From positions 1 to 64,000 of the forward strand of contig NZ_CALPCZ010000006.1 of the NCBI RefSeq assembly GCF_943193135.1: a stretch of DNA of 64,000 nt, read 5' to 3'. This document shows positions 1 through 64,000 of the stretch, one piece after another (position 1 is the first letter of the stretch; each line of letters opens with the position of its first letter). A program made the translations under genes and the position numbers. The notes beneath the pieces were generated by a model. The model worked only from the letters and a program-made list of their open reading frames with translations. It made no database searches and was not told the origin of the DNA. The stretch comes from Odoribacter lunatus. GTDB lineage: Bacteria > Bacteroidota > Bacteroidia > Bacteroidales > Marinifilaceae.

Positions 1-3000
1 GGAGTGGCTACGGATGTCAACGGTAAATTCGCCCTTCGTGTGAATGACGATGATGTGCTGGTATTCAGCTTTATCGGTATGAAACCGTTGGAAGTAGCTG
101 TAAAAGGCCAGACGAATCTTAACGTAGAACTGGAGTCTGCCAGCGAAGCGTTGGATGAAGTTGTGGTTGTTGCTTACGGCACGGCAAAGAAAGAATCTTT
201 GACAGGTTCTATTTCCGTTGTTGACAGCAAAGAGATTGAAAAACGTTTGACGACGAGTGTAACAGGAGCATTGGAAGGTTCCGCACCGGGTGTACAGGTA
301 AACAACACTTACGGAGAGCCGGGTTCTGCACCTTCAATTCGTATCCGTGGTTTCGGTACGTTGGTTTCCGGAGCTTCCGATCCGTTGTATGTAGTAGACG
401 GTGTTCCTTTTGACGGCAATATCGCCGAATTGAATTCCAATGATATTGAGAGCATGTCTATTTTGAAAGATGCTGCTTCTTCTGCATTGTACGGTAACCG
501 TGCCGCTAACGGTGTTGTTCTTATCACAACCAAGAGCGGTCGCGGAGCAAGCAAGCCTTCCGTTACTTTACAGATTAATCAAGGTATCTATAACAGAGGT
601 ATCCCCGAATATGACCGTTTGGGCGCCAATGAATGGATGGAAGAGGCTTGGAGAGCTATGCGCAACTATGCTTCAAGCAATTTAAATTTAGATGCTTCCC
701 AAGCCGCAGCCTATGCAACTCAGAATGTTATCAAATCTTATGCCCGTCGGAATATCTATGACCGCGCAGACAACGATTTGTTCGATGCTAACGGTAATCT
801 GATTGCCAGCATATTGCCGGGCTATACGGATTTGGACTGGAACGACGATATCGAACGCAACGGTTACCGTCAGGAATACAACTTGTCCGCCAGTTCATCC
901 GGAGAGAAATTAAACGTTTATTCTTCTATCGGTTATCTGGATGAAAAAGGATATGTCAAATCAACAGGCTACAACCGTTTTTCTGGTCGTATCAACACCA
1001 CGTATACTCCCAACAAATGGTTGAAGGCAGGATTGAATTTAAGCGGGTCTACAACCAAACGTAATTACAATAGTAATGCTTCTGGTAATATGTATGCCAA
1101 TCCGTTCTATGTTACCCGTTACATGGCCCCGATTTATCCGTTGTTCATGCACAACGCTGACGGTTCTTACGATTTGGACGAATTCGGAAACAAACAATAT
1201 GACGTGACTTCTGCCTATCTGGATAACCGTAACATCGCTTACGAATTGCGCAACGACAAACAGGAAAGCCGCCGGAATGTATTGAACGGACAAGCTTTCG
1301 TAACGTTGTCATTGCCTTACGGATTCGGAGTTACTGTAAAGGGAGACATGAGCAACAGCACATCCAACAACAAGAATTTCAACAATCCGAACATCGGTGA
1401 CGGTGCTACCAACAACGGACGTCTGACCAGCTATGCTTACCAATATACCAACTATACCATGCAGGAGTTGATTAACTGGAATCACAGTTACGGCGTGCAT
1501 AACATTGATGTGATGTTGGGACATGAAAACTACAGCTGGGAACGTAAATACACCTACGGAATGAATACAGGTATGGCTATTGAGGGAATCCTGACCATGG
1601 GTAACTTCCTGACGAACTCTTATTATTCCGGATATGATGACGAATACAAAACGGAATCTTTCCTGACCCGTCTCCGTTACAACTACGATGAACGCTACTT
1701 CCTCGAAGGTTCTTACCGTCGGGACGGTTCTTCCCGTTTCCACAAAGACAACCGCTGGGGTAATTTCTTCTCTGTAGGAGCCAGCTGGAACATCAGCAAA
1801 GAATCTTTCATGAGCGATGTGCATTGGGTAAATAATCTGAAATTCCGTGCCGCTTACGGAGAAGTAGGTAATGATGCCGGTGTAGGCATGTACGGTCACA
1901 TGGCATTGTATGAAATTGATAAAAACGGAGGGAATGCAAGTTTGATAAAAGCTTCTTTGGCTGCTCCCGATATCAGATGGGAAACGACTCAAACCCTGGA
2001 TTTCGCTTTGGAAGGCAGATTGTTCGACCGGTTGAATGTTCAAATCGGTTATTTCGACAAACGTTCCAAAGACCTGTTGTTTGAAGTTCGGTTGCCACTG
2101 TCCGCAGGTTCATATCCGTGGCAAACTAGTACCAACAATATGACCCAATACAAAAACATTGGTACTATTTCCAATAAAGGTGTAGAAATCGCCTTGGATG
2201 TAGATGCTATCCGTAACAATGATTGGCGTTGGAACATCGGTTTGGACGCTACCATCATGAAAAATGAAATCATAAAATTACCGGACGGACAAGATATTTT
2301 GCACGGTATGCAAAACTATTCCGAAGGTCATTCCATTTATGAATTCTATACCTATCACTTTGAAGGGGTAGACCAGCTGACGGGACGTTCCCTTTACACG
2401 GTTGATGAGGAGAAAGCAGCAAGTGCTGCGGCAGCCGGCGAACTTGTAACCATCAACGGTAAAGATTACACAACCATTACCTCTTATGCCAAACGTGACT
2501 GGGCCGGTTCCGCTCTGCCGGATGTATACGGTTCTTTCCATACGTCATTATCCTGGAAAGATTTAAGCTTGAATATGTTGTTCACCTATTCTTTGGGTGG
2601 CAAAGTATATGACGGCAGCTACAAAACATTGATGGGTAATACGGCTATGTCCAGCGGAGAGGCTTGGCACAAGGATATATTGAAATCATGGAACGGTGCT
2701 CCGGAAGGCATGACGGAAACTTCTTCCAACCGTATCAAAAAGAACGGTACCCCGTCACATGACTTTAGTCTTATGGCTGACAACAATGCTGTCAGTGACC
2801 GTTGGCTGACCGATGCTTCTTACTTGGTATTCAAGAATTTGAATCTGTCTTACAGTTTGCCGAAACATATAACAAGCCGCTGGGGCATCGATGGATTGAT
2901 GGTAAGCGCAGGTGTTGAAAACCTCTTTACGAAGACCGCCCGCAAGGGATTGAATCCGCAGTATTCATTCAGCGGAGGTTCGGATGATACCTATGTAACA

Positions 3001-3039
3001 GCCCGGGTTTACAACTTAGGACTTACGCTGAAATTCTAA
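1..3039 (+). CDS. SusC/RagA-family TonB-dependent outer-membrane receptor (5' end outside window)
   Basis: The frame is open from base 1, so the GTG at position 4 is not the true start. The signal peptide and first part of the carboxypeptidase-regulatory-like domain lie upstream of the window. What remains is the end of that domain, a TonB-box-like stretch (EVVVVAYGTAKKES, about residues 52-65), the plug domain with the family motif LYVVDGVPFDG, and a long beta-barrel ending in phenylalanine (LTLKF), typical of outer-membrane proteins. The family forms the TonB-powered channel of glycan import complexes with a SusD lipoprotein lid, and the SusD partner starts 26 bp downstream. The nearby ROK regulator and NagB suggest an amino-sugar-containing glycan as substrate, but that is inference from position only. 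Confidence 0.95.
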   Translation, partial: GVATDVNGKFALRVNDDDVLVFSFIGMKPLEVAVKGQTNLNVELESASEALDEVVVVAYGTAKKESLTGSISVVDSKEIEKRLTTSVTGALEGSAPGVQVNNTYGEPGSAPSIRIRGFGTLVSGASDPLYVVDGVPFDGNIAELNSNDIESMSILKDAASSALYGNRAANGVVLITTKSGRGASKPSVTLQINQGIYNRGIPEYDRLGANEWMEEAWRAMRNYASSNLNLDASQAAAYATQNVIKSYARRNIYDRADNDLFDANGNLIASILPGYTDLDWNDDIERNGYRQEYNLSASSSGEKLNVYSSIGYLDEKGYVKSTGYNRFSGRINTTYTPNKWLKAGLNLSGSTTKRNYNSNASGNMYANPFYVTRYMAPIYPLFMHNADGSYDLDEFGNKQYDVTSAYLDNRNIAYELRNDKQESRRNVLNGQAFVTLSLPYGFGVTVKGDMSNSTSNNKNFNNPNIGDGATNNGRLTSYAYQYTNYTMQELINWNHSYGVHNIDVMLGHENYSWERKYTYGMNTGMAIEGILTMGNFLTNSYYSGYDDEYKTESFLTRLRYNYDERYFLEGSYRRDGSSRFHKDNRWGNFFSVGASWNISKESFMSDVHWVNNLKFRAAYGEVGNDAGVGMYGHMALYEIDKNGGNASLIKASLAAPDIRWETTQTLDFALEGRLFDRLNVQIGYFDKRSKDLLFEVRLPLSAGSYPWQTSTNNMTQYKNIGTISNKGVEIALDVDAIRNNDWRWNIGLDATIMKNEIIKLPDGQDILHGMQNYSEGHSIYEFYTYHFEGVDQLTGRSLYTVDEEKAASAAAAGELVTINGKDYTTITSYAKRDWAGSALPDVYGSFHTSLSWKDLSLNMLFTYSLGGKVYDGSYKTLMGNTAMSSGEAWHKDILKSWNGAPEGMTETSSNRIKKNGTPSHDFSLMADNNAVSDRWLTDASYLVFKNLNLSYSLPKHITSRWGIDGLMVSAGVENLFTKTARKGLNPQYSFSGGSDDTYVTARVYNLGLTLKF

Positions 3040-3065
3040 ATAGTTGAATATTAAAACGAAAAAAC

Positions 3066-4676
3066 ATGAGAAAATATATCAGTAAATTGTTTATCTGTAG
3101 TTTGGTTGCCGGCGCGTCATTTTTGACGCTTTCATGCAGCAACGACTATTTAGATACGAAACCTACTTCTTCCGTCGGAGCGACGGATGCTGTCGGGACC
3201 ACAGATAATGCGTGGAAAACATTAAACGGAGTAGCTCAGCTCATGATTACCCAACATTCTTATTACGGTCAGGGTTTTAATGGAGAAGGCTACATCATGA
3301 TAAGAATGGAAAGTTATCCAAGCCAAAACTATAACTACAACTATTACGCCAATGGCTGGATGCCTCTTTTCAATCAGACATTCCACAATCGGACAACTTC
3401 CCAATACAACTCTTACGCATGGTATTACTATTATTCTATCATCGGTAATTCCAATTCCATCATTTGCAACATTGACGCAGCAGAAGGAAGCGATAGTGAA
3501 AAGAAATTCCTCAAGGCTTCGGCATTGACATTCCGTGCCTATGCTTTCGAGAAATTGTTGCACTACTATAGCTGGCGGTGGAAAGATTCCAACAACGGAG
3601 CTTCACAAGGTGTTATCCTTCGCTTGGATGAATCCACTGACGGTATGCCTTTTTCTACGATGGCAGAATGCTATACCCAGATTTACAAAGACCTGGATGA
3701 AGCTATCGCTTTGTTTAATGAGAGCGGCATTGACCGTCCTTCCGGAGAAGTTTGGTTGCCGAATGTAAACGTAGCACACGCCGTTTATGCCCGTGCCGCA
3801 TTATACAAAGAAGATTATGCCAAAGCCCTTTCCGAAGCCAAATTGGCCCGTCAAGGCTATCCGCTGATGAGCAATGCTGAATACCATGCCGGATTCTGCA
3901 ACCCGACCAGCGAATGGATTTTCGGTAGTTTCGGCGGTTCGCAAGAAAATATATGGTATTATAGCCATGGTACCCAATATGCTTGTAACGGATATTACGC
4001 TTCAGTACAACCAACGGGAGCCGGTGCTATCGGCCGCGAACTGATCAACCGCATTCCCGACAACGATGCCCGTAAAGCGTTGTTCTTGACAGAAGACAAA
4101 TTCCCCGGTTATGATTGGAATGATGAAGATGTTTTAGATCCGGATTATGCTATTTTCTGGGACGATGATTTAATTGCAGAGACAGAAGCCTATATCGACC
4201 AAGTTGCCGCTCCCGGTTTGGAAACTCCTTACCAGGCAGGTTACTACTATCTGGGCGCACAGTTGAAATTTTATGTATTCGACTTGCCGGGCGTAAGCTA
4301 TCTGCCGTTTATCCGTTCTTCCGAGATGGTATTGGTTGAAGCGGAAGCCAACTACTTCCTGAACAACACTGCTGATGCACAGGCTGCTTTGGTTGAATTG
4401 AATGCCACCTCCGGCCGTAACCCGCAATATACTTGCTCTAAAACCGGCGATGATCTTTGGAATGAAATCATGGATTACCGCGAAGTAGAACTTTGGGGTG
4501 AAGGTTTTGCCTGGAGTGATTACAAACGCTGGAAACGTCCGATCGTTCGTAATACCGTAGCAAACGGCGGTAACGCTTATCCTACCGTTGCCATCACGAT
4601 TCCTGTAGACGGAGTAAACAACTGGACGTGGGATGTACCGTTGAATGAAATAGATTACAACGACAAGTTAGATTAA
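3066..4676 (+). CDS. SusD/RagB-family glycan-binding surface lipoprotein
   Basis: 536 residues, the usual SusD length. The N-terminus is a lipoprotein signal peptide with a lipobox ending LTLSC (Cys24), followed by the SNDYLDTKP segment common in SusD proteins. The middle is helix-rich and TPR-like, and the C-terminal part carries the RagB-type signature with a WGEGFAWSDYKRWKRP stretch. It should be a lipid-anchored lid that binds oligosaccharide over the SusC barrel encoded just upstream; the two genes form an operon. No glycosidase or anti-sigma factor follows. The unit ends at a strong hairpin terminator at 4706-4744, so this is either the 3' end of a polysaccharide utilisation locus or a stand-alone SusCD pair. 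Confidence 0.95.
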   Translation: MRKYISKLFICSLVAGASFLTLSCSNDYLDTKPTSSVGATDAVGTTDNAWKTLNGVAQLMITQHSYYGQGFNGEGYIMIRMESYPSQNYNYNYYANGWMPLFNQTFHNRTTSQYNSYAWYYYYSIIGNSNSIICNIDAAEGSDSEKKFLKASALTFRAYAFEKLLHYYSWRWKDSNNGASQGVILRLDESTDGMPFSTMAECYTQIYKDLDEAIALFNESGIDRPSGEVWLPNVNVAHAVYARAALYKEDYAKALSEAKLARQGYPLMSNAEYHAGFCNPTSEWIFGSFGGSQENIWYYSHGTQYACNGYYASVQPTGAGAIGRELINRIPDNDARKALFLTEDKFPGYDWNDEDVLDPDYAIFWDDDLIAETEAYIDQVAAPGLETPYQAGYYYLGAQLKFYVFDLPGVSYLPFIRSSEMVLVEAEANYFLNNTADAQAALVELNATSGRNPQYTCSKTGDDLWNEIMDYREVELWGEGFAWSDYKRWKRPIVRNTVANGGNAYPTVAITIPVDGVNNWTWDVPLNEIDYNDKLD

Positions 4677-4705
4677 AAACATCCTGTAGGATATAATATT
4701 TATTG

Positions 4706-4744
4706 AGCATCCCGAAAGTCTTGATGACATTCGGGATGCTTTTT
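4706..4744 (+). terminator. Intrinsic terminator after susCD
   Basis: Perfect 11-bp stem AGCATCCCGAA / TTCGGGATGCT (4706-4716 with 4730-4740) followed by a run of T, 29 bp after the SusD stop codon. Confidence 0.9.
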
Positions 4745-4796
4745 ATATGATTTTAAAAATAATTTTATCTTAAATAATTTTTTTAGTAAGTTTTGC

Positions 4797-4804
4797 TACT
4801 TTTG
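4797..4804 (+). promoter_or_regulatory. Bacteroidota -7 promoter box before the ROK gene
   Basis: TACTTTTG matches the TAnnTTTG consensus of the primary Bacteroidota sigma factor. It lies 24 bp before the ATG at 4829, and no good -33 element is obvious. It separates the ROK-nagB unit from susCD. Confidence 0.5.
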
Positions 4805-4828
4805 TAATGATGTAATACAGAAGAATAG

Positions 4829-6061
4829 ATGCAAGCGACTAAAAATTCGTTACCCGGCTTAAAAGAAAAGCGATACCAGCAAAAAAAGGATATTATCGGT
4901 TTTCTGTATAAAATGGGGGAACTTTCCAAACCCGAAATTTGCCGGTTAACTAATATGACGACTCCAACCATCAGCCGGATGATTGATGAACTTATCACGG
5001 AAGGATGGGTCGCTGACCAGGGACAAGGAGCATCTATCGGCGGAAAAAGACCGCATATATTTTCAATAAATCCCGATGCCGCTTATATTATGGGCGTGGA
5101 GGTCGGACGAATCCATCTGAAGATAGCTATTTTCAATCTGCGGAAAGAAATCATCGGTGAAATCAAGGTTTATCCTTCCATTCTGGAAGAAAATACAAGC
5201 AACGAAGAGAATATCCTATATATCCGGAGAAAAATCAATCAGACTTTATCGGAATTAAATATTCCCTATTCAAAAATCAAAGTCGCAGGTTTCGCGATAC
5301 CGGGATTGATTGACATTGACGGAACTTCATACACTTATTTCACGTATGAAGATACCAATATTAAAAAGGTATTGGAAAAAGAATTAAATATTCCTGTATT
5401 TATCGACAACGATTCTAAAATCATGGCTATGGCGGAACACACATTCGGTGTTGCCAAAGGCGTCCCTCATGTTTTATGTATCAGTGTCAATGAGTGCATA
5501 GGATTAGGAATGATTCTTAATTCCCAGCCGTACACGGGATATAAAGGTATGGCAGGAGAATTCGGCCATATCCGCATATCCGGATTAAACGAACAGTGTT
5601 ACTGCGGAAAGATAGGCTGCCTGGAAACCGTCGCTTCCGGAAGAAGTATTATCAAGACAGCCCGGGAAGCGATTAAGAACCATACCCAAACAGCGATACA
5701 GACTCTGGCGGGAAAGGGTGAAATCACATTAACAACTATTATAAAAGCGGCCAAACAGGATGATATTTTCGCCATAGATTTGCTTCAACAAGCAGGTGAA
5801 AAAATCGGAGAGGGTATATCCACGTTAATCCACCTTTTTAACCCCCAAGTATTGGTAATCGGAGGCGAAATTGCGGAAGCGGAAGAATTAATTACCATGC
5901 CTATCCAGCAAATACTGAATAAGTATACGCTCACACGCCTCAAGAACCAGTGCGAAATCAAGCTGAGCAATTTGAATTCACATTCCACCATTATGGGAAC
6001 TCTCATGGTGGTCATGAAAAATTTATATTACGATTCCGACAGTAAATTCTCTTTGTATTAA
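4829..6061 (+). CDS. ROK-family (NagC/XylR-like) transcriptional repressor
   Basis: 410 residues. An N-terminal winged helix-turn-helix (about residues 18-75, with PEICRLTNMTTPTISRMI) precedes a ROK sugar-kinase fold. The ROK zinc motif CYCGKIGCLE is present at about residue 257, as is the FIDNDSKIMA segment of the sugar/ATP cleft. Having both domains makes it a regulator rather than a plain glucokinase. It lies 38 bp upstream of the glucosamine-6-phosphate deaminase fusion in the same orientation, so a role like NagC, sensing an amino-sugar ligand and repressing the nag genes, is the natural inference. The ligand itself cannot be read from the sequence. Confidence 0.88.
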   Translation: MQATKNSLPGLKEKRYQQKKDIIGFLYKMGELSKPEICRLTNMTTPTISRMIDELITEGWVADQGQGASIGGKRPHIFSINPDAAYIMGVEVGRIHLKIAIFNLRKEIIGEIKVYPSILEENTSNEENILYIRRKINQTLSELNIPYSKIKVAGFAIPGLIDIDGTSYTYFTYEDTNIKKVLEKELNIPVFIDNDSKIMAMAEHTFGVAKGVPHVLCISVNECIGLGMILNSQPYTGYKGMAGEFGHIRISGLNEQCYCGKIGCLETVASGRSIIKTAREAIKNHTQTAIQTLAGKGEITLTTIIKAAKQDDIFAIDLLQQAGEKIGEGISTLIHLFNPQVLVIGGEIAEAEELITMPIQQILNKYTLTRLKNQCEIKLSNLNSHSTIMGTLMVVMKNLYYDSDSKFSLY

Positions 6062-6099
6062 AACAATTCAATCTATCAATAAACAAAAACTTTATAGCT

Positions 6100-8040
6100 A
6101 TGATGACAACTTACATCGCCCGCGGAGAAGGAGCTGACCGATATGAAAAGATTCCGGTCGAAATAACAGAGTCTCCGGAAACAGCCGTAAAAGCCGTTGC
6201 CAAAGAAATTGCAGAACTTATTCGCTCCAAAGCTGCAAAAAACGAAACATGCGTATTGGGACTGGCTACCGGTTCTTCCCCTATCAAGTTATATAAGGAA
6301 CTGGTACGGATGCACAAAGAAGAAGGATTATCATTCAAGAATGTAATCACGTTCAATTTGGATGAATATTTCCCGATGGCAAAGGAGTCCGAACACAGCT
6401 ATCACTATTTCATGCACCATCATCTGTTCGACCACATTGATATTGATCCGAAAAACATTCATATTCCGGACGGGACTTTGAAAGCGGACGAGGTGGAAAA
6501 ATTCTGCAAAAGCTATGAACAGCAAATCGAAAATGCCGGCGGCATCGACCTTCAGATTTTAGGTATCGGACGCACGGGCCACATCGGATTCAACGAACCG
6601 GGTTCGCCTATTTCTTCCAAAACCAGAATGGTTTATTTAGACCGTCTGACCATGAAAGATGCAGCAGACGAATTCGATGGCATCGACAATGTGCCCACCC
6701 GGGCAATTACCATGGGCGTAGGAACTATCATGAAAGCCCAAAGAGTCATATTGCTGGCATGGGGAGAACCGAAAGCTCCTATCATTAAAGCAACGGTAGA
6801 GGGAGAAGTAACAGACAAGGTACCTGCTACCTTCCTGCAAATTCACCCCAATGTACAATTCTTCATTGACGAGAAAGCAGCGGAAGAACTGACCAGAGCC
6901 AACCTCCCGTGGTTGGTGAGCAAAGTGGAATGGAACGACAAACTTATCCGCAAAGCCGTTATCTGGTTGTGCCAGAAGGTCAATAAACCGATTTTGAAAG
7001 TAGAAGACAAAGACTATGCCGACTATGGCATGAGCGATTTGGTAAAAACTTTCGGTTCTTCCAACAAAGTGAATATTCAGGTGTTCAATGACCTGCAACA
7101 CACTATTACCGGCTGGCCGGGCGGCAAACCCAATGCCGATGACAGCACCCGTCCGGAAAGAGCGAATCCGTATCCGAAAAGGGTTATCATTTTCAGCCCG
7201 CATCCGGATGATGACGTTATCTCTATGGGAGGTACGTTCGCCCGTCTGGTGGAACAAGGACACGATGTACATGTCGCCTATGAAACGTCCGGTAATATCG
7301 CCGTTTTGGACGACTATATCTACCAGCAAATGGATATCGCAGCATCTTTCACCCGTTTGGTAGGAGGCGATACCAAAGCTATGGATGCCGCTTTCGAGAA
7401 GGTAAAACAGCTGATAGCGAACCGCAAACCGGGAGACAGCGAGCCGAACGAACTGCTGCCGTTCAAAGGCGCCCTTCGCCGTGCCGAAGCACGCGGTGCC
7501 GACCGTTATCTGGGCGTTCCGGAGGACCATGTACACTTCCTGAACCTTCCGTTCTATGAAACCGGTACGGTTAAAAAGAACCCGTTGGGACAGGCCGATG
7601 TGGATATTATCGTAAAACTGTTGCGGGAAATCAAACCTCATCAGATCTATGCAGCCGGGGATTTGGCAGACCCGCACGGAACGCACGGCGTATGCCTGGA
7701 TGCCATCCTGCGCGCTTACGATGTGGTATGCGACGACGAATGGTTCAAAGACTGCTATACTTGGTGGTACAGAGGTGCCTGGATGGAATGGGAAATCGAA
7801 AAGGTGGACATGGCAGTGCCCATCAGTCCGTCGGAATTGTCAATCAAACGGAAAGCCATCTACAAACACGGCTCGCAAAACAACGGTCCGGCCTTCCCGG
7901 GTGATGACCCCCGCGAATTCTGGCAAAGGGCCGAAGACCGCAACCGCAACACGGCAGACATTTATAATAAATTAGGTATGGCGGAATATGAAGCCATGGA
8001 AGTGTTCGCCCGCTATATTCACAAGAAGAAACAACACTAA
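6100..8040 (+). CDS. nagB: Glucosamine-6-phosphate deaminase fused to a PIG-L/LmbE-type deacetylase domain
   Basis: 646 residues. Residues about 20-270 are a NagB isomerase/deaminase domain (GLATGSSP; FNLDEYF with the catalytic Asp; GIGRTGHIGFNEPG at about 151-164). Residues about 360-600 are a PIG-L deacetylase domain with the zinc motif PHPDDD (about 367) and a distal DPHGTHG. NagB converts glucosamine-6-P to fructose-6-P and ammonia; PIG-L enzymes remove N-acetyl groups from GlcNAc conjugates. The fusion could therefore perform both the NagA and NagB steps, and no nagA is seen in the window. The residue before Gly-His in the active-site motif is Thr, where E. coli NagB has Asp141. The second ATG (6103) is an equally possible start. 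Regulation by the upstream ROK protein is likely. Confidence 0.93.
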   Translation: MMTTYIARGEGADRYEKIPVEITESPETAVKAVAKEIAELIRSKAAKNETCVLGLATGSSPIKLYKELVRMHKEEGLSFKNVITFNLDEYFPMAKESEHSYHYFMHHHLFDHIDIDPKNIHIPDGTLKADEVEKFCKSYEQQIENAGGIDLQILGIGRTGHIGFNEPGSPISSKTRMVYLDRLTMKDAADEFDGIDNVPTRAITMGVGTIMKAQRVILLAWGEPKAPIIKATVEGEVTDKVPATFLQIHPNVQFFIDEKAAEELTRANLPWLVSKVEWNDKLIRKAVIWLCQKVNKPILKVEDKDYADYGMSDLVKTFGSSNKVNIQVFNDLQHTITGWPGGKPNADDSTRPERANPYPKRVIIFSPHPDDDVISMGGTFARLVEQGHDVHVAYETSGNIAVLDDYIYQQMDIAASFTRLVGGDTKAMDAAFEKVKQLIANRKPGDSEPNELLPFKGALRRAEARGADRYLGVPEDHVHFLNLPFYETGTVKKNPLGQADVDIIVKLLREIKPHQIYAAGDLADPHGTHGVCLDAILRAYDVVCDDEWFKDCYTWWYRGAWMEWEIEKVDMAVPISPSELSIKRKAIYKHGSQNNGPAFPGDDPREFWQRAEDRNRNTADIYNKLGMAEYEAMEVFARYIHKKKQH

Positions 8041-8051
8041 AAACCAACATT

Positions 8052-8942
8052 ATGAAGAATAAGACCACCCTTCTAATCATGGCCGCAGGCATGGGTTCCC
8101 GTTTCGGCAGTCTGAAACAGATTACCCCGCTCGGCCCTCACAAAAAGGCATTGTTGCACTATACCATTTACGACGCGGTTCATGCCGGTTTCGATAAAAT
8201 CGTGTTCGTTATCCGGGAGAGCTTTGCCGAAGAATTTAAAAATTTCGTCGGAAAATATGCGGAAAGCCTGGTGGAAACCGCATACTGCTATCAAGATATG
8301 AACAAATTGCCGGGAGGCATGCCCCCGATTGAAAGAGAAAAACCCTGGGGAACCGCTCACGCTATCTGGTGTGCCAAAGACGCTATCCACGAACCGTTCG
8401 CCGCACTGAACGCCGACGATTTTTACGGAAGCGACGCTTTTGTCAAGGCTCACGATTTTCTGGCCAATAACCAAGATGAAAAAGAGTTCTGTCTGATCGG
8501 TTACCGTCTGGCAGCAACCCTTTCTGAAAACGGTACCGTTTCCAGAGGTATCTGCGAAGTGGATGCCAAGAATTACCTGACCGCTGTTACCGAATGCACC
8601 AAAATCGGCACGCAGGCAGACGGGAGCATCAAGGACGAGGAGCTGAACAAACCGTTAAGTCCCAACGATGTCGTATCCATGAATTTCTGGGGCTTTACCC
8701 CCGCTGTTTTCTCCGAAATAGAAAAACAGTTCGTTGAATTCTACCCCAAGAATAAGGATAACCTGAAATCGGAATTCTATATTCCCAAGGTAGTGGACCA
8801 GATGCTGAAAGACAAAGTCGCACAGGTGAAAGTCATCCCGACGGAAGCCAAATGGTTCGGAGTCACCTACAAAGAGGATACTCCGGGCGTAAATGCCGCT
8901 TTGGCCGCTTTCGACAAAGAAAGAAAGTACCTCGATTTATAA
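8052..8942 (+). CDS. Sugar-phosphate nucleotidyltransferase family protein
   Basis: 296 residues starting with the nucleotidyltransferase signature AAGMGSRFGSLKQ (about residues 11-23), which is close to the GxGxRxxxxT/SxxK motif of NDP-sugar pyrophosphorylases. NADDFYG later provides the metal-binding Asp. It starts only 11 bp after the nagB stop, so it is very probably co-transcribed and may act on a hexosamine phosphate or a related sugar. Substrate and nucleotide specificity are not visible. The rest of the protein has no added hexapeptide acyltransferase domain, so it is not a GlmU-type fusion. Confidence 0.85.
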   Translation: MKNKTTLLIMAAGMGSRFGSLKQITPLGPHKKALLHYTIYDAVHAGFDKIVFVIRESFAEEFKNFVGKYAESLVETAYCYQDMNKLPGGMPPIEREKPWGTAHAIWCAKDAIHEPFAALNADDFYGSDAFVKAHDFLANNQDEKEFCLIGYRLAATLSENGTVSRGICEVDAKNYLTAVTECTKIGTQADGSIKDEELNKPLSPNDVVSMNFWGFTPAVFSEIEKQFVEFYPKNKDNLKSEFYIPKVVDQMLKDKVAQVKVIPTEAKWFGVTYKEDTPGVNAALAAFDKERKYLDL

Positions 8943-9024
8943 GAATCGGTTTTCTATCGGCCGGGGACGGGATAAGTTGCTTTCCGTTCCTGGCATTTTT
9001 TTTAAATGCTTAGTTCAATTCGAT

Positions 9025-9639
9025 ATGTTACGACGTATTATTGCCTTTGTGTTTTTCATTTCCACCGTGACAGCCGGCTATGCCCAGCTCGTCACCAAAA
9101 AGGACTATAAAGCGGCTATCGGCGTGCAGGCAGGTGCGGAATGCGGGATTTTTCCCTCGGCTGCCATTTCGCAAGTCAAGATTACCCCGACTGCCGGGCT
9201 GAAAATGACGTTCCCTTTCAACCGGAAGTGGTTCGTCGGAAGTGAAATCAATTACAGCCGTCTCCATACCCGTAACAAATACTCGGACGCACAAGGAGAA
9301 AACCGGATAGAACTCGACCTGCACCAGCTTATGGTACCCGTGTATGCCAAATACATGCTGAATTCCAACCGGGCGACCCTGCTGTTCGGCGGACACCTGA
9401 CCTATCAGTTCGACAACAAATCCGATGTCTCCTCCCCAGTCGAGATTAAAAAATGGAACGGCGGAATCACCGCCGGTTACGAACAACTGATCACTTCCCG
9501 ACTGCACCTCACATTCAAAATCGATTACGGTCTGTTATCCCAAATCGAATCCTCCGCGGACAAAAAGTTCACGCCATTGAAAGCCAGCCTCTCGCTAAGC
9601 TACGACCTGTTGCGCATCGGCGACTGCGGCTGCCATTAA
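9025..9639 (+). CDS. Outer-membrane beta-barrel protein of the porin-like family
   Basis: 204 residues from the ATG at 9025. The frame is open further upstream into the previous gene, but this ATG gives a clean signal peptide (MLRRIIAFVFFISTVTAGYAQ cut after Ala). The mature part alternates aromatic and polar residues as in an 8- to 10-stranded barrel, with a repeated 'FNRKWFVGSEINYSRL' and 'KISLSYDL'-like strand pattern. It ends CGCH instead of the usual aromatic residue, so the last strand is atypical. It resembles the PorT/OmpA-N-like 'outer membrane beta-barrel' proteins of Bacteroidota. Function unknown. It lies 82 bp after the nucleotidyltransferase. Confidence 0.7.
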   Translation: MLRRIIAFVFFISTVTAGYAQLVTKKDYKAAIGVQAGAECGIFPSAAISQVKITPTAGLKMTFPFNRKWFVGSEINYSRLHTRNKYSDAQGENRIELDLHQLMVPVYAKYMLNSNRATLLFGGHLTYQFDNKSDVSSPVEIKKWNGGITAGYEQLITSRLHLTFKIDYGLLSQIESSADKKFTPLKASLSLSYDLLRIGDCGCH

Positions 9640-9711
9640 TGATTAAAAAAGGCTACAACTATTTTTTATATCTCAGATAATCCTTATCTTCGTCAAAATA
9701 GCTTAAAAACA

Positions 9712-10029
9712 ATGTCAAAGGATGATATAAAATCCGATTTATTGAAAAAACTAAAACAAGAACATTGTTTTTGGTCTTTTCATGAAGATTCGATAAAAGA
9801 TGTACCGGATAACATTCTAATCGAAAAAACATTGCTATACCTTGATATGGAGGAAATAAAACAACTTTTTGTTATTTATCCCTTCAAAAAAATCAAACGA
9901 GTTTGGTTAGAATTCCTTGTTCCGCAAGGAGTTTATTTATACACATTAAATCGCTTCTTAGCTTGGAAAAAACCAGACACTTATTTGAAAACCATGGAAA
10001 CCCGTCATTTTAACACATTAGTACGATGA
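9712..10029 (+). CDS. Small hypothetical protein, antitoxin-like partner of an AbiEii-type toxin
   Basis: 105 residues, charged and mostly helical, no signal peptide. The sequence (LLKKLKQEHCFWSFHEDSIK, then YPFKKIKRVWLEFLVPQG) recalls small proteins I associate with genes upstream of AbiEii-type nucleotidyltransferase toxins in Bacteroidota. The next reading frame overlaps its stop (ATGA at 10026) and begins like such a toxin but ends after 30 codons. The antitoxin assignment is therefore inference from resemblance and context; the coding potential and tight overlap are what the sequence shows. The low GC compared with the flanking nag genes fits an acquired module. Confidence 0.5.
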   Translation: MSKDDIKSDLLKKLKQEHCFWSFHEDSIKDVPDNILIEKTLLYLDMEEIKQLFVIYPFKKIKRVWLEFLVPQGVYLYTLNRFLAWKKPDTYLKTMETRHFNTLVR

Positions 10030-10118
10030 ACGGTTTAGCGCCACATACGGGTGAAATCTTTGAAGCGATTCGCAATTATCTCAAATACTTCAATGCAGAC
10101 TTCCCCGGAAGAGGATAA
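10026..10118 (+). pseudogene. Remnant of an AbiEii-type nucleotidyltransferase toxin gene
   Basis: A 30-codon reading frame overlapping the upstream gene by ATGA. It starts MNGLAPHTGEIFEAI, which resembles the beginning of AbiEii/AbiGii-type toxin proteins (normally 200-300 residues), then runs into unrelated residues and a TAA. No nucleotidyltransferase core (GGTAL/GSxxR-type motif) is present. I read it as a toxin gene almost entirely deleted, leaving its partner orphaned. It could instead be a short unrelated peptide. Confidence 0.4.
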
Positions 10119-10121
10119 AAA

Positions 10122-10147
10122 AGAGGGAAAGCTATTGCCTTCCCTCT
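10122..10147 (-). terminator. Intrinsic terminator of the 14263-10172 minus-strand operon
   Basis: 8-bp stem AGAGGGAA / TTCCCTCT (10122-10129 with 10140-10147). On the minus strand it is followed by a run of T, 25 bp after the stop codon of the lipoprotein gene. Confidence 0.85.
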
Positions 10148-10171
10148 GTAGCTAAAAGATAAGATGTTCTA

Positions 10172-10570
10172 TTATTTTTTATTATAAGTATAAGTTTCTT
10201 CCTCATCCTCAGAATACAATACAAGCTTAGAAGAAGAAATAGATTTAACCATATAAACCTCCTTTTCACCATCATCATACTCTTCATCCTCATCAAATAT
10301 TAATGTTAATTTCGGATCTTTATAAATATAAGTCCCCATATTTCTAGTAGTTCCATACTTTTCTTCATACCAAGTCCAAGTAAATGAGCCATCCTTTTTA
10401 AAAGTCAATTCATCCCACTCGTCATCATAGGTATCATCCCGCCAAGTTCCAATAAGCAACGACTCTTTTTTGTCATCTTTATCGTCATCATCATCATCTT
10501 TACTACAGGAAGTAGCAACCATACTCATAGCAGCGACTAATAACATCGCTAATAACTTTAGAATTTTCAT
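10172..10570 (-). CDS. Small acidic lipoprotein with lipocalin-like fold
   Basis: 132 residues. The signal peptide ends in the lipobox ATSC followed by a long run of Asp/Lys (SKDDDDDDKDDKK), a linker seen in surface-exposed Bacteroidota lipoproteins. The mature domain (LLIGTWRDD..., FKKDGSFTWTWYEE, GTYIYKDPKLTLIF) has the alternating strand pattern and GTW start of lipocalin-like/DUF4923-type domains. It is the last gene of the minus-strand envelope operon and is followed by a terminator. Ligand or role unknown. The acid-rich linker after the lipidated Cys may serve as a lipoprotein export signal. Confidence 0.7.
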   Translation of the reverse strand: MKILKLLAMLLVAAMSMVATSCSKDDDDDDKDDKKESLLIGTWRDDTYDDEWDELTFKKDGSFTWTWYEEKYGTTRNMGTYIYKDPKLTLIFDEDEEYDDGEKEVYMVKSISSSKLVLYSEDEEETYTYNKK

Positions 10571-10583
10571 ATACCAACAAAAA

Positions 10584-11183
10584 TTAGAATTTATAACCTA
10601 CCGTAACATAAAATGCACCATTCTTTATATCACTCTGCTCCTCTATACTCATAAAACCCAACTCGTATTCTGCACCAAATACAAAACGCTGATATTCAAA
10701 ATCTACTCCAAAGTCAAGTCCAGCATCAAATCTTTTACCATACCCGTCTTTGCTAAAAACATTAAAACTTTCATCACCCTCTTTAATTTTTCCCGCAAAG
10801 GCATAAGCTAAATAAGGACCTGCTTTAAGCGTAAGATTCCATTTACTGGCAATATTGATTCTATAAGCAGCTACAACCGGAACTTGAAGATAATAGTAAT
10901 CTACCGTAAAGCCCTTGTATACAGACGCACCATTTAGGCGTACGTCTATATCATATTTAGCCCCTTTCATCGCCAATTCCAAAGAAGGCATTAATGACCA
11001 ATTAGAGGTAAAGGGCTTTTCAATACCAGCCCCAATCTTACCAACAAAATGGGAAGACAAATGCCCTGCATCTCCTCCATAGCAATTAGCCATACCAAAT
11101 CCAGCTTTCATGTTCCATGTAATTTGTGCAGACACAGTAGTAGCAAATAAAGCCACACACACCAAAATAAATAGTTTTTTCAT
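10584..11183 (-). CDS. Outer-membrane beta-barrel (PorT-like) protein
   Basis: 199 residues if started at the ATG with the clear signal peptide MKKLFILVCVALFATTVSAQ (start at 11183). The longer open frame to 11237 would overlap the caspase gene and adds a non-signal-like leader. Barrel-type strands are visible (WNMKAGFGMANCYGG, YYYLQVPVVAAYRIN, FDAGLDFGVDFEYQRFVFGAEYELGF), ending YVTVGYKF with terminal Phe as for BAM-inserted proteins. It lies 32 bp downstream of the caspase gene and 13 bp upstream of the lipoprotein gene, within the envelope operon. Specific role unknown. Confidence 0.75.
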   Translation of the reverse strand: MKKLFILVCVALFATTVSAQITWNMKAGFGMANCYGGDAGHLSSHFVGKIGAGIEKPFTSNWSLMPSLELAMKGAKYDIDVRLNGASVYKGFTVDYYYLQVPVVAAYRINIASKWNLTLKAGPYLAYAFAGKIKEGDESFNVFSKDGYGKRFDAGLDFGVDFEYQRFVFGAEYELGFMSIEEQSDIKNGAFYVTVGYKF

Positions 11184-11215
11184 AGTAAAAAAATTTAAAG
11201 TGAATATTAAGTTAT

Positions 11216-12715
11216 TTAAAATTGAAGTTCTTTCCATTTGTTTTTCAAGTTATCAGAGACGTTCACCGAAGGAGTCTGCAACTTATCATTCTCAAGCATC
11301 GAATTCTTTTTCACTTCCGAAGAGAGAGTTGTAAATAAATCACCGAAAGTAATTTTACCTTTCGTCTTCTTTAATTGATCTAACAAAAAATAAGTAAACA
11401 TTCCATGCCGTTTTTCTTTATATGAAAGTGCCGTTTCATCATCTGATGCAGCTGTAAAAACAACCATATTACCACCAAGTACTTCATTCTTAGGTTTAAT
11501 TGCAATACCACGTGCAGCAACTAAAGCCTGGCCATTTCCTCGCTTTACACCACTGAAACAAGCATCCAGTAATACAGTTATACTCTGAGTCTGCATTTTT
11601 GCTAAACGCCCATACAACTCACTCAATTTGAAACAAGTACTAATATCTTTAGGGAATCCATCTGTAGGTATGAGGTATGCCGTTTTATCTTTCTCATCCG
11701 GCATTCCGTGCCCCGCATAATAGAAAATTATTTTAGCTTTGCCTTCTGTCACATTCGCCATTGTTTCTGCCCAATTTAATGCCCGTTTTATATCCGTATA
11801 TGAAGCATCCGGAAACATACGTATCTGTTTTTCCGGAATCCCAAAAGTTTTTACACAATATTCTTTAAATATTTCTCCATCACGCAAAGCATAATCTACT
11901 TCTGGTACATCTTTATAATTTTCATTCGCGATTATAACACAATATGTATCTCTGTTCTTGTCAGAAACAATTGTTGGAATATCCACATCCACGTCTACCG
12001 GAGGCAATACTGGTTTTTGAGCTGCAAGCTCTACTACCTCCTGTTGTGTTTTTGATTTTTTCTGTATTGTCTGGTTAGTATTATCATCAGATTTATCTGT
12101 TTTCCCTTTCGCCCAACCTAATAATCGATCCGTAAATCCGCCTTTGGATGAATTATCTTTTGCAACCTTCTCTGTCTGTTCTTTTTCCTTTTTATCTATT
12201 TCAATTTTTTTCACCTGTACTTGCCGAGGATCCTTAGCTGATGCAAATATTATTTCCCCTTGTCCAGTCGGCCAAATCTCCTTGCCTTGACGCAAAGAAT
12301 TTTCATCTACACTTGCAGACATTGTAAAACCAAGTCCCGGATTATTTCTAAAGGCATTTTTTCCTACATGCCTAACAGACATCGGAAGTTGTACAGATAT
12401 TAATCTTCGAAATTCATTAAAAGAAAATTTGTCAATATCTTCTATTCCCTCTTCCAATATCAAATTAACAGTAAGATAACTTGCACCATTCACAAACGTA
12501 CTTATTTGCTTTACAGGGAAACTATTACCTTTATAAACAACTGTCGCTGGAATTATGACATCAGCAACACTCGAGTTGAAAGCTGTAATACACACCCCTC
12601 CATCAATCATTTTACATTTAAATTCAACACCTTTATAAGCATAATCAAAACGCTGAGCCATTATCTTCGACACAGAGATGATTAGTAAAAAAATTAATAC
12701 TATTTTTTTCATCAT
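11216..12715 (-). CDS. Secreted caspase-fold (C14) peptidase
   Basis: 499 residues. An N-terminal signal peptide (ends KIMAQ) is followed by a short BspA-like leucine-rich segment (about residues 40-125), a low-complexity Lys/Gln-rich linker (about 165-240), and a caspase-like domain (about 255-495). The catalytic dyad is complete: His336 in FYYAGHG and Cys386 in LLDACFSG. C14 enzymes cleave after basic or acidic residues, but specificity cannot be judged here. The signal peptide puts it in the periplasm or outside, unlike most caspase-like defence effectors. It sits 2 bp from the DUF4384-like gene in an operon with LPP20-like, barrel and lipoprotein genes, suggesting an envelope-associated processing function. 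Confidence 0.85.
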   Translation of the reverse strand: MMKKIVLIFLLIISVSKIMAQRFDYAYKGVEFKCKMIDGGVCITAFNSSVADVIIPATVVYKGNSFPVKQISTFVNGASYLTVNLILEEGIEDIDKFSFNEFRRLISVQLPMSVRHVGKNAFRNNPGLGFTMSASVDENSLRQGKEIWPTGQGEIIFASAKDPRQVQVKKIEIDKKEKEQTEKVAKDNSSKGGFTDRLLGWAKGKTDKSDDNTNQTIQKKSKTQQEVVELAAQKPVLPPVDVDVDIPTIVSDKNRDTYCVIIANENYKDVPEVDYALRDGEIFKEYCVKTFGIPEKQIRMFPDASYTDIKRALNWAETMANVTEGKAKIIFYYAGHGMPDEKDKTAYLIPTDGFPKDISTCFKLSELYGRLAKMQTQSITVLLDACFSGVKRGNGQALVAARGIAIKPKNEVLGGNMVVFTAASDDETALSYKEKRHGMFTYFLLDQLKKTKGKITFGDLFTTLSSEVKKNSMLENDKLQTPSVNVSDNLKNKWKELQF

Positions 12716-12717
12716 AC

Positions 12718-13584
12718 TTATTTTTTTCTAATTATTATTGATTTCCTCATCAATTGCATTTCAGTATCATGTTTACGACAATTTGCCAACCATTTTTGGA
12801 AATCATCATAAGACAAATCTCTCGGTAAGGCTATGTCTGTATTATTATCACTAGCTTTAATGAATGACCGAGGAGAAAAAATAATATAAAGAAGATTCTG
12901 TTCCAATTTCTCCGAACAAGTCATCACATATTCATCTACCAATGAACGTTCAAAAATTGGAGCTTCATCAATATGAAAAAAGAGATAACGTTGATTTGCC
13001 CTTATTTTATATATTCCTTCTGTTTGCTCCCGATAAGGCAAAAGACAATAAGCCCGCTTTTCCATATCCAACAAATAAACCGCAAGATAACCACTGACAG
13101 GTGATACAAAAGAAAGGTACATATCATCTCCATCATAAAATGTATCATCTTCATATTTATCATCGGTCGCATTGCGCAATATGCGCGCTTTAATGTTTAT
13201 TTTTGCAGAAAGTACTTCACGAGCACGCCCTTTAACCTCAACCTTGATTATTAACATTCCTTGCTCATAATGAACATCATACACAGGACTACCGATAGTT
13301 TCTATCCACTCTCCTTTTACTTCACTACCACCTATCGAAAAGAAATCAATACCTGATTCGCCATTGCGATTTTCAACAAGGGTTGTATTAGTTTGCGAAA
13401 CAATTGTACCAAAAGCATCTGCCAATGCCTGTATTTTCGCACGGTCAAGTGCTATCTGTTTGGCTTCTTCAAGTGTTATATTCTCAGGCGCATGATAAAT
13501 ATACTCAGCCGATAGTGTTTGTATCTTTTGCGCAAAAAGAGAAATAGCAAAAAAATTTAAAAGAATAAATAGAAATATTCTCAT
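12718..13584 (-). CDS. Secreted DUF4384-type envelope protein
   Basis: 288 residues with a signal peptide (ends ISLFAQ). The N-terminal half has an LPP20/FlgT-N-like segment (about residues 35-130: EEAKQIALDRAKIQALADAFG), also found in proteins that enter envelope assemblies. The C-terminal half has features of DUF4384 (MYLSFVSPVSGYLAVYLLD... GIYKIRANQRYLFFHI). In other genomes DUF4384 is often linked with caspase-fold peptidases, and here the caspase gene follows 2 bp downstream. The assignment rests on these recognisable patterns, not a search. Molecular function unknown. Confidence 0.7.
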   Translation of the reverse strand: MRIFLFILLNFFAISLFAQKIQTLSAEYIYHAPENITLEEAKQIALDRAKIQALADAFGTIVSQTNTTLVENRNGESGIDFFSIGGSEVKGEWIETIGSPVYDVHYEQGMLIIKVEVKGRAREVLSAKINIKARILRNATDDKYEDDTFYDGDDMYLSFVSPVSGYLAVYLLDMEKRAYCLLPYREQTEGIYKIRANQRYLFFHIDEAPIFERSLVDEYVMTCSEKLEQNLLYIIFSPRSFIKASDNNTDIALPRDLSYDDFQKWLANCRKHDTEMQLMRKSIIIRKK

Positions 13585-13588
13585 CCTC

Positions 13589-14263
13589 TTACCAACCTAA
13601 AATATTATCAAGTTTCTGATGTAAATCTTCAGATTTATCCTTCAACTGTTCACGTACAGCCTTTTTGGCTGCAGATTTTGCCATCGCTCCATTGTAAGCA
13701 ATACGCACTAATACTTCTTTGTTTCTATTACGAAGAACTCTATAAACTTCCATTACAGTTATTACCCGACCTATACTTTGTGATATAAGATTTTTCGAAG
13801 CCATTACACTTTGAGTAACCGATTCTGCCTGTTCAGCCTCAAGTTGTTCATTGGCAACTGAATTTTCTACCAAAGCAGTAATTTCTGTCTGTATTTGTCC
13901 CGCAAGATTTTGTTTCGCTAATTCAATCGCTTGCATTTTAGCCGCATCATAATTGGTGCCTACACTCATAGCTTCCGCCATAAGATATTTTGGATACAGA
14001 TCTTCGTCGTATTCCATTTGCATGAGATAAGACTTGTCAAGCTGTTTTTCCAAAGGAAGTGCACCTGGAGCAGCTTGCCATCCTTCACCAATTAATTTTT
14101 TACTTTCCCTGCGTGCTATTTTGGTCGCTTTCTCCTGAAGTTGAACTTTAGAGGCTTTGGTTATTTCCTTACGTTCTTTTAATTGTTCCTTAGTGATTTG
14201 AGCTGACACGGTAGAAACAAGCCCCATCAGCATGATAGACAATACGATTCTTACTGCTTTCAT
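13589..14263 (-). CDS. LPP20-like secreted protein, first gene of the caspase operon
   Basis: 224 residues from the ATG at 14263, chosen because it starts the signal peptide MKAVRIVLSIMLMGLVSTVSAQ; the open frame continues 54 bp upstream into the leader. A lysine-rich helical stretch (about 25-55) precedes an LPP20-like domain containing YDAAKMQAIELAKQNLAGQI and IGRVITVMEVYRVLRNR. Such domains occur in outer-membrane-associated proteins of varied function. It is separated from the DUF4384-type gene by 4 bp and lies directly behind the structured leader at 14264-14615, so the whole five-gene operon (14263 to 10172) is probably controlled there. Confidence 0.7.
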   Translation of the reverse strand: MKAVRIVLSIMLMGLVSTVSAQITKEQLKERKEITKASKVQLQEKATKIARRESKKLIGEGWQAAPGALPLEKQLDKSYLMQMEYDEDLYPKYLMAEAMSVGTNYDAAKMQAIELAKQNLAGQIQTEITALVENSVANEQLEAEQAESVTQSVMASKNLISQSIGRVITVMEVYRVLRNRNKEVLVRIAYNGAMAKSAAKKAVREQLKDKSEDLHQKLDNILGW

Positions 14264-14615
14264 AATGATACTACTTATGTCCGCAGATCCCGAATCGGAC
14301 GAATTTCTTATTTTCACAAAGTTATATTATAAAAAACGCGGGATTCTGTACTTGCCGCTCATCCCGCATACTAGGCCTTCGCATTGCCTTCGGTCAAGGA
14401 TAAGCAACGCAGAAGCCCACGCTAATATGTTATACGTCTCTTGTAAGATACAAGATATTATAAACATACTCATGAACATCTACTATTGCTTTACCGTGTG
14501 ACCTATATTGAAGTTGCGAAGTTCAGTATGCCACTGATAAAACGTTAAGTAAACGCCTTTATAATATAACGCATCCCCTTACCACCAGTCTACTAAAAGA
14601 CTTTAGCGTGGGTTT
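14264..14615 (-). ncRNA. Structured 5' leader RNA, copy C (caspase operon)
   Basis: Third copy of the leader architecture seen at 22735 and 32533. A 9-nt-loop hairpin TGAA/TTCA (14509-14512 with 14522-14525) presents TGCGAAG (14515-14521), complementary to CTTCGCA (14377-14383). An adjacent helix pairs GCATACT (14366-14372) with AGTATGC (14525-14531). P1 pairs 14340-14348 with 14410-14418 (8 of 9). P1 interleaves with the long-range helix, so a pseudoknot forms. The terminator-like hairpin 14338-14344/14361-14367 with six T on the minus strand overlaps both P1 and the 14366 arm. All these sequences differ from copies A and B. Sequence pairing is observed; regulatory function is inferred. Confidence 0.6.
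14331..14367 (-). terminator. Terminator-like hairpin inside leader C
   Basis: Stem GCGGGAT/ATCCCGC (14338-14344 with 14361-14367), followed on the minus strand by G and six T (14337-14331). It lies 68 bp before the start codon of the LPP20-like gene. Its arms overlap P1 and the pseudoknot arm, so the two folds exclude each other, as in an attenuator. Confidence 0.65.
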
Positions 14616-14622
14616 GCATCCG

Positions 14623-14630
14623 CAAATATA
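14623..14630 (-). promoter_or_regulatory. -7 promoter box of leader C
   Basis: TATATTTG on the minus strand, matching TAnnTTTG. It sits at the same relative place as in leaders A and B, upstream of the first hairpin of the leader. Confidence 0.6.
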
Positions 14631-14763
14631 TATCAGAAAAATTTAAAAATATTGATTGGGGTAAATATTTTTTATAATTCTCCTCTCCGAAGAACAAATT
14701 ACTATTGTAAATAGCAATCCCAATCAATTTTACGAAAAAAGAAAGATATATCTAAAAATATAA

Positions 14764-14822
14764 ACGTGTAAAATAATTTAAAGAAGATACGAATTACTCG
14801 TTCATACAATTATTTTACACGT
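14764..14822 (-). terminator. Long inverted repeat after alkaline phosphatase
   Basis: Perfect 15-bp arms ACGTGTAAAATAATT / AATTATTTTACACGT (14764-14778 with 14808-14822) with a 29-nt loop, starting 10 bp past the phosphatase stop codon. On the minus strand it is followed by a T-rich but imperfect tail. Probably a terminator; between it and 14620 I see only AT-rich DNA. Confidence 0.55.
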
Positions 14823-14831
14823 CTTTGCTAT

Positions 14832-16262
14832 TTAATACCCAGCAGCCTCGGCTATTTTTCTCGGAATGTCAGTATTGTCCAGTTTGCCGCTGAACAAGTG
14901 GGAACCGGCACCAATGGCATATACCGGAACGACTCCGGCAGAGTGGCCTCCGCTCGTCCAACCCACTAAAGCAACAGCATCCAGAATCCTTATGGCTTCG
15001 GCAGCAAGCTGTTCATTTTCCGCATAAAGGTCTTTTTCTATTTTCGCACCACCTTTACCGAATGATTTAGCATAAATATCTTTCAAGCGGGCTTCCTGCT
15101 TTTCGCTTAATTTCACCTCTTTCCAAAAGCCCAAGTTTTCACTCAACAAGTTACGCACGTCGTCCCAGCTCACTTTGTTTCCCTTCGCCGTACGGAGTTC
15201 CTGTATCTTGTGGGTCAGTTCCTCTTTGGACAACGCCTGATGCTGCAATGCCTGCAAATTCAGCGCATATCTTCCCGTACCCAGTCCGATACCTCCCGTT
15301 TCGTGGTCCGCCGTAATCACGATAAGCGTTTCATCCGGATGCTGATTATAAAAATCCAATGCTTTCTGAACGGCTTCCGCCATGTCCACCACTTCCTCAA
15401 AAACTGTCGCCGCATCGTTTCCGTGACACGCCCAGTCGATTTTGCCGCCTTCCACCATCAGGAAAAATCCGTCATTCGGTTCTTTCATCAAAAAGCGGAT
15501 GGCATTTTCCGTAATCTGCGCCAATGTCAAATCCCCTTCTTTCCGGTCAATGGCATAGGGCAGGCAGCTTTTTTCCGCCCCCTCTTTCTGGATAAACACC
15601 GCTTTTACGGCGTCCGCATATTCTTCTTCAAACGCTTCGCTTCCACGAATAATCTTATACCCCGCCCCTTCGATAAGACCGTACAGTTCCGGTGCAGCGG
15701 TATCTTTTTTACTCTTCGGTTGCAGGAATCCGGAACCGGCATAAAAATCAAATCCGGTTTTCGGTAAATCCGTACCTATCTCATAATACATCGAGCGACT
15801 CGGCTGATGTGCATAAAAAGCCGCCGGTGTCGCATGGTCCACGCTCACGCTGGTCGTAATGCCCACTCTTTTCCCGGCCTCTTTTGCCTTCACGGCAACA
15901 CTATATAAAGGTGCCTCGTGCAAACTGTCCATGCCGATGGTACCGTTTTTCGTCTTCGTACCCGTAGCCAGCGCCGTACCTGCGGCAGCGGAACAAGTCA
16001 CCGAATTGTACCTGGAATAGGTCGTGGCGAAATTCACTACCGGAAACTGCGTGAAGTTCAATGCTTCGATACCGATTCTGCCCTGCTTTTCCGCCAGATA
16101 CATCTCGGTACCATTCACCTGATTCACACCCATACCGTCTCCGATGAAATAAAAGACGTATTTCGCTTTTTTCTCTCTGGAGACTTGCTGACACTGCGGC
16201 AACAACATCACAGCCACAGCAATAAAAATCATAAAAGATACTATCCGTTTCATGTATTTCAT
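14832..16262 (-). CDS. Alkaline phosphatase (PhoA family), periplasmic or lipid-anchored
   Basis: About 476 residues. The motifs are those of the metal-dependent alkaline phosphatase superfamily: FIGDGMG near the N-terminus (metal Asp), NSVTCSAAAGTALATG with the Ser nucleophile, GGKIDWACHGND and ITADHETGG with metal-binding residues, and GWTSGGHSAG near the end. It hydrolyses phosphate monoesters. The N-terminus is a signal peptide ending LLPQCQQ, which could be a lipobox. I prefer the start at 16262 (MKYMKRIVS) because a TAGTTTTG promoter box overlaps the longer start at 16280; 16253 is also possible. It is monocistronic, flanked by leader C and the divergent NifU-like gene. Confidence 0.9.
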   Translation of the reverse strand: MKYMKRIVSFMIFIAVAVMLLPQCQQVSREKKAKYVFYFIGDGMGVNQVNGTEMYLAEKQGRIGIEALNFTQFPVVNFATTYSRYNSVTCSAAAGTALATGTKTKNGTIGMDSLHEAPLYSVAVKAKEAGKRVGITTSVSVDHATPAAFYAHQPSRSMYYEIGTDLPKTGFDFYAGSGFLQPKSKKDTAAPELYGLIEGAGYKIIRGSEAFEEEYADAVKAVFIQKEGAEKSCLPYAIDRKEGDLTLAQITENAIRFLMKEPNDGFFLMVEGGKIDWACHGNDAATVFEEVVDMAEAVQKALDFYNQHPDETLIVITADHETGGIGLGTGRYALNLQALQHQALSKEELTHKIQELRTAKGNKVSWDDVRNLLSENLGFWKEVKLSEKQEARLKDIYAKSFGKGGAKIEKDLYAENEQLAAEAIRILDAVALVGWTSGGHSAGVVPVYAIGAGSHLFSGKLDNTDIPRKIAEAAGY

Positions 16263-16277
16263 TTTTATTATAGACTT

Positions 16278-16285
16278 CAAAACTA
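16278..16285 (-). promoter_or_regulatory. -7 promoter box for alkaline phosphatase
   Basis: TAGTTTTG on the minus strand matches TAnnTTTG. Its position argues against translation starting at 16280. No pho-box-like repeat is evident. Confidence 0.35.
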
Positions 16286-16377
16286 ATTATTCTCTTTTAT
16301 ATTTCTTCCATTCCTTTTAAGAAAAATTACAAACCGATTAAAATACTTCACTTCTTTTTTTATATCAAACAAACCTT

Positions 16378-16385
16378 TATCTTTG
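16378..16385 (+). promoter_or_regulatory. -7 promoter box for the NifU-like/GGGtGRT operon
   Basis: TATCTTTG matches TAnnTTTG. It lies 59 bp before the chosen ATG at 16445 and leaves a leader of roughly 50 nt. Confidence 0.5.
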
Positions 16386-16444
16386 TACAAATTGTGCACG
16401 CGAAAGCGAGATGTAACAATATATTAATCAATAAAATTAATACT

Positions 16445-17137
16445 ATGATTTATTCACAGGAAGTACAACACATGTGCGTTGTAAAAAAAGGACCGAACCA
16501 CGGTCCGGCACCCATTCCCGAAGAAGGCAAATGGGTACGTTCTAAAGAAATCAAAGATATTTCAGGTCTGACCCACGGTATCGGCTGGTGCGCACCGCAA
16601 CAGGGAGCCTGCAAGCTGACGCTTAACATCAAGGACGGTATCATCGAAGAAGCTTTGGTTGAAACCATCGGTTGCTCCGGTATGACCCACTCCGCCGCTA
16701 TGGCCTCTGAAATCCTTCCGGGAAAAACCTTGTTGGAAGCCTTAAATACCGACTTGGTGTGTGACGCTATCAACACCGCCATGCGCGAGCTTTTCCTGCA
16801 AATCGTGTACGGTCGTACGCAAAGTGCTTTCTCCGAAGGCGGTCTGCCTATCGGCGCCAGCCTAGAAGACCTCGGTAAAGGTCTCCGCAGCCAGGTAGGA
16901 ACGATGTTCGGTACCAAAGAAAAAGGAACCCGCTACCTGGAAATGGCAGAAGGTTACGTAACCCGCATGGGTCTGGATGCCGACGGCGAAGTTATCGGCT
17001 ACGAATTCATCCACCTGGGTAAATTCACCGATTTCCTGAAAAAAGGCATCGAACCGAAAGAGGCTTTGGAAAAAGCAAAAGGAAACTATGGTCGTTTCGC
17101 AGAAGCAGTTAAATATATCGACCCTCGTCACGAATAA
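16445..17137 (+). CDS. NifU-like iron-sulfur scaffold family protein, partner of the GGGtGRT protein
   Basis: 230 residues from the ATG at 16445. An upstream in-frame ATG at 16394 would start almost inside the promoter. The central segment LVETIGCSGMTHSAAMASEI resembles the NifU/IscU N-terminal scaffold region, and further cysteines are in GIGWCAPQQGACKL. Proteins of this type are usually labelled iron-sulfur cluster assembly scaffold, but the biochemical role of this branch is to my knowledge unproven. It is followed after 17 bp by the GGGtGRT gene, and the two form a compact operon with a good terminator. The pair may act together as an enzyme or cluster-binding complex; this is inference. 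Confidence 0.75.
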   Translation: MIYSQEVQHMCVVKKGPNHGPAPIPEEGKWVRSKEIKDISGLTHGIGWCAPQQGACKLTLNIKDGIIEEALVETIGCSGMTHSAAMASEILPGKTLLEALNTDLVCDAINTAMRELFLQIVYGRTQSAFSEGGLPIGASLEDLGKGLRSQVGTMFGTKEKGTRYLEMAEGYVTRMGLDADGEVIGYEFIHLGKFTDFLKKGIEPKEALEKAKGNYGRFAEAVKYIDPRHE

Positions 17138-17154
17138 ATTAAATTGAAAGAACT

Positions 17155-18153
17155 ATGGCATTATTTGAAAGTTACGACCGTCGTATTAATCAGATTAACG
17201 CGACTCTGAATAAATATGGTATCAAAGACATCGACGAAGCAAAAGCTATCTGCGATGCAAAAGGCATCAATCCTTACGACATCTGTGAAAAAACACAGCC
17301 GATTTGTTTTGAAAATGCAAAATGGGCTTATGTGGTAGGTGCTGCGATCGCCATTAAAAAAGGATGTACCAAAGCTGCCGATGCGGCAGAAGCTATCGGT
17401 GAAGGCCTGCAGGCATTCTGTATCGCCGGCTCCGTTGCTGCCGACCGAAAAGTAGGTCTGGGACACGGAAATCTGGCAGCCATGCTGCTCCGCGAAGAAA
17501 CCAAATGCTTCGCATTCCTGGCAGGACACGAATCTTTCGCCGCTGCCGAAGGAGCCATTGGTATTGCAAAATCAGCCAACAAAGTACGCAAAGAGCCGCT
17601 GCAGGTTATCCTGAACGGACTGGGTAAAGACGCTGCGATGATTATTTCCCGCATCAACGGATTCACCTATGTACAAACACAGTTCGACTACTACACCGGA
17701 GAATTGAAAATCGTAAAAGAAAAAGCATACTCCAACGGAGAACGCTCTAAAGTACGCTGCTACGGAGCTGACGACGTGCGTGAAGGCGTGGCTATCATGC
17801 GCCACGAGGGAGTGGACGTTTCCATCACCGGAAACTCAACCAACCCCACCCGCTTCCAGCACCCGGTAGCCGGAACCTACAAAAAAGAGTGCATGGAAAC
17901 CGGTAAAAAATACTTCTCCGTAGCTTCCGGCGGCGGTACGGGACGTACCCTTCACCCGGACAACATGGCGGCAGGCCCCGCTTCCTACGGTTTCACCGAC
18001 ACGCTCGGCCGTATGCACGGAGATGCCCAGTTCGCCGGCTCTTCTTCTGTTCCCGCTCACGTAGAAATGATGGGATTCTTAGGTATGGGTAACAACCCGA
18101 TGGTAGGTGCTACCGTTGCCGTTGCCGTTGCCGTAGAAGAAGCAAGCAAATAA
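17155..18153 (+). CDS. GGGtGRT-family protein of unknown function
   Basis: 332 residues, cytosolic with no signal peptide. It carries the family signature SGGGTGRTLHPDNMA at about residues 260-274. N-terminal half is Ala/Lys-rich and helical (KWAYVVGAAIAIKKGCTKAAD); a central HGNLAAMLLREETKCFAFL and a C-terminal MMGFLGMGNNPMVGATVAVA stretch follow. The family is named from the motif and has no established activity that I know. Genetic linkage with the NifU-like gene upstream suggests a shared function, perhaps iron-sulfur dependent. Codon use is that of a highly expressed gene (few rare codons), which is unusual for an uncharacterised pair. Confidence 0.85.
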   Translation: MALFESYDRRINQINATLNKYGIKDIDEAKAICDAKGINPYDICEKTQPICFENAKWAYVVGAAIAIKKGCTKAADAAEAIGEGLQAFCIAGSVAADRKVGLGHGNLAAMLLREETKCFAFLAGHESFAAAEGAIGIAKSANKVRKEPLQVILNGLGKDAAMIISRINGFTYVQTQFDYYTGELKIVKEKAYSNGERSKVRCYGADDVREGVAIMRHEGVDVSITGNSTNPTRFQHPVAGTYKKECMETGKKYFSVASGGGTGRTLHPDNMAAGPASYGFTDTLGRMHGDAQFAGSSSVPAHVEMMGFLGMGNNPMVGATVAVAVAVEEASK

Positions 18154-18180
18154 AAACAGCAAGTCCCCGGACTTCATATA

Positions 18181-18212
18181 AATCCTGCAAGCGAAAACTT
18201 GCAGGATTTTTT
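18181..18212 (+). terminator. Intrinsic terminator after the GGGtGRT gene
   Basis: 11-bp stem AATCCTGCAAG / CTTGCAGGATT (18181-18191 with 18198-18208) with a GAAA-type loop and T run to 18212. Confidence 0.92.
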
Positions 18213-18223
18213 GTAACCGAGTG

Positions 18224-18312
18224 TATCGGCTCAAAACAATGAATAATACACCCAAAATCGGCTCAACATGAGCCGATAAATCATTATTTTTCGTTATTTT
18301 TGAGCCGATAAA
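18224..18312 (+). promoter_or_regulatory. Operator cluster in front of the Fic gene
   Basis: Four copies of the 9-mer ATCGGCTCA or its complement. A half site lies at 18225-18233, a palindrome ATCGGCTCA-aca-TGAGCCGAT at 18257-18277, and an inverted half site at 18301-18309. The outer two copies face each other. Spacing from the last copy to the ATG is 15 bp. The downstream Fic protein carries an N-terminal winged-helix domain, so autoregulation at these sites is the simplest reading. Confidence 0.65.
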
Positions 18313-18324
18313 GCTGATTTAGTT

Positions 18325-19359
18325 ATGACAAACGAGACCGAGATACTCCAATTCCTACATTACAATCCCCTTTCATCACGTACTGAAATTAACAGTGGTA
18401 TCTCAAATACCCTCAGTCCGGCAACAATGAAAAGATTACTTGCAGACGCGATAAAAAAAGGAAACATTGAAGTTATCGGGAAAGGCCCATCTACCAAATA
18501 CCGTCTTACACCACAGGCACAGGTAACTATGCCGCTAAATCTTGATACCTACTTTGACAAGGATATTGACCAACGTCAAGTGCACGAAAGTTTTAACTTT
18601 GAATTAATACGGGAGATTCTACCCGAAGTTCAACTCTTCACCTCCGTGGAAGCCAAAGAATTGGAAGATGCACAAAAACTGTTTCAGCAGCATATTGCGG
18701 AAATGTCCGAATTTGAATACCGTAAAGAAATGGAACGCCTCGGTATCGACCTGTCATGGAAATCATCCCAAATCGAAGGCAACACATATTCTCTGCTTGA
18801 AACTGAAAAACTACTTAAAGAAAAACAAACGGCAAACGGGAAAACCAAAGAAGAAGCTACAATGCTTCTAAACCACAAAAAAGCACTTGACTTCATACTC
18901 GACGCACCGGATTATATGAAAAACCTTTCAGTAAAGCGGATTGAAGACATCCATACCTTACTGACTCAAGAATTAGGGGTAGACCGGAACATCCGCCACC
19001 GTCGTATAGGCATTACCGGAACTAACTATATTCCACTTGACAATGAATTTCAAATACGAGAAGCATTGGAAGATTCTTGCCGGCTCATAAACAGCAAAAA
19101 CAATGTATTTGAAAAAGCCCTCCTTGCATTAGTTTTATTATCATATATTCAAGCATTCACAGACGGGAATAAACGCACAGCACGCATTACCAGCAATGCA
19201 ATATTGATAGCATACGGCTACTGCCCCATATCTTTCCGTACAGTAGATTCCATCGACTACAAAAAAGCAATGTTGATATTTTACGAACAAAACAACATAG
19301 CCTCTTTCAAAAAGATATTTATCGAACAGTTCTTATTTGCAGTAAAAACATATTTCTAA
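18325..19359 (+). CDS. Fic-domain protein with N-terminal winged helix; catalytic His replaced by Gln
   Basis: 344 residues. A winged-helix DNA-binding domain (about 1-65, SRTEINSGISNTLSPATMKRLL) is followed by a Fic N-terminal helical region with SSQIEGNTYS (about 150-160) and the Fic core. The Fic motif normally reads HPFxxGNGR/HxFxDGNxRxxR; here it is IQAFTDGNKRTAR (about residues 277-289), with Gln at the catalytic His position. AMPylation activity is therefore doubtful, although similar Gln-type motifs occur in other Fic relatives. Palindromic operator-like repeats lie directly upstream. It could be a transcription regulator built on a Fic fold or a toxin-antitoxin remnant. The preceding terminator isolates it from the GGGtGRT operon. 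Confidence 0.85.
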   Translation: MTNETEILQFLHYNPLSSRTEINSGISNTLSPATMKRLLADAIKKGNIEVIGKGPSTKYRLTPQAQVTMPLNLDTYFDKDIDQRQVHESFNFELIREILPEVQLFTSVEAKELEDAQKLFQQHIAEMSEFEYRKEMERLGIDLSWKSSQIEGNTYSLLETEKLLKEKQTANGKTKEEATMLLNHKKALDFILDAPDYMKNLSVKRIEDIHTLLTQELGVDRNIRHRRIGITGTNYIPLDNEFQIREALEDSCRLINSKNNVFEKALLALVLLSYIQAFTDGNKRTARITSNAILIAYGYCPISFRTVDSIDYKKAMLIFYEQNNIASFKKIFIEQFLFAVKTYF

Positions 19360-19612
19360 CAAAAACTTATAATCTTATTCTCATTACCAGATTAACACAT
19401 TCCCCTATTGCCCGGGTATTCCTTGAAGCAACTCCGTTCCAATTGGCTACCCCCTGCGTAGCAACCGTATTCGGGAGTAAAGTTGATACGCTTCTGCGTC
19501 GCCATTGCTACACGTTTGCCCCAGTGAATTTACAACGAATTCATCTTTTTATCTCTTTGATGTTTCATCATGAAATCATGTGTCTTTTTGGCTATAAATA
19601 CCCCCTTTTCAG

Positions 19613-19671
19613 AAAACCTATCGTTTTCGTATAAAAAACCTATCGTTTTTGAGTAGAAAACCTATCGTTTT
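19613..19671. repeat. Three direct repeats with exact 22-bp period
   Basis: AAAACCTATCGTTTT occurs at 19613-19627, 19635-19649 and 19657-19671. Each unit is itself an interrupted palindrome (AAAAC/GTTTT). The period of two helical turns would place bound proteins on one face of the DNA. Confidence 0.85.
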
Positions 19672-19700
19672 TTTTGAGTAAAAAAATCGGTAAAAACAAA

Positions 19701-19727
19701 GCAGTGGAAAAAACATTTTTCCACTGC
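19701..19727 (-). terminator. Intrinsic terminator of the SUMF1/glycine-rich gene
   Basis: Stem GCAGTGGAAAAA / TTTTTCCACTGC (19701-19712 with 19716-19727), followed on the minus strand by TTTGTTTTT. It lies about 100 bp after the stop codon at 19825. Confidence 0.85.
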
Positions 19728-19824
19728 TCCATTATCCCATTTCTCCACTTTTAGTTCAACGGAATCATCCGTATTTGACCGTTTCTTGAGTACACTCCGT
19801 TTTTCCCGCCGACAGTGGCTTAAA

Positions 19825-22734
19825 TCAAGGAACAACCGGACTGATTTGTACTTGTCCGTCTCCGGAGTTTCCTGTCATTGTTCCAGTACCTGCTAAATTC
19901 GGCATACCGACATAACTGCCTTGTACTGTTGTCCATCGATAACCGGTACCGTCAATCATTGTCGTATTCGTGAAATATAAACCGGAATAATGAACAGACT
20001 GACCTGTAGGACTGCCAGAACTATTAATTGCATTACAACCGGTATGTCCGGAAACAAAGGAAGAACCTCCGAATGCTCCACGACCGACATTATACTGTCC
20101 TGTATAATATGATCCGTTTCTACTACCTCCATAATAGCCACCTCCACCACCTCCTCCGGCGGATTGGTTATTTACCCCATTCGTACCAATTCCCAAAGTT
20201 GTGTTGAATGTTCCACGACCACCGGCACCACCGGCACACCCATTCCATCCTCCGGCACCGCCACCACCACCGGCAACAATCAATCGGGAATATAAAGATG
20301 TCGTACCATCCCATGAACCTCCCGTCAAACGCACATCCGAAGCTCCCCCTCCGGCACCTCCATTTTCAACTCCGCCATAAGTATCTTTTCCACCTATCGC
20401 ACCACCATTCCAGCTTGCTCGCCGTGAGTTATTATCGTTACCGATTTGTCCGACATAAACATATAAAGCGGTACTTTGGGCTAATGCTATTGTACCCCTC
20501 GCATAAGCTCCGTATCCTCCCTTTGAACGACCAGCAGCATTTCCTCCTCTTGCTCCCCAACATTCCATAACATACTCTCCCGGCACCAACGTAATATTCT
20601 GTTGGGAACCAGTGTAACCAAACCGTCTTTGTATTTTCAGCCTTTGGGTCCACGACTGTCCCGGACATTTATCCGATGAAACCGTCACATCTACCCAAAA
20701 TACGGAATTGGAGGTCAAGCCGGACACCACGCCTTTGTCGGCTGCAATAGATATTCCTGCGGGAGCATTATCCAGTTTCCAGTGAGCCTGCGGCATGTTT
20801 CCCCAGGTTGAATTTACGGTAAAAGAGGGGTAAACATTGGTATACGTGTCCAATGAATTTGTCCACGGAAGAGGTGCCACATACACATTCGTCACTGTTT
20901 CCGCCATGCCGACGGCACAGATTCCCACACGTTTAAACTGATACCTTACAAAAGTGGTGCCGGTATTGACAAAATTATTGTACACCAATGACTCCCCGGT
21001 GGCATCGGGAATTATATCGAATTTCACTTCTCCCGGTTTCTTTACATACCAATTGTATTGAAAACGTACATCCGGAAAATCAGGACAGGAAGGCAATTGT
21101 ATATTGACAATATGCAATTCATTCCCGGGACAGGTCGTATCGCCCTGAATTTCCCCGCCGTCTATTTCAATCCCTGAAAGATTATAAACGCCCCGGAATC
21201 CCACCGTGCTGTCCCGCTGGGTAACAGACGTGAAATAGTTCATCGCTTCCGTTCTGTCCGAAGTCCGCAACAATTCATCTGCACTATTAAAACCTCCGCC
21301 TCGCACTCCGTACCTGCTGGCTGTTTTATCCCACAGACTGGCATTATACACGCCCGTTCCGCAACTACCACCGTTTAGATTGGTATAATTTACATTGGCA
21401 CATAACTCCTTTAAATTCCCGCTCATTTCCATCACTGCCCAATACGTGGCACCCGCCTGGGTTTGGTTGGTAGCCGACGTAGCAAACAAGCCGCACCGCA
21501 CGGGGCCGTTAATACTGTTAGCAGTTCCACTGTTCACGTTCTTTAAGTAACTCAATGCCTGTTCCCGTTGTTCTCCCCGATAGTTTAAATCGCTAAGGAA
21601 GGAAATACGGTTGATGCCGTTATTCGTATTCCACGCATACTCTCCTTCATCGGGCTCTTGGGGATAAAACCGCCGGCAGGCCTTTTCATACTCCAATTCA
21701 CTCATCGGGCGTAATCCACTCCAACTGCAATACGCTATCATATCCTCTATACTCATGTAATTGCACGCGAGTGTCTGTCCGTCGTCCGTACTAAAGAGGT
21801 CGTTACTTGGGTTCAGATTATTACCGAATACGGCGGGCGTATTTGGCTGCCGCTGTTCGATAAACACAATGCCGTTCCGGCAACTCGGTGTGTGGAGGTC
21901 TCCAAACACATAATCTCCTCGCTTCATATTGGCAAAATCATTATTCTCAACTCTCGCCTTTTGCTGTGCCAACGTCAAAGAGTTCAAAAACTCCGCGTAC
22001 TGCTCTTGGCTTATCTCGTATTTCATGATATAGAAGCCCGCGTAGCCTTTTGGATAAGAAGCCGAAAGAGAAACGTTCGACATGCCGTCTTTGGCTGAAA
22101 GCGTCATTGCTGCCTCGGTATCTATCACCACGGCCTCCGTACCGCCTACCACAAAACTCTTGTTGGAATACGCATCCCCTAAGTAATACGCACCGTATGG
22201 AACATACACCATCTCTATGGCGTGAACGGCAACGTAGATTTCATTCAACGCTTCGCCAAAATCCGAGCGGGTCAATCCCGTGCCCTCTAATGGCCATTTC
22301 GCTTGCAGCCGCACACTTACATTCCCCTCTGAAATTCCCTCACGCATCACGTACAGACCGTTTACCTTGCTACTGTTCGTGCCGACCATGTACGCGTAAC
22401 CGCCGTCCTCGTTGCCGGCAGCCCTACTTAATACATGTCCCGAAGAACCTAAATACGCATGCTGCCACGGATTCTCTAAGCCCCGCTTCTTGTACTTAAA
22501 GAACACCCACGCAGCATCCCAGTTGAAATCATCCCGCCACGAATTATCCCAGCGGAGATACACCTCAATAACCGCCGTATCGCCCGAAAAGTCGATAACG
22601 CGCGTTTTACCGTCTACCCGGATATTGTTACCGAACACGGGTGGAGAAAACAATCCGGAAAGAGTCACGACAAACAGCAACCCCAACGACATCCGAAGAC
22701 GCCGCATTCCGGCACACTTGATTAATTTTTTCAT
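19825..22734 (-). CDS. Large secreted SUMF1-fold and glycine-rich-domain surface protein
   Basis: 969 residues with a signal peptide (hydrophobic LLFVVTLSGLFSPPVFG). Order: a unique beta-rich N-domain (about 35-175), a formylglycine-generating-enzyme/SUMF1-like domain (about 180-530, with YIMKYEISQEQYAEFLN, GLRPMSELEYEKACR, GVRGGGFNSADELLRT), two Ig-like segments (about 540-710), and a glycine-rich receptor-type domain (about 715-965, with GAGGGASDVRL and GGGGGGYYGGS). FGE-fold domains in secreted proteins are often binding modules rather than enzymes. The gene follows structured leader A and is single. It probably displays binding domains at the surface. No C-terminal type IX sorting domain is evident. 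Confidence 0.8.
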   Translation of the reverse strand: MKKLIKCAGMRRLRMSLGLLFVVTLSGLFSPPVFGNNIRVDGKTRVIDFSGDTAVIEVYLRWDNSWRDDFNWDAAWVFFKYKKRGLENPWQHAYLGSSGHVLSRAAGNEDGGYAYMVGTNSSKVNGLYVMREGISEGNVSVRLQAKWPLEGTGLTRSDFGEALNEIYVAVHAIEMVYVPYGAYYLGDAYSNKSFVVGGTEAVVIDTEAAMTLSAKDGMSNVSLSASYPKGYAGFYIMKYEISQEQYAEFLNSLTLAQQKARVENNDFANMKRGDYVFGDLHTPSCRNGIVFIEQRQPNTPAVFGNNLNPSNDLFSTDDGQTLACNYMSIEDMIAYCSWSGLRPMSELEYEKACRRFYPQEPDEGEYAWNTNNGINRISFLSDLNYRGEQREQALSYLKNVNSGTANSINGPVRCGLFATSATNQTQAGATYWAVMEMSGNLKELCANVNYTNLNGGSCGTGVYNASLWDKTASRYGVRGGGFNSADELLRTSDRTEAMNYFTSVTQRDSTVGFRGVYNLSGIEIDGGEIQGDTTCPGNELHIVNIQLPSCPDFPDVRFQYNWYVKKPGEVKFDIIPDATGESLVYNNFVNTGTTFVRYQFKRVGICAVGMAETVTNVYVAPLPWTNSLDTYTNVYPSFTVNSTWGNMPQAHWKLDNAPAGISIAADKGVVSGLTSNSVFWVDVTVSSDKCPGQSWTQRLKIQRRFGYTGSQQNITLVPGEYVMECWGARGGNAAGRSKGGYGAYARGTIALAQSTALYVYVGQIGNDNNSRRASWNGGAIGGKDTYGGVENGGAGGGASDVRLTGGSWDGTTSLYSRLIVAGGGGGAGGWNGCAGGAGGRGTFNTTLGIGTNGVNNQSAGGGGGGGYYGGSRNGSYYTGQYNVGRGAFGGSSFVSGHTGCNAINSSGSPTGQSVHYSGLYFTNTTMIDGTGYRWTTVQGSYVGMPNLAGTGTMTGNSGDGQVQISPVVP

Positions 22735-23020
22735 ACCAAGAAATACTTTACACCTTGAAAGTCCCCGGAAAGGTGGGTTTATAACAAAAGAAAAGCGTGG
22801 GAACTTTAGTTTTACCGAAACTGAGGATCTGGACTTCCCACTACACGATAAAACGACACCCCACGCTTAACCTATATATAACGTAAAGTGTATATATACG
22901 GCAAGCGAACGTTTGTACATTTTGCCTCGTGTAGTTGAAATTGTCCAGATTTCAGTTTCAAGGCAAAGCTAAACGCTTTAAAACAAAATATGTTGATCAC
23001 GGCAGTTCTCTCTGCCACAA
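22735..23020 (-). ncRNA. Structured 5' leader RNA, copy A (SUMF1/glycine-rich gene)
   Basis: Observed pairings: P1 22793-22801 with 22860-22868 (9 bp, AAGCGTGGG/CCCACGCTT); long-range helix 22817-22824 with 22952-22959 (GAAACTGA/TCAGTTTC) continued by 22827-22834 with 22943-22950 (ATCTGGAC/GTCCAGAT); outer helix 22910-22914 with 22971-22975; inner helix 22921-22926 with 22962-22967 (TTTGCC/GGCAAA); small hairpin TGAAA/TTTCA (22936-22940 with 22950-22954) whose 9-nt loop holds the GTCCAGA arm. P1 and the long-range helix interleave, giving a pseudoknot. A competing stem 22797-22803/22835-22841 followed by GCTTTTCTTTT on the minus strand resembles a terminator 60 bp before the ATG. A 5-bp hairpin (GGCAG/CTGCC) lies near the 5' end. 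Function is inferred. Confidence 0.7.
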
Positions 23021-23025
23021 CGGGA

Positions 23026-23033
23026 CAAATATA
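23026..23033 (-). promoter_or_regulatory. -7 promoter box of leader A
   Basis: TATATTTG on the minus strand, identical to the boxes in front of leaders B and C; transcription would begin near 23018. Confidence 0.6.
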
Positions 23034-23168
23034 AAGAAAAAAGATAGAAAAGTAAAAAGCGAAAAGAATCTAAATCAAGGAATTAAAATAAAGAATACCC
23101 TTATTCTCCGTCCCTGGATAGGCAGGAAAACGAAGAATAAAAGTATTTTCAGAAACAAGAACAGAATA

Positions 23169-23423
23169 TTACTTTTTACCGGCAGGACTGACCAAGCCCA
23201 CAAACCAAAGCAGGACAATGGCACCGAGTACCGAAGTAATAAGGCTTCCGATGATACCACCGGTGGAATAGAATCCGATAAGATTAAACAACCAACCGCC
23301 CAATACACCGCCGATGATACCGATAATAAGGTTAATCAAAATGCCGTAACCGCGTCCCCGCATAATTCTGCTTGCCACCCAACCGGCAATCAGTCCGATA
23401 AGTATGTACCAAATAAACATCAT
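23169..23423 (-). CDS. GlsB/YeaQ/YmgE-type small membrane stress protein
   Basis: 84 residues, almost entirely hydrophobic and glycine-rich with three predicted membrane segments (about 3-21, 28-48, 55-77). The motif GLIAGWVASRIMRGRGYG near the start and GIIGGVLGGWLF are typical of the transglycosylase-associated/YeaQ family, inner-membrane proteins of general stress response with unknown mechanism. Either Met1 or Met2 may start it. It is separate from IspG upstream (about 90 bp) and from leader A downstream. Confidence 0.88.
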   Translation of the reverse strand: MMFIWYILIGLIAGWVASRIMRGRGYGILINLIIGIIGGVLGGWLFNLIGFYSTGGIIGSLITSVLGAIVLLWFVGLVSPAGKK

Positions 23424-23512
23424 AACTGTAAAAATTTAATTCAACATAACTCCTGTTTAACTTATTTCCCCGGGAAATGGTTACAGTCAAACAGGCTATA
23501 TACAATTTGCGT

Positions 23513-25279
23513 TTATTCCGGTTCTTTCCAGTCGCCACATTCCGCAATAAGGGATTTCAAAGCATCGATTGCCTCCTCTTCGGGCACAGCGGTCTTTACT
23601 CTCTGCTTGCCTTTGTACAGATTCACTTTCCCGTTGCCGGCACCTACATACCCATAGTCGGCATCCCCCATTTCACCCGGTCCATTGACTATACACCCCA
23701 TTATCGCTATTTTCAATCGGGTCAAATGGGCAAAAGCCCGCTTCACTTTCGCCACGGCGTCTTCCAGATTATACAACGTGCGCCCGCAACCTGGACAACT
23801 GACAAACTCCGTTTTATACCGACGGACTCCCGCCGATTGCAAAATGTTCCGGCTTAATTCCAACGCCTGCTTCGCCTCTCCGATAAGTGTAATCCACAAG
23901 CCGTCCGCCCATTTATCCATAAAAATCCCCCCGACATGGGCGGCGATTTTCAGATGCACATTTTCTCTCACTGGTTCCTTGACCCGAATAATTACAGGAC
24001 AAGCATATCCAAGCAGACGTATCATGCGGCGGTACGCATGATAATCCGTTTCTTGCGGCGAGAGCACAAAAGTAACCTCCCGCCCTTCCGAAGCCGCAAG
24101 CAAATCGGCATCTATCTGTTCTTCCCGGTTTACCTCCACAAAAATCCGTCCCTTCTCTCCGCATCCGGCACCCTTTTTAAATCCATCCGCAGGAATCAAA
24201 GGACAAACGGCAGCCCGATAGCGTCGGGCTTCCTCCCATTGCTCCCACGGCACAATAACCGTTACCCCGTCGGGCAGTACCCGCCATTTCGCATCGCCTG
24301 CCTCCGCAAAAATCATTTCGGGAGCAGCCTCTCCCACAAAGCAATCAGCTTCTCCCAACACATCACTATCCGCCACAATAAAAGGCTTTCCCGCCTTCCC
24401 CTCCTGCCAAGCGACACCCGCCTCAAAATCCGGACGACATAAAGCGACCAACTCTCTGGCTACAGGTATCTCCGCTTCCGGCGCCTCTGTCAGCGACACC
24501 CGTATCGTATCTCCGACACCTTCATTCAACAAACATCCGATACCCACCGCCGAGCGTATACGTCCGTCCTCCCCCTCGCCCGCCTCGGTAACCCCCAAAT
24601 GCAACGGGTAATTCATTCCCTCCTTCTGCATCTGTTCCACCAACAAACGGACGGCCGTTATCATAATCCGGCAATCGCTGGATTTCAGAGAAATAACCAC
24701 ATCATTGAAATCCGTATCCCGGCACACCCGCAGGTATTCCATCGTCGCCTCCACCATACCGGCCGGCGTATTCCCGTAACGGCTCATTATCCGGTCAGAA
24801 AGAGAACCATGATTCGTACCGATGCGAACTGCCGTATGATATTGCCGGCAAATAGTCAGAAAATCGGTAAACTTACTTCTTAAATAAGCCAGCTCGGCCC
24901 GATACTCCTCTTCCGTATAAGTTAAATTTTGGAACGTAGCCCGCTTATCCACAAAATTCCCCGGATTAATCCGTACCTTTTCCACATACCGGGCAGCCAC
25001 CGACGCCGCTTCGGGATTAAAGTGTATATCTGCGGAAAGCGGCGTTTCATAGCCCCGGCGGCGTAACTCTTCCCGTATATTCTTCAGATTCTCGGCCTCT
25101 TTCACCCCCTGGGCAGTTATCCGCACCAACTGTCCTCCCGCCTCAATAATCCGTATCGCTTGGTTCACACAAACCTCCGTATCCATTGTCGATGTATTCA
25201 GCATAGATTGCACAACCACGGGTTGTCCGGAAGAGATAACCGTATTTCCGACCCGTACCGATAAAGTTTTCCGGCGCAT
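23513..25279 (-). CDS. ispG: 4-hydroxy-3-methylbut-2-en-1-yl diphosphate synthase (long-form IspG/GcpE)
   Basis: 588 residues, the three-domain form of Bacteroidota, Chlamydiae and plants, with an insert between the TIM barrel and the iron-sulfur domain. It begins with VRVGNTVISSGQPVVVQSM. The cluster ligands are seen in VSCPGCGRTLYNLE (about residue 490) and IMGCIVNGPGEMGDADYG (about 528). It catalyses the reductive ring opening of methylerythritol cyclodiphosphate to HMBPP in the MEP isoprenoid pathway, using a 4Fe-4S cluster. Start at 25279 gives the normal N-terminus. Monocistronic as far as can be seen. Confidence 0.95.
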   Translation of the reverse strand: MRRKTLSVRVGNTVISSGQPVVVQSMLNTSTMDTEVCVNQAIRIIEAGGQLVRITAQGVKEAENLKNIREELRRRGYETPLSADIHFNPEAASVAARYVEKVRINPGNFVDKRATFQNLTYTEEEYRAELAYLRSKFTDFLTICRQYHTAVRIGTNHGSLSDRIMSRYGNTPAGMVEATMEYLRVCRDTDFNDVVISLKSSDCRIMITAVRLLVEQMQKEGMNYPLHLGVTEAGEGEDGRIRSAVGIGCLLNEGVGDTIRVSLTEAPEAEIPVARELVALCRPDFEAGVAWQEGKAGKPFIVADSDVLGEADCFVGEAAPEMIFAEAGDAKWRVLPDGVTVIVPWEQWEEARRYRAAVCPLIPADGFKKGAGCGEKGRIFVEVNREEQIDADLLAASEGREVTFVLSPQETDYHAYRRMIRLLGYACPVIIRVKEPVRENVHLKIAAHVGGIFMDKWADGLWITLIGEAKQALELSRNILQSAGVRRYKTEFVSCPGCGRTLYNLEDAVAKVKRAFAHLTRLKIAIMGCIVNGPGEMGDADYGYVGAGNGKVNLYKGKQRVKTAVPEEEAIDALKSLIAECGDWKEPE

Positions 25280-25360
25280 AATATTCCTTTTTAACAGTTT
25301 TCCCTCTTCTGCACATCTTTCCCCACTGTGCTGACAAAATTACAAAAAACTTGCGTTTGA

Positions 25361-26492
25361 TTACAAGAACATCGTCATATACACGGGAATATAGTCTACC
25401 CCCTGTTCCCGTTTCAGGTCTTTGGTATAAATGACATATCTATTCTGCACCCGGTCGGAAAATTTCTCGCAAAAGGCATCCAACGATGTATGCGATTTGT
25501 AGCCGGAGGACTTCACCTCAATCGGCGACACCTTATGCCCATCCGATACCAAAAAATCTATTTCATAATATTTTTTCCCGTCCGCAAACGGAATCGTATG
25601 ATAAAACAACTGTTTGCCTGCTGCCCGCAACATCTGGGCGACGACATTTTCATAAACATACCCCAAATTAGTGCTAAGTTTGTCATTCAGCAGTTTTTCA
25701 TAAATGATGTTATCCGTGAAATCCTTGTCTTTGAAGGCCAGCGTAACAAACACTCCGGTATCGGATGTGTATATCTTAAAGCGCTCATTATCCATCGTAA
25801 GAGCCAGCCCGACATTCGGATCATTGGAATGATATGCCACATTAGCAGCCATACAATCATTCATCATTTTGACTACGCTTACAACCCGCTCTGCTCTTTC
25901 GCCGGGTATCGCCGCCGATATCTGATACCGCGAGGCATTCTTACTCAATTGTGCAGGTATGGCATCGTACAATGCGGCAGCCCTGCCCGTATTATCCAAC
26001 TTCCCAAAATCCTCCCCGTACAACGAAACAATATCCCGTTTTATTAAATCAACCGCTCCGAGATTGTTCGTCTTTATATACTCTGCAACGGCTTGCGGCA
26101 TACCTCCAACCAACATATACAAGCGAAAATCGCGCATCATTCTGCGATGAACGGTATCGCCTAACGGTACGCGTTTCTCAAATGCCGTACGCAACAACGG
26201 TATCGTGGCTGTATCACCCAAAGCCCAACGAAATTCCTCATAATCCATCGGGAACATATCGACTCGGGTCTCTTCACTTGGCAATAATAACGGCAAAGTC
26301 GATCAGAATGTAAGACTCATATTCATTCCGGGCGAACTCCTCCGCAAGCGTGGACTTGCCGATTCGTCTTGCCCCCTGTATAAGAATAGCCGATTCGCCG
26401 TTCCGCTCGTGCTTCCATTTGAGCAATCGGTCGTACATCTTGCGCTTAAACAACATTGCGTTCTTCCCCATATTCATTGACTTATAGTGCAA
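25361..26492 (-). pseudogene. Broken AAA ATPase / DUF4143-type protein gene
   Basis: Two overlapping frames make up one gene. The N-terminal piece (26492 to 26274) has LLKWKHERNGESAILIQGARRIGKSTL-type sequence with Walker A and stops after YILIDFA. The C-terminal piece (to 25361) starts in another frame at LLPSEETRVDMFPMDYEEFRW and continues to the family's normal end with a nuclease-like PIEVKSSGYKSHTSL. Intact relatives have about 60-70 residues between these pieces, including Walker B and sensor motifs. These are missing here, and the junction shifts frame, so the ATPase is almost surely inactive. The gene probably started at Met 26456. Related proteins are abundant, poorly characterised, and often in accessory DNA. 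Confidence 0.85.
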
Positions 26493-26929
26493 ATATAATG
26501 CCTTTTACATTTTCCACCAATTTATTTTCGCTCATTTTGTCAATTTCCACTTATTTTATCATTATCAAAATGTCAATATCCACCAAATATTTTAATATTT
26601 ACACGTCCATTTGATGATTACATATAGAGGTCGTTCTGAAACTTTCACCGCGGCGTTTACGTAAAATCCGGCTCACTATTTAATATTCGAGGCGATAAGA
26701 CTGGTTATTGCGGGCATATGGACTCTTCTTATCCTGATTATGACTCCGGAAGAGAATCGTCCTGTCAGGGTCTGCGGTTTTGCGAAGGCAACGGATATTC
26801 TCCTGAAAATTTTTCCCGAAGAATTGTATCCCTGGCTCCACTTCCACGAACAGGTGAACATTCCGCTGCTCGGGAAATAACCTGCGTCTTTGTTTTTTCA
26901 TTACATTTGAGGCCGCAATATTTTTCGGC
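26493..26929. other. Intergenic region with a possible 5'-truncated gene remnant
   Basis: AT-rich left part with no signal. A plus-strand frame ending at the TAA 26878-26880 can be read back to about 26672 (one hydrophobic segment, then PEENRPVRVCGFAKATDI and HEQVNIPLLGK). It looks protein-like but lacks a start upstream of an in-frame stop, so I treat it as a probable remnant or chance. Confidence 0.3.
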
Positions 26930-27409
26930 ATGACGACAAAAATAAACAAGACCAACGCGGCGCGCCTTTTGGACAAAGCGGCGATTCCGTACGAACTCAT
27001 TCCTTACGAAGTGGACGAAAACGACCTGGCTGCCACCCATGTCGCTGAACAACTGGGAGAAGACATCCGCTGCGTATTCAAAACGTTGGTATTGCATGGA
27101 GACAAAACCGGGTATTTTATCTGCGTCATTCCCGGCGACCGGGAAGTGGACCTGAAACTGGCGGCCAAAGTCTCCGGCAATAAAAAGGCGGACCTAATCC
27201 CCATGAAAGAATTGCTCCCCGTCACCGGTTACATCCGGGGCGGCTGCTCACCGATCGGCATGAAAAAGAACTTCCCGACCTTCATTCACGAAACCTGCGC
27301 TGATTTCCCGCATATTTTCATCAGCGCCGGCATCCGGGGCCTGCAAATCAAAATCGCCCCCGACGCCCTCATCCGCTACACCTCCGCCCGTCCCTGCCGG
27401 CTGTTTTAG
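26930..27409 (+). CDS. ybaK: YbaK/EbsC-type Cys-tRNA(Pro)/Cys-tRNA(Cys) deacylase
   Basis: 159 residues. The family pattern is clear: NAARLLDKAAIPYELIPYEV at the N-terminus, VFKTLVLHGDKTGYFICVIP, LDLKLAAK-like helix with the conserved Lys (about residue 45-50 FKTL), and GGCSPIGMKK with the substrate-loop Gly-Gly followed by SAGIRGLQIKI. It hydrolyses Cys mis-attached to tRNA-Pro, acting in trans with prolyl-tRNA synthetase. The gene is solitary between two decayed genes. Start at 26930 fits the normal N-terminal length. Confidence 0.92.
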   Translation: MTTKINKTNAARLLDKAAIPYELIPYEVDENDLAATHVAEQLGEDIRCVFKTLVLHGDKTGYFICVIPGDREVDLKLAAKVSGNKKADLIPMKELLPVTGYIRGGCSPIGMKKNFPTFIHETCADFPHIFISAGIRGLQIKIAPDALIRYTSARPCRLF

Positions 27410-27455
27410 ATTACCTCCACATTCGGTTACATAGGCAGACATCCTCGTTTACCCA

Positions 27456-28123
27456 TCAATCGTCATTCTCCTGTTTGAGCTGAGCGGCCTTCTTCTCGGC
27501 CAGTATCTGCTGGGCATTTATCGGCGAGATAACCGAGTGTCCCAACTGGTTTTCCAATTGCTTGCGAGCTACCTTTGCCACACTGCCACCGCTCCTGGCA
27601 ACACGCTTGCTTTGATCCAGTCCACGCGGTTGCTGCTGCCTGGATATTTCCGTAGTGGCAGCTCTTTGCGCACCTCGATGCTTTTCAGACGCTGGTTAAT
27701 CCACTGCTCCGAATAGCCTAACCGTTTGTAGTCGGTCATTGCCTGCTGAATCGAGAGTTCAGGGTCTTGCATCTGGTCAATACGGTCGCTTGCCACCTGT
27801 GCCATCCACAGCTTGAACGGCTCGGCTTTGGGCGAGGGAATCGACTGAATCAGGCGGAACAACTGCTCAGTGTCAGCCACATCGGTCATACGCATCTTGC
27901 CGTCGGCAGCCTGCATCTTGAAAGCGTGACAATTTGTCACGGTTTCATTTCCTTCGGCTTTGAGGCGTTGTTTCAGTTTACGCCAATAGGCTGGGGCATC
28001 TACGCTGTCGGTCAGAACTCCGACAACATCAATCACTGAGAAATACCACTTCTCAGCCTCGTCATCCCACACGGTACGCACCTTGCGTTGCTCGAATATC
28101 TGTATGGACTGTTTCTGCGTCAT
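27456..28123 (-). pseudogene. Frameshifted BRO-family (phage antirepressor-like) gene
   Basis: The N-terminal frame (28123 to 27569) carries the BRO-N domain (IFEQRKVRTVWDDEAEKWYF, VIDVVGVLTDSVDAPAYWRK) and runs normally up to RLKSIEVRKEL, then turns into unrelated residues. The family's C-terminal end is found in another frame just beyond (SGGSVAKVARKQLENQ ... INAQQILAEKKAAQLK, stop at 27456-27458). A middle stretch of about 60-80 residues is missing and the frame is shifted. Phage and mobile-element BRO proteins bind DNA and regulate lysogeny or host genes; intact chromosomal versions are common in Bacteroidales. The product here, if made, would be N-domain only. Confidence 0.85.
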
Positions 28124-28254
28124 CTTATATACTTTTATACAAAGATAAGAATTATAGACTCTTTATCCAAGCATACTTTAGGTGTGAATCGGCGAAATGG
28201 CAAAACAAATCAGGGGGAGTTGCACTCCCCCTGTCCCTTTCAATCACACAAACT

Positions 28255-28866
28255 CTACAAACCGGTCAGAAATTCATCAATCACCGGATGCCAGTTATCC
28301 CATGAAAAACCGATTGACGGATGCTGTATGGGCAATATATCCACTTTCTTGCCGTCACTCAACACATAGGTAATCGTTTCTATGTCCTCCCATTCGGCGT
28401 GTATCGTCCGACCTTTCTGCCCATGAGAGCGGAGAGCGTCGCGCAACAGATTGCCCCAGGCAATCACGCCGTCCGGACGATACGTCTCCAATAAGTTCAG
28501 GAAAGAGGGGTAAGACGCGATATACTGTCCCACTGTAGCCTGCTGACGAGGTTGCTCAAGGGGTTCCTGTATATAATTGCAGAAGAGGATGGAATTCCAG
28601 AATTCCACTCTCTCCTCCTGCGAAAGCTCACGTCCCGCCACCGCACGCTCGAATTTGGTGTACGTATTCATCCATCCTTCCCGCTCCGCCTCCGGATTCA
28701 GGAAAGCGTTTACCACATCGATGGTGATATTCTCCGTATAATCCTCCGGACGGGCAACATAATGACTATCCCCCAACGCTATGATTTTCTTGCCGCGGAA
28801 TCCCTGCTCATACTGCTTGCCAACCCAGGGTTTCGCCATAATTTGTTCCATTCCTTCTGTTTTCAT
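28255..28866 (-). CDS. Hypothetical protein with uracil-DNA-glycosylase-like motif layout
   Basis: 203 residues, soluble. Three spaced motifs recall the UDG fold: KIIALGDSHY early (about 26-35) in the place of the GxDPY water-activating motif, DGVIAWGNLLRDAL in the middle in place of the VVLLWG strand, and ILPIQHPSIGF near the end (about 180-190) in place of the HPSP loop. The substitution of SHY for the DPY triad suggests altered chemistry, if it is a UDG relative at all. Start may be at Met1, Met6 or Met10. It is transcribed alone upstream of the BRO pseudogene. I do not recognise it as a named family. Confidence 0.55.
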   Translation of the reverse strand: MKTEGMEQIMAKPWVGKQYEQGFRGKKIIALGDSHYVARPEDYTENITIDVVNAFLNPEAEREGWMNTYTKFERAVAGRELSQEERVEFWNSILFCNYIQEPLEQPRQQATVGQYIASYPSFLNLLETYRPDGVIAWGNLLRDALRSHGQKGRTIHAEWEDIETITYVLSDGKKVDILPIQHPSIGFSWDNWHPVIDEFLTGL

Positions 28867-28896
28867 TTCATTTAAAATTTTAATTGTTAGATATAG

Positions 28897-31800
28897 TTAT
28901 TTAGAACACTCTCCATTTAATATTTGCTCTTGGGTAGGGTTATATTTATTGCCGCTGACCTCATAAGTACCGTTAAAAGTTTGTAACGCATTTTTCAAAG
29001 CACAATAATTAGATAAACCCAGGCAATCTTCTATATTTACACCACCCAATATACTACCACCATTATTTATCTCTTTTAAATTGTCTAAGCCTACCAACGA
29101 GGTTAAGGCTGCACAACCGCGGATGGACAAACCTATTCCGACACTACTCAAATTGTCTAAGCTGCTCAACGAACTTAAGGCTACACAATTTTTGATCTCC
29201 AAAAAATTTCCGACACTACTCAAATTGTCTAAGCCGCTCAACGAACTTAAGGATGCACAATTGTAGATGAGCAAATTTCCGCTGACACTACTCAAATTGT
29301 CTAAGCCGCTCAACGAGCTTAAGGCTCCACAATCACCGATGGTCAAACTGTTGAGACTACTCAAATTTTCTAAGCCGCTCAACGAACTTAAGGCCATACA
29401 ATTTTTGATGGATAAACCTCCGACACTATTCAAATTTTCTAAGCCGCTCAACGAGCTTAAGGCTCCACAATCGCTGATGGATAACCCTCCTCTACTCAAA
29501 TTTTCTAAGCCGCTCAACGAGCTTAAGGATGCACAATTGTTGATGTACAAAGTCAGTCTAACATTACTCAATTTTTCTAAGCCGCTTAACGAGGTTAAGG
29601 CTGCACAATTGTTAATGTACAAACACCCTCCGACAATACTCAAATTTTCTAAGCCGCTCAACGAGCTTAAGGCTCCACAATAGCTGATGGTCAAATTTCC
29701 GACACTACTCAAATTGTCTAAGCCGCTCAACGAGGTTAATGCACTACAATAGGAGATAGACAATTCTCTGACACTACTCAAATTGTCTAAGCCACTCAAC
29801 GAGGTTAAGGCTCCACAATAGCTGATGGTCAAAGTTCCGACACTACTCAAATTGTCTAAGCCGCTCAACGAGGTTAATGCACTACAATAGGAGATAGACA
29901 ATTCTCTGACACTACTCAATTTTTCTAAACCTTTCAAAGTAGTCAAACTGGAACAATCAAGTCTCAGTGAACCGTCTATCTCAACAAGGTTGTTATTCAA
30001 TTCCTGCAAAGTCTTTAATTCCTGTCCTGTTACGCTCACATTTCCGATAATTTTGGTATATTTGGAAAAATCTGCCAGGTCTTGCTTTGCTGACAACACA
30101 ACATCACCGACATAGACACATCCCTCTTGCGTGATATAAACGGTAACTGTCTGCTCGCTATTTTTGTCCCGCACGATGATTTCCCCTCTACGGGCATCCA
30201 CACCGTCGTATCTCGAAATGCGGAATCCTATTGTACTCGTGACCAAACCTCTGGTTGAGGGTATCTGCTGTATCCAACTCTGATCTTCCTGCGAAATAAC
30301 AACCTCGTAATCCACATTGCTTTTTACCTCCACAGAAATATCTCCCCCTTCCATAGGTATTGTAAATTGTCTTTCAGATAAAAGAAGCACGCTTCCCGAA
30401 TTCTGGATAACATGCAATGTGTCACTTAACTCTTTGCCCCGTGCCTTCACCACCACTTTCGCTTCGCGACTTTCGTAGTTACCATTTGCACCGATGTTAA
30501 AACGAATTTCATTCTCTCCGCCATTTACCCGGCTAATCCAGGTTGTTGCTTCTGCGGGAATAATCACGTCGTACTCCACATTCGCACTAACCGCGACACC
30601 AATCGTTCCTCCGGCAGCCGCCACCTCCACTTTCCGGAGGGTTAAAGTTAGATAAGGAACTTCCGGATTTTGTCCCTCTGAAGTACCTTTTTGAATCTGT
30701 AGAGTAATCAGTTTATTATTATATGTCCATTCTTTTGATTGATATTGAGGCATATTATTTTCATCAAACCAAGCCGTAAGCAGGAAAATCTCCCCATTGC
30801 CAGGATTGCTCCAACACTTCAATTCTGCTAATTCGGTGTTCTTGCTGACATTCAAGGTCGTTAATTGATTATCTGTACAAGCCAACGCCTTTAGTTTCGT
30901 GTTTTCCTCCACATTTAAAGTCGTTAATTGATTGCTACTGCAACACAACTTCGTCAACTCTGTATTTTTAGTCACATCCAAAGTCTGGAGTTTATTAACG
31001 TCGCAATTCAGTTCCACCAACGCCACATTCTTGCTTACATCCAAATTTGCAAGTTTGTTACTCCAGCAAATCAAGTGTGTCAATTTCATATTTTTACTCA
31101 CATCCAAAACCGAGATTTCATTTTGAATACACTCTAATTTTGTCAATGCAGTAAAATATTCTATTCCCATCAGAGATGTTAATTGAGCTCCATTGACATT
31201 AACCTCCGTTATTTTATTTACTTCCCCACTTGTAATGTGCTTGGCATCCTCGACATACCCTTTTTCTTGCAACACCTGGGCAAATTTCGGATCGAACTTG
31301 TCCGTGATGTCCGTATTTTCATCGATACCCTGCATCACAGTCAGGCGCTGCTTTTTGTCGCCAAAATCGATATCTATGAATGCCTGCCGCAATGTTGATG
31401 TCGCATTTTGTGTCGCGGTTATGGTCAATCTCACCACACCTGCCTCTCCACTCTTCGCAGAGAGCGACAACCATCCGGAAATATCTCCATCATAACTTAC
31501 GGAAGCCTGCCAAGCATCAGGAACAGCAAATTCTATGGTTTCAGAATCAGCCTCGCAATCCAGTAAATATTCGGTCTTCGGGAAGTTGCCGGTGGAAGCT
31601 ATCGACTCTTGTTTCGCCTGCCGGACATGCAGCGTATCGGTCAGTTCGCCGTCCTGCTCCTTGATGATGACCACGGCGGAGCGGGCTGCGTCGCCCTCGT
31701 TTCCGTCAATGGAGAAATAGAGTTTGTCCGTGCGGAGAGCACGGGTGGAAAGATGGGATACCCACGTATTCACGCTGTCGGGAACGATGACTTCGTAGTC

Positions 31801-32532
31801 GATGTTGGTTTTCAGTTCCACAGTGATTTCCTGTGCCGCAGCAGAAAGGTTATACGTATCTTCGGAAAGAATCAGGTAACTTTCCCCCGCATTTCCGGAC
31901 TGGTAAACATAAGCCGTGTCTTTCTTCGAACCGCCGGAGAAGACGATGTAGCCCTCGCGTTTTTGGCTGTCCTCGTTGGGCGAAACGGTGTAACGGAAAG
32001 ACTGCGAGGTCATCGTTCTGGTGTCGGGAGCCTTTTTTATCCACGCCTGGAAAGCGGACGGAATCATGGAAGTGCATTCGACACTCGCCTGCAACGTCAC
32101 GGTAAGGTCGCCTCCCTCGGCAGCCACCTCGAACTTGTCTTTGGCCAGCGTGAGGGCATTGACGCCTTTCTGGGTGACGGCAAGCACCTTGCTCTGCGAA
32201 CCGCAGCGGACAGTGAGGTTCACATTGCGGTCGGACGTGAGCGTGGAGGCTTCCACCGTCACTCTCACCGGCAGCTGTCCCGATCCGGTGGTCACACTCG
32301 GCTGACACCACTCATTGCCGCCCGTCAGTGTCCATACACCGGAACCATTGACGGTAAACTCTTTCCAGCCGCCCGAGGCATCAAAAACAAGGTCTTCGGT
32401 CGAAAGGCTCAACGTCGTGCCTGCCGGATTATCCGGATTGTTCGGGTCATAAGGTTTATCAATATCCTCATGTTTACTGCAACTCAACAGGGCACACACC
32501 AGTGCCGCCAGAATAAAAAACGATTTTCTCAT
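28897..32532 (-). CDS. Giant BACON-domain and leucine-rich-repeat surface lipoprotein
   Basis: 1211 residues from the ATG at 32532 (MRKSFFILAALVCALLSC, lipobox Cys). The open frame to 32553 adds seven unlikely residues. Order: four BACON-like beta domains (about 40-405), an internalin-like block of six 21-residue repeats (about 450-600, consensus LDVSKNxxLxxLxC), two further BACON domains (about 635-815), and 13 repeats of 22-25 residues (about 845-1165, consensus SLSGLDNLSSVxxLxIxxC). BACON domains bind glycans or mucin-like ligands, and LRR arrays bind proteins or glycans, so a surface adhesin is likely. The DNA of the second array is highly repetitive, hence prone to length change. The gene is led by structured leader B. 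Confidence 0.88.
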   Translation of the reverse strand: MRKSFFILAALVCALLSCSKHEDIDKPYDPNNPDNPAGTTLSLSTEDLVFDASGGWKEFTVNGSGVWTLTGGNEWCQPSVTTGSGQLPVRVTVEASTLTSDRNVNLTVRCGSQSKVLAVTQKGVNALTLAKDKFEVAAEGGDLTVTLQASVECTSMIPSAFQAWIKKAPDTRTMTSQSFRYTVSPNEDSQKREGYIVFSGGSKKDTAYVYQSGNAGESYLILSEDTYNLSAAAQEITVELKTNIDYEVIVPDSVNTWVSHLSTRALRTDKLYFSIDGNEGDAARSAVVIIKEQDGELTDTLHVRQAKQESIASTGNFPKTEYLLDCEADSETIEFAVPDAWQASVSYDGDISGWLSLSAKSGEAGVVRLTITATQNATSTLRQAFIDIDFGDKKQRLTVMQGIDENTDITDKFDPKFAQVLQEKGYVEDAKHITSGEVNKITEVNVNGAQLTSLMGIEYFTALTKLECIQNEISVLDVSKNMKLTHLICWSNKLANLDVSKNVALVELNCDVNKLQTLDVTKNTELTKLCCSSNQLTTLNVEENTKLKALACTDNQLTTLNVSKNTELAELKCWSNPGNGEIFLLTAWFDENNMPQYQSKEWTYNNKLITLQIQKGTSEGQNPEVPYLTLTLRKVEVAAAGGTIGVAVSANVEYDVIIPAEATTWISRVNGGENEIRFNIGANGNYESREAKVVVKARGKELSDTLHVIQNSGSVLLLSERQFTIPMEGGDISVEVKSNVDYEVVISQEDQSWIQQIPSTRGLVTSTIGFRISRYDGVDARRGEIIVRDKNSEQTVTVYITQEGCVYVGDVVLSAKQDLADFSKYTKIIGNVSVTGQELKTLQELNNNLVEIDGSLRLDCSSLTTLKGLEKLSSVRELSISYCSALTSLSGLDNLSSVGTLTISYCGALTSLSGLDNLSSVRELSISYCSALTSLSGLDNLSSVGNLTISYCGALSSLSGLENLSIVGGCLYINNCAALTSLSGLEKLSNVRLTLYINNCASLSSLSGLENLSRGGLSISDCGALSSLSGLENLNSVGGLSIKNCMALSSLSGLENLSSLNSLTIGDCGALSSLSGLDNLSSVSGNLLIYNCASLSSLSGLDNLSSVGNFLEIKNCVALSSLSSLDNLSSVGIGLSIRGCAALTSLVGLDNLKEINNGGSILGGVNIEDCLGLSNYCALKNALQTFNGTYEVSGNKYNPTQEQILNGECSK
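29055..29975 (-). repeat. Tandem coding repeats (13 units) inside the BACON/LRR gene
   Basis: About 13 units of 66-75 bp share a nearly identical core (plus-strand AAATTGTCTAAGCCGCTCAA) encoding LSGLDNLSS or LSGLENLSS. Units remain a multiple of three, so gain or loss of units keeps the frame. Confidence 0.85.
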
Positions 32533-32845
32533 AGCTATTACTTTTAAAATCAAACAATTCTTGATTTAGCTACCTGAAATTCCCCAAAGGCAAGTCTATA
32601 ACATACGAAAAGCGTGGGAATTTTTCCGTTCTATCGAACTTGAGGGTCTAGACTCCCTTATACTCAGATAAAACGACACCCCACGCTAACCCGCATATAG
32701 CTTAGAAAAGTATATATGGAAAGCATGAGCGTTTGTACCGCAATCCTTTGAGTATATGAAATTGTCTAGATTTCAAGTTCAGGATAAAGCAGAAACGCTT
32801 TCAAATAAAAAAAATATGTCCGTCCGTGCGGATACACCGCACAAG
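32533..32845 (-). ncRNA. Structured 5' leader RNA, copy B (BACON/LRR gene)
   Basis: Same layout as copy A with compensatory changes. P1 32611-32618 pairs with 32680-32687 (AGCGTGGG/CCCACGCT). The long-range helix pairs 32636-32643 with 32773-32780 (GAACTTGA/TCAAGTTC) and 32647-32653 with 32764-32770 (TCTAGAC/GTCTAGA). The outer helix pairs 32729-32734 with 32793-32798, and the inner helix 32743-32747 with 32781-32785 (ATCCT/AGGAT). The hairpin TGAAA/TTTCA again presents a 9-nt loop with the GTCTAGA arm. A 5' hairpin (GTGCGG/CCGCAC) follows the promoter. The terminator alternative is weaker than in A and C: a GGGA/TCCC core, then GCTTTTCG. It ends about 78 bp before the start codon. Confidence 0.7.
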
Positions 32846-32851
32846 ACTTGA

Positions 32852-32859
32852 CAAATATA
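32852..32859 (-). promoter_or_regulatory. -7 promoter box of leader B
   Basis: TATATTTG on the minus strand, matching TAnnTTTG and identical to the boxes of leaders A and C. Transcription would begin near 32845. Confidence 0.6.
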
Positions 32860-32969
32860 GTTTTTTTTTGTTTTTTATACAAACTGCCGGCCTGAACACC
32901 GTCTGTTTGTATATTGTCAGATGAAAATAAAAACTATATCTTTACGCATCCAATACAAAACGCAAAAAC

Positions 32970-34442
32970 ATGGAAAACAAACTGACGATATATAACACCA
33001 TGAGCCGCCGGAAAGAAGAGTTTCAACCCCTGAATCCTCCTTTCGTAGGCCTCTATGTCTGCGGACCGACCGTTTACGGAGACGCCCACCTGGGACACGC
33101 GCGTCCGGCCATCACATTCGACGTACTTTTCAGATATCTGCAATACCTGGGATACAAAGTCAGATACATCCGCAATATCACGGACGTCGGGCATCTGACC
33201 AACGACAGCGATGACGGGGAAGACAAAATCGAAAAAAAGGCGAAGCTGGACCGGCTGGAACCGATGGAAATCGTTCAGTTCTACACCAACCGCTACCATA
33301 AAAACATGGAGCAGCTCAACACGCTTAGCCCAAGCATCGAGCCCCACGCGTCCGGTCATATCATCGAACAGCAGGAACTCATCAAAAAGATATTGGAAAA
33401 CGGTTTCGCTTACGAAAGCGACGGAAGCGTCTACTTCGACGTAGAAGCCTACAACAAGAAATACCCGTACGGCAAACTCTCCGGCCGCAAGATCGAGGAA
33501 CTGTTTGCCAACACCCGCCAGCTGGACGGACAGAGTGAAAAAAAGAATCCTTTCGACTTCGCCCTCTGGAAAAAAGCTTCGCCGGAACACATCATGCGCT
33601 GGCCGTCTCCGTGGAGCGACGGATTCCCCGGCTGGCATCTGGAATGCTCCTGCATGAGCCAGAAATATTTAGGCGACGTCTTCGACATCCACGGTGGCGG
33701 GCTGGATTTACAGTTCCCGCACCACGAATGCGAAATCGCCCAGAGCACGGCGGCTTACGGCCACGAAGCCGTACGCTACTGGATGCATAACAACATGATT
33801 ACCATCAACGGACAGAAGATGGGCAAATCATTGGGCAATTTCATCACCCTCGACCAACTATTCTCCGGTGAAAACGACGTATTGGAACAACCTTACTCCC
33901 CGATGACCGTCAGATTCTTCATTCTCCAGGCTCATTACCGCAGTCCGCTCGACTTCTCAAACGAAGCCCTGCAAGCCGCCGAAAAAGGTTACGAACGTCT
34001 GATGGCAGCCATAGACGTATTGCAACACCTGAAACCAAGCGACAAAAACTCAGTGAACGTAGACGAACTAACCGCCAAATGTTTTCAGGCTCTAAACGAC
34101 GACTTGAACACACCGATTCTCATCTCACACCTCTTCGACGGAGTACGCACAATTAATTCCATCGCTGCGGGGAACGCACAGATAGATACCGCCAATTTAG
34201 AAAAACTGCGAAAATTGTATAACGACTTCGTCTTCACCATTCTCGGTTTGAAAAAAGAAGGCGAATCGGCAGGAAAAGAACATGAAGTATTAGGCAAAGT
34301 CCTCGACATGGTCATGAGTATCCGGACAGAAGCCAAACAAAAGAAAGACTGGGCGACCTCCGACAAAATACGGGACGAACTGAAAAACGCAGGAGTAAAC
34401 GTAAAAGACACGAAAGACGGTTATGAATGGTCAGTTGAATAA
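32970..34442 (+). CDS. cysS: Cysteinyl-tRNA synthetase
   Basis: 490 residues, normal length. Class I signature [18 protein letters not shown] (about 28-45; contains the HIGH-like HLGH and first zinc Cys), later zinc ligands in WHLECSCMS and [11 protein letters not shown], and the KMSKS loop as KMGKSLGNF (about residue 283). The C-terminal anticodon-binding helix bundle is present (about 400-490). It charges tRNA-Cys in the cytosol. The downstream lipoprotein frame overlaps its 3' end, but that gene's better start is 34456, 13 bp after the stop, so the two are probably co-transcribed. Confidence 0.97.
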
Positions 34443-34455
34443 AAAAAACACATTC

Positions 34456-35580
34456 ATGTTTCGTATGACATCTTATCTCTGTTATTTATTAGGTAGCCTG
34501 TTACTTCTTTCATGCAACAGCCACCCGGGAGCTTCGCAAAAAGAAACGGCAACCGTGACTCCCGCACCCTCCCCGAAAACCGATACGAAATACGTAAACG
34601 GCATACAACTTACATCCCCTGCACGGGATGCCATACTCAAATACAACGACCTTTTAAAAATCACATTCGATACGAAAAAAGGGCTCCCTGTAGACTCCGT
34701 TGAAATCTTCTGGAACAACCGGAAAATAACAACCATCCGGAACGGAAAAGAATACCAGATCCGTGTTCCGTCCACCCAAATAGGAAGAAACAACTTGAAA
34801 CTAATGGCATTTCATCCGGGAGAAAAACGCAGCCTAAGCAGTGTGACAGTTACGGTCAAACCGGACAAAGCACCCGAAAAATTGCAATATAAAATCGTCA
34901 AAACCTATCCCCACGACACCAAAGCATACACACAGGGACTGGTTTATCAAGACGGAATACTATACGAAAGCACCGGACAATACGGAGAATCGGGAATCCG
35001 CAAACAAGAAATGAACAGCGGAAAAATACTTTCCGCCTTAAGCATCGACAACAAACTCTTCGGAGAAGGCATCGCCCTGTGCAACGGTAAAATATACCAA
35101 TTGACGTGGACCTCCGGCAAAGGCTTCATCTACGACCTCCGGACATTCGCCCTGGAATCGACATTCACCTACAACACGCAAGGCTGGGGGCTTACAACCA
35201 AAGAAAACACGCTCATAATGAGCGACGGAAGCAACAAACTGTACCACATCGCCCCCTCCTCCTTCAACGTCATAAAAGAAATAGAAGTATACGACCACAA
35301 CGGCCCCGTAAAAAACCTCAACGAACTGGAATACATCAACGGACTAATCTGGGCCAACGTATGGATGCAAGACCGCATCGTCATAATTGACCCCGAATCG
35401 GGCGAAGTAAAACAGGAATTAAACCTAAGCGGTATATTATCCCCGGCGGAACGACGCCAACTGAACGACAGCGACGACGTACTAAACGGTATCGCCTGGA
35501 ATCCGGAAAAAGGAACAGTATACGTTACCGGCAAAAGATGGCCTAAATTATTTGAAATACAAACTTACACGCATGATTGA
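34456..35580 (+). CDS. Glutaminyl-peptide cyclotransferase (glutamine cyclotransferase), lipoprotein
   Basis: About 374 residues from the ATG at 34456, which begins a lipoprotein signal peptide (SLLLLSC). An Ig-like N-terminal segment (about 45-135) precedes the beta-propeller domain of plant/bacterial-type glutamine cyclotransferases: VKTYPHDTKAYTQGLVYQ, YESTGQYGESGIRK, GEGIALCNGKIYQLTW, LNELEYINGLIWANVW. The enzyme forms N-terminal pyroglutamate. In Bacteroidota, export often exposes N-terminal Gln after signal peptidase cleavage, so a periplasmic location makes sense. The stop overlaps the ung start by 8 bp. Confidence 0.9.
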   Translation: MFRMTSYLCYLLGSLLLLSCNSHPGASQKETATVTPAPSPKTDTKYVNGIQLTSPARDAILKYNDLLKITFDTKKGLPVDSVEIFWNNRKITTIRNGKEYQIRVPSTQIGRNNLKLMAFHPGEKRSLSSVTVTVKPDKAPEKLQYKIVKTYPHDTKAYTQGLVYQDGILYESTGQYGESGIRKQEMNSGKILSALSIDNKLFGEGIALCNGKIYQLTWTSGKGFIYDLRTFALESTFTYNTQGWGLTTKENTLIMSDGSNKLYHIAPSSFNVIKEIEVYDHNGPVKNLNELEYINGLIWANVWMQDRIVIIDPESGEVKQELNLSGILSPAERRQLNDSDDVLNGIAWNPEKGTVYVTGKRWPKLFEIQTYTHD

Positions 35581-36241
35581 CGTTAAAATTGAAGAATCGT
35601 GGAAAGAACTGCTGAAAGAAGAATTTGAAAAGCCTTACTTTGCAGAACTAATCTCCTTCGTAAAAAACGAATACAAAAGCAACCGCATATTTCCTCCCGG
35701 CAAACTCATTTTCAACGCCTTCGACCGCTGTCCGGTCAGCAAAACCAAAGTCGTCATACTCGGGCAAGACCCGTATCACGGACTCGGACAAGCGCATGGA
35801 TTGTGTTTTTCAGTACCGGCAGGCATCGAACAACCGCCCTCCTTACAAAACATCTTCAAAGAAATCCATGACGACTTGGGAAAACCGATTCCTGCATCCG
35901 GCAACCTGGAACGCTGGGCAGACCAAGGAGTACTGCTTCTCAACGCAACCCTAACGGTAAGGGCCCATTGCGCCGGCTCCCATCAAAACAAAGGCTGGGA
36001 AACATTCACCGATGCCGTCATCCAACGGCTCACCCAAACAAAACACAACCTCGTCTTCCTGTTATGGGGTTCCTACGCCCAACGCAAAGGCGCCTTCATA
36101 GACACCAATTGCAACCTGGTCTTAAAATGCGTACATCCCTCACCCCTTTCCGCCAACCGGGGAGGATGGTTCGGCAACCACCAGTTCAGCCGGGCAAATC
36201 AATACTTAAAAGAACACGGAATAGAGGAAATCGACTGGTAA
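35573..36241 (+). CDS. ung: Uracil-DNA glycosylase, family 1
   Basis: 222 residues from the ATG at 35573, overlapping the previous stop by 8 bp (translational coupling likely). Longer in-frame start at 35552 would extend into the upstream gene. Motifs: VILGQDPYHG (about 62-71, catalytic Asp), the uracil-binding LLLNATLTVR, and HPSPLSANRGGWFGNH (about 188-203, catalytic His). It excises uracil from DNA in base-excision repair. Confidence 0.96.
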   Translation: MIDVKIEESWKELLKEEFEKPYFAELISFVKNEYKSNRIFPPGKLIFNAFDRCPVSKTKVVILGQDPYHGLGQAHGLCFSVPAGIEQPPSLQNIFKEIHDDLGKPIPASGNLERWADQGVLLLNATLTVRAHCAGSHQNKGWETFTDAVIQRLTQTKHNLVFLLWGSYAQRKGAFIDTNCNLVLKCVHPSPLSANRGGWFGNHQFSRANQYLKEHGIEEIDW

Positions 36242-36266
36242 GTTTCCTATTTTATATTTTTATTTC

Positions 36267-36274
36267 TACTTTTG
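36267..36274 (+). promoter_or_regulatory. -7 promoter box for fba
   Basis: TACTTTTG matches TAnnTTTG and lies 33 bp before the fba ATG, between ung and fba. Confidence 0.55.
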
Positions 36275-36306
36275 AGGCAGATTCTGTAAATTTTAAAAAA
36301 TATACT

Positions 36307-37302
36307 ATGGTAAATTACAAAGATTTAGGGCTGGTAAACAGCCGTGACATGTTCAAAAAAGCAATGGAAGGCAAATATGCCATCGCCGCTTTTAACTTCA
36401 ACAACATGGAACAAATGCAGGCAATCATTCAGGCTGCCGTAGAATGCAAATCACCGGTAATCCTTCAGGTATCCAGCGGTGCCCGCAAGTATGCCAACCA
36501 AACCCTTTTGCGCTACATGGCTCAAGGAGCTGTCGAATACGCAAAAGAATTGGGATTGAACATTCCTATCGTACTCCACTTGGACCACGGTGATTCGTTT
36601 GAACTCTGCAAGAGCTGTATCGACATGGGCTTCTCTTCAGTTATGATTGACGGTTCCCATCTGCCTTACGACGAAAACGTAGCTCTCACCAAAAAAGTTG
36701 TGGAATACGCTCACAAATTCGACGTAACCGTAGAAGGTGAATTAGGCGTACTGGCCGGAGTAGAAGACGAAGTATCCGCAGAACACCACACATACACCCG
36801 TCCGGAAGAAGTAGAAGACTTCGTAAGCAAAACGGGCGTAGACTCACTGGCAATTTCCATCGGAACTTCTCACGGAGCCAACAAATTCAAACCGGAACAA
36901 TGTACCCGCAACGCTGACGGCATCTTAGTTCCTCCCCCCTTGCGTTTCGACATCCTGAAAGAAGTAGAAAAACGCATCCCGGGCTTCCCGATTGTACTGC
37001 ACGGTTCTTCTTCCGTACCCCAGGACAAAGTTGCCATCATCAACAAATACGGCGGTGCATTGAAAGATGCCATCGGAATTCCGGAAGACCAATTGCGTGA
37101 AGCAGCCAAATCCGCTGTTTGTAAAATCAACATCGACTCTGACGGTCGTTTGGCCATGACCGCAGCCGTAAGAGAAATCTTTGCCACCAAACCGGCAGAA
37201 TTCGACCCGAGAAAGTATCTGGGACCGGCTCGCGACTCCTTGAAAGAACTTTACAAACACAAATTAGTGAATGTATTAGGAAGTGCAAACACGGTAAAAT
37301 AA
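36307..37302 (+). CDS. fba: Class II fructose-bisphosphate aldolase
   Basis: 331 residues from the ATG at 36307, just downstream of a promoter box. The open frame extends into ung but the extension reads as an ung shadow. Zinc and substrate residues are visible in VLHLDHGDSFE (zinc His), MIDGSHLPYDEN, GELGVLAG, GTSHGANKF and LHGSSSVPQ. It splits fructose-1,6-bisphosphate to DHAP and glyceraldehyde-3-P in glycolysis. Codon use is that of a highly expressed gene. A bidirectional terminator follows. Confidence 0.96.
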   Translation: MVNYKDLGLVNSRDMFKKAMEGKYAIAAFNFNNMEQMQAIIQAAVECKSPVILQVSSGARKYANQTLLRYMAQGAVEYAKELGLNIPIVLHLDHGDSFELCKSCIDMGFSSVMIDGSHLPYDENVALTKKVVEYAHKFDVTVEGELGVLAGVEDEVSAEHHTYTRPEEVEDFVSKTGVDSLAISIGTSHGANKFKPEQCTRNADGILVPPPLRFDILKEVEKRIPGFPIVLHGSSSVPQDKVAIINKYGGALKDAIGIPEDQLREAAKSAVCKINIDSDGRLAMTAAVREIFATKPAEFDPRKYLGPARDSLKELYKHKLVNVLGSANTVK

Positions 37303-37309
37303 CAAATCC

Positions 37310-37347
37310 GTATAAAAAAAACACCGGCGCTTGCCGGTGTTTTTTTA
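37310..37347. terminator. Bidirectional terminator between fba and the sulfatase
   Basis: Stem ACACCGGC / GCCGGTGT (37321-37328 with 37333-37340) flanked by a run of A on the left and T on the right, so it can stop transcription from both sides. Confidence 0.92.
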
Positions 37348-38793
37348 TTTTGCCATCTTTCGTTCACTCTCCAACAAAGGCCAATTCGGGTCATACACAT
37401 GCGCCCTCTCCATAATCGCCTTCAACTCTTCCACCCTTTTCGGTTCGGAAGCCAACAAATCAGTCGTTTCGGAAGGATCTGCCACCAAATTATACAACTC
37501 ATACACCGACTTATCTCCCCGGGAAACATTCAGACGAATCAACTTCCAATCCCCTTTTCTCACAGCCTGGCGACCTCCCGCCTCCTGAAACTCAAAATAA
37601 AAATACTCATGCTCCTTCTGTTTCCCCTTGCCGGTCAATAAAGGCATCAGACTTATTCCATCAACAGAAGCCTGCGCCTTATTGCCTGTCATCTGTGCAA
37701 ACGTCGGCAACATATCCCAGAAAGAACACATAAAATCAGTCCTCCCCTGCTTTACCACTCCCGGCCAGACAGCAATAAACGGCACCCGGATTCCGCCCTC
37801 GTACACATCCCTCTTATACCCGCGGAAAATACCATTGCTGTTAAAAAAATCGGGGTCTGCACCCCCTTCCAGATGCGGCCCGTTATCACTGGTAAAAATA
37901 ACAATCGTATTCTCATCCAAACCCAACTCCTTCAATTTTGCCACCACTTGCCCCACATACACATCCAACCGGTAAATCATCGCGGCAAACGTCGCGTGAG
38001 GTTCGGGCTGCGAGCAATATCCCCCCTTCCGGAAATACTCACAATTCTCATCACACCCTTTAAAAGGCGTTTCCGGATACATCCCCCGGAACTTCTGTAT
38101 AATACTGTCCTCCGGCACAATCAACTCGGCATGAGGAATCACATAAGGAAGAAACAGAAAGAAAGGCTTATCCTTATTATTATCCAAAAATCTCAACGCC
38201 ATTTGCTGAATCGTATCCTGGGTATAAACTCCATATCCGCCGTTGTGATTTCCCGTCAATTCCACCCTCTTGTCATTGTGCCACAAATGGTCGGCATAAT
38301 AATTGTGTGCCAGCAACTGGCAATTATAACCGAAAAACTCATCCACCCCCTGCTGGTTGGGGTCACCTACCGTCCCCGGAGCACCCAATCCCCACTTACC
38401 GAAAGCACCCGTTGTATATCCGGCACGCTTAAACACCTGGAATATCGATTCCATATTCTGCGGCAGAGACATCTGCCCTTCCGGCTGTACCTCTTTATTT
38501 CCCCGAATAGGAGCATGGCCTGAATGCAAGCCCGAAAGCAGGCAAGCCCGCGACGGAGCACTCACCGTCGTACCCGAATAACACTGTGTAAAGAGCAATC
38601 CCTGTTCCGCCAGCCGGTCGATATTGGGGGTCTGGAACTTCTGCTGTCCGTAGCAACTCACATCGCCATATCCCAAGTCATCGGCGATAATAAAAACGAC
38701 ATTCGGCACTTTCTTCGTCGGTTTAGTAGCATCAGCCTGCCCGTAAAAACATAATCCGGAAGCCAATCCGGAAAGTAACAAACCTTTATTCAT
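37345..38793 (-). CDS. Exported serine-type sulfatase
   Basis: 482 residues with a signal peptide (GLLLSGLASGLCFYGQA). Sulfatase motifs: VVFIIADDLGYGDVSCYG (metal Asp pair), the modification motif SAPSR at residue 78 (serine in place of cysteine), FTSDNGPHLEG, and a C-terminal small domain (GDWKLIRL). The Ser type must be converted to formylglycine by a radical-SAM anSME maturase; none is in this window. Substrate is probably a sulfated glycan such as mucin or glycosaminoglycan, as for other Bacteroidales sulfatases, but cannot be decided here. Monocistronic with a shared terminator with fba. Confidence 0.92.
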   Translation of the reverse strand: MNKGLLLSGLASGLCFYGQADATKPTKKVPNVVFIIADDLGYGDVSCYGQQKFQTPNIDRLAEQGLLFTQCYSGTTVSAPSRACLLSGLHSGHAPIRGNKEVQPEGQMSLPQNMESIFQVFKRAGYTTGAFGKWGLGAPGTVGDPNQQGVDEFFGYNCQLLAHNYYADHLWHNDKRVELTGNHNGGYGVYTQDTIQQMALRFLDNNKDKPFFLFLPYVIPHAELIVPEDSIIQKFRGMYPETPFKGCDENCEYFRKGGYCSQPEPHATFAAMIYRLDVYVGQVVAKLKELGLDENTIVIFTSDNGPHLEGGADPDFFNSNGIFRGYKRDVYEGGIRVPFIAVWPGVVKQGRTDFMCSFWDMLPTFAQMTGNKAQASVDGISLMPLLTGKGKQKEHEYFYFEFQEAGGRQAVRKGDWKLIRLNVSRGDKSVYELYNLVADPSETTDLLASEPKRVEELKAIMERAHVYDPNWPLLESERKMAK

Positions 38794-38909
38794 AATTTAT
38801 TTTCTAAATTTTATACAAGGATAGCAAAAACATTCACAAATACCAAATACGCAAATAAACTATAAAAATTACGGATAAAATCTGATATAAATACGAATTA
38901 ACTACGTAT

Positions 38910-38972
38910 AAAAGCTTATTAAAACCCTATTAAAAGCTTATTAAAAGCTTATTTAAAATAAGCTTTTAATAA
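38910..38972. repeat. AAAAGCTTATT direct repeats ending in a perfect inverted repeat
   Basis: The direct copies of AAAAGCTTATT begin near 38911, 38933 and 38944. The last is one arm of TTATTAAAAGCTTAT / ATAAGCTTTTAATAA (38938-38952 with 38958-38972), a perfect 15-bp inverted repeat with a 5-nt spacer. No T run follows. Confidence 0.75.
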
Positions 38973-39193
38973 TATCTTAACTATGCTTATACAGTTTAGT
39001 TATATTAGTTGTATCAGATATACATCTTAATTGTAACTTTGTTGTATATAAGAAAAATACTTTCAACAACCGTTATGGACTATACAACGGATTATTATAA
39101 ACCGGTATATGAATTCCCTTCATGAATTACATCATATAAATTTCCAAAATCATAATTTCACTTTCCGATGTTCTTTTTCTATTGTTTTTATTG

Positions 39194-39201
39194 TACCTTT
39201 G
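39194..39201 (+). promoter_or_regulatory. -7 promoter box for typA
   Basis: TACCTTTG matches TAnnTTTG and lies 23 bp upstream of the typA ATG. Confidence 0.5.
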
Positions 39202-39224
39202 GGCGCTAATTTTATCAATACAAC

Positions 39225-41048
39225 ATGCAGAATTTAAGGAATATTGCCATTATTGCCCATGTGGACCATGGCAAAACGACCCTTGTAGATAAAATGATTT
39301 TACAGGGGAAACTATTCAGAGAGAACGAAAAACAGGGAGGCGACTTAATTCTTGACAACAATGACCTTGAACGCGAAAGAGGTATTACTATTCTTTCCAA
39401 AAATGTTTCCGTAAAATATAAGGACTACAAAATTAACATTATTGATACTCCGGGACACTCCGATTTCGGAGGAGAGGTGGAACGCGTGCTGAATATGGCC
39501 GACGGCGTACTGTTGCTGGTGGATGCTTTTGAAGGCACGATGCCTCAAACCCGTTTTGTTTTGCAAAAAGCCCTCGGATTAGGCAAGAAAGCCATTGTCG
39601 TGGTAAACAAAGTGGATAAGCCCAATTGTCGCCCGGACGAAGTGCAGGAAGAAGTATTCGACCTGATGTTTTCATTGGGCGCTTCGGAAGAACAATTGGA
39701 TTTCGTGACTGTATACGGAAGTGCCAAACAGGGCTGGATGTCTACGGACTGGCGCAAGCCGACTTCCGACATTACCCCCCTGCTGGATGCCATTATCGAA
39801 AATATTCCTGCCCCACAAGCCGCTGAAGGTACCCCACAGATGCTGATTACTTCTTTGGAGTATTCCTCTTATATCGGACGAATTGCCGTTGGTAAGCTGA
39901 CCCGCGGAATTTTAAAAGCAGGACAGGCGGTGACTCTCTGCAAACGCGACGGCGTGACGCTGGAGAAGACAAGAATCAAGGAACTCATGCTTTTCGAGGG
40001 ATTGGAAAAGCAGAAAGCGGAAGAGGTGCAAGCCGGGGAAATCTGTGCTATTGTCGGTATCGAAGGATTTGAAATCGGAGATACGATTGCCGATTATGAA
40101 AATCCGGAAGCGCTGCCGCCAATTGCCATCGACGAACCGACCATGAGCATGTTGTTCACTATCAATAACTCGCCGTTTTTCGGAAAGGACGGGAAATACG
40201 TTACCTCCCGCCATATCAAAGAGCGTCTCGACAAAGAGCTGGAAAAGAATTTGGCTTTACGGGTTGAACCGGGCGCCAGTGCCGATTCTTTTGTCGTATT
40301 CGGACGCGGTGTACTCCATTTGAGCGTATTGATTGAGACCATGCGCCGGGAAGGCTATGAGTTGCAAGTAGGACAGCCGAAAGTTATTATTAAAGAAATC
40401 GACGGCAAAAAATGCGAGCCTATCGAAGAGCTTACTATTGATATTCCCGAAGAGTTCTCCGGGAAAGCCATTGAAATGGTGACCAAAAGGAAGGGGACGT
40501 TGAGCAATATGGAGACCCGCGGAGACCGCGTACATCTGGATTTTGAAATTCCCTCCAGGGGTATTATCGGTTTGCGCAGCAATTTGCTGACCGCCTCTGC
40601 CGGAGAAGCCATTATCGCTCACCGTCTGAAAGGATTTGAACCGTATAAAGGGGAAATCGAAATGCGTATCAACGGTTCGCTGATTGCCATGGAAACGGGC
40701 GATTCGTTCGCGTATGCCATCAATAAGTTGCAGGACCGCGGTAAGTTTTTTATCGAACCGGGCGAAACTGTATACGCCGGGCAGGTTATCGGTGAAAGTA
40801 CCCGTCCCGACGATATTGTCATCAACGTCTGCAAGTCCAAGAAACTGACCAATATGCGCGCCAGCGGTTCCGATGATAAAGTTAATATCGCACCGCCCGT
40901 CAAATTCAGTCTGGAAGAAGCCTTGGAATATATACAGGAAGATGAATATGTTGAGGTTACGCCGCACTCTATGCGTCTTCGGAAAATCATTCTGGATGAA
41001 ACCGAGCGCAAACGGCATGAAAAGTCCAAGAGCAGCGTTAGCGAATAA
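39225..41048 (+). CDS. typA: Ribosome-associated translational GTPase TypA/BipA
   Basis: 607 residues, full length. G1 is [15 protein letters not shown] (about 10-24), the switch region [15 protein letters not shown]3 [12 protein letters not shown], and G4 NKVDKP. Domain II, a BipA-specific C-terminal part with [19 protein letters not shown], and a final Lys-rich tail follow. BipA binds 70S ribosomes under stress or low temperature and helps 50S assembly. It is the only gene between the sulfatase and the orphan riboswitch. Confidence 0.97.
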
Positions 41049-41115
41049 ACAGCCCCAAAATTTATAACAGTTTTATTTTTTAGCAAGAATCGGACTGTTA
41101 TCAGAAGAAATTTTA

Positions 41116-41123
41116 TATATTTG
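41116..41123 (+). promoter_or_regulatory. -7 promoter box of the cobalamin riboswitch
   Basis: TATATTTG, matching TAnnTTTG, about 10 bp before the first conserved riboswitch bases, so the riboswitch has its own start point 68 bp after typA. Confidence 0.55.
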
Positions 41124-41132
41124 TTCCTGTCT

Positions 41133-41300
41133 TTGGTGCCTTTTACCGATTACCGGGAAGGGTGAAAAGGGAATCGGGTGAGAATCCCGAACAGTACCCG
41201 CTGCTGTGAACTTCTTTATGGAAAAGCAACTTTGCCACTGTCGCATAGATCGATGGGAAGGCGCTTCACTCCGGAAGTAAGTCAGAAGACCTGCCAAATG
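41133..41300 (+). ncRNA. Cobalamin (B12) riboswitch without a downstream gene on its strand
   Basis: The order of conserved elements is that of the cobalamin aptamer: GGTGCC at 41135, GGGAAGGGTGAAAAGGGAAT at about 41154, GGTGAGAATCCCGAACAGT, CCCGCTGCTGTGA (B12 box region), GCCACTG, GGGAAGGCG, and AGTCAGAAGACCTGCC closing at 41295. These normally precede btuB or other B12 transport genes. Here a hairpin TTTCGGG/CCCGAAA (41314-41320 with 41372-41378), an 11-codon frame (41384-41419) and a strong terminator follow, then only the stop of the opposing ytfJ-like gene. The aptamer call is strong; what it regulates is open. Confidence 0.93.
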
Positions 41301-41387
41301 ATAATTTGCCAGCTTTCGGGATAAAAGCAAAGGAGCATATCTGACCTGCCATTCGGATATTTCCGATTTTCCCCGAAATTTTAATGA

Positions 41388-41447
41388 AGACCAAAGAAAA
41401 GATAAACTGTAACTGTTAGTATCTGTCTTTCTCTTTGGTCTTTTTTT
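41388..41447 (+). terminator. Terminator behind the cobalamin riboswitch
   Basis: 10-bp outer stem AGACCAAAGA / TCTTTGGTCT (41388-41397 with 41432-41441) followed by seven T. The T run reaches the stop codon of the opposing gene at 41446. It may also help end minus-strand transcripts, though its minus-strand tail is T-poor. Confidence 0.85.
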
Positions 41448-42003
41448 AAGGTGTGTGTTTGTATTTCTTAATCAATGCGTATATCTCTTTTATCTCTTCC
41501 GGGGTTAATTGCCCGGCTTTATAGAATTCAATAACGCATTCCTTATTTATCCAGATAACGACAAATTTGTTATTGACGTTTCCCAGATTCCATGCCCTGC
41601 TCAATGTCCGGTCGGGGTCGTTGTATACGTACGCCTGCGTACCGGCTATTTCGTTCCGAATCATATACCGCAACAGGGAGTTTGCCAGCAACGGGGCGTC
41701 TTTCAGATTAACGATACCATAGGATTCTATATTTTCATCCGTAAAAGGATGTTTTTTCAATTCATTCCGGAATGCTTTATTCTGGCTGGGATGGTCCGGG
41801 TCTACATAAAAGAGGAGCAAATGTTTCTTGCCCAAAGAAGGCAATAGCAGAGGTTTGTTACGGGCATCATAAATGACAATGGGGCAGACTTTTTCCCCCA
41901 CTTGCGCATACAATATCGCCTCTCCGGAGTATAAGACGAAGAACAGAAAAAAGAAGTATCTTTTTTTAATTTTTTTTCTGACAAATTCAAACATTGGCAT
42001 CAT
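41446..42003 (-). CDS. YtfJ-like thioredoxin-fold exported protein
   Basis: About 185 residues from the Met at 42003 (MMPMFEFVRKK..., signal peptide ending AILYAQ). The longer frame to 42069 is possible but adds an odd leader. The body matches the E. coli YtfJ pattern: QVGEKVCPIVIYD, LLLFYVDPDHPSQNKAF, YGIVNLKDAP, RAWNLGN, FVVIWINKEC, and GQLTPEEIKEIYALI near the end. YtfJ is a periplasmic thioredoxin-fold protein of unclear role; the CxxC motif is absent here too. Its 3' end faces the orphan B12 riboswitch, whose read-through RNA would be antisense to it. Divergent from the Omp85-like gene. Confidence 0.65.
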   Translation of the reverse strand: MMPMFEFVRKKIKKRYFFFLFFVLYSGEAILYAQVGEKVCPIVIYDARNKPLLLPSLGKKHLLLFYVDPDHPSQNKAFRNELKKHPFTDENIESYGIVNLKDAPLLANSLLRYMIRNEIAGTQAYVYNDPDRTLSRAWNLGNVNNKFVVIWINKECVIEFYKAGQLTPEEIKEIYALIKKYKHTP

Positions 42004-42090
42004 TATTGCCGTAACTATTGCGATTGTATTATCAATGCTTGATTTTACAGCAAAATACGTGCTAAACACCAGTTAAAGGATTGTATTTTC

Positions 42091-43263
42091 ATGGGTATCC
42101 GCTTTTTTTTCATATTATGCCTGCTTTGGAGTTTTTCTCCGACTGCTCAAGGGCGGTGTCATACGGAATTTCAGGATTCCCTGCCTGCAATTGCTCCCGA
42201 TTCGGCGGTGAAAATAAATATTTTTCAACGTATTTATAAGTATTTCCAAGATTCAAATGAGCCGAAAGATTATAAGAAGTTTGATTTTTCGATTATAGGA
42301 GGCCCCCATTATTCAAGCGATACGAAATTTGGCCTGGGGGTGGTAGCTTCCGGTTTGTACCGAATTGATAAGGAGGATATGACGTTGTCGCCATCGAATA
42401 TATCTCTTTACGGAGATGTTACTACTACCGGTTTTTATCTGCTGGGGATTAAGGGGAATACGATTTTCCCTCATGACCGTTACCGGCTGGATGTGAATCT
42501 TTATTTCTTTTCATTTCCCAGCAAGTACTGGGGAATAGGTTACGATAACGGCAGGCGGGATGATGATTATACGGACTATAAGAGGAAGGAAACGCAGATT
42601 AAAATAGATTTTCTTCGAAAGATTGCACCCAATACTTTTTTGGGTATTACGGGCATGTACCGGCATGTGAACGGAAAAGATTTCAAGAATCCGGCTTTCC
42701 TCTACGGGGAGAAGAAGAATATAAGCACTCTGGGGGGCGGAGTGATTGTTACGTATGATTCGAGAGATTTTATTCCTAATCCCTATAAGGGGATATATGC
42801 CAAGCTGGAACAAAAGTTTTTCCCCGGATTTTTAGGCAATTCGTATTCTTTTACCCGAACAGAAGCGTTGTTCAGGCATTATACCCGCTTGTGGAAAGGT
42901 GCTGTGCTGGCTTCTGATGTCGATGCGATATTCAATTACGGCGATACTCCCTGGAGTATGGTCGCCCTGCTCGGTAGTTCGCATCAAATGCGGGGGTATT
43001 ACGAGGGACAGTACCGCGACAATGATTTGCTGGAGGCACAAATCGAGTTGCGGCAAAAGGTATATAACCGTCACGGTATTGCCGTCTGGGCGGGAGCCGG
43101 GAATGTATTTCCCAAGATTGATAAATTCCAATGGCGCGAAACGCTTCCCTCGTATGGTATCGGTTACCGCTGGGAGTTTAAGAATCGGGTGAATATCCGG
43201 CTGGATTATGGTATCGGCAAAGGCCAAAGTTCTTTTTATTTCAATATCAATGAAGCTTTTTGA
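42091..43263 (+). CDS. Omp85 superfamily (BamA/TamA-type) beta-barrel without POTRA domains
   Basis: 390 residues with signal peptide (ends SPTAQG). Only the 16-strand surface-antigen barrel is present: strands from FDFSIIGGPHYSSDTKFGLG onward, VTYDSRDFIPNPYKGIYAKL typical of bacterial surface antigen D15, and the lid-loop motif as MRGYYEGQYRDN (about residue 300). It ends with YFNINEAF, terminal Phe. POTRA repeats of true BamA are lacking, so it is one of the small accessory Omp85 proteins of Bacteroidota, function unknown. It overlaps the start of the phosphoethanolamine transferase gene by 14 bp. Confidence 0.88.
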   Translation: MGIRFFFILCLLWSFSPTAQGRCHTEFQDSLPAIAPDSAVKINIFQRIYKYFQDSNEPKDYKKFDFSIIGGPHYSSDTKFGLGVVASGLYRIDKEDMTLSPSNISLYGDVTTTGFYLLGIKGNTIFPHDRYRLDVNLYFFSFPSKYWGIGYDNGRRDDDYTDYKRKETQIKIDFLRKIAPNTFLGITGMYRHVNGKDFKNPAFLYGEKKNISTLGGGVIVTYDSRDFIPNPYKGIYAKLEQKFFPGFLGNSYSFTRTEALFRHYTRLWKGAVLASDVDAIFNYGDTPWSMVALLGSSHQMRGYYEGQYRDNDLLEAQIELRQKVYNRHGIAVWAGAGNVFPKIDKFQWRETLPSYGIGYRWEFKNRVNIRLDYGIGKGQSSFYFNINEAF

Positions 43264-44953
43264 CACAAAATTTCTTTCCCAACCTAAGCGATTATTCTGG
43301 TTTTATGTGATGATGAATCTGATTCCCAGCATTTGTCTGGTGTTTACAGAGCCGTTTACTTTTACGGGGAAACTTGTTTTATTGATGTTCCCATTGGGAT
43401 TGTATCTTATTTTGTTGTCTCTACTGAAGAATACGGGACGCTTACAGTTGTTTCTGTTTCCTCTTTTTATTCTGCATGCTTTTCAATTGGTTTTGTTTTA
43501 CCTGTTCGGAGAAGCCGTCATTGCGGTGGATATGTTTCTGAATGTCGCCACCACGAATGTGAGTGAAGCCGGTGAATTGCTTGACAATATATGGCCTGCG
43601 ATTATAGCTGTATGCGTGTTGTATCTTCCGACGACCGTTATTGCCTGCATTACCTGCCGACGCAAAATTTATCTGCCTGCATCGTTCCGGAAAAAGACTA
43701 TCGTGGCAGGAATTGTCCTGCTGGCTGTTTCTTACGGCTTGACGTTTGTTGCCCGCAATAAGAATACGGAACGTTTCACGCTCCATGAAGATGTTTATCC
43801 CGCCAATGTGGTGTATAATCTGGGATTTGCCATTAATAAATGGCACAATAGCCGTCTTTATCCCGTTACTTCCCAGGATTTTAAATTTCATGCCGGCAAA
43901 AGCGCCTTTGCTCCTTCCCGGGAAGTTTATGTCCTTGTTGTAGGGGAAGCAAGCCGGGCTGAAAATTGGCAATTGTACGGTTATACCCGTCCGACAAATC
44001 CGCAGCTTTCCCAAGAAGCAGGGCTTATCTGGTTTGAAGATGCCATTACCCAGTCGAATACTACACACAAGAGTGTTCCGCTGATTTTGTCCGCCGCTTC
44101 GGCAGAGGATTACAGTGTTATCTATACGCACAAAAGTATTTTAAGCGCTTTTAAAGAGGCCGGATTTACCAGTGTATTTTTATCGAATCAGATTCCCAAC
44201 CGGTCATTTACGGATTTTTACGCCGATGAGGCAGACTTTCACAGAAATATCCGTACGGCCGACGAGGGGGGATTGATTACTACCAATACTTTCGATGATG
44301 CGATGCTTCCTCTTTTGCAACATTATATCGATTCTATTCCCGGCAATCTTTTTATCGTGTTGCATACGTATGGCTCCCATTTTAATTATAAGGAAAGGTA
44401 TCCGGAGAGTTTTTCCGTATTCCAACCCGATAATGCGACCAGCGTGAAGACAGAAAATAAGGAGCAATTAATTAATGCGTATGATAATAGTGTTTTATAT
44501 ACGGATGATTTCCTGCACCGGGTTATCGGTGTTTTAAATGATGCACAGGCGACTTCCGCTTTGTTTTATACTTCCGACCATGGGGAGGATTTGTTGGATG
44601 ATGCAAGGAAGCGATTTTTACACGCTTCACCCAACCCGACGTTTTATCAACTCAAGATTCCCGTCTTTATGTGGTTTTCGGATAATTATCGCACGATTTT
44701 TCCCGATAAGGTGCAATATGCCTTAAACAACCGCACGAAACCTGTTGCCACGAATGCGGCATTTCATACGATGCTGGACGCGGCGTTTATTCAATCTCCT
44801 TATCTGCAAACGGATTTATCTTTAGTCAGTCCGGATTTTAAGGTTGCCCGCCGGATGTATTTAAATGACCATGATAAACCTGTCTTTTTTTATAAAGCAG
44901 GTCTTAAAAAGGAGGATAAGGAGATGATTGACAAAAGGGGTATGAATCATTAA
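43250..44953 (+). CDS. Lipid A phosphoethanolamine transferase family protein
   Basis: 567 residues from the ATG at 43250 (in-frame 43208 start would lie deep in the previous gene). Five membrane segments occupy about residues 12-175. The periplasmic sulfatase-fold domain follows, with metal residues in VVGEASRAENWQLYGY, the nucleophile Thr in SNTTHKSVPLIL (about residue 268-279), LHTYGSHFNYKERYP, and YTSDHGEDLLDD. The family moves phosphoethanolamine from phosphatidylethanolamine to lipid A or other glycolipids and is a common route to cationic peptide resistance. Its 14-bp overlap with the Omp85 gene implies coupled translation. Confidence 0.92.
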   Translation: MKLFDTKFLSQPKRLFWFYVMMNLIPSICLVFTEPFTFTGKLVLLMFPLGLYLILLSLLKNTGRLQLFLFPLFILHAFQLVLFYLFGEAVIAVDMFLNVATTNVSEAGELLDNIWPAIIAVCVLYLPTTVIACITCRRKIYLPASFRKKTIVAGIVLLAVSYGLTFVARNKNTERFTLHEDVYPANVVYNLGFAINKWHNSRLYPVTSQDFKFHAGKSAFAPSREVYVLVVGEASRAENWQLYGYTRPTNPQLSQEAGLIWFEDAITQSNTTHKSVPLILSAASAEDYSVIYTHKSILSAFKEAGFTSVFLSNQIPNRSFTDFYADEADFHRNIRTADEGGLITTNTFDDAMLPLLQHYIDSIPGNLFIVLHTYGSHFNYKERYPESFSVFQPDNATSVKTENKEQLINAYDNSVLYTDDFLHRVIGVLNDAQATSALFYTSDHGEDLLDDARKRFLHASPNPTFYQLKIPVFMWFSDNYRTIFPDKVQYALNNRTKPVATNAAFHTMLDAAFIQSPYLQTDLSLVSPDFKVARRMYLNDHDKPVFFYKAGLKKEDKEMIDKRGMNH

Positions 44954-44963
44954 AAGCGGATTC

Positions 44964-45623
44964 ATGCTGGCGTTGTACTATATACGACTGTCTGAGTTTC
45001 CGGAGGATATGCCCGATTCTTCTACCTGCCCGAAGGTCCGCAGGGAAAAACGGGTCGGGAGACTGTTGCTCCGTTTTGTCTTGAAACGGTATTTTCATTT
45101 GGATTCGGAATGTGTGTCTTTGTATACCAATGAGCACGGGAAACCTTATTTAAAGGGATTTCCGCTTTTTTTCAATCTGTCCCATTCAGGGGATTGGCTG
45201 GTTTGCGCTTTTTCCGATACGGAAGTCGGAGCGGATATTGAGAAAATCGGAGTACCCCGCCTTGCCGTGGCAAAACGCTTTTTTCATCCACGAGAGTTTT
45301 TGGCGGTGTCGAATGCTCCGGAAGCGGAATGCGCGGAGTTGTTTTTTCGCTACTGGAGCGGTAAGGAAAGCGTACTAAAGTACACAGGAAGCGGTCTGGC
45401 AGGGTCTTTGAGTTCGTTTTACATCGAATGGGATGATAAGCCGGGTGTTGCCGTGTATAAAGAATCCGGCAAACTGCCGCTCTTTCTTCACAAGTGTGAA
45501 GTAGATGAAAATTACCAATGTTTTATCTGTTCACAACAAAATACAGTTCCGGAATTACATCTACTGACCCGCCGGGAGCTAGAAGAATTATTTCCGGCGA
45601 ATCAAAGCAATTTGTTGTTATAA
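44964..45623 (+). CDS. 4'-phosphopantetheinyl transferase (Sfp-type)
   Basis: 219 residues. Motifs of the Sfp/AcpS superfamily: [24 protein letters not shown] (Mg2+-binding, about residue 88), and [15 protein letters not shown] (about 132-146). It attaches the phosphopantetheine arm to acyl or peptidyl carrier proteins. No polyketide or nonribosomal synthetase is nearby, so it may serve fatty-acid ACP. It ends inside the opposing asd gene (22-bp tail overlap). An upstream start at 44964 is reasonable because only 10 bp separate it from the preceding stop. Confidence 0.92.
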
Positions 45624-46609
45624 AGGTATTCGGCTATCTGAACGGCGTTTAATGCCGCTCCTTTTTTGATTTGGTCTCCCACAGTCCAAAAGGTTAATCC
45701 ATTTTCAAAAGCGATGTCTTTTCTAATTCTTCCTACATATACCGGATCTTTACCCGATACGAACAAGGGCATGGGATATTCTTTCCGTTCGGGATTATCC
45801 TGAAGAACGATACCGTCAGCCTTTCGGAATGCCTCTTTGGCTTCCTCCACGGACAGAGGACGTTCGGTTTCCACCCATATACTTTCCGAGTGCGCCCGAA
45901 GTGCCGGCACACGTACGCACGTGGCGCTGACCCGAATATCGGAATGCATGATTTTACGGGTTTCATGAAACATTTTCATTTCCTCTTTGGTATAGCCGTT
46001 TTCGGTAAAAACATCAATATGGGGAATTAAGTTGTATGCCAATTGGTAAGCAAATTTTTCCACAACAGGTGTTTCCCCTGATGCAATTTGCGTATATTGG
46101 TTGCAAAGTTCCTGCATTGCAGCGGCACCCGCTCCGCTCGCCGCCTGGTATGTGGCGACTCTCACCCGCTTGATATGACTGATTTTTTCTATGGCTTGCA
46201 AGGCAACCACCATTTGTATGGTTGTACAGTTGGGATTGGCAATTATATTGCGGGGACGCCGTCCGGCATCTTGCGCATTGACTTCGGGTACAACCAAAGG
46301 TACATCCTCTTCCATACGGAATGCACTGGAGTTGTCTATCATCACGGCTCCGTATTTTGTGATAGTGTCCGCAAATTCCCTGGAGGTCCCGGCTCCCGCA
46401 GACACAAAAGCGATGTCCACCCCTTTGAAATCGTCATTGTGTTGCAAAAGCCTGACCTGGTATTTTTTCCCCCGGCAGGTATAGTAAGTTCCCGCACTTC
46501 GGGAAGACCCGAACAGTATTAATTCATCAAACGGGAAATTCCGTTCTTCCAGTACCCGTAAAAATTCCTGCCCGACGGCACCACTTGCACCAACAATCGC
46601 TATTTTCAT
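45602..46609 (-). CDS. asd: Aspartate-semialdehyde dehydrogenase
   Basis: 335 residues. NADP-binding [11 protein letters not shown] at the N-terminus; catalytic Cys in NPNCTTIQM (about residue 128-136); [17 protein letters not shown]; and [14 protein letters not shown] with the substrate His. It makes aspartate semialdehyde from aspartyl phosphate for lysine, threonine, methionine and diaminopimelate synthesis. The 3' end overlaps the PPTase gene tail to tail by 22 bp, a rare layout that leaves no room for separate terminators. Confidence 0.96.
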
Positions 46610-46750
46610 GTTTTATTCTATTTTCCCGACAAAAGTAAAATAAGAAATGGCGGTATAACAAAAAAAACGTTTGAAATTTGTTTTTTTATATGAATTATTC
46701 TACTTTTACCCCGAAGAAAGCGAGTTGTAATAACTTATTAAAACGATATC

Positions 46751-47434
46751 ATGGAAATAAAAAAGGCACCGAAAGTAGATCTGGAAGGAAAGAAAGGAAT
46801 TTTCTTCGAGATTGGTCTTTTACTTGCTTTAGGAATCCTACTGTATGCTTTTGAATGGAAAACGGAAACCAAGAAAACGCAAGATATGCAGGGTGGTGAA
46901 GTTGAGCAAGTAGAAGAGGAAATTATTCCTGTTACAACACAGAATACGCCTCCCCCTCCTCCTCCTCCCCCCGCGCCCAAATTGACGGACTTGATTAATA
47001 TCGTGGAGAATGACCAAGATATTGATGAGGATTTGGAGATTACAGACGCAGAAGATGAAACGGAAAATACTGTTGTTGATGTAACCCAGTTTAATGAATT
47101 GGAAGAAGAGGATACAGGTGAAGCTGAAATTTTCCGGGTTGTGGAAGAGCAACCGGGCTTTAACGGAAATATGAACAAGTGGTTAAAGGATAATTTGAAG
47201 TATCCGGTGATTGCACAGGAGAACGGAGTTTCCGGTAAAGTATATGTTGAATTTGTTGTGGAGAAAGACGGTAGCATCACGGACGTAAAAGTAGTTCGTT
47301 CTGTTGACCCTTCTTTGGATAAAGAAGCTGTTCGCGTGGTAAAATCCATGCCGAAATGGAAACCGGGAAAACAGAGAGGCAAACCGGTACGTGTAGCTTA
47401 CACGATTCCCATTAATTTCACATTATCCAATTGA
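46751..47434 (+). CDS. TonB-family energy transducer
   Basis: 227 residues: short cytoplasmic N-terminus, one membrane anchor (IGLLLALGILLYAFEW, about 22-37), a periplasmic part with an acidic region and a proline run (TPPPPPPPPAPKL, about 68-80), and a C-terminal TonB domain (YPVIAQENGVSGKVYVEF ... VVKSMPKWKPGKQ). It transmits proton-motive energy from ExbB/ExbD to outer-membrane receptors such as the SusC at the window start. ExbB/ExbD genes are not in the window. Confidence 0.92.
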   Translation: MEIKKAPKVDLEGKKGIFFEIGLLLALGILLYAFEWKTETKKTQDMQGGEVEQVEEEIIPVTTQNTPPPPPPPPAPKLTDLINIVENDQDIDEDLEITDAEDETENTVVDVTQFNELEEEDTGEAEIFRVVEEQPGFNGNMNKWLKDNLKYPVIAQENGVSGKVYVEFVVEKDGSITDVKVVRSVDPSLDKEAVRVVKSMPKWKPGKQRGKPVRVAYTIPINFTLSN

Positions 47435-47470
47435 TTTTTTTCATTTTTTAAATTTTAAGAGTTGATAAGA

Positions 47471-47495
47471 GGGTGTCCAAGTAAAATTGGCACCC
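47471..47495 (+). terminator. Probable terminator after tonB
   Basis: Stem GGGTG(t)CCAA / TTGGCACCC (47471-47480 with 47487-47495) with one bulged T. The downstream tract is T-rich but broken, so the efficiency is uncertain. Confidence 0.5.
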
Positions 47496-47530
47496 TTAAT
47501 TTATTCTTACTCTTTTTATTCTAAATTTTC

Positions 47531-48748
47531 ATGGGTTATTATTATACTAAAAAAGAGGCGGAAAAGGCGATATTAGTAGGAGTTGCTCTCCAGGCAGAAG
47601 GCATTAGTTATGAACAAATGACCGAATATCTGGATGAATTGGCTTTTCTTGCCGAGACGGCAGGCGCCCAAACGGTAAAAATATTCACTCAAAATTTGGA
47701 TAAAGCCGTACACAGTACGTTCATAGGAAAAGGGAAATTGGAAGAAATCAAACAATATATCGAAGAAAATGAAACCGATATGGTTATTTTCGACGATGAA
47801 CTGACTCCTACACAACTCCGTAATATCGAAAATGAATTAAAGGGCGTAAAAGTACTCGACCGCACGAATCTGATTCTGGATATTTTCGCCAGCCGGGCAC
47901 GTACTGCCCATGCCAAGACTCAAGTGGAACTGGCACAGTATCAATACCTGCTTCCCCGACTGACCGGTATGTGGACTCACCTTGAACGACAGAAGGGCGG
48001 TATCGGACTGCGAGGTCCCGGAGAGACGGAAATTGAAACCGACAGACGGGTTATCCGGGATAAAATTTCCCGTTTGAAGGAGCAATTAGAAAAAATAGAC
48101 AAACAAAAAATTACGCAACGCAAGAACAGAGGCAAGCTGGTTCGTGTCGCTTTGGTGGGATATACGAATGTCGGCAAGTCCACGTTGATGAATCTGTTAA
48201 GCAAATCGGATGTTTTCGCCGAGAACAAATTATTTGCAACTCTGGATACAACCGTACGAAAAATCGCGATTAAGAATGTGCCTTTCCTGCTTGCCGATAC
48301 TGTCGGATTTATCCGGAAATTACCGACGCATCTTATCGAATCTTTTAAGTCTACTCTGGATGAAGTGAGGGAAGCCGATGTGATTTTGCATGTAGTGGAT
48401 ATTTCTCATCCCCAATTTGAAGACCAGATGAAAACGGTTAATGAAACGTTAGCCGATTTAATCAAAGAGCCCAAACCGACGATTATCGTTTTCAATAAAA
48501 TTGATGCTTTCACGTATGTAAAGAAGGAAGAGGATGATTTAACGCCTATACAGCGCTGCAATTATAGCCTGAACGATTTAAAACAAATGTGGATGTCGAA
48601 ACAGGAGGTTGAAACGGTATATATTTCCGCCGCCCAAAAGGAAAATATCGAAGAGTTGAAAGATAAGCTCTACGCTATTGTGAGGGAGATTCATTCCGCC
48701 CGTTTCCCTTACAATGATTTCCTCTATGAAGAGACGCTTCCGGAATGA
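47531..48748 (+). CDS. hflX: Ribosome-associated GTPase HflX
   Basis: 405 residues. HflX N-domain (LAEKKAILVG-like start, GKGKLEEIKQYI), the glycine-rich linker GGIGLRGPGETEIETDRR, then a G domain with GYTNVGKSTLMN (about 211), DTVGFIRKLP (switch II) and NKIDAF. HflX splits stalled or heat-damaged ribosomes into subunits. Tail-to-tail with tyrS across a 12-bp gap. Confidence 0.96.
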   Translation: MGYYYTKKEAEKAILVGVALQAEGISYEQMTEYLDELAFLAETAGAQTVKIFTQNLDKAVHSTFIGKGKLEEIKQYIEENETDMVIFDDELTPTQLRNIENELKGVKVLDRTNLILDIFASRARTAHAKTQVELAQYQYLLPRLTGMWTHLERQKGGIGLRGPGETEIETDRRVIRDKISRLKEQLEKIDKQKITQRKNRGKLVRVALVGYTNVGKSTLMNLLSKSDVFAENKLFATLDTTVRKIAIKNVPFLLADTVGFIRKLPTHLIESFKSTLDEVREADVILHVVDISHPQFEDQMKTVNETLADLIKEPKPTIIVFNKIDAFTYVKKEEDDLTPIQRCNYSLNDLKQMWMSKQEVETVYISAAQKENIEELKDKLYAIVREIHSARFPYNDFLYEETLPE

Positions 48749-48760
48749 ATCTCCTTTTGT

Positions 48761-50050
48761 TTATTTTACGATAACTAAAAAGTAGTTTTTCTTTCCGCTT
48801 TGAGCCAAGATGTATTTTCCATCTATCAAATCGGACGTTCTCACAACTGTGTCTTCTCCTACTTTTTCTTTATTAATACTAATGGAATTGGCTTTTAATG
48901 CCCGCCGCGCTTCTCCTTTGGAGGGCATAACGGCTGTTTGCGTTGCCAAAAAGTCCACTATCTGTATTCCCGCTTCCAAATCGGTTTTGCTTATCTCAAA
49001 TTGCGGTACTCCTTCAAAGACGGCTAAAAATGTGGCTTCGTCTATTTTCCGCAATGTATCGGATGTGGCGTTGCCAAATAGTATTTGTGAGGCTTCCAGT
49101 GCCGAATCAAAGGCTTCCTGTCCATGAATGAGGCACGTTATTTCTTTTGCCAGTGTTTTTTGCAATTTCCGCAAATGAGGCGCTTCCGCATGTTCGGCTA
49201 TCAAAGCGTTAATCTCTGCCGGAGGCAATATGGTGAAAATTTTGATATAGCGTGCAGCGTCCTCATCGGAAGTATTTAACCAGAATTGATAAAATTTGTA
49301 TGGAGAGGTTCGTTGCGGGTCGAGCCAGATGTTACCGGATTCCGTTTTACCGAATTTTTTTCCGTCACTTTTGGTCATCAGCGGCCATGTCAGAGCATAA
49401 GCATCCAATCCTTCTTTCCGGCGAATCAGTTCCACTCCGGTGGTAATGTTTCCCCATTGGTCGGAGCCTCCCATCTGCAACATGCAGTCATGATTTTTAC
49501 GCAAATGCAAAAAGTCATATCCCTGTACCAATTGGTAGGTAAATTCCGTGAATGACATTCCTTGTGCAGCTTCAGCTCCAAGACGTTTTTTCACAGAGTC
49601 TTTCGCCATCATGTAATTGACAGTGATGTGTTTTCCTATGTCCCGAATAAATCCCAAAAATGAAAACTCTTTCATCCAGTCGTAGTTATTAAGCATAACC
49701 GCTGCATTGGATGCCGAAGAATTGAAGTCAATAAAACGTGAAAGTTGTTTTTTTATGGCTTCCATGTTTTTATGTATCGTCTCTTCATCCAACAGATTTC
49801 GTTCCTGTGATTTACCGCTCGGGTCTCCAATCATGCCGGTTGCCCCGCCAATAATAAAAATCGGCTTGTGTCCCGCCAGTTGGAAATGTTTCATCATCAT
49901 GACGGATACCAAATGTCCCACGTGCAATGAATCAGCAGTCGGGTCTATTCCGACATAAGCGGTTGTCTGTCCTTTTGCTAATTGTTCTTCGGTTCCGGGC
50001 ATGATGTCATGAATCATACCTCTCCACTTTAACTCTTCTACAAAATTCAT
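48761..50050 (-). CDS. tyrS: Tyrosyl-tRNA synthetase
   Basis: 429 residues. Class I motifs: [18 protein letters not shown] (HIGH as HVGH, about 45) and [13 protein letters not shown] (KMSKS-type KFGKT, about 233). The C-terminal S4 RNA-binding domain ([21 protein letters not shown]) is present. Residue WGNITTG and [11 protein letters not shown] mark the tyrosine site. Followed 4 bp upstream by cvpA, so the two genes form an operon on the minus strand. Confidence 0.97.
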
Positions 50051-50054
50051 CGTT

Positions 50055-50534
50055 TTAAGATTTTATCATATCATACATTTGCCGGGCAAAGGTAAGAAAA
50101 GGATGATACAAAAGGCTATTCTCTTTTGTCTCATTTTTCATAAAATGAAATTTATCATCCAACGCATCTACCAGCAGCAATAATACACACAGAATAAGAA
50201 AATATTTCGCTATTCCCAGGATAGTACCCAAAAGTTTGTTTACCAATCCCAATGAGACCATGTCTATAATTTTCGTGAGCATTTTCCCCAATACGAAAAT
50301 GAGGACCATTACGACCAAAAATGTTATACTCAAAGCAATATAAGAAAGATAGCCGGAGGTGATATTCAAGAAATCACGTAACAGTACTTCTGTCACGTCC
50401 GAATAATGAATGGCAATATAAACTCCCAGTATTACACCTACCAATGTCGCGATTTCCACTATCAGACCTTTGGAAAATCCTTTGTATGCACCATACACCA
50501 GAGGGAGCAAGAGTATAATATCTATGAGGTTCAC
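50055..50534 (-). CDS. CvpA family inner-membrane protein
   Basis: 159 residues with four hydrophobic helices (about 4-24, 28-48, 62-82, 103-123). The start [25 protein letters not shown] matches the CvpA family. In E. coli CvpA is linked to colicin V production and to outer-membrane integrity. It is the first gene of the cvpA-tyrS pair, divergent from aspS. Confidence 0.88.
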
Positions 50535-50663
50535 GTCTATTTTTTAATTTTGGGAACCAAAGATAAGGTGAATTCTTTATTTTTCCCACAGATTTCAAGG
50601 TTTCTTCCGATATTGTTCGTATTTTCGTGGTTTGTTAAAATAATTATAAATTTTATCAAGAAT

Positions 50664-52406
50664 ATGTACAGAACACATACCTGCGGCCAACTCCGGTTAG
50701 AAAACAAAAATGAAGATGTATGCCTGAGCGGCTGGGTACAAAGAATCAGGAATCTCGGAGCGATGACGTTTATTGATTTACGTGACCGTTACGGTATTAC
50801 GCAATTGACGATAGAGGAATCTGCCCCCGAAGATATAAAGAAACAAGTAGCATTATTGGGAAGGGAATTTGTTATTCAGGTGAAAGGGAAAGTGGTGGAA
50901 AGAAGCAGTAAAAACAATAAGATTCCTACGGGAGATATTGAAATTCTAATTTCGGAATTAACTATTCTCAGCCAGTCGGAAATTCCGCCATTCACGATTG
51001 AAGACAATACGGACGGAGGGGATGAGATACGCATGAAGTATCGTTATTTAGACTTGCGCCGTACTATGGTCAGAAAGAATCTGGAGTTGCGTCACAAGAT
51101 GGCTCATCTAGTAAGAAATTATCTTGACGGACAACATTTCATGGAGGTTGAAACTCCGGTACTAATTAAAAGTACACCGGAAGGCGCCAGGGATTTTATA
51201 GTTCCTTCCCGCATGAATCAAGGACAGTTTTACGCTTTGCCCCAAAGTCCTCAAACCTTCAAACAGTTATTGATGGTAGCCGGCTTCGACCGATATTACC
51301 AAATTGTAAAATGTTTCCGAGATGAAGACTTACGTGCCGACCGCCAACCCGAATTTACCCAAATAGATTGTGAAATGTCTTTTGTGGAAAGGGACGATGT
51401 GCTGAATATTTTTGAAGGCATGATTCGCCATCTGTTTAAAGAACTCAAAGGTATTGATTTGCCTGCTTTACCCCGTATGAGCTGGCATGATGCAATGGAG
51501 CATTATGGTTGTGACAAACCGGATATCCGTTTTGGAATGGAGTTTGTGGATTTAAGCGAAGTAGCCAGAAATAAAGATTTTTCTGTTTTCAATACGGCCG
51601 AATACATCGGTGCTATTTGCGCTTCCGGATGTGCTTCTTATACCCGCAAACAATTGGATGAACTGACTGATTTTGTTAAACGTCCTCAGATCGGTGCCAA
51701 AGGGTTAGTTTATGTAAAATATAATGAAGACGGTAGTCTGAAATCTTCCGTCGATAAATTTTACAGCGAAGAAGATTTAAAAACCTGGAGTGCTATTTGC
51801 GGTGCCAAACCGGGAGATTTAATACTGATTCTTTGCGGTCCCAAGAATAAGACCCTGCCTCAATTATGCGAGTTACGTCTGGAGATGGGTGACCGGCTCG
51901 GTCTGCGCGACAAGAATGTCTTTAAACCGCTGTGGGTGGTTGATTTTCCCTTGTTGGAATGGGATGAAGAAACCCAACGTTTCTATGCTATGCACCATCC
52001 GTTTACATCCCCCAATACGGAGGATATCGAATTAATGGAAAGTAATCCGGGCGCCGTCCGAGCAAATGCTTACGATATGGTTATCAACGGTGTGGAAGTC
52101 GGCGGTGGTTCTATACGTATCCACAATACAGAGTTACAACAACGTATGTTCCGTTGCCTCGGCTTTACTCCTGAACAAGCAGACAAACAATTCGGATTTC
52201 TTCTAAATGCTTTCAAATACGGAGCCCCCCCTCACGGAGGTATTGCTTTCGGTTTCGACCGGTTGGTTTCTATGTTTGCAGGCCTCGACAGTATCCGCGA
52301 TACGATTGCTTTCCCGAAAAACAATTCGGGACGTGATGTCATGATTGATTCTCCATCAGAAGTCAGTGAAGAACAGTTTAAGGAATTAGGAATAAAGTTA
52401 GTTTAA
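50664..52406 (+). CDS. aspS: Aspartyl-tRNA synthetase
   Basis: 580 residues, bacterial AspRS length, from the ATG at 50664 ([11 protein letters not shown]). The frame extends to 50406 across the cvpA start, and that extension has no family counterpart. N-terminal OB-fold ([21 protein letters not shown]), class II motif 2 [19 protein letters not shown], a bacterial insert (GAD) domain, and motif 3 [16 protein letters not shown]. It charges tRNA-Asp. Head of a plus-strand run that includes holB and ricT. Confidence 0.97.
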
Positions 52407-52416
52407 TTCCCACCCT

Positions 52417-53535
52417 ATGTTTAAAGACGTTATCGGTCATCGGGAGATTAAGCAACGATTGATTGCTTCCCTACAAACGGGACGGGTCAGTCATGCCCAA
52501 CTCTTTACCGGTGATACCGGTTACGGTTCTTTAGCTTTAGCATTGGCTTTCGCCCAATATGTTCTGTGTACAGGTGCCAAGAAAGAAGATGCTTGCGGGG
52601 AATGTCCGGCCTGCAAGCAAATGCGAAAGTTTATTCATCCCGACCTTCATTTTGTGTTCCCGGTTGTGCGCAAGACAAAGTCTCCCGTCAGCGACGAATA
52701 TATGAATGAATGGCGACATCTTCTGTCTCAAAGCGTTTATTTCAATTTGGAGGAATGGTATGCAGAGATGGGAGTGGAAGACAATGCCCAGGCAGCCATT
52801 TATACAGAGGAGAGCGGCAATATTCTCCGAAAACTCAATTTAAAGGCGTTTGAGTCGGATTATAAAATCATGATTGTATGGCTACCGGAAAAAATGAATC
52901 AGGAGTGTTCCAACAAACTTCTGAAAATTATCGAAGAGCCTTACGACAAGACGCTTTTTCTAATGGTATCGGAACATCCGGAACAAATTATTAATACCAT
53001 TCAGTCACGTACGCAACGTATCCATATTCCCCCATTGGAGAAAGAAGAGATTAAACAACATTTGATTGCCGAACAGCATATTGCCCCGGAGAAGGCAGAG
53101 GAGTACGCCCACATTGCCGCCGGCAACTGGCATCGGGCATTATGCCTGTTACATGAATCGGAGGAACAAGTATATCATCAGGAAAAATTTGTCAGTCTGA
53201 TGCGTTTATGCTGGGAAAGAAAAATGATTCCGGTCAATGAATGGGTAACGGAAATTACCGGAGCAGGACGGGAAAAGCAAAAAAATTTCTTAGCCCACGC
53301 CCTCCGGATGCTTCGGGAGAATTTTATAAAGAATTTCGGTATTAATAATTTAAATTATATGACCGAACGAGAAAAAAATTTTTCCGTAAAATTTTCTCCA
53401 TACGTACACGAAGGTAATCTCATTGCCCTATTCGAGGAATTTGAGAGGGCATACAATGATATAAGCCGCAACGGCAATGCCAAAATTGTCTTTACGGACC
53501 TCTGCATTAAAGTCATGCAAAATATCCGTCCTTAA
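52417..53535 (+). CDS. holB: DNA polymerase III subunit delta'
   Basis: 372 residues. It starts FKDVIGHREIKQRLIASLQTGRVSHAQLF, typical of clamp-loader subunits. The P-loop is degenerate (FTGDTGYGSLALAL), as in delta' which does not bind ATP productively, and a Cys4 zinc module lies at CTGAKKEDACGECPACKQM. LPEKMNQECSNKLLKIIEEP and a sensor-like SRTQRI follow. It loads the sliding clamp with delta and tau/gamma. It starts 10 bp after aspS. Confidence 0.94.
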   Translation: MFKDVIGHREIKQRLIASLQTGRVSHAQLFTGDTGYGSLALALAFAQYVLCTGAKKEDACGECPACKQMRKFIHPDLHFVFPVVRKTKSPVSDEYMNEWRHLLSQSVYFNLEEWYAEMGVEDNAQAAIYTEESGNILRKLNLKAFESDYKIMIVWLPEKMNQECSNKLLKIIEEPYDKTLFLMVSEHPEQIINTIQSRTQRIHIPPLEKEEIKQHLIAEQHIAPEKAEEYAHIAAGNWHRALCLLHESEEQVYHQEKFVSLMRLCWERKMIPVNEWVTEITGAGREKQKNFLAHALRMLRENFIKNFGINNLNYMTEREKNFSVKFSPYVHEGNLIALFEEFERAYNDISRNGNAKIVFTDLCIKVMQNIRP

Positions 53536-53563
53536 AGACAAAAACAAGTAAAAACAATGCATT

Positions 53564-54733
53564 ATGAATGAAAACAATGATAATATAAATATACCGGTTA
53601 TTGACCATCGTTTGCTGGCAGGTAAATTGTCTGTCTATAACTGGCTAAAAAAAATACCGACAAACAGTTGTATCTCTGAAATTGTAGAAGTCAGATTCAA
53701 AAATACCCGAAAGGCTTTTTTCTGTAATCCTTTAGGCCTTCACCTTGAAGAAGGTGATATTGTTGCCGTGGAAGCCGCTTTAGGACATGACATCGGAATT
53801 GTATCCCTCGCAGGAGAGTTGGTGAAGGAACAATTGCGTATGAAAAAAATAGATTTAGAAAAGAATCCGCTTAAAAAAGTATACCGGAAGGCTAAACCGC
53901 ATGATATAGAGAAATGGCAACAGGCTATCGCACTCGAATATGAGACAATGATTCGCTCCCGAAAGATTGCAGCAGATCTGAAACTCAATATGAAAATCGG
54001 TGATGTCGAATATCAAGGAGATAAGACAAAAGCCATTTTTTATTATATTGCAGAGGATCGTGTTGATTTCCGCGCTTTGATTAAAGTATTAGCGGAAACA
54101 TTTCATATCCGAATTGAGATGAAACAAATCGGAGCACGACAAGAAGCTGGAAGAATCGGAGGCATCGGGCCATGTGGTTTGCAATTATGTTGTTCGACTT
54201 ATATCACCAATTTTATTTCCGTTTCTACTTCCGCCGCCCGCTATCAGGATATATCTTTGAATCCCCAAAAGCTTGCCGGACAATGTGGGAAACTGAAGTG
54301 TTGTCTGAATTATGAAGTTGATGCTTATATTGATGAACAGAAAGATTTTCCTGCCACCAATCTTACATTAAATACAGGCGAAGGGTTGCTTTATCACCAA
54401 AAGACTGACATTTTCGGCAGAACCATGTATTACGCTTTTGATAAGGAAGGAAAAGGAACTTTAATAAAATTATCCGTAAAACGGATTAAGGAAATCATTG
54501 CCATGAATCGTAAAGGCATTATTCCTCCCAAAGCCAATGATGTAGAAGAAGAGACGGAAGAAATTAAATACACTGACGGAGTGGGAGAAGAGAGTTTAAG
54601 CCGTTTTGATGAAAAGAAACAGAAAAAACGCCGTTCAAAAAACCGGAATAATAATAACCGTTCCCAAAACAATAATCCCCGGAATAATAAATCTCCCCGG
54701 CGCCAAGAATCAGAAAATACGCCCAAAGAGTAA
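53564..54733 (+). CDS. ricT: RicT-type PSP1-domain protein (YaaT family)
   Basis: 389 residues. The PSP1 domain (about 60-260) contains FCNPLGLHLEEGDIVAVEA, and the cysteine pattern GPCGLQLCCSTYI ... AGQCGKLKCCLNYE (about 207-250) that in RicT/YaaT holds a 4Fe-4S cluster. A Lys/Asn-rich low-complexity tail (about 345-389) is unlike B. subtilis RicT. In B. subtilis RicT with RicA/RicF controls RNA processing by RNase Y; no other Ric gene is seen here. Encoded directly behind holB, an order widespread in Bacteroidota and Firmicutes. Confidence 0.9.
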   Translation: MNENNDNINIPVIDHRLLAGKLSVYNWLKKIPTNSCISEIVEVRFKNTRKAFFCNPLGLHLEEGDIVAVEAALGHDIGIVSLAGELVKEQLRMKKIDLEKNPLKKVYRKAKPHDIEKWQQAIALEYETMIRSRKIAADLKLNMKIGDVEYQGDKTKAIFYYIAEDRVDFRALIKVLAETFHIRIEMKQIGARQEAGRIGGIGPCGLQLCCSTYITNFISVSTSAARYQDISLNPQKLAGQCGKLKCCLNYEVDAYIDEQKDFPATNLTLNTGEGLLYHQKTDIFGRTMYYAFDKEGKGTLIKLSVKRIKEIIAMNRKGIIPPKANDVEEETEEIKYTDGVGEESLSRFDEKKQKKRRSKNRNNNNRSQNNNPRNNKSPRRQESENTPKE

Positions 54734-54757
54734 TGGATTTACCGATAGATTTGATTT

Positions 54758-55576
54758 ATGAATAATTATCGTCCATATTCCGGTATTACACCCGCTGTCA
54801 AAGTACTTATCCTCATCAATGCGATAATGTATTTCCTGACTTTATTCATCGAACAAAAGACTCATATTCGATTATCAAATGTATTAGGGCTTCATTTACC
54901 TCAATCTGAATTTTGGACTCCTTATCAATACGTTACGCATCTATTTATGCACGGAGATTTAGGACATTTGTTTTTCAATATGTTCGCTCTTTTTATGTTT
55001 GGACGCGTACTGGAATCAATATGGGGTACGAAACGTTTTATTATCTATTACTTTGTTACCGGATTAGGTGCTGCTGCTTTACACAGCCTTGTCGGCTGGT
55101 GGGAATATCATCAAATGTATGAGCAGTTTTCAGCTTTTCAAAATACTCCGCAGCCGGAACTTCTTGCCGAATTTATCCGAGCCCATATATCCCAACCCGC
55201 ACCTTGGGTATGGGAACTTGTCGATGATTGGACAAATAACCCCGATTCCATTCAATATATTCAAGCCGGAGAAGGACTTTTCAAAAGAGTCATTACCGAG
55301 GTTGTCAATATTCCCACCATCGGAGCCTCCGGGGCTATTTTCGGCATTTTGTTAGCTTTCGGTATGTTATTCCCGAATACGGAACTATTTATTATGTTTC
55401 TTCCCATCCCTATCAAAGCCAAGTATTTTGTAATAGGCTACGGTATTATAGAGTTTTTCCTCGGTATTCAAAACAGCGTAGGAGACAACGTCGCTCATTT
55501 CGCCCATTTGGGAGGAATGCTGTTCGGATTTTTCCTTATCAGACATTGGAACAAGAACCGCCGACAATTTTATTAA
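54758..55576 (+). CDS. Rhomboid-family intramembrane serine protease
   Basis: 272 residues, six membrane segments. HLFMHGDLGHLFFNM carries the L1-H2 region with the conserved HxxxN, GASGAIFGILLAFG (about residue 190) holds the catalytic Ser, and HFAHLGGMLFGF holds the catalytic His. All three key residues are intact, so it should be an active protease that cuts transmembrane substrates. It includes an about 50-residue loop between H3 and H4. It starts 24 bp after ricT and is followed by a second rhomboid after 19 bp. Confidence 0.93.
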   Translation: MNNYRPYSGITPAVKVLILINAIMYFLTLFIEQKTHIRLSNVLGLHLPQSEFWTPYQYVTHLFMHGDLGHLFFNMFALFMFGRVLESIWGTKRFIIYYFVTGLGAAALHSLVGWWEYHQMYEQFSAFQNTPQPELLAEFIRAHISQPAPWVWELVDDWTNNPDSIQYIQAGEGLFKRVITEVVNIPTIGASGAIFGILLAFGMLFPNTELFIMFLPIPIKAKYFVIGYGIIEFFLGIQNSVGDNVAHFAHLGGMLFGFFLIRHWNKNRRQFY

Positions 55577-55595
55577 ATTTAAGCCAAGATTATTC

Positions 55596-56516
55596 ATGAA
55601 TTACGGAACTAACGGATATTCTTTTTCAGACAATCTTTGGAACGGCATTAAACACTCATTCCGTCAAGGTTCTTCTTTAACCAAACTAATTTATATTAAT
55701 ATCGGTTTATTCCTGTTTATCAAAGTTGTTCATATGTTATTTATCCTGACCGGGGGAGCTCCAACTCTTTCTTACGGTATTTTTCTTGATAATTTAGGCT
55801 TACCCGCCTATTGGAATTTTTTTCTACACAAGCCGTGGACTATTGTCACCTATATGTTTACGCATTTCAGCTTTCTCCATCTCCTTTTTAATATGTTATG
55901 GCTCTATTGGTTTGGTAGTTTTTTCTTACAACACTTTACTCAATATGAGCTTACTGGGATGTATATTTTAGGAGGACTTTCCGGAGGATTATTTTACTTA
56001 CTCTGTTATAATTTTCTACCGCTATTTGAAGCATCTTTATACAATACGTCTGCTATCGGAGCTTCCGCATCGGTTATGGCTATCGTATTTGCCGTATGCT
56101 GTTACTTACCTCATCGATATATCCATGTTTTTGTTATCGGTTCAGTCAAATTGATTTATATCGCTATTTTTATTGCTGCTATAGATATACTTAGCATCCC
56201 TTCGGCCAATGCCGGCGGACATATAGCCCATCTAGGCGGGGCTTTATTCGGTTATTTCTTTATTGTAGGCATCCGGCATAATATAAACTTAACAAGAGGT
56301 ATTGTCTTCATTTTCTTTCAAATAAATAAATTATTTTCGGTATCTCCCCGTCCCCACTATAAGAAACACGTTGCCGAAATGAATGAGCGGGAATACAATG
56401 AATACAAAAAACGGAAAGAAGAACAAATTAATAAGATTTTAGATAAGATATCCAAATCCGGTTACGAAAGCCTGACCCGAAAAGAAAAAGAGATTCTATT
56501 CAAATCAGGTAAATAA
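55596..56516 (+). CDS. Second rhomboid-family intramembrane protease with C-terminal tail
   Basis: 306 residues. FTHFSFLHLLFNMLWLYWFG in H2, GASASVMAIVFAVCCYL with catalytic Ser in GASA (usual GxSG/GASG), and AGGHIAHLGGALFGYF with His. A basic 60-residue cytosolic tail (VAEMNEREYNEYKKRKEEQ ... SGYESLTRKEKEILFKSGK) matches the rhomboid C-terminal DUF6576-type tail found in Bacteroidota. Predicted active. It is 10 bp from the next gene, and arises from the same ancestor as the first rhomboid or from an ancient duplication. Confidence 0.92.
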   Translation: MNYGTNGYSFSDNLWNGIKHSFRQGSSLTKLIYINIGLFLFIKVVHMLFILTGGAPTLSYGIFLDNLGLPAYWNFFLHKPWTIVTYMFTHFSFLHLLFNMLWLYWFGSFFLQHFTQYELTGMYILGGLSGGLFYLLCYNFLPLFEASLYNTSAIGASASVMAIVFAVCCYLPHRYIHVFVIGSVKLIYIAIFIAAIDILSIPSANAGGHIAHLGGALFGYFFIVGIRHNINLTRGIVFIFFQINKLFSVSPRPHYKKHVAEMNEREYNEYKKRKEEQINKILDKISKSGYESLTRKEKEILFKSGK

Positions 56517-56525
56517 TTCCTACAC

Positions 56526-57587
56526 ATGGGCAGATTATTAGATAAAATCATATTCCTTATCAGTATTCCGTTTTGGATTGGCTTATTAGGAGCTTATACT
56601 GCCCGATATATCAATCCTAATTTATTCATTATTCCGTCTTTACTCGGTTTAGCTTATCCTTATTTATTGGTTGCCAATATTTTATTATTACTTTATTGGA
56701 TTGCCCGATTGAAAAAAATGGTGATAGTCAGCTTAATCGTCCTCTGTTCAGGAATTCCCTTTTTTACCAGTTATTACGGTACAAATTCTTCCGATACAGA
56801 GGAGCATTCTTACGATATTTCGGTTTTATCCTATAATGTCCGTTTTTTCGATAAATACAAGTGGAGTCAAGATAAACGTACTTATAATAAACTGATTGAT
56901 TACCTAAACCAATTTAAAGGTGATCTCATCTGCTTACAAGAATTCCCTATAACGAATCAAGATGCAAATACCCAACATATCATAAAACAACTATCCACGT
57001 ATCCATTCCACTGCCATTATAGGGATATGGCTATTTTCTCCCGACTTCCCATACTCCACTCTGGGCAAATTCCAGCCGACAATACGAAGAACTGCGTTCC
57101 CGCCTTGTTTTGCAACATCCAGAAAGGAAAAGACACCCTCCGAATTTACAACGTACATCTGGAATCTTACAAACTCGGACAAGAGGAAAGAAAATTTGTA
57201 AAAAATATCACGTCCAGCAATACGGAAAAACTCTCAGATGGTATTAAAAATATTCTTTCCCATATTATCAAAGCCAATAAATTCAGAGCCAAACAAGCCA
57301 TTTTAATACAAAAACATATCCAACAATCACCCTATAAAATAATCCTTTGCGGAGATTTCAACGACACTCCACTTTCCTATATTTACAAGACTATTAATAC
57401 AGGATTAACCGATAGCTTCTTACAAAAGGGAAAAGGCTTAGGCAATACTTACATTGGCGAATTTCCCTCTTTTCGCATAGACTACATTCTTCATTCCTCC
57501 GATTTTATTACGCTTAGTTATACCCGTCAAAGTGTAAATCTATCAGACCATTACCCAATCAGTTGCAAACTAAAAATCAGACCATAG
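56526..57587 (+). CDS. Membrane-anchored endonuclease/exonuclease/phosphatase-family protein
   Basis: 353 residues. Three hydrophobic segments (about 8-24, 34-57, 64-85) precede a DNase-I-like fold: ISVLSYNVRFFD, LICLQEFPI (metal Glu), IYNVHLESYKL, ILCGDFNDTPLSYIYK and FRIDYILHSSDF ... LSDHYPISC. Active-site Glu, Asp and His residues are present. The target (DNA, phosphoinositide-like lipid or sphingolipid) cannot be seen; the membrane anchor argues for a lipid or surface substrate. It ends just before tRNA-Ala. Confidence 0.9.
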   Translation: MGRLLDKIIFLISIPFWIGLLGAYTARYINPNLFIIPSLLGLAYPYLLVANILLLLYWIARLKKMVIVSLIVLCSGIPFFTSYYGTNSSDTEEHSYDISVLSYNVRFFDKYKWSQDKRTYNKLIDYLNQFKGDLICLQEFPITNQDANTQHIIKQLSTYPFHCHYRDMAIFSRLPILHSGQIPADNTKNCVPALFCNIQKGKDTLRIYNVHLESYKLGQEERKFVKNITSSNTEKLSDGIKNILSHIIKANKFRAKQAILIQKHIQQSPYKIILCGDFNDTPLSYIYKTINTGLTDSFLQKGKGLGNTYIGEFPSFRIDYILHSSDFITLSYTRQSVNLSDHYPISCKLKIRP

Positions 57588-57612
57588 ATTTGTCTTCTTA
57601 CAAAATAAATCT

Positions 57613-57620
57613 TATTTTTG
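57613..57620 (+). promoter_or_regulatory. -7 promoter box of tRNA-Ala
   Basis: TATTTTTG matches TAnnTTTG, 17 bp before the tRNA 5' end. Confidence 0.45.
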
Positions 57621-57637
57621 TCGTATAAATTCAGTAA

Positions 57638-57714
<77 letters not shown>

Positions 57715-57785
57715 ACGGACAATCAAAAAATTGTCCGTTTTCTTTATTTTTGCTAATTTAGCATGTTCATCGAAACAAAATAATT

Positions 57786-58847
57786 ATGGAGGGCGAACAA
57801 CAAACCCTAACGAAAAAAATCAGTCCTTATAAAATTATTTATCCGATTTTTATCGGGCTAATCGTTGTGTCGTACATGCTCTATAAAGAATTTAATATAG
57901 AAGCTTTCGACGCTATCACCTTTACCTGGATTTCTGTTTTTTGGCTTTTTATTGCCCTTCTTTGCATGGCTATACGAGACATTGGCTATGCTATTAGAGT
58001 TCGAATCCTTTCCGGTCAGCGCTTAACCTGGAAACAAGCTTTCCGTATCATTTTCCTCTGGGAGTTTACCTCTGCCGTTACCCCTTCTGCCATTGGCGGT
58101 ACAAGTATTGCCATTCTATTTGTAAACAAAGAAGGCGTAAAAGTTGGGCGAAGTTCTGCCATTGTTATGGCAACCTCTTTTTTGGATGAGCTCTATTTTA
58201 TCATTATGTTTCCCATCATACTTCTCTGTGTCAATCATAATGCATTATGGAACATGCCGGGAAATAATGAGGCTGTTGTCAAAAGTCTGTATTGGTTTGC
58301 CATCGGAGGATATACAATTAAATTACTCTATCTTCTAGTCCTTAGTTACGGACTTTTCAGAAATCCACGCAGTTTAAAATATCTCATCCTAAAATGTTTT
58401 AAATTACGTATTTTACGTAAATGGCGACACAGTGCAAATGAAGCAGGATATGATATTATCCGTAATTCTAAGGAATTAAAACAGATGCCGTTCTCCTTTT
58501 GGCTTAAAACCTTCGGCGCCACTTTTTTTTCATGGACCGCCCGCTATTGGGTTGTAAATGCTATTCTTATGGCATTTTGGGCAGGGAAATACAATCTAAT
58601 GGAACATTTTCTGATTTTTGCCCGCCAATTAATTATGTGGATTATGATGTTAATTAGTCCAACTCCTGGCGGAAGCGGTTTTGCAGAATACGTATTTTCC
58701 AAATACCTCGGAGAATTTTTACCGGGAGCAAGTGTTGCGGTCGCCATGGCTTTATTATGGAGACTTATTAGTTATTATCCCTATCTATTCATCGGCGCAT
58801 TTTTAGTACCCAAATGGATAAATAAACACTTCGGACAGAAAAAATAA
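57786..58847 (+). CDS. YbhN-type flippase-like membrane protein (LPG synthase TM family)
   Basis: 353 residues with eight or so membrane helices. The pattern RQRLTWKQAFRIIFLWEFTSAVTPSAIGG is typical of the YbhN/UPF0104/lysylphosphatidylglycerol-synthase TM family, as is ISPTPGGSGFAEYVFSKYL near the end. No GNAT-like catalytic domain is attached, so aminoacyl-lipid synthesis is unlikely; flipping or moving a lipid is the usual guess. It starts 71 bp after the tRNA, and a small conserved gene follows after 11 bp. Confidence 0.85.
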   Translation: MEGEQQTLTKKISPYKIIYPIFIGLIVVSYMLYKEFNIEAFDAITFTWISVFWLFIALLCMAIRDIGYAIRVRILSGQRLTWKQAFRIIFLWEFTSAVTPSAIGGTSIAILFVNKEGVKVGRSSAIVMATSFLDELYFIIMFPIILLCVNHNALWNMPGNNEAVVKSLYWFAIGGYTIKLLYLLVLSYGLFRNPRSLKYLILKCFKLRILRKWRHSANEAGYDIIRNSKELKQMPFSFWLKTFGATFFSWTARYWVVNAILMAFWAGKYNLMEHFLIFARQLIMWIMMLISPTPGGSGFAEYVFSKYLGEFLPGASVAVAMALLWRLISYYPYLFIGAFLVPKWINKHFGQKK

Positions 58848-58858
58848 AAGTAAGCTAT

Positions 58859-59179
58859 ATGGGACGAATGTTTGAAAGAAAAGATACCCGAAAATTTGAT
58901 TTAAAACCCCGCTACTGGGATCCAGAGAAAGAAGAGCGAGACGAAAGAGAGAAACGGGTAAAAGCTGAATTAGGCATACAAGAAGATGGAAAAGATGTTT
59001 ATATACCCCATTTAGACGGGAAATTCAGAAGTCTGTACCAAGAAAGAAAAGCTAATCGAAAAGGATACAATGGCCAATATGCCGTACGCATGTTTTTAAT
59101 TCTTATCGGAGTCTTTTTAATCGCTCTTTATTTAATTATGCGCCATTCCGAAAGTCTGTTCCATTTTTTCGGAATGTAA
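58859..59179 (+). CDS. Small conserved single-span membrane protein of unknown function
   Basis: 106 residues: a highly charged cytosolic N-terminal part (KPRYWDPEKEERDEREKR, about 17-35) and one C-terminal membrane helix (FLILIGVFLIALYLIM, about 79-95). No signal peptide and no known motif. It sits between the YbhN-like gene (11 bp) and mutL (16 bp), so it is co-transcribed and real. I recall similar small genes before mutL in other Bacteroidota, but no function. Confidence 0.65.
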   Translation: MGRMFERKDTRKFDLKPRYWDPEKEERDEREKRVKAELGIQEDGKDVYIPHLDGKFRSLYQERKANRKGYNGQYAVRMFLILIGVFLIALYLIMRHSESLFHFFGM

Positions 59180-59195
59180 TATTTAAGTTATAAAA

Positions 59196-61025
59196 ATGGC
59201 TGACATTATTCAATTATTACCCGATTCGGTGGCCAATCAAATTGCAGCTGGTGAAGTTGTTCAACGACCTGCATCTGTTGTAAAAGAATTAATGGAGAAT
59301 GCCGTCGACGCCGGAGCGACTCATATTCAAGTTATACTAAAAAACGTAGGAAAAGCAAGTATACAAGTTATTGACAATGGAAAAGGAATGTCCACCATAG
59401 ATGCCCGTATGGCTTTTGAAAGACATGCCACATCCAAAATTTCTTCTGCTCAAGATTTATTTAACATTCACACTCTCGGCTTCCGTGGTGAAGCTCTTCC
59501 TTCCATTGCTTCCGTTGCGGAAGTGGAATTAAAAACCCGACGAGAAGAAGATGAGTTGGGAAATTTCTTATTCATTGCTGCTTCTGAAGTAAAACAACAG
59601 GAATCCGTAAATACCCCTAAAGGTACCAACATATGTGTCAAAAACCTTTTTTTTAACATACCAGCCCGAAGGAAATTTTTAAAATCCGATTCCACAGAAC
59701 TTCGCAATATTATCAATGAATTCCTTCGAGTTGCCCTCACTCACACCGATATTGCCTTTAATCTTTGCAATAATGGAAATGATATTTATAATCTCCCCAG
59801 TTCCGGTATCAGACAACGAGTAGTTAACGTTTTTGGTAAAAATCTAAATAGTAAACTTATTCCTATTGAATGCACTACCGAATTAGTCTCTATAAAAGGA
59901 TTTGTGTGTCACCCTCAACATGCCAAAAAAACATATGGTGAACAATACTTCTTTGTCAATAACCGGTTTATGAAGCACAATTTCTTTCATAAAGCCGTTA
60001 TGGAAGCTTATTCCGGACTATTAGACAATGATTGTATTCCATCCTATTTTATCTATTTTTCTATAAATCCAGCTTTAATTGATGTCAATATACACCCAAC
60101 CAAAACAGAAATCAAATTCCAAAATGAAACGGATTTCTTCCAGATTCTCATGGCTGGAATTAAAGAAGCACTAGGAAAATTCAATGTCACACCACCTTTA
60201 GATTTTGATACGGAAGGAAGTATTGAATACGAACCTTCTCAAACCTCTTCTATTCCTTATCTTCCAAAAATCAATTATAACCCGAATTACAATCCGTTTA
60301 ATTATCGTTCGGCAGGTATCAGTAAGGCTGATTCCGATTTTGAAAAGAAAACAGAAAAAGTGCCGGCCAATTGGGAAGTTTTATTTAATGATTTAAAAGA
60401 AAAAAAACAACCGGAACAAACAGGATTTCCCGAAATTGAAGAATCTGTAAAAAATCAAGAACCTCACGCCCATTTTCTTCAAATGAAAGGGCGATATATT
60501 GTAACTCCCGTACATTCCGGTTTAATGTTTATTGACCAAAAAAGAGCACACGAGAGAATACTTTTTGAACAATATACACATACACTTTCTACACAAAAAA
60601 TAATCGGTCAAAAAAGTCTATTCCCCGAAACACTGGAACTCTCCGCTTCCGATTTCATGTTAATAAAACAAATCCAACCAGATTTAGAGTTTTTAGGATT
60701 CGAACTCCAAGAATCAGGAAAGAACTGTTTTACTATCCAAACAACTCCTCCTGATTTATCTCAATCCCACGCTCAACAGATATTTATCCAACTCATTGAA
60801 CACTATAAAAATACAGAAGGAGATATTAAAAGAAAAATGACAGAAAAAGTTGCTCTAGCCCTTGCTAAAGCAGCTGCGGTTAATTATAATACCCCTCTTG
60901 ATGAACAAGAAATGAACGACTTAATAGATAATCTTTTTGCTTGTCAGCATCATAACTATACCGCAGACGGCAAAACGATTATCCATATATTAAACTTTGA
61001 AGAAGCAAACAATTGGTTTAAATAA
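59196..61025 (+). CDS. mutL: DNA mismatch repair protein MutL
   Basis: 609 residues. GHKL ATPase motifs: ELMENAVDAGATHI (motif I), IDNGKGM (II), ATSKISS and TLGFRGEALPSI (III), and GTNICVKNLFFNIPARRKFL (IV-like). A variable linker (about 350-415) is followed by the C-terminal dimer domain (about 420-609), ending CQHHNYTADGKTIIHI. The DQHA(X)2E(X)4E endonuclease motif reads DQKRAHERILFE, present in altered form. It couples MutS mismatch recognition to excision. Confidence 0.97.
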   Translation: MADIIQLLPDSVANQIAAGEVVQRPASVVKELMENAVDAGATHIQVILKNVGKASIQVIDNGKGMSTIDARMAFERHATSKISSAQDLFNIHTLGFRGEALPSIASVAEVELKTRREEDELGNFLFIAASEVKQQESVNTPKGTNICVKNLFFNIPARRKFLKSDSTELRNIINEFLRVALTHTDIAFNLCNNGNDIYNLPSSGIRQRVVNVFGKNLNSKLIPIECTTELVSIKGFVCHPQHAKKTYGEQYFFVNNRFMKHNFFHKAVMEAYSGLLDNDCIPSYFIYFSINPALIDVNIHPTKTEIKFQNETDFFQILMAGIKEALGKFNVTPPLDFDTEGSIEYEPSQTSSIPYLPKINYNPNYNPFNYRSAGISKADSDFEKKTEKVPANWEVLFNDLKEKKQPEQTGFPEIEESVKNQEPHAHFLQMKGRYIVTPVHSGLMFIDQKRAHERILFEQYTHTLSTQKIIGQKSLFPETLELSASDFMLIKQIQPDLEFLGFELQESGKNCFTIQTTPPDLSQSHAQQIFIQLIEHYKNTEGDIKRKMTEKVALALAKAAAVNYNTPLDEQEMNDLIDNLFACQHHNYTADGKTIIHILNFEEANNWFK

Positions 61026-61041
61026 ATTAAATCCACCAATT

Positions 61042-61947
61042 ATGTCTATTATAGTCGAAAATATCAGTAAATTTTACGGAAAACAAAAAGCGCTGAATAA
61101 TATTAGTTTCTCATTGAAAAAAGGAGAAATATGCGGATTTTTGGGTCCCAATGGAGCAGGCAAATCGACTATGATGAAAATCATTACAGGTTATCTTACT
61201 GATTTTACAGGGACAGCTATCATTGAAAATTTCGATATAAAAAAAGCTCCTTTAGAAGCTAAAAAAAGAATTGGTTATCTACCCGAACACAATCCATTAT
61301 ATCCAGATATGTACATTCAAGAATATTTAATGTATGTTGCTCGTCTATACCATACCCTATATCCAGAAAATCGTACGAAAGAAATAATGGAACTAACAGG
61401 ATTGTTACCAGAAACAGGTAAAAAAATAGGACAACTTTCTAAAGGTTATAAACAAAGGGTCGGATTAGCCCAAGCCTTAATACATAATCCCGATATATTA
61501 ATATTAGATGAGCCAATGACAGGCTTAGACCCCAATCAATTGGAAGAGGTACGCCATTTAATCACCTACATTAGCAAAGAAAAAACAGTCATGTTATCGA
61601 CACATGTCATGCAGGAAGTAAAAGCTATTTGTGACCGTATTATAATTATAAACAAAGGAAACTTAGTTGCAGACTACTACAAAAATCAATTAAATTTAAA
61701 TAAACAAGAAAGTTTGTGTATCGAAATACGTTTTGCTCCGAATTGTAATACTCAATGGTTGGCCGATTTAGAAAACATGATTATACAACAAACCGAAATG
61801 AACACTTTCCGTATAGAAACAAGTTCAAATTACGATCCCCGCATTCTTCTATTTAATTTGGCAGCAGAACACCATTGCCCCATTATCGAATTAAAAATCA
61901 AAGAAAAAAATTTAGAAGAATTATTTCATTCCCTTACTTCTTCTTAA
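61042..61947 (+). CDS. gldA: GldA-type ABC transporter ATPase
   Basis: 301 residues from the ATG at 61042 (MSIIVENISKFYG). The frame to 60997 is a 15-residue overlap with mutL and is less likely. Walker A GPNGAGKSTMM (about 38-48), signature LSKGYKQRVGLAQAL, Walker B ILILDEPMTGLDP and H-loop LSTHVMQEV. GldA is the ATPase of the gliding motility ABC transporter in Flavobacteria, and close relatives occur in non-gliding Bacteroidales. No gldF or gldG permease follows; the convergent lipoprotein gene overlaps its last 4 bp. Confidence 0.92.
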   Translation: MSIIVENISKFYGKQKALNNISFSLKKGEICGFLGPNGAGKSTMMKIITGYLTDFTGTAIIENFDIKKAPLEAKKRIGYLPEHNPLYPDMYIQEYLMYVARLYHTLYPENRTKEIMELTGLLPETGKKIGQLSKGYKQRVGLAQALIHNPDILILDEPMTGLDPNQLEEVRHLITYISKEKTVMLSTHVMQEVKAICDRIIIINKGNLVADYYKNQLNLNKQESLCIEIRFAPNCNTQWLADLENMIIQQTEMNTFRIETSSNYDPRILLFNLAAEHHCPIIELKIKEKNLEELFHSLTSS

Positions 61948-62525
61948 TCTTTCACACTCTCATTTGCCTTATTAGTATGCCTTTCCGAATAACTAGAAAC
62001 CTCTTTTAATAACAATTCTTCCAATCTCTCTTGAATCTTTGCCTTAAATAACGAATCATTCTGCTCCCCAAAATCCATGCAAGTCTTTAATTGTAAACGT
62101 TTTTGTCCTACAAATCTCCCAAAAGCAATTTCTTCAAGTCTAAAAACAGAATCCGGAAAAGGAGAAAAAAGTTCACTATTCCATATTTCATTTTTTAATG
62201 CACCTTCCCCATTAAACTCCGCTCCAAAATCATTAGAATCCAAATTTATAAACACCTCAAAACTCTGATTAGGTTCAAAAAATAAAGGCAATTCATACCG
62301 ACCATGCCTCAACACACCTTCTGAAACCTCCGTTAGAAAAAACAAATCTATTTCAGCTTCCCCAATAGAATCCAAAACTAAAGAAAACGATCGTTCTCCC
62401 ACCCGTAAAACTGTGGAAACCTGTTCTTCTCCTCCCACAATACGAACATATACTTTGGTGTTCTCTTCTTGACGACAAGTGCATAAAAACAAAGCACACA
62501 AAATACAAAAGACAATTCTATACAT
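61944..62525 (-). CDS. Small lipoprotein resembling the N-domain of TlpA-like proteins
   Basis: 193 residues. Lipoprotein signal peptide with CTC lipobox (about residue 16). Beta-rich body (VYVRIVGGEEQVSTVLRV, FFEPNQSFEVFINLDSNDFG) looks like the DUF4369-type N-terminal domain that precedes thioredoxin domains in Bacteroidota, but no thioredoxin domain follows, only a charged helix. It may therefore be a truncated TlpA-like protein or an independent one. Overlaps gldA by 4 bp tail to tail; rpiB is 25 bp upstream. Confidence 0.6.
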   Translation of the reverse strand: MYRIVFCILCALFLCTCRQEENTKVYVRIVGGEEQVSTVLRVGERSFSLVLDSIGEAEIDLFFLTEVSEGVLRHGRYELPLFFEPNQSFEVFINLDSNDFGAEFNGEGALKNEIWNSELFSPFPDSVFRLEEIAFGRFVGQKRLQLKTCMDFGEQNDSLFKAKIQERLEELLLKEVSSYSERHTNKANESVKD

Positions 62526-62550
62526 AGAATAATAGCTTTCGAAATAAAGA

Positions 62551-62985
62551 CTAAATACTCACTGGTATTTTTTCCACCCTTCTTTGGTGCCTTCCTCCTT
62601 CAAATTCTGTTGTTAAAAAACGTGATACAATTTCCTCCGCTTCTTCATAAGCAATAAAACGGGCAGGTATCGCACAAACATTCGCATCATTATGCAAACG
62701 AGCTAACCAAGCAATCTCTACATTCCAACATAAAGCACAACGTATCCCCTGATGTTTATTAGCTGTCATCGAAACTCCATTTCCACTACCGCAAAGTACT
62801 ATTCCTTTTTCAAATTCCCCTTTTTCTACCTCACCTGCCAAAGGATGCACCGTATCCGGATAATCCATACTTTCTGATGTATAAGTTCCGAAATCTTTCA
62901 CTTCATTTCCAGAGTTTTCCAAATAACCTACCAGTTTTTCTTTATATTCAAATCCGGCATGGTCACAAGCTATTGCAATCTTCAT
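62551..62985 (-). CDS. rpiB: Ribose-5-phosphate isomerase B
   Basis: 144 residues from the ATG at 62985 (MKIAIACDHAGFEYK). A longer frame to 63024 is unlikely. RpiB motifs: ACDHAG with catalytic His, SMDYPDTVHPLA, GIVLCGSGNGVSMTANK (active-site Cys), and CNNE-like NDANVCAIPAR. It interconverts ribose-5-P and ribulose-5-P. It is followed by the lipoprotein gene and preceded by rprY across 88 bp. Confidence 0.95.
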   Translation of the reverse strand: MKIAIACDHAGFEYKEKLVGYLENSGNEVKDFGTYTSESMDYPDTVHPLAGEVEKGEFEKGIVLCGSGNGVSMTANKHQGIRCALCWNVEIAWLARLHNDANVCAIPARFIAYEEAEEIVSRFLTTEFEGGRHQRRVEKIPVSI

Positions 62986-63073
62986 AGTAATATATGTTAT
63001 GATAAAACCGGAAGCTGTCAACAAGCAACACGCTTCCGATTTCTAATTAAAATATTGACAACCTTTTACTATA

Positions 63074-63763
63074 TCAAAGTATCAATTTATACCCTTTTCC
63101 ATGTACATTAATAATTTCCACCGAAGGATCTTTCTTCAAATGTTTACGCAATTTGGTTATATAAACATCCATGCTTCGTGCATTAAAATAATTATCGTCT
63201 GCCCAAATATTTTTTAATGCATAATTCCTTTCCAACACTTTGTTTACGTTCAAGCATAATAATCTTAATAATTCCGATTCTTTTGTTGTTAATTTCTGCT
63301 CATCCTCTCCATCAAACAAAGTTTGTTTTTTAGAATTAAATGTCAACTTTCCAATTTTAAAAACTTCTTGTTCATCCTCTGGCTTTAATCCTGCAGAACG
63401 ACGCAAAACGGCCTCTATCCTTAACAACAATTCCTCCATACTAAAAGGCTTACTCATATAATCATCTGCTCCCAATTTAAAACCTTCCAAAACATCTTCC
63501 TTCATATTTTTCGCCGTAAGGAAAATAATCGGAATTTCGCTATTAATCTGCCGAACATCTTTCGCCAATGTAAAGCCATCTTTTTTAGGCATCATCACGT
63601 CGAAAATACATAAATCAAACGGCTGATTCAAAAAAGACTCATAAGCCACCTCCCCGTCTTCACAAAGAAAGGTATCAAATCCTTTCGCTCTCAAATACTC
63701 TTTCAAAAGCATGCCCAAATTTGTATCGTCTTCGGCTAATAAAATTTTAATTTTCTCATTCAT
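63074..63763 (-). CDS. rprY: OmpR-type response regulator (RprY-like)
   Basis: 229 residues. Receiver domain (about 1-120): ILLAEDDTNLG (acidic pocket), FDVMMPKKDG with phospho-acceptor Asp at about 55, LTAKN, and PFSMEELLLRI. Then a winged-helix output domain (about 130-229: LTTKESELLRLLC, RSMDVYITKLRKHLKKDPSVEI). Close in pattern to RprY of Bacteroides fragilis, which pairs with the kinase RprX. The partial kinase gene next to it is consistent. Confidence 0.85.
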   Translation of the reverse strand: MNEKIKILLAEDDTNLGMLLKEYLRAKGFDTFLCEDGEVAYESFLNQPFDLCIFDVMMPKKDGFTLAKDVRQINSEIPIIFLTAKNMKEDVLEGFKLGADDYMSKPFSMEELLLRIEAVLRRSAGLKPEDEQEVFKIGKLTFNSKKQTLFDGEDEQKLTTKESELLRLLCLNVNKVLERNYALKNIWADDNYFNARSMDVYITKLRKHLKKDPSVEIINVHGKGYKLIL

Positions 63764-63805
63764 AGCTATATAGTTTTAAATAATTTCTTTGAAAAAGATA
63801 CGATT

Positions 63806-64000
63806 TTAAAAAAATAAAGTTCTCTTCACTTTTTGTTTTTTTGAAATCAATGGTAAAATAATATCAAAACGGCTTCCTTTATCCAATGCACTATCTACTT
63901 CTATACGCCCGCCATGAGCCTCGACAATCTTCTTTACATACGATAATCCCAAACCAAAACCTTTAACATCATGCAAATTACCTGTTGAAATACGATAAAA
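63806..64000 (-). CDS. rprX: C-terminal end of a sensor histidine kinase (RprX-like), cut by window edge
   Basis: 64 codons at the right edge with the ATP-binding G2 box [19 protein letters not shown] and the [12 protein letters not shown] end of a HATPase domain. The rest lies beyond the window. It lies directly upstream of the rprY-like gene in the same direction, the order expected for an rprXY pair, so it should phosphorylate that regulator. Confidence 0.8.

Follow-up and report, generated by a model that had tools for sequence, protein, structure and literature searches.

Two leader regions of Odoribacter lunatus belong to a family of folded RNAs spread through the Bacteroidota, whose members conserve two mutually exclusive folds and carry long-range helices that are private in sequence to each copy within the genomes examined. 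From sequence alone, this RNA is likely to be a gene-control element that has not been described before. We further infer that it is a cis-acting leader with a promoter of its own and that transcription attenuation, brought about by strand exchange within the molecule, is its means of controlling the next gene; we give this mechanism a probability of roughly 0.5.

Two related leaders in Odoribacter lunatus

The DNA analysed (hereafter the window) comprises positions 1-64,000 of contig NZ_CALPCZ010000006.1 from O. lunatus assembly GCF_943193135.1. A preceding sequence-only reading had placed two leaders, A (22735-23033) and B (32533-32859), in it; both are found at these places, on the minus strand. 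Each begins near a TATATTTG promoter box (at about 23030 and 32856, respectively) and is limited at its 3′ end by the ATG of a gene. The elements discussed below are as follows, in the order of transcription for each leader.

23026-23034, minus: promoter -7 box TTATATTTG of leader A, from the sequence
22996-23021, minus: 5′ hairpin P0 of leader A, arms co-varying among own-genome copies
22971-22979, minus: P2a (AAAGCGTTT), partner P2b or, with a 3 nt extension, P3b
22962-22967, minus: P1a TTTGCC, partner P1b, alternative partner P5b
22953-22959, minus: helix I 5′ arm GAAACTG (private code), 98.9% paired (n=103), 7/7 pairs covarying
22936-22954, minus: P6 hairpin with kissing loop IIa (TCTGGAC), from the alignment
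22929-22935, minus: helix III 5′ arm (private code), 96.4% paired, 6/6 pairs covarying
22921-22926, minus: P1b GGCAAA, from the 103-sequence alignment
22908-22914, minus: P2b AAACGTT, from the 103-sequence alignment
22903-22907, minus: S1 strand (CGCTT), able to pair with S2/P3a
22871-22901, minus: P4 AT-rich hairpin, long type only, from the 103-sequence alignment
22860-22868, minus: S2/P3a AAGCGTGGG, P3 being 98.7% paired
22848-22854, minus: P5a GTTTTAT, from the 103-sequence alignment
22840-22846, minus: helix III 3′ arm (private code), from the 103-sequence alignment
22825-22839, minus: P7 hairpin with kissing loop IIb (GTCCAGA), P7 96.9% and helix II 67-79% paired
22817-22823, minus: helix I 3′ arm CAGTTTC (private code), from the 103-sequence alignment
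22809-22815, minus: P5b GTAAAAC, from the alignment and the alternative-pairing count
22793-22807, minus: S3 AAAGTTCCCACGCTT, the junction plus P3b, partners S2, P2a or S4
22783-22794, minus: U-run past P3b, terminator-like, from the homologue count
22751-22775, minus: P9 hairpin, loop with S4 (GGGGACTTT, 22758-22766), from S3:S4 complementarity
19825-22734, minus: gene A, a 969 aa exported protein with FGE-sulfatase and ALK_LTK glycine-rich domains
32533-32860, minus: leader B, the second copy in the window, 147.4 bits with covariance model R1
32852-32860, minus: promoter of leader B
32822-32847, minus: P0 of leader B
32610-32801, minus: core of leader B
32577-32585, minus: S4 of leader B
28897-32532, minus: gene B, a 1211 aa lipoprotein-like product with BACON and LRR domains

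The sequence-only reading had proposed that A and B share a promoter box, a 5′ hairpin and the same helices, with arms that differ in sequence and still pair. Both claims held: every arm quoted was found and is paired, and compensated pairs separate the two leaders in helix I (two), helix II (one) and helix III (most of its pairs). P1 varies as well, from UUUGCC/GGCAAA in A to AUCC/GGAU in B. Because P1 interleaves with the long-range helix, a fold that holds the two together is pseudoknotted, and for that fold the claim of a true pseudoknot stands. The overall interpretation, a candidate new pseudoknotted RNA with compensatory changes, is supported. What that reading missed was a family of about 30 copies with phylum-wide spread, the nature of the middle arm pair as a kissing loop of two local hairpins, the existence of two mutually exclusive conserved folds, the U-run that ends P3, and the privacy of helices I and III.

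Without constraints, both leaders fold more stably than dinucleotide shuffles (z = -5.5 for A and -4.4 for B), and the minimum-energy fold of each is rod-like. Elsewhere in the window, a caspase-domain (Peptidase_C14) protein is encoded at 11216-12715 (minus strand), inside a run of exported-looking genes on the same strand (10584-14263).

Covariation establishes a folded RNA

Homologues were aligned in three sets. In a MAFFT alignment of 15 copies that was not fitted to structure, 91.8% of instances of 59 pairs are paired, compared with 32-52% when the arms are slid, and every pair of helices I and III varies on both sides. The second set, of 103 family-level sequences, covers 14 helices with 61 pairs; pairing there reaches 91.0%, against 37-50% after a slide of 1-3 columns, and the covariation score is 0.453 as opposed to 0.04-0.08 for slid controls. 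This second alignment was fitted to I, III, P4, P6 and P7; the helices outside the model (P1, P2, P3, P5 and II) still hold in it, being 67-99% paired. Finally, in an independently recruited set (n=66) the fitted helices are 93.8% paired and score 0.954 for covariation, against 0.07-0.11. Chance inverted repeats are ruled out by the slide and shuffle controls. Covariation over homologues, one of the checks named by the sequence-only reading, is thus overwhelmingly positive and decisive for a folded RNA.

Helix II, which lies between I and III, is a 7-bp loop-loop contact of the local hairpins P6 and P7. The arms of P0 also change together, as in copy C1:198900 (GCTATGGTGG/CCACCATAGC). Most conserved positions of the RNA fall in stems.

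Distribution of the RNA family

A BLASTN search with leader A finds 31 places in its own 2.63 Mb genome, where a covariance model built from 15 copies (R1) reports 30 strong copies (>130 bits) plus weaker, shorter or cut ones. Within a Marinifilaceae-level set, R1 detects the RNA in 29 of 59 genomes and 10 of 17 genera, with no more than 14 copies per genome outside the window's own. A second model, R2, matched at least 89 of 395 genomes and at least 56 of 197 genera in the class; these counts are lower bounds, with six candidates scored per genome. In a phylum-wide draw, R2 matched 40 of 395 genomes, all except one in the same class. A scan of named genomes with the motif only gave loci in Prevotella, Alistipes, Paludibacteraceae, Sphingobacterium lumbrici, Chitinophagaceae, Flavobacteriales and Cytophagaceae records, and R2 confirmed 66 of 80 such loci at E<1e-5. 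It gave no confirmation for loci with the short motif labelled Variovorax and Bordetella. The family is thereby shown to be spread through the Bacteroidota and sparse outside the class.

Two size classes exist. The long type, to which the window's family belongs, has a core of about 185 nt and an additional AT-rich hairpin (P4). It is the short type, of about 150 nt and without P4, that is widespread. Copies lie singly at scattered places, apart from a few tandems. At locus L057, a degenerate partial copy (2374-2517) lies about 150 nt upstream of a full leader (2670-2863) and shares its helix-I 3′ arm (TAGAACA) with that leader but has no 5′ arm to pair with it; further tandem pairs occur at L141, L179 and L183. 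Many contigs of the O. lunatus assembly (G000 C4, C17, C18, C19, C33, C36, C39, C43 and C45) terminate at or just past a leader; repetition of the leader, the signal peptide (MKKLIKCAG...GNNIR) and the start of the gene is the apparent cause.

Helices I and III carry a code private to each copy

The 30 own-genome copies carry 26 alleles of helix I and 24 of helix III, and no two copies have both in common. Mean pairwise identity among them is 0.39 for I and 0.36 for III; the remainder of the RNA averages 0.79, and the P1/P2 and P3/P5 stems 0.92-0.95. Two copies that are 99% identical elsewhere have only 14% of I and 33% of III in common, and every arm is still complementary to its partner. Where alleles recur (four pairs for I; groups of 3, 3, 2 and 2 for III), the partner helix is different each time, a mosaic of the kind that swapping of nested blocks would give.

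Orthologues in other species often retain the same code. Among pairs with at least 0.80 identity in the rest of the RNA, both helices are held in common by 0 of 245 same-genome pairs and 11 of 479 different-genome pairs; at 0.95 or above, the figures are 0 of 7 and 6 of 12, respectively, from few pairs. Genomes of other families (G189, G378) point the same way. G032 provides an exception, as a stretch of 2.8 kb or more that contains the RNA is duplicated there with 100% identity. These statistics show that helices I and III form a code private to each copy within the genomes examined. To our knowledge, there is no precedent for codes private to each RNA copy.

Two mutually exclusive folds are conserved

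P2a is paired with P2b in 94.5% of instances and could pair with P3b in 94%. The 3 nt flanks of P2a match the P3b side at 2.71 of 3 positions, compared with 1.56 of 3 when partners are swapped (p~7e-27), and covarying flank pairs include AAA/UUU, UCA/UGA, UUU/AGA and CUU/AGG. The P3a flank does not account for this pairing (1.49). P1a, besides P1b, has P5b as a possible partner (88% paired). S3 contributes GUUCCC of P3b, which is complementary to the GGGAAC-like S4 in a start-proximal hairpin, with a score of 15.1 as compared with 11.6 for swapped and 10.2 for shuffled partners (p~1e-24). S1, just past P2b, can pair with S2/P3a (89.7% paired) with little covariation beyond conservation and some three-strand compensations, such as CATAC/GTGTG/CACAC.

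P2a and P3b therefore each have at least two covarying partners, and the statistics show two exclusive conserved folds: kissing hairpins (state K) and a single rod (state R). The GGG:CCC part of P3 and the UUU:AAA part of P2 form only in K, and the P2a/P3b flanks pair only in R. Conservation of both K-only and R-only pairings argues that the RNA is bistable. The similarity of the two halves would by itself give some alternative pairing that has no function; the P2a/P3b flank test and the S3:S4 test alone do not depend on this similarity. S4 lies beyond the U-run and so would act on read-through RNA only. Some short-type copies (for example, L210, L219 and L231) lack it.

Genomic context of the leaders

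The sequence TANNTTTG occurs within 110 nt upstream of 163 of 197 homologues, compared with 14.6 in shuffles, and usually lies 40-70 nt before P2. A run of 5 or more U residues comes immediately after P3b in 77% of 194 homologues; the figure for control windows is 2%. The distance from the end of the model to the next ATG has a median of 57 nt and is 45-65 nt in 62% of cases (58 nt for gene A); this spacing is found outside the window's family as well, and about 40% of copies have no ATG in the 45-65 nt interval. The preferred distance to the ATG rules out a standalone sRNA as the main form. Three criteria for an attenuator are met: promoter, leader and gene lie in order on the same strand; a GC-rich stem (P3, 98.7% paired) precedes the U-run; and exclusive pairing of the terminator strands is conserved, through the P2a:P3b flanks and S3:S4, and weakly through S1:S2.

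The two main rivals to attenuation bear on the same features. The first is that the fold, together with P9/S4, sets ribosome access or shields the 5′ end of the mRNA, the U-run being a loop or protein-binding site and not part of a terminator. Such a translation or mRNA-stability element would fit the S3:S4 pairing, which encloses the U-run and ends near the ATG, the preferred ATG spacing and the enrichment of exported products. We consider it unlikely: a U-run placed exactly past a GC-rich stem in so many copies is the signature of an intrinsic terminator, and private codes are not explained by this reading alone.

The second rival is a metabolite or ion riboswitch, with a ligand pocket in the conserved stems and junctions and the variable helices as ordinary periphery. 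The leader position, exclusive pairings, U-run and conserved blocks do resemble an expression platform. However, such an RNA would be expected to serve one pathway or transporter class, and the downstream proteins have no family or pathway in common (81 Pfam families among 91 proteins). In addition, the conserved positions lie mostly within stems, and peripheral helices would need no within-genome privacy. The evidence thus weighs against a riboswitch, and attenuation remains our preferred reading.

The sequence-only reading had also stated that the leaders precede large surface-protein genes. This is true of A and B and is not general: a hydrophobic, exported-looking N-terminus is present in 73% of 177 downstream proteins (31% of other ORFs at the same loci) and absent from the remainder, and a lipobox in 28% (11%). 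Downstream examples include BACON, LRR, PKD, T9SS-tail and C10 peptidase proteins, AbiGi and a type IIG restriction enzyme. A defence-specific role was rejected on the basis of single hits only among the 91 proteins.

Leader and gene behave as an accessory module. In the sister species G002, the genes that flank module B stand 292 bp apart, and gene A is missing from the corresponding interval in both G001 and G002. A homologous RNA in G001 (L389 ~11119-11283; G001:C11:2929118-2929282, plus strand) lies beside the same ispG as leader A in the opposite orientation, which suggests a hot spot for such modules. In a related genus, g11, each genome has several paralogous loci at which the RNA is immediately preceded, on its own strand, by a multicopy DUF3871 gene (PF12987) (L147:3890-4945, also L154, L155, L157, L158, L159, L161 and L170); these gene copies are 83-94% identical, and the RNA code and downstream gene differ.

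Absence of the modules from sister-species loci, and the shuffling of codes between copies, would also suit an element that acts as DNA, such as a recombination or integration site (for example, a folded single-strand attC) ahead of accessory genes. This possibility is all but excluded by the promoter, U-run and preferred ATG distance, which fix one transcribed strand; nor did the analysis turn up an integron-like array or a viral contig with the short motif.

Relation to known RNAs

The sequence-only reading knew of no named Bacteroidota RNA with this layout, and that statement held. No Rfam 15 family reaches its gathering threshold in the leaders of the window, the 15 loci or the 20 class-wide loci scanned; the only matches in the window, a cobalamin riboswitch (RF00174, 41117-41312, plus strand, 108.8 bits) and a tRNA, lie outside the leaders. 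The best sub-threshold score for leader A is 13.4 bits for L20_leader, for which 58.7 are needed. Likewise, no description of the RNA was found in the literature searched, and descriptions beyond it cannot be excluded.

We infer that the RNA is attenuator-like in its working and yet not a member of a named class. Like transcription attenuators and riboswitch expression platforms, it is a 5′ leader with exclusive pairings and a terminator-like stem and U-run before the start codon; unlike them, it has no identified signal and no common downstream pathway, and its loops pair at long range through a code that is private to the individual copy. Kissing loops that convert to extended duplexes are known from the HIV-1 DIS dimer, plasmid CopA-CopT and ColE1 RNAI-RNAII. 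In those systems, too, two hairpins with complementary loops are able to kiss or anneal fully, but here both hairpins reside in one molecule that is present in many paralogous copies per genome.

The paralogous sRNAs FopS and GibS are also a multicopy Bacteroidota family tied to surface-protein control. FopS RNAs are trans-acting sRNAs of Bacteroides, about 65-70 nt long and mostly intergenic or antisense (PMC11697453), whereas the RNA described here is a leader of about 150-300 nt with a different fold. Identity with FopS/GibS, which have an R1 seed, was rejected for mismatch in size and layout against the published description; no sequence alignment lies behind this judgment. Flavo-1, Bacteroid-trp and other curated Rfam RNAs of Bacteroidota were similarly found computationally, but no scanned copy of the leader scores above threshold with their models. 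A type III toxin-antitoxin system (an RNA followed by a ToxN-type endoribonuclease) is ruled out by the absence of a common downstream family. A phage element was rejected because neither the short motif nor the long 3′ block turned up in a viral contig, and a plasmid element because there was no plasmid match.

Proposed mechanism of gene control

Sequence statistics establish the RNA, its strand, promoter box, helices, alternative partners, U-run, ATG distance and, in the genomes examined, code privacy. Termination, the direction of control, the reason for selection of privacy and a signal-driven choice of state are inferred, in the absence of transcript, 3′-end or probing data.

In the attenuation model, the 5′ half (P2a-P1a-loop-P1b-P2b) and the 3′ half (P3a-P5a-loop-P5b-P3b) are hairpins that resemble each other and whose loops are complementary. 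In state K, each half would be closed on itself, the loops would kiss through helices I, II and III, and P3 with the U-run would form an intrinsic terminator. In state R, the halves would anneal into a single rod, with P2a taking P3b, P1a taking P5b, and P3a perhaps pairing with S1. The freed GUUCCC of S3 may then pair with S4 near the start codon, and transcription and translation would go ahead. Some signal, not identified, would select between K and R. Because helices I and III would be needed in both states, each copy would need arms that match only itself, and the private code would keep about 30 co-resident copies from cross-pairing.

Alternatively, leaders terminated at the U-run might accumulate as sRNAs that act in trans on their own locus, guided by the private code as an address label. 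This would account for the codes and the terminator-like end, and for codes that are kept among species orthologues and not common within a genome. There is no evidence that the terminated piece exists, and we regard this version as very unlikely.

Attenuation in cis remains the reading that we favor. A bolder version, to which we give rather less credence than to its opposite, is that of a Bacteroidota-wide regulatory RNA whose copies are kept orthogonal by a private self-complementary code renewed by recombination. Dozens of accessory genes might then use a common switch design without interfering with one another, or each might be targeted separately by its own terminated leader.

Significance

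The intramolecular switch from kissing hairpins to rod is directly testable by experiment. If the model is true, a natural set of dozens of near-identical RNAs that private codes keep from recognizing one another would solve the problem of RNA cross-talk in a new way. The family would represent an unnamed control element across a phylum that dominates the human gut, positioned before adhesins, lipoproteins, proteases and some defence genes, and would offer one way into the question, still open, of how Bacteroidota regulate their many accessory surface genes.

Follow-up and report, generated by a model that had tools for sequence, protein, structure and literature searches.

In Odoribacter lunatus, a cobalamin aptamer followed by a tail and a terminator, with no gene behind it on the same strand, carries in its terminator loop AACTGTAACTGTT a 13-nt complement to the 5' leader of mutA, which is located on another contig and encodes the small subunit of the B12-dependent methylmalonyl-CoA mutase (TIGR00642, E=6e-176; PF01642, E=1e-153). 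We consider it likely that this orphan RNA is a trans-acting, B12-sensing antisense small RNA (sRNA) that would block the translation of mutA when B12 is scarce. The locus was analysed within a stretch of 64,000 nucleotides (hereafter, the window), and its features are listed in Table 1.

Table 1. Features of the orphan RNA and its neighbours (positions in the window)
Feature	Position	Strand	Basis and remarks
bipA/typA, upstream neighbour	39225-41048		
-7 box TATATTTG	41116-41123	+	Bacteroidota consensus TAnnTTTG; read from sequence
Cobalamin aptamer RF00174, complete	41117-41312	+	cmscan, 108.8 bits, E=2.4e-26
Hairpin CAAAU(GAUA)AUUUG, overlapping the P1 3' strand	41295-41308	+	alignment and folding; arms identical and loop variable in three species
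P13-like hairpin GCUUU(CGGGAUA)AAAGC	41312-41328	+	tail comparison; also present in the order's gene-linked B12 riboswitches
Alternative helix UUUCGGG (41314-41320)/CCCGAAA (41372-41378)	41314-41378	+	excludes P13; conserved in three species
Hairpin II, loop CCUGCCAU (41345-41352)	41337-41360	+	folding and leader scan
Intrinsic terminator, hairpin (41386-41443) and U-run	41386-41447	+	between species, stem replaced and loop retained
Main pairing site AACUGUAACUGUU in the terminator loop	41405-41417	+	complementary to mutA leader sequence 24 nt before the ATG (G000:C40)
ytfJ-like gene, convergent	41446-42012 or 41446-42069, depending on start	-	
Omp85-like gene, next plus-strand gene	from 42091	+	644 bp on, behind the convergent ytfJ-like gene

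The aptamer exceeds the RF00174 gathering score of 31.5 and covers model positions 1-189, so that both its score and its structure are those of a cobalamin riboswitch; it is a full-length cobalamin aptamer, for which cobalamin binding is predicted. The box at its 5' edge recurs in the equivalent position of both sister Odoribacter species (TATCTTTG), and its position would place the transcription start near 41130, at P1. An ORF check of the locus yielded no plus-strand ORF of note between the aptamer and the terminator, and the same-strand gene that directly follows a cis-acting B12 riboswitch is lacking here as well as in the two sister species. These features bear out the initial annotation, which had described a complete B12 aptamer with its own promoter box, a terminator without a same-strand gene and, about 650 bp on, past an opposing ytfJ-like gene, the next plus-strand gene. 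The source genome (2.63 Mb in 67 contigs) contains two further B12 aptamers, both of which precede genes, for a BtuB-like receptor and for nrdD, respectively; the orphan is therefore an exception in its own genome. The strongest B12 aptamer of the genome (L001, G000:C1:296283-296477, minus strand) is the one that precedes nrdD, the gene for the B12-independent anaerobic ribonucleotide reductase, an arrangement also found in other genera (L126, L128). The Omp85-like gene is adjoined by a gene for a lipid A phosphoethanolamine-transferase-like protein with EptA_B_N and sulfatase domains (43208-44953).

Folding predicts the terminator hairpin with a pairing probability near 1 and leaves a 7-nt centre of its loop open, whether or not the aptamer is enforced. 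The loop of hairpin II holds CUGCCAU (41346-41352; CTGCCAT in the DNA), the complement of the start codon region of mutA, AUGGCAG. The alternative helix can form in all three Odoribacter RNAs, and an analogous helix is predicted in the RNAs of genera g6, g11 and g14. The terminator was missed by a simple terminator and promoter scan, which restricts the loop size and does not recognise Bacteroidota promoters. At the sequence level, the element combines its own promoter and terminator with a lack of coding capacity, as trans-encoded sRNAs do, and it is probably a stand-alone sRNA of about 320 nt in which the aptamer is followed by a tail exposing two pairing sites and by a terminator of its own. 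The orphan aptamer with its promoter box, conserved terminator and no gene thus supports the earlier proposal that a B12 riboswitch here controls a small RNA rather than an mRNA.

An exact-match search of the whole genome for the loop complement, CAGYTACAGTT, produced three occurrences: the RNA itself, a site inside one coding sequence and the site 24 nt before the mutA ATG. In both sister genomes, CAGTTACAGTT is located at the same 24-nt distance from mutA, and the other matches to the loop complement are in coding sequence or without a gene start nearby. When 708 leaders, drawn from 865 kb of the 2.63 Mb genome, were ranked, mutA came first by run length, with 13 nt compared to 10 nt for the runner-up with the loop alone and 12 nt with the whole tail, and third by the duplex energy of the loop alone. 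Among these 708 leaders, only that of mutA combines a run of at least 9 nt with ATGGCAG, to which the hairpin II loop is complementary; O. laneus and the third species of the genus (loop CCUGCA), as well as g5, have a reduced form of this second site. The match to the mutA leader, the ribosome-binding region of a distant mRNA, is conserved in the three Odoribacter species and in other genera.

Within the genus, we compared the locus with those of O. laneus YIT 12061 (G002) and of the third species (G001). Both share the aptamer, the 100-nt tail with the terminator, the lack of a gene behind them and the convergent ytfJ-like gene; G001 has a different upstream neighbour. A search with a YtfJ alignment retrieved one locus, in O. 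laneus. In the alignment, the terminator stem is GACCAAAG/CTTTGGTC in O. lunatus and GCCCGG/CCGGGC in O. laneus, and the loop, AACTGTAACTG, is kept despite this replacement (AACTGTAGCTG in G001, where the change results in one G-U pair with the mutA leader). The loop thus outlasts its stem, which points to a function of the loop itself. An 11-codon ATG frame (41384-41419; MKTKEKINCNC), which the initial annotation had pointed out, does exist in O. lunatus, but it is not conserved, with the ATG missing in G001, and was rejected as a coding candidate. An 8-nt stretch of complementarity between the P1 5' strand (41130-41137, UCUUUGGU) and the terminator 5' arm (41389-41396), a possible antiterminator, occurs in this genome only; the sister species have runs of 3-4 nt in its place.

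The match to mutA is not confined to Odoribacter and recurs in about 30 related genomes. The motif ACAGTTAC is present in 40 of the 50 mutA leaders of the family and in none of the 21 from other families of the order; it follows the promoter box closely, with a variable spacing of 0 to about 24 nt between it and the ATG, an arrangement consistent with an RNA element. We compared the 118 tails behind the RF00174 matches of 16 genomes with the mutA leader from the respective genome; the orphan aptamers considered were those of genera other than g2, g4, g8, g15 and g16, whose leader motif is partial or missing. All 16 genomes contain an aptamer that lacks a gene before the terminator and matches the genome's own mutA leader. 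Such orphans with matching tails are found in 12 genera, Odoribacter and 11 further ones. The runs are 15 nt in g12, 11-13 nt in g1 (with one G-U pair in G001), 12 nt in g14, 11 nt in g7 and 10 nt in g5, g9, g11 and g17, with 9 nt plus a start-codon site in g10 and g13 and 10 nt at the start codon in g6; the g3 tail, UAUAUAUUUA-CUGUA-CUGUU, pairs with mutA with two 1-nt bulges. In g6, g11 and g14, the loop of the terminator hairpin exposes CTCTGCCA, the complement of TGGCAGAG in the mutA gene of the same genome; other genera have GCAGAAA or GCAGATA at the equivalent mutA position. A search with the g9 tail identified group B, 21 genomes from six genera that share an orthologous orphan RNA. This RNA has an invariant AATTCATA(A)GTAACTGT and a hairpin that keeps GCCA in its loop (mostly CUGCCAUA) and shows changes on both sides at four of the six stem pairs; the terminators of group B are too dissimilar for RNAalifold to derive a consensus. 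In every case read, the RNA and the mutA gene are distant from each other (319 kb and 4,782 kb in G032), so that the pairing would be in trans.

Two pattern searches had suggested that the RNA is limited to Odoribacter: the pattern AGACCTGCN{90,120}CTGTARCTG gave, in 393 genomes of the order, five matches besides the O. lunatus locus, none of them aptamer-like, and matches to CTGTARCTGT were mostly within coding sequence. This limitation was rejected given the matching orphan RNAs in other genera; the searches misled, since both the position and the spelling of the site vary between lineages. It appears fairly likely that the orphan RNAs form a family-wide class that joins a cofactor aptamer to an antisense tail directed at the mRNA of an enzyme using the same cofactor, with pairing sites that move within the tail between genera, a constant partner and a role in setting the switch between succinate and propionate by B12.

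For single RNAs, dinucleotide shuffling (300 shuffles) gave p values of 0.003 to 0.19 for a run as long as the one observed, and of 0.003 to 0.77 for the duplex energy. When partners were swapped among seven lineages, the true pairing was equalled or exceeded in 158 of the 5040 permutations by maximum run and in 59 of the 5040 by sum of runs, a weak test because the target motif is common to all lineages. Several gene-linked tails show chance runs of 10-12 nt (L151, L234), so that run length alone is no proof. The strength of the case is the unbiased first step, from one loop through a whole genome to one leader, that of a B12-dependent gene, together with the repetition of the match with different tails.

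Two other readings of the locus do not involve mutA. A riboswitch that controls read-through into an RNA antisense to the ytfJ-like gene, similar to AspocR, would be compatible with the convergent ytfJ-like gene that follows in all three Odoribacter species and with the 8-nt pairing of the P1 5' strand with the terminator 5' arm in O. lunatus. However, this pairing is missing in the sister species, the terminator is conserved and the alignment of the three species shows no conservation 3' of it, past 41447, and thus no conserved read-through RNA antisense to the neighbour. Furthermore, the link to the ytfJ-like neighbour is limited to the genus Odoribacter; in other genera, the orphan RNAs are located elsewhere. 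The antisense effect on ytfJ put forward in the initial annotation is accordingly very improbable. Its other suggestion, a relic of a cis-acting riboswitch that lost a btuB-type gene, agrees with the absence of a gene 3' of the aptamer, but the comparison with relatives proposed there reveals no lost transporter gene: the two sister species also have no gene behind the aptamer, the tail, terminator and loop are conserved in all three, and orphan aptamers with matching tails recur in the 11 further genera. Such decay is hardly credible.

Under the preferred model, a B12-sensing sRNA directed at mutA, the tail would pair with the mutA leader and start codon when B12 is scarce, blocking translation, and B12 binding would remodel the aptamer and P13 region, relieving the block; B12 would presumably favour P13 and its contact with the aptamer over the UUUCGGG/CCCGAAA helix. 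Expression of the RNA, repression of mutA, relief by B12 and the mechanism are inferred; the direction (mutA off at low B12) is suggested by the position of the site relative to the leader and start codon, by physiology, by known B12-riboswitch RNAs and by the cobalamin response of Xylanibacter ruminicola. The main site is predicted to be equally open with and without the aptamer enforced, which counts against the preferred model and is compatible with the same pairing having the opposite sign, that is, with the B12-bound form being active or with pairing that stabilises or activates the mutA mRNA. This reversal seems unlikely, considering that the pairing covers the leader and start codon, that a repressor active at high B12 would shut the enzyme off just when its cofactor is present, that the B12-riboswitch regulatory RNAs known so far are active when B12 is low (PMC8079631) and that the enzyme goes up, not down, with cobalamin in X. 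ruminicola (PMC11575231). There is also a small chance, clearly below that of a reversed sign, that the RNA is a genuine B12-sensing sRNA whose true target or protein partner is another and whose match to mutA is incidental, as could be argued from the variation of tail architectures between lineages, the modest p values for single RNAs and the ranking of leaders from one third of the genome. Against it stand the whole-genome search that places the loop complement in the mutA leader, the recurrence of the match with different tails and the confinement of the leader motif to the family that has the RNA.

Each of several known systems has part of this design, and their combination in the orphan RNA is, to our knowledge, new; we know of no dedicated riboswitch RNA without a cis gene that is paired to the mRNA of an enzyme using the sensed cofactor. 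Rli55 of Listeria and EutX of Enterococcus are B12-riboswitch sRNAs that sequester EutV via ANTAR elements and change in length with B12 (PMC8079631). Like them, the orphan RNA places a B12 aptamer ahead of a non-coding RNA that would restrain B12-dependent catabolism, but its tail is complementary to the enzyme mRNA and ends in a single conserved terminator. AspocR, the B12-riboswitch antisense RNA of pocR in Listeria (PMC8079631), is similar in carrying a B12 aptamer on an RNA that acts antisense on B12-related metabolism; AspocR overlaps its target gene, whereas the orphan RNA and mutA are far apart. The Listeria SAM riboswitches SreA and SreB act on the prfA mRNA (PMC8079631), and SreA resembles the orphan RNA in that a riboswitch pairs in trans; in contrast, SreA is a by-product of termination that also controls an operon in cis, whereas no gene is found 3' of the orphan aptamer and the target enzyme uses the sensed cofactor. 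The gene-linked B12 riboswitches of Bacteroidales (btuB, nrdD) share the aptamer and the P13-like hairpin, with an mRNA where the orphan has the pairing tail and terminator. Among the open-access papers searched, none describes such an RNA, joins a cobalamin riboswitch with Odoribacter or joins methylmalonyl-CoA mutase with sRNA, riboswitch and base-pairing.

Methylmalonyl-CoA mutase catalyses the B12-dependent step on the way from succinate to propionate in gut Bacteroidota, and gut bacteria with the orphan RNA probably adjust this propionate-making enzyme to the B12 supply. In X. ruminicola, which belongs to another family of Bacteroidales, the mutase is the only enzyme of the propionate pathway that is raised by cobalamin at both the RNA and protein levels; the authors considered the mechanism unknown and set riboswitches aside since none was near the genes (PMC11575231). 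If a riboswitch acts in trans, distance from the genes is no argument against riboswitch control. The present case suggests that orphan riboswitches elsewhere may regulate distant targets, which could be found by matching loops to gene leaders.

Genus g3 has a further aptamer (L153, G079:C1:2447152-2447352, minus strand) that lacks both a gene within 900 bases and a good match to mutA; it may serve another target. The gene-linked tails L151, L239 and L249 (g9, g10 and g17) contain CATAACTG, a complement of the region around the mutA start codon (over 11 nt in L151, TGCCATAACTG); this could be either chance or a second contact. In the mutA leaders of g17, g10 and g9 (L108-L112, L118), the leader motif is doubled (AAACAGTTACATTAACAGTTACAGTT), and the g17 RNA fits best to the second copy.
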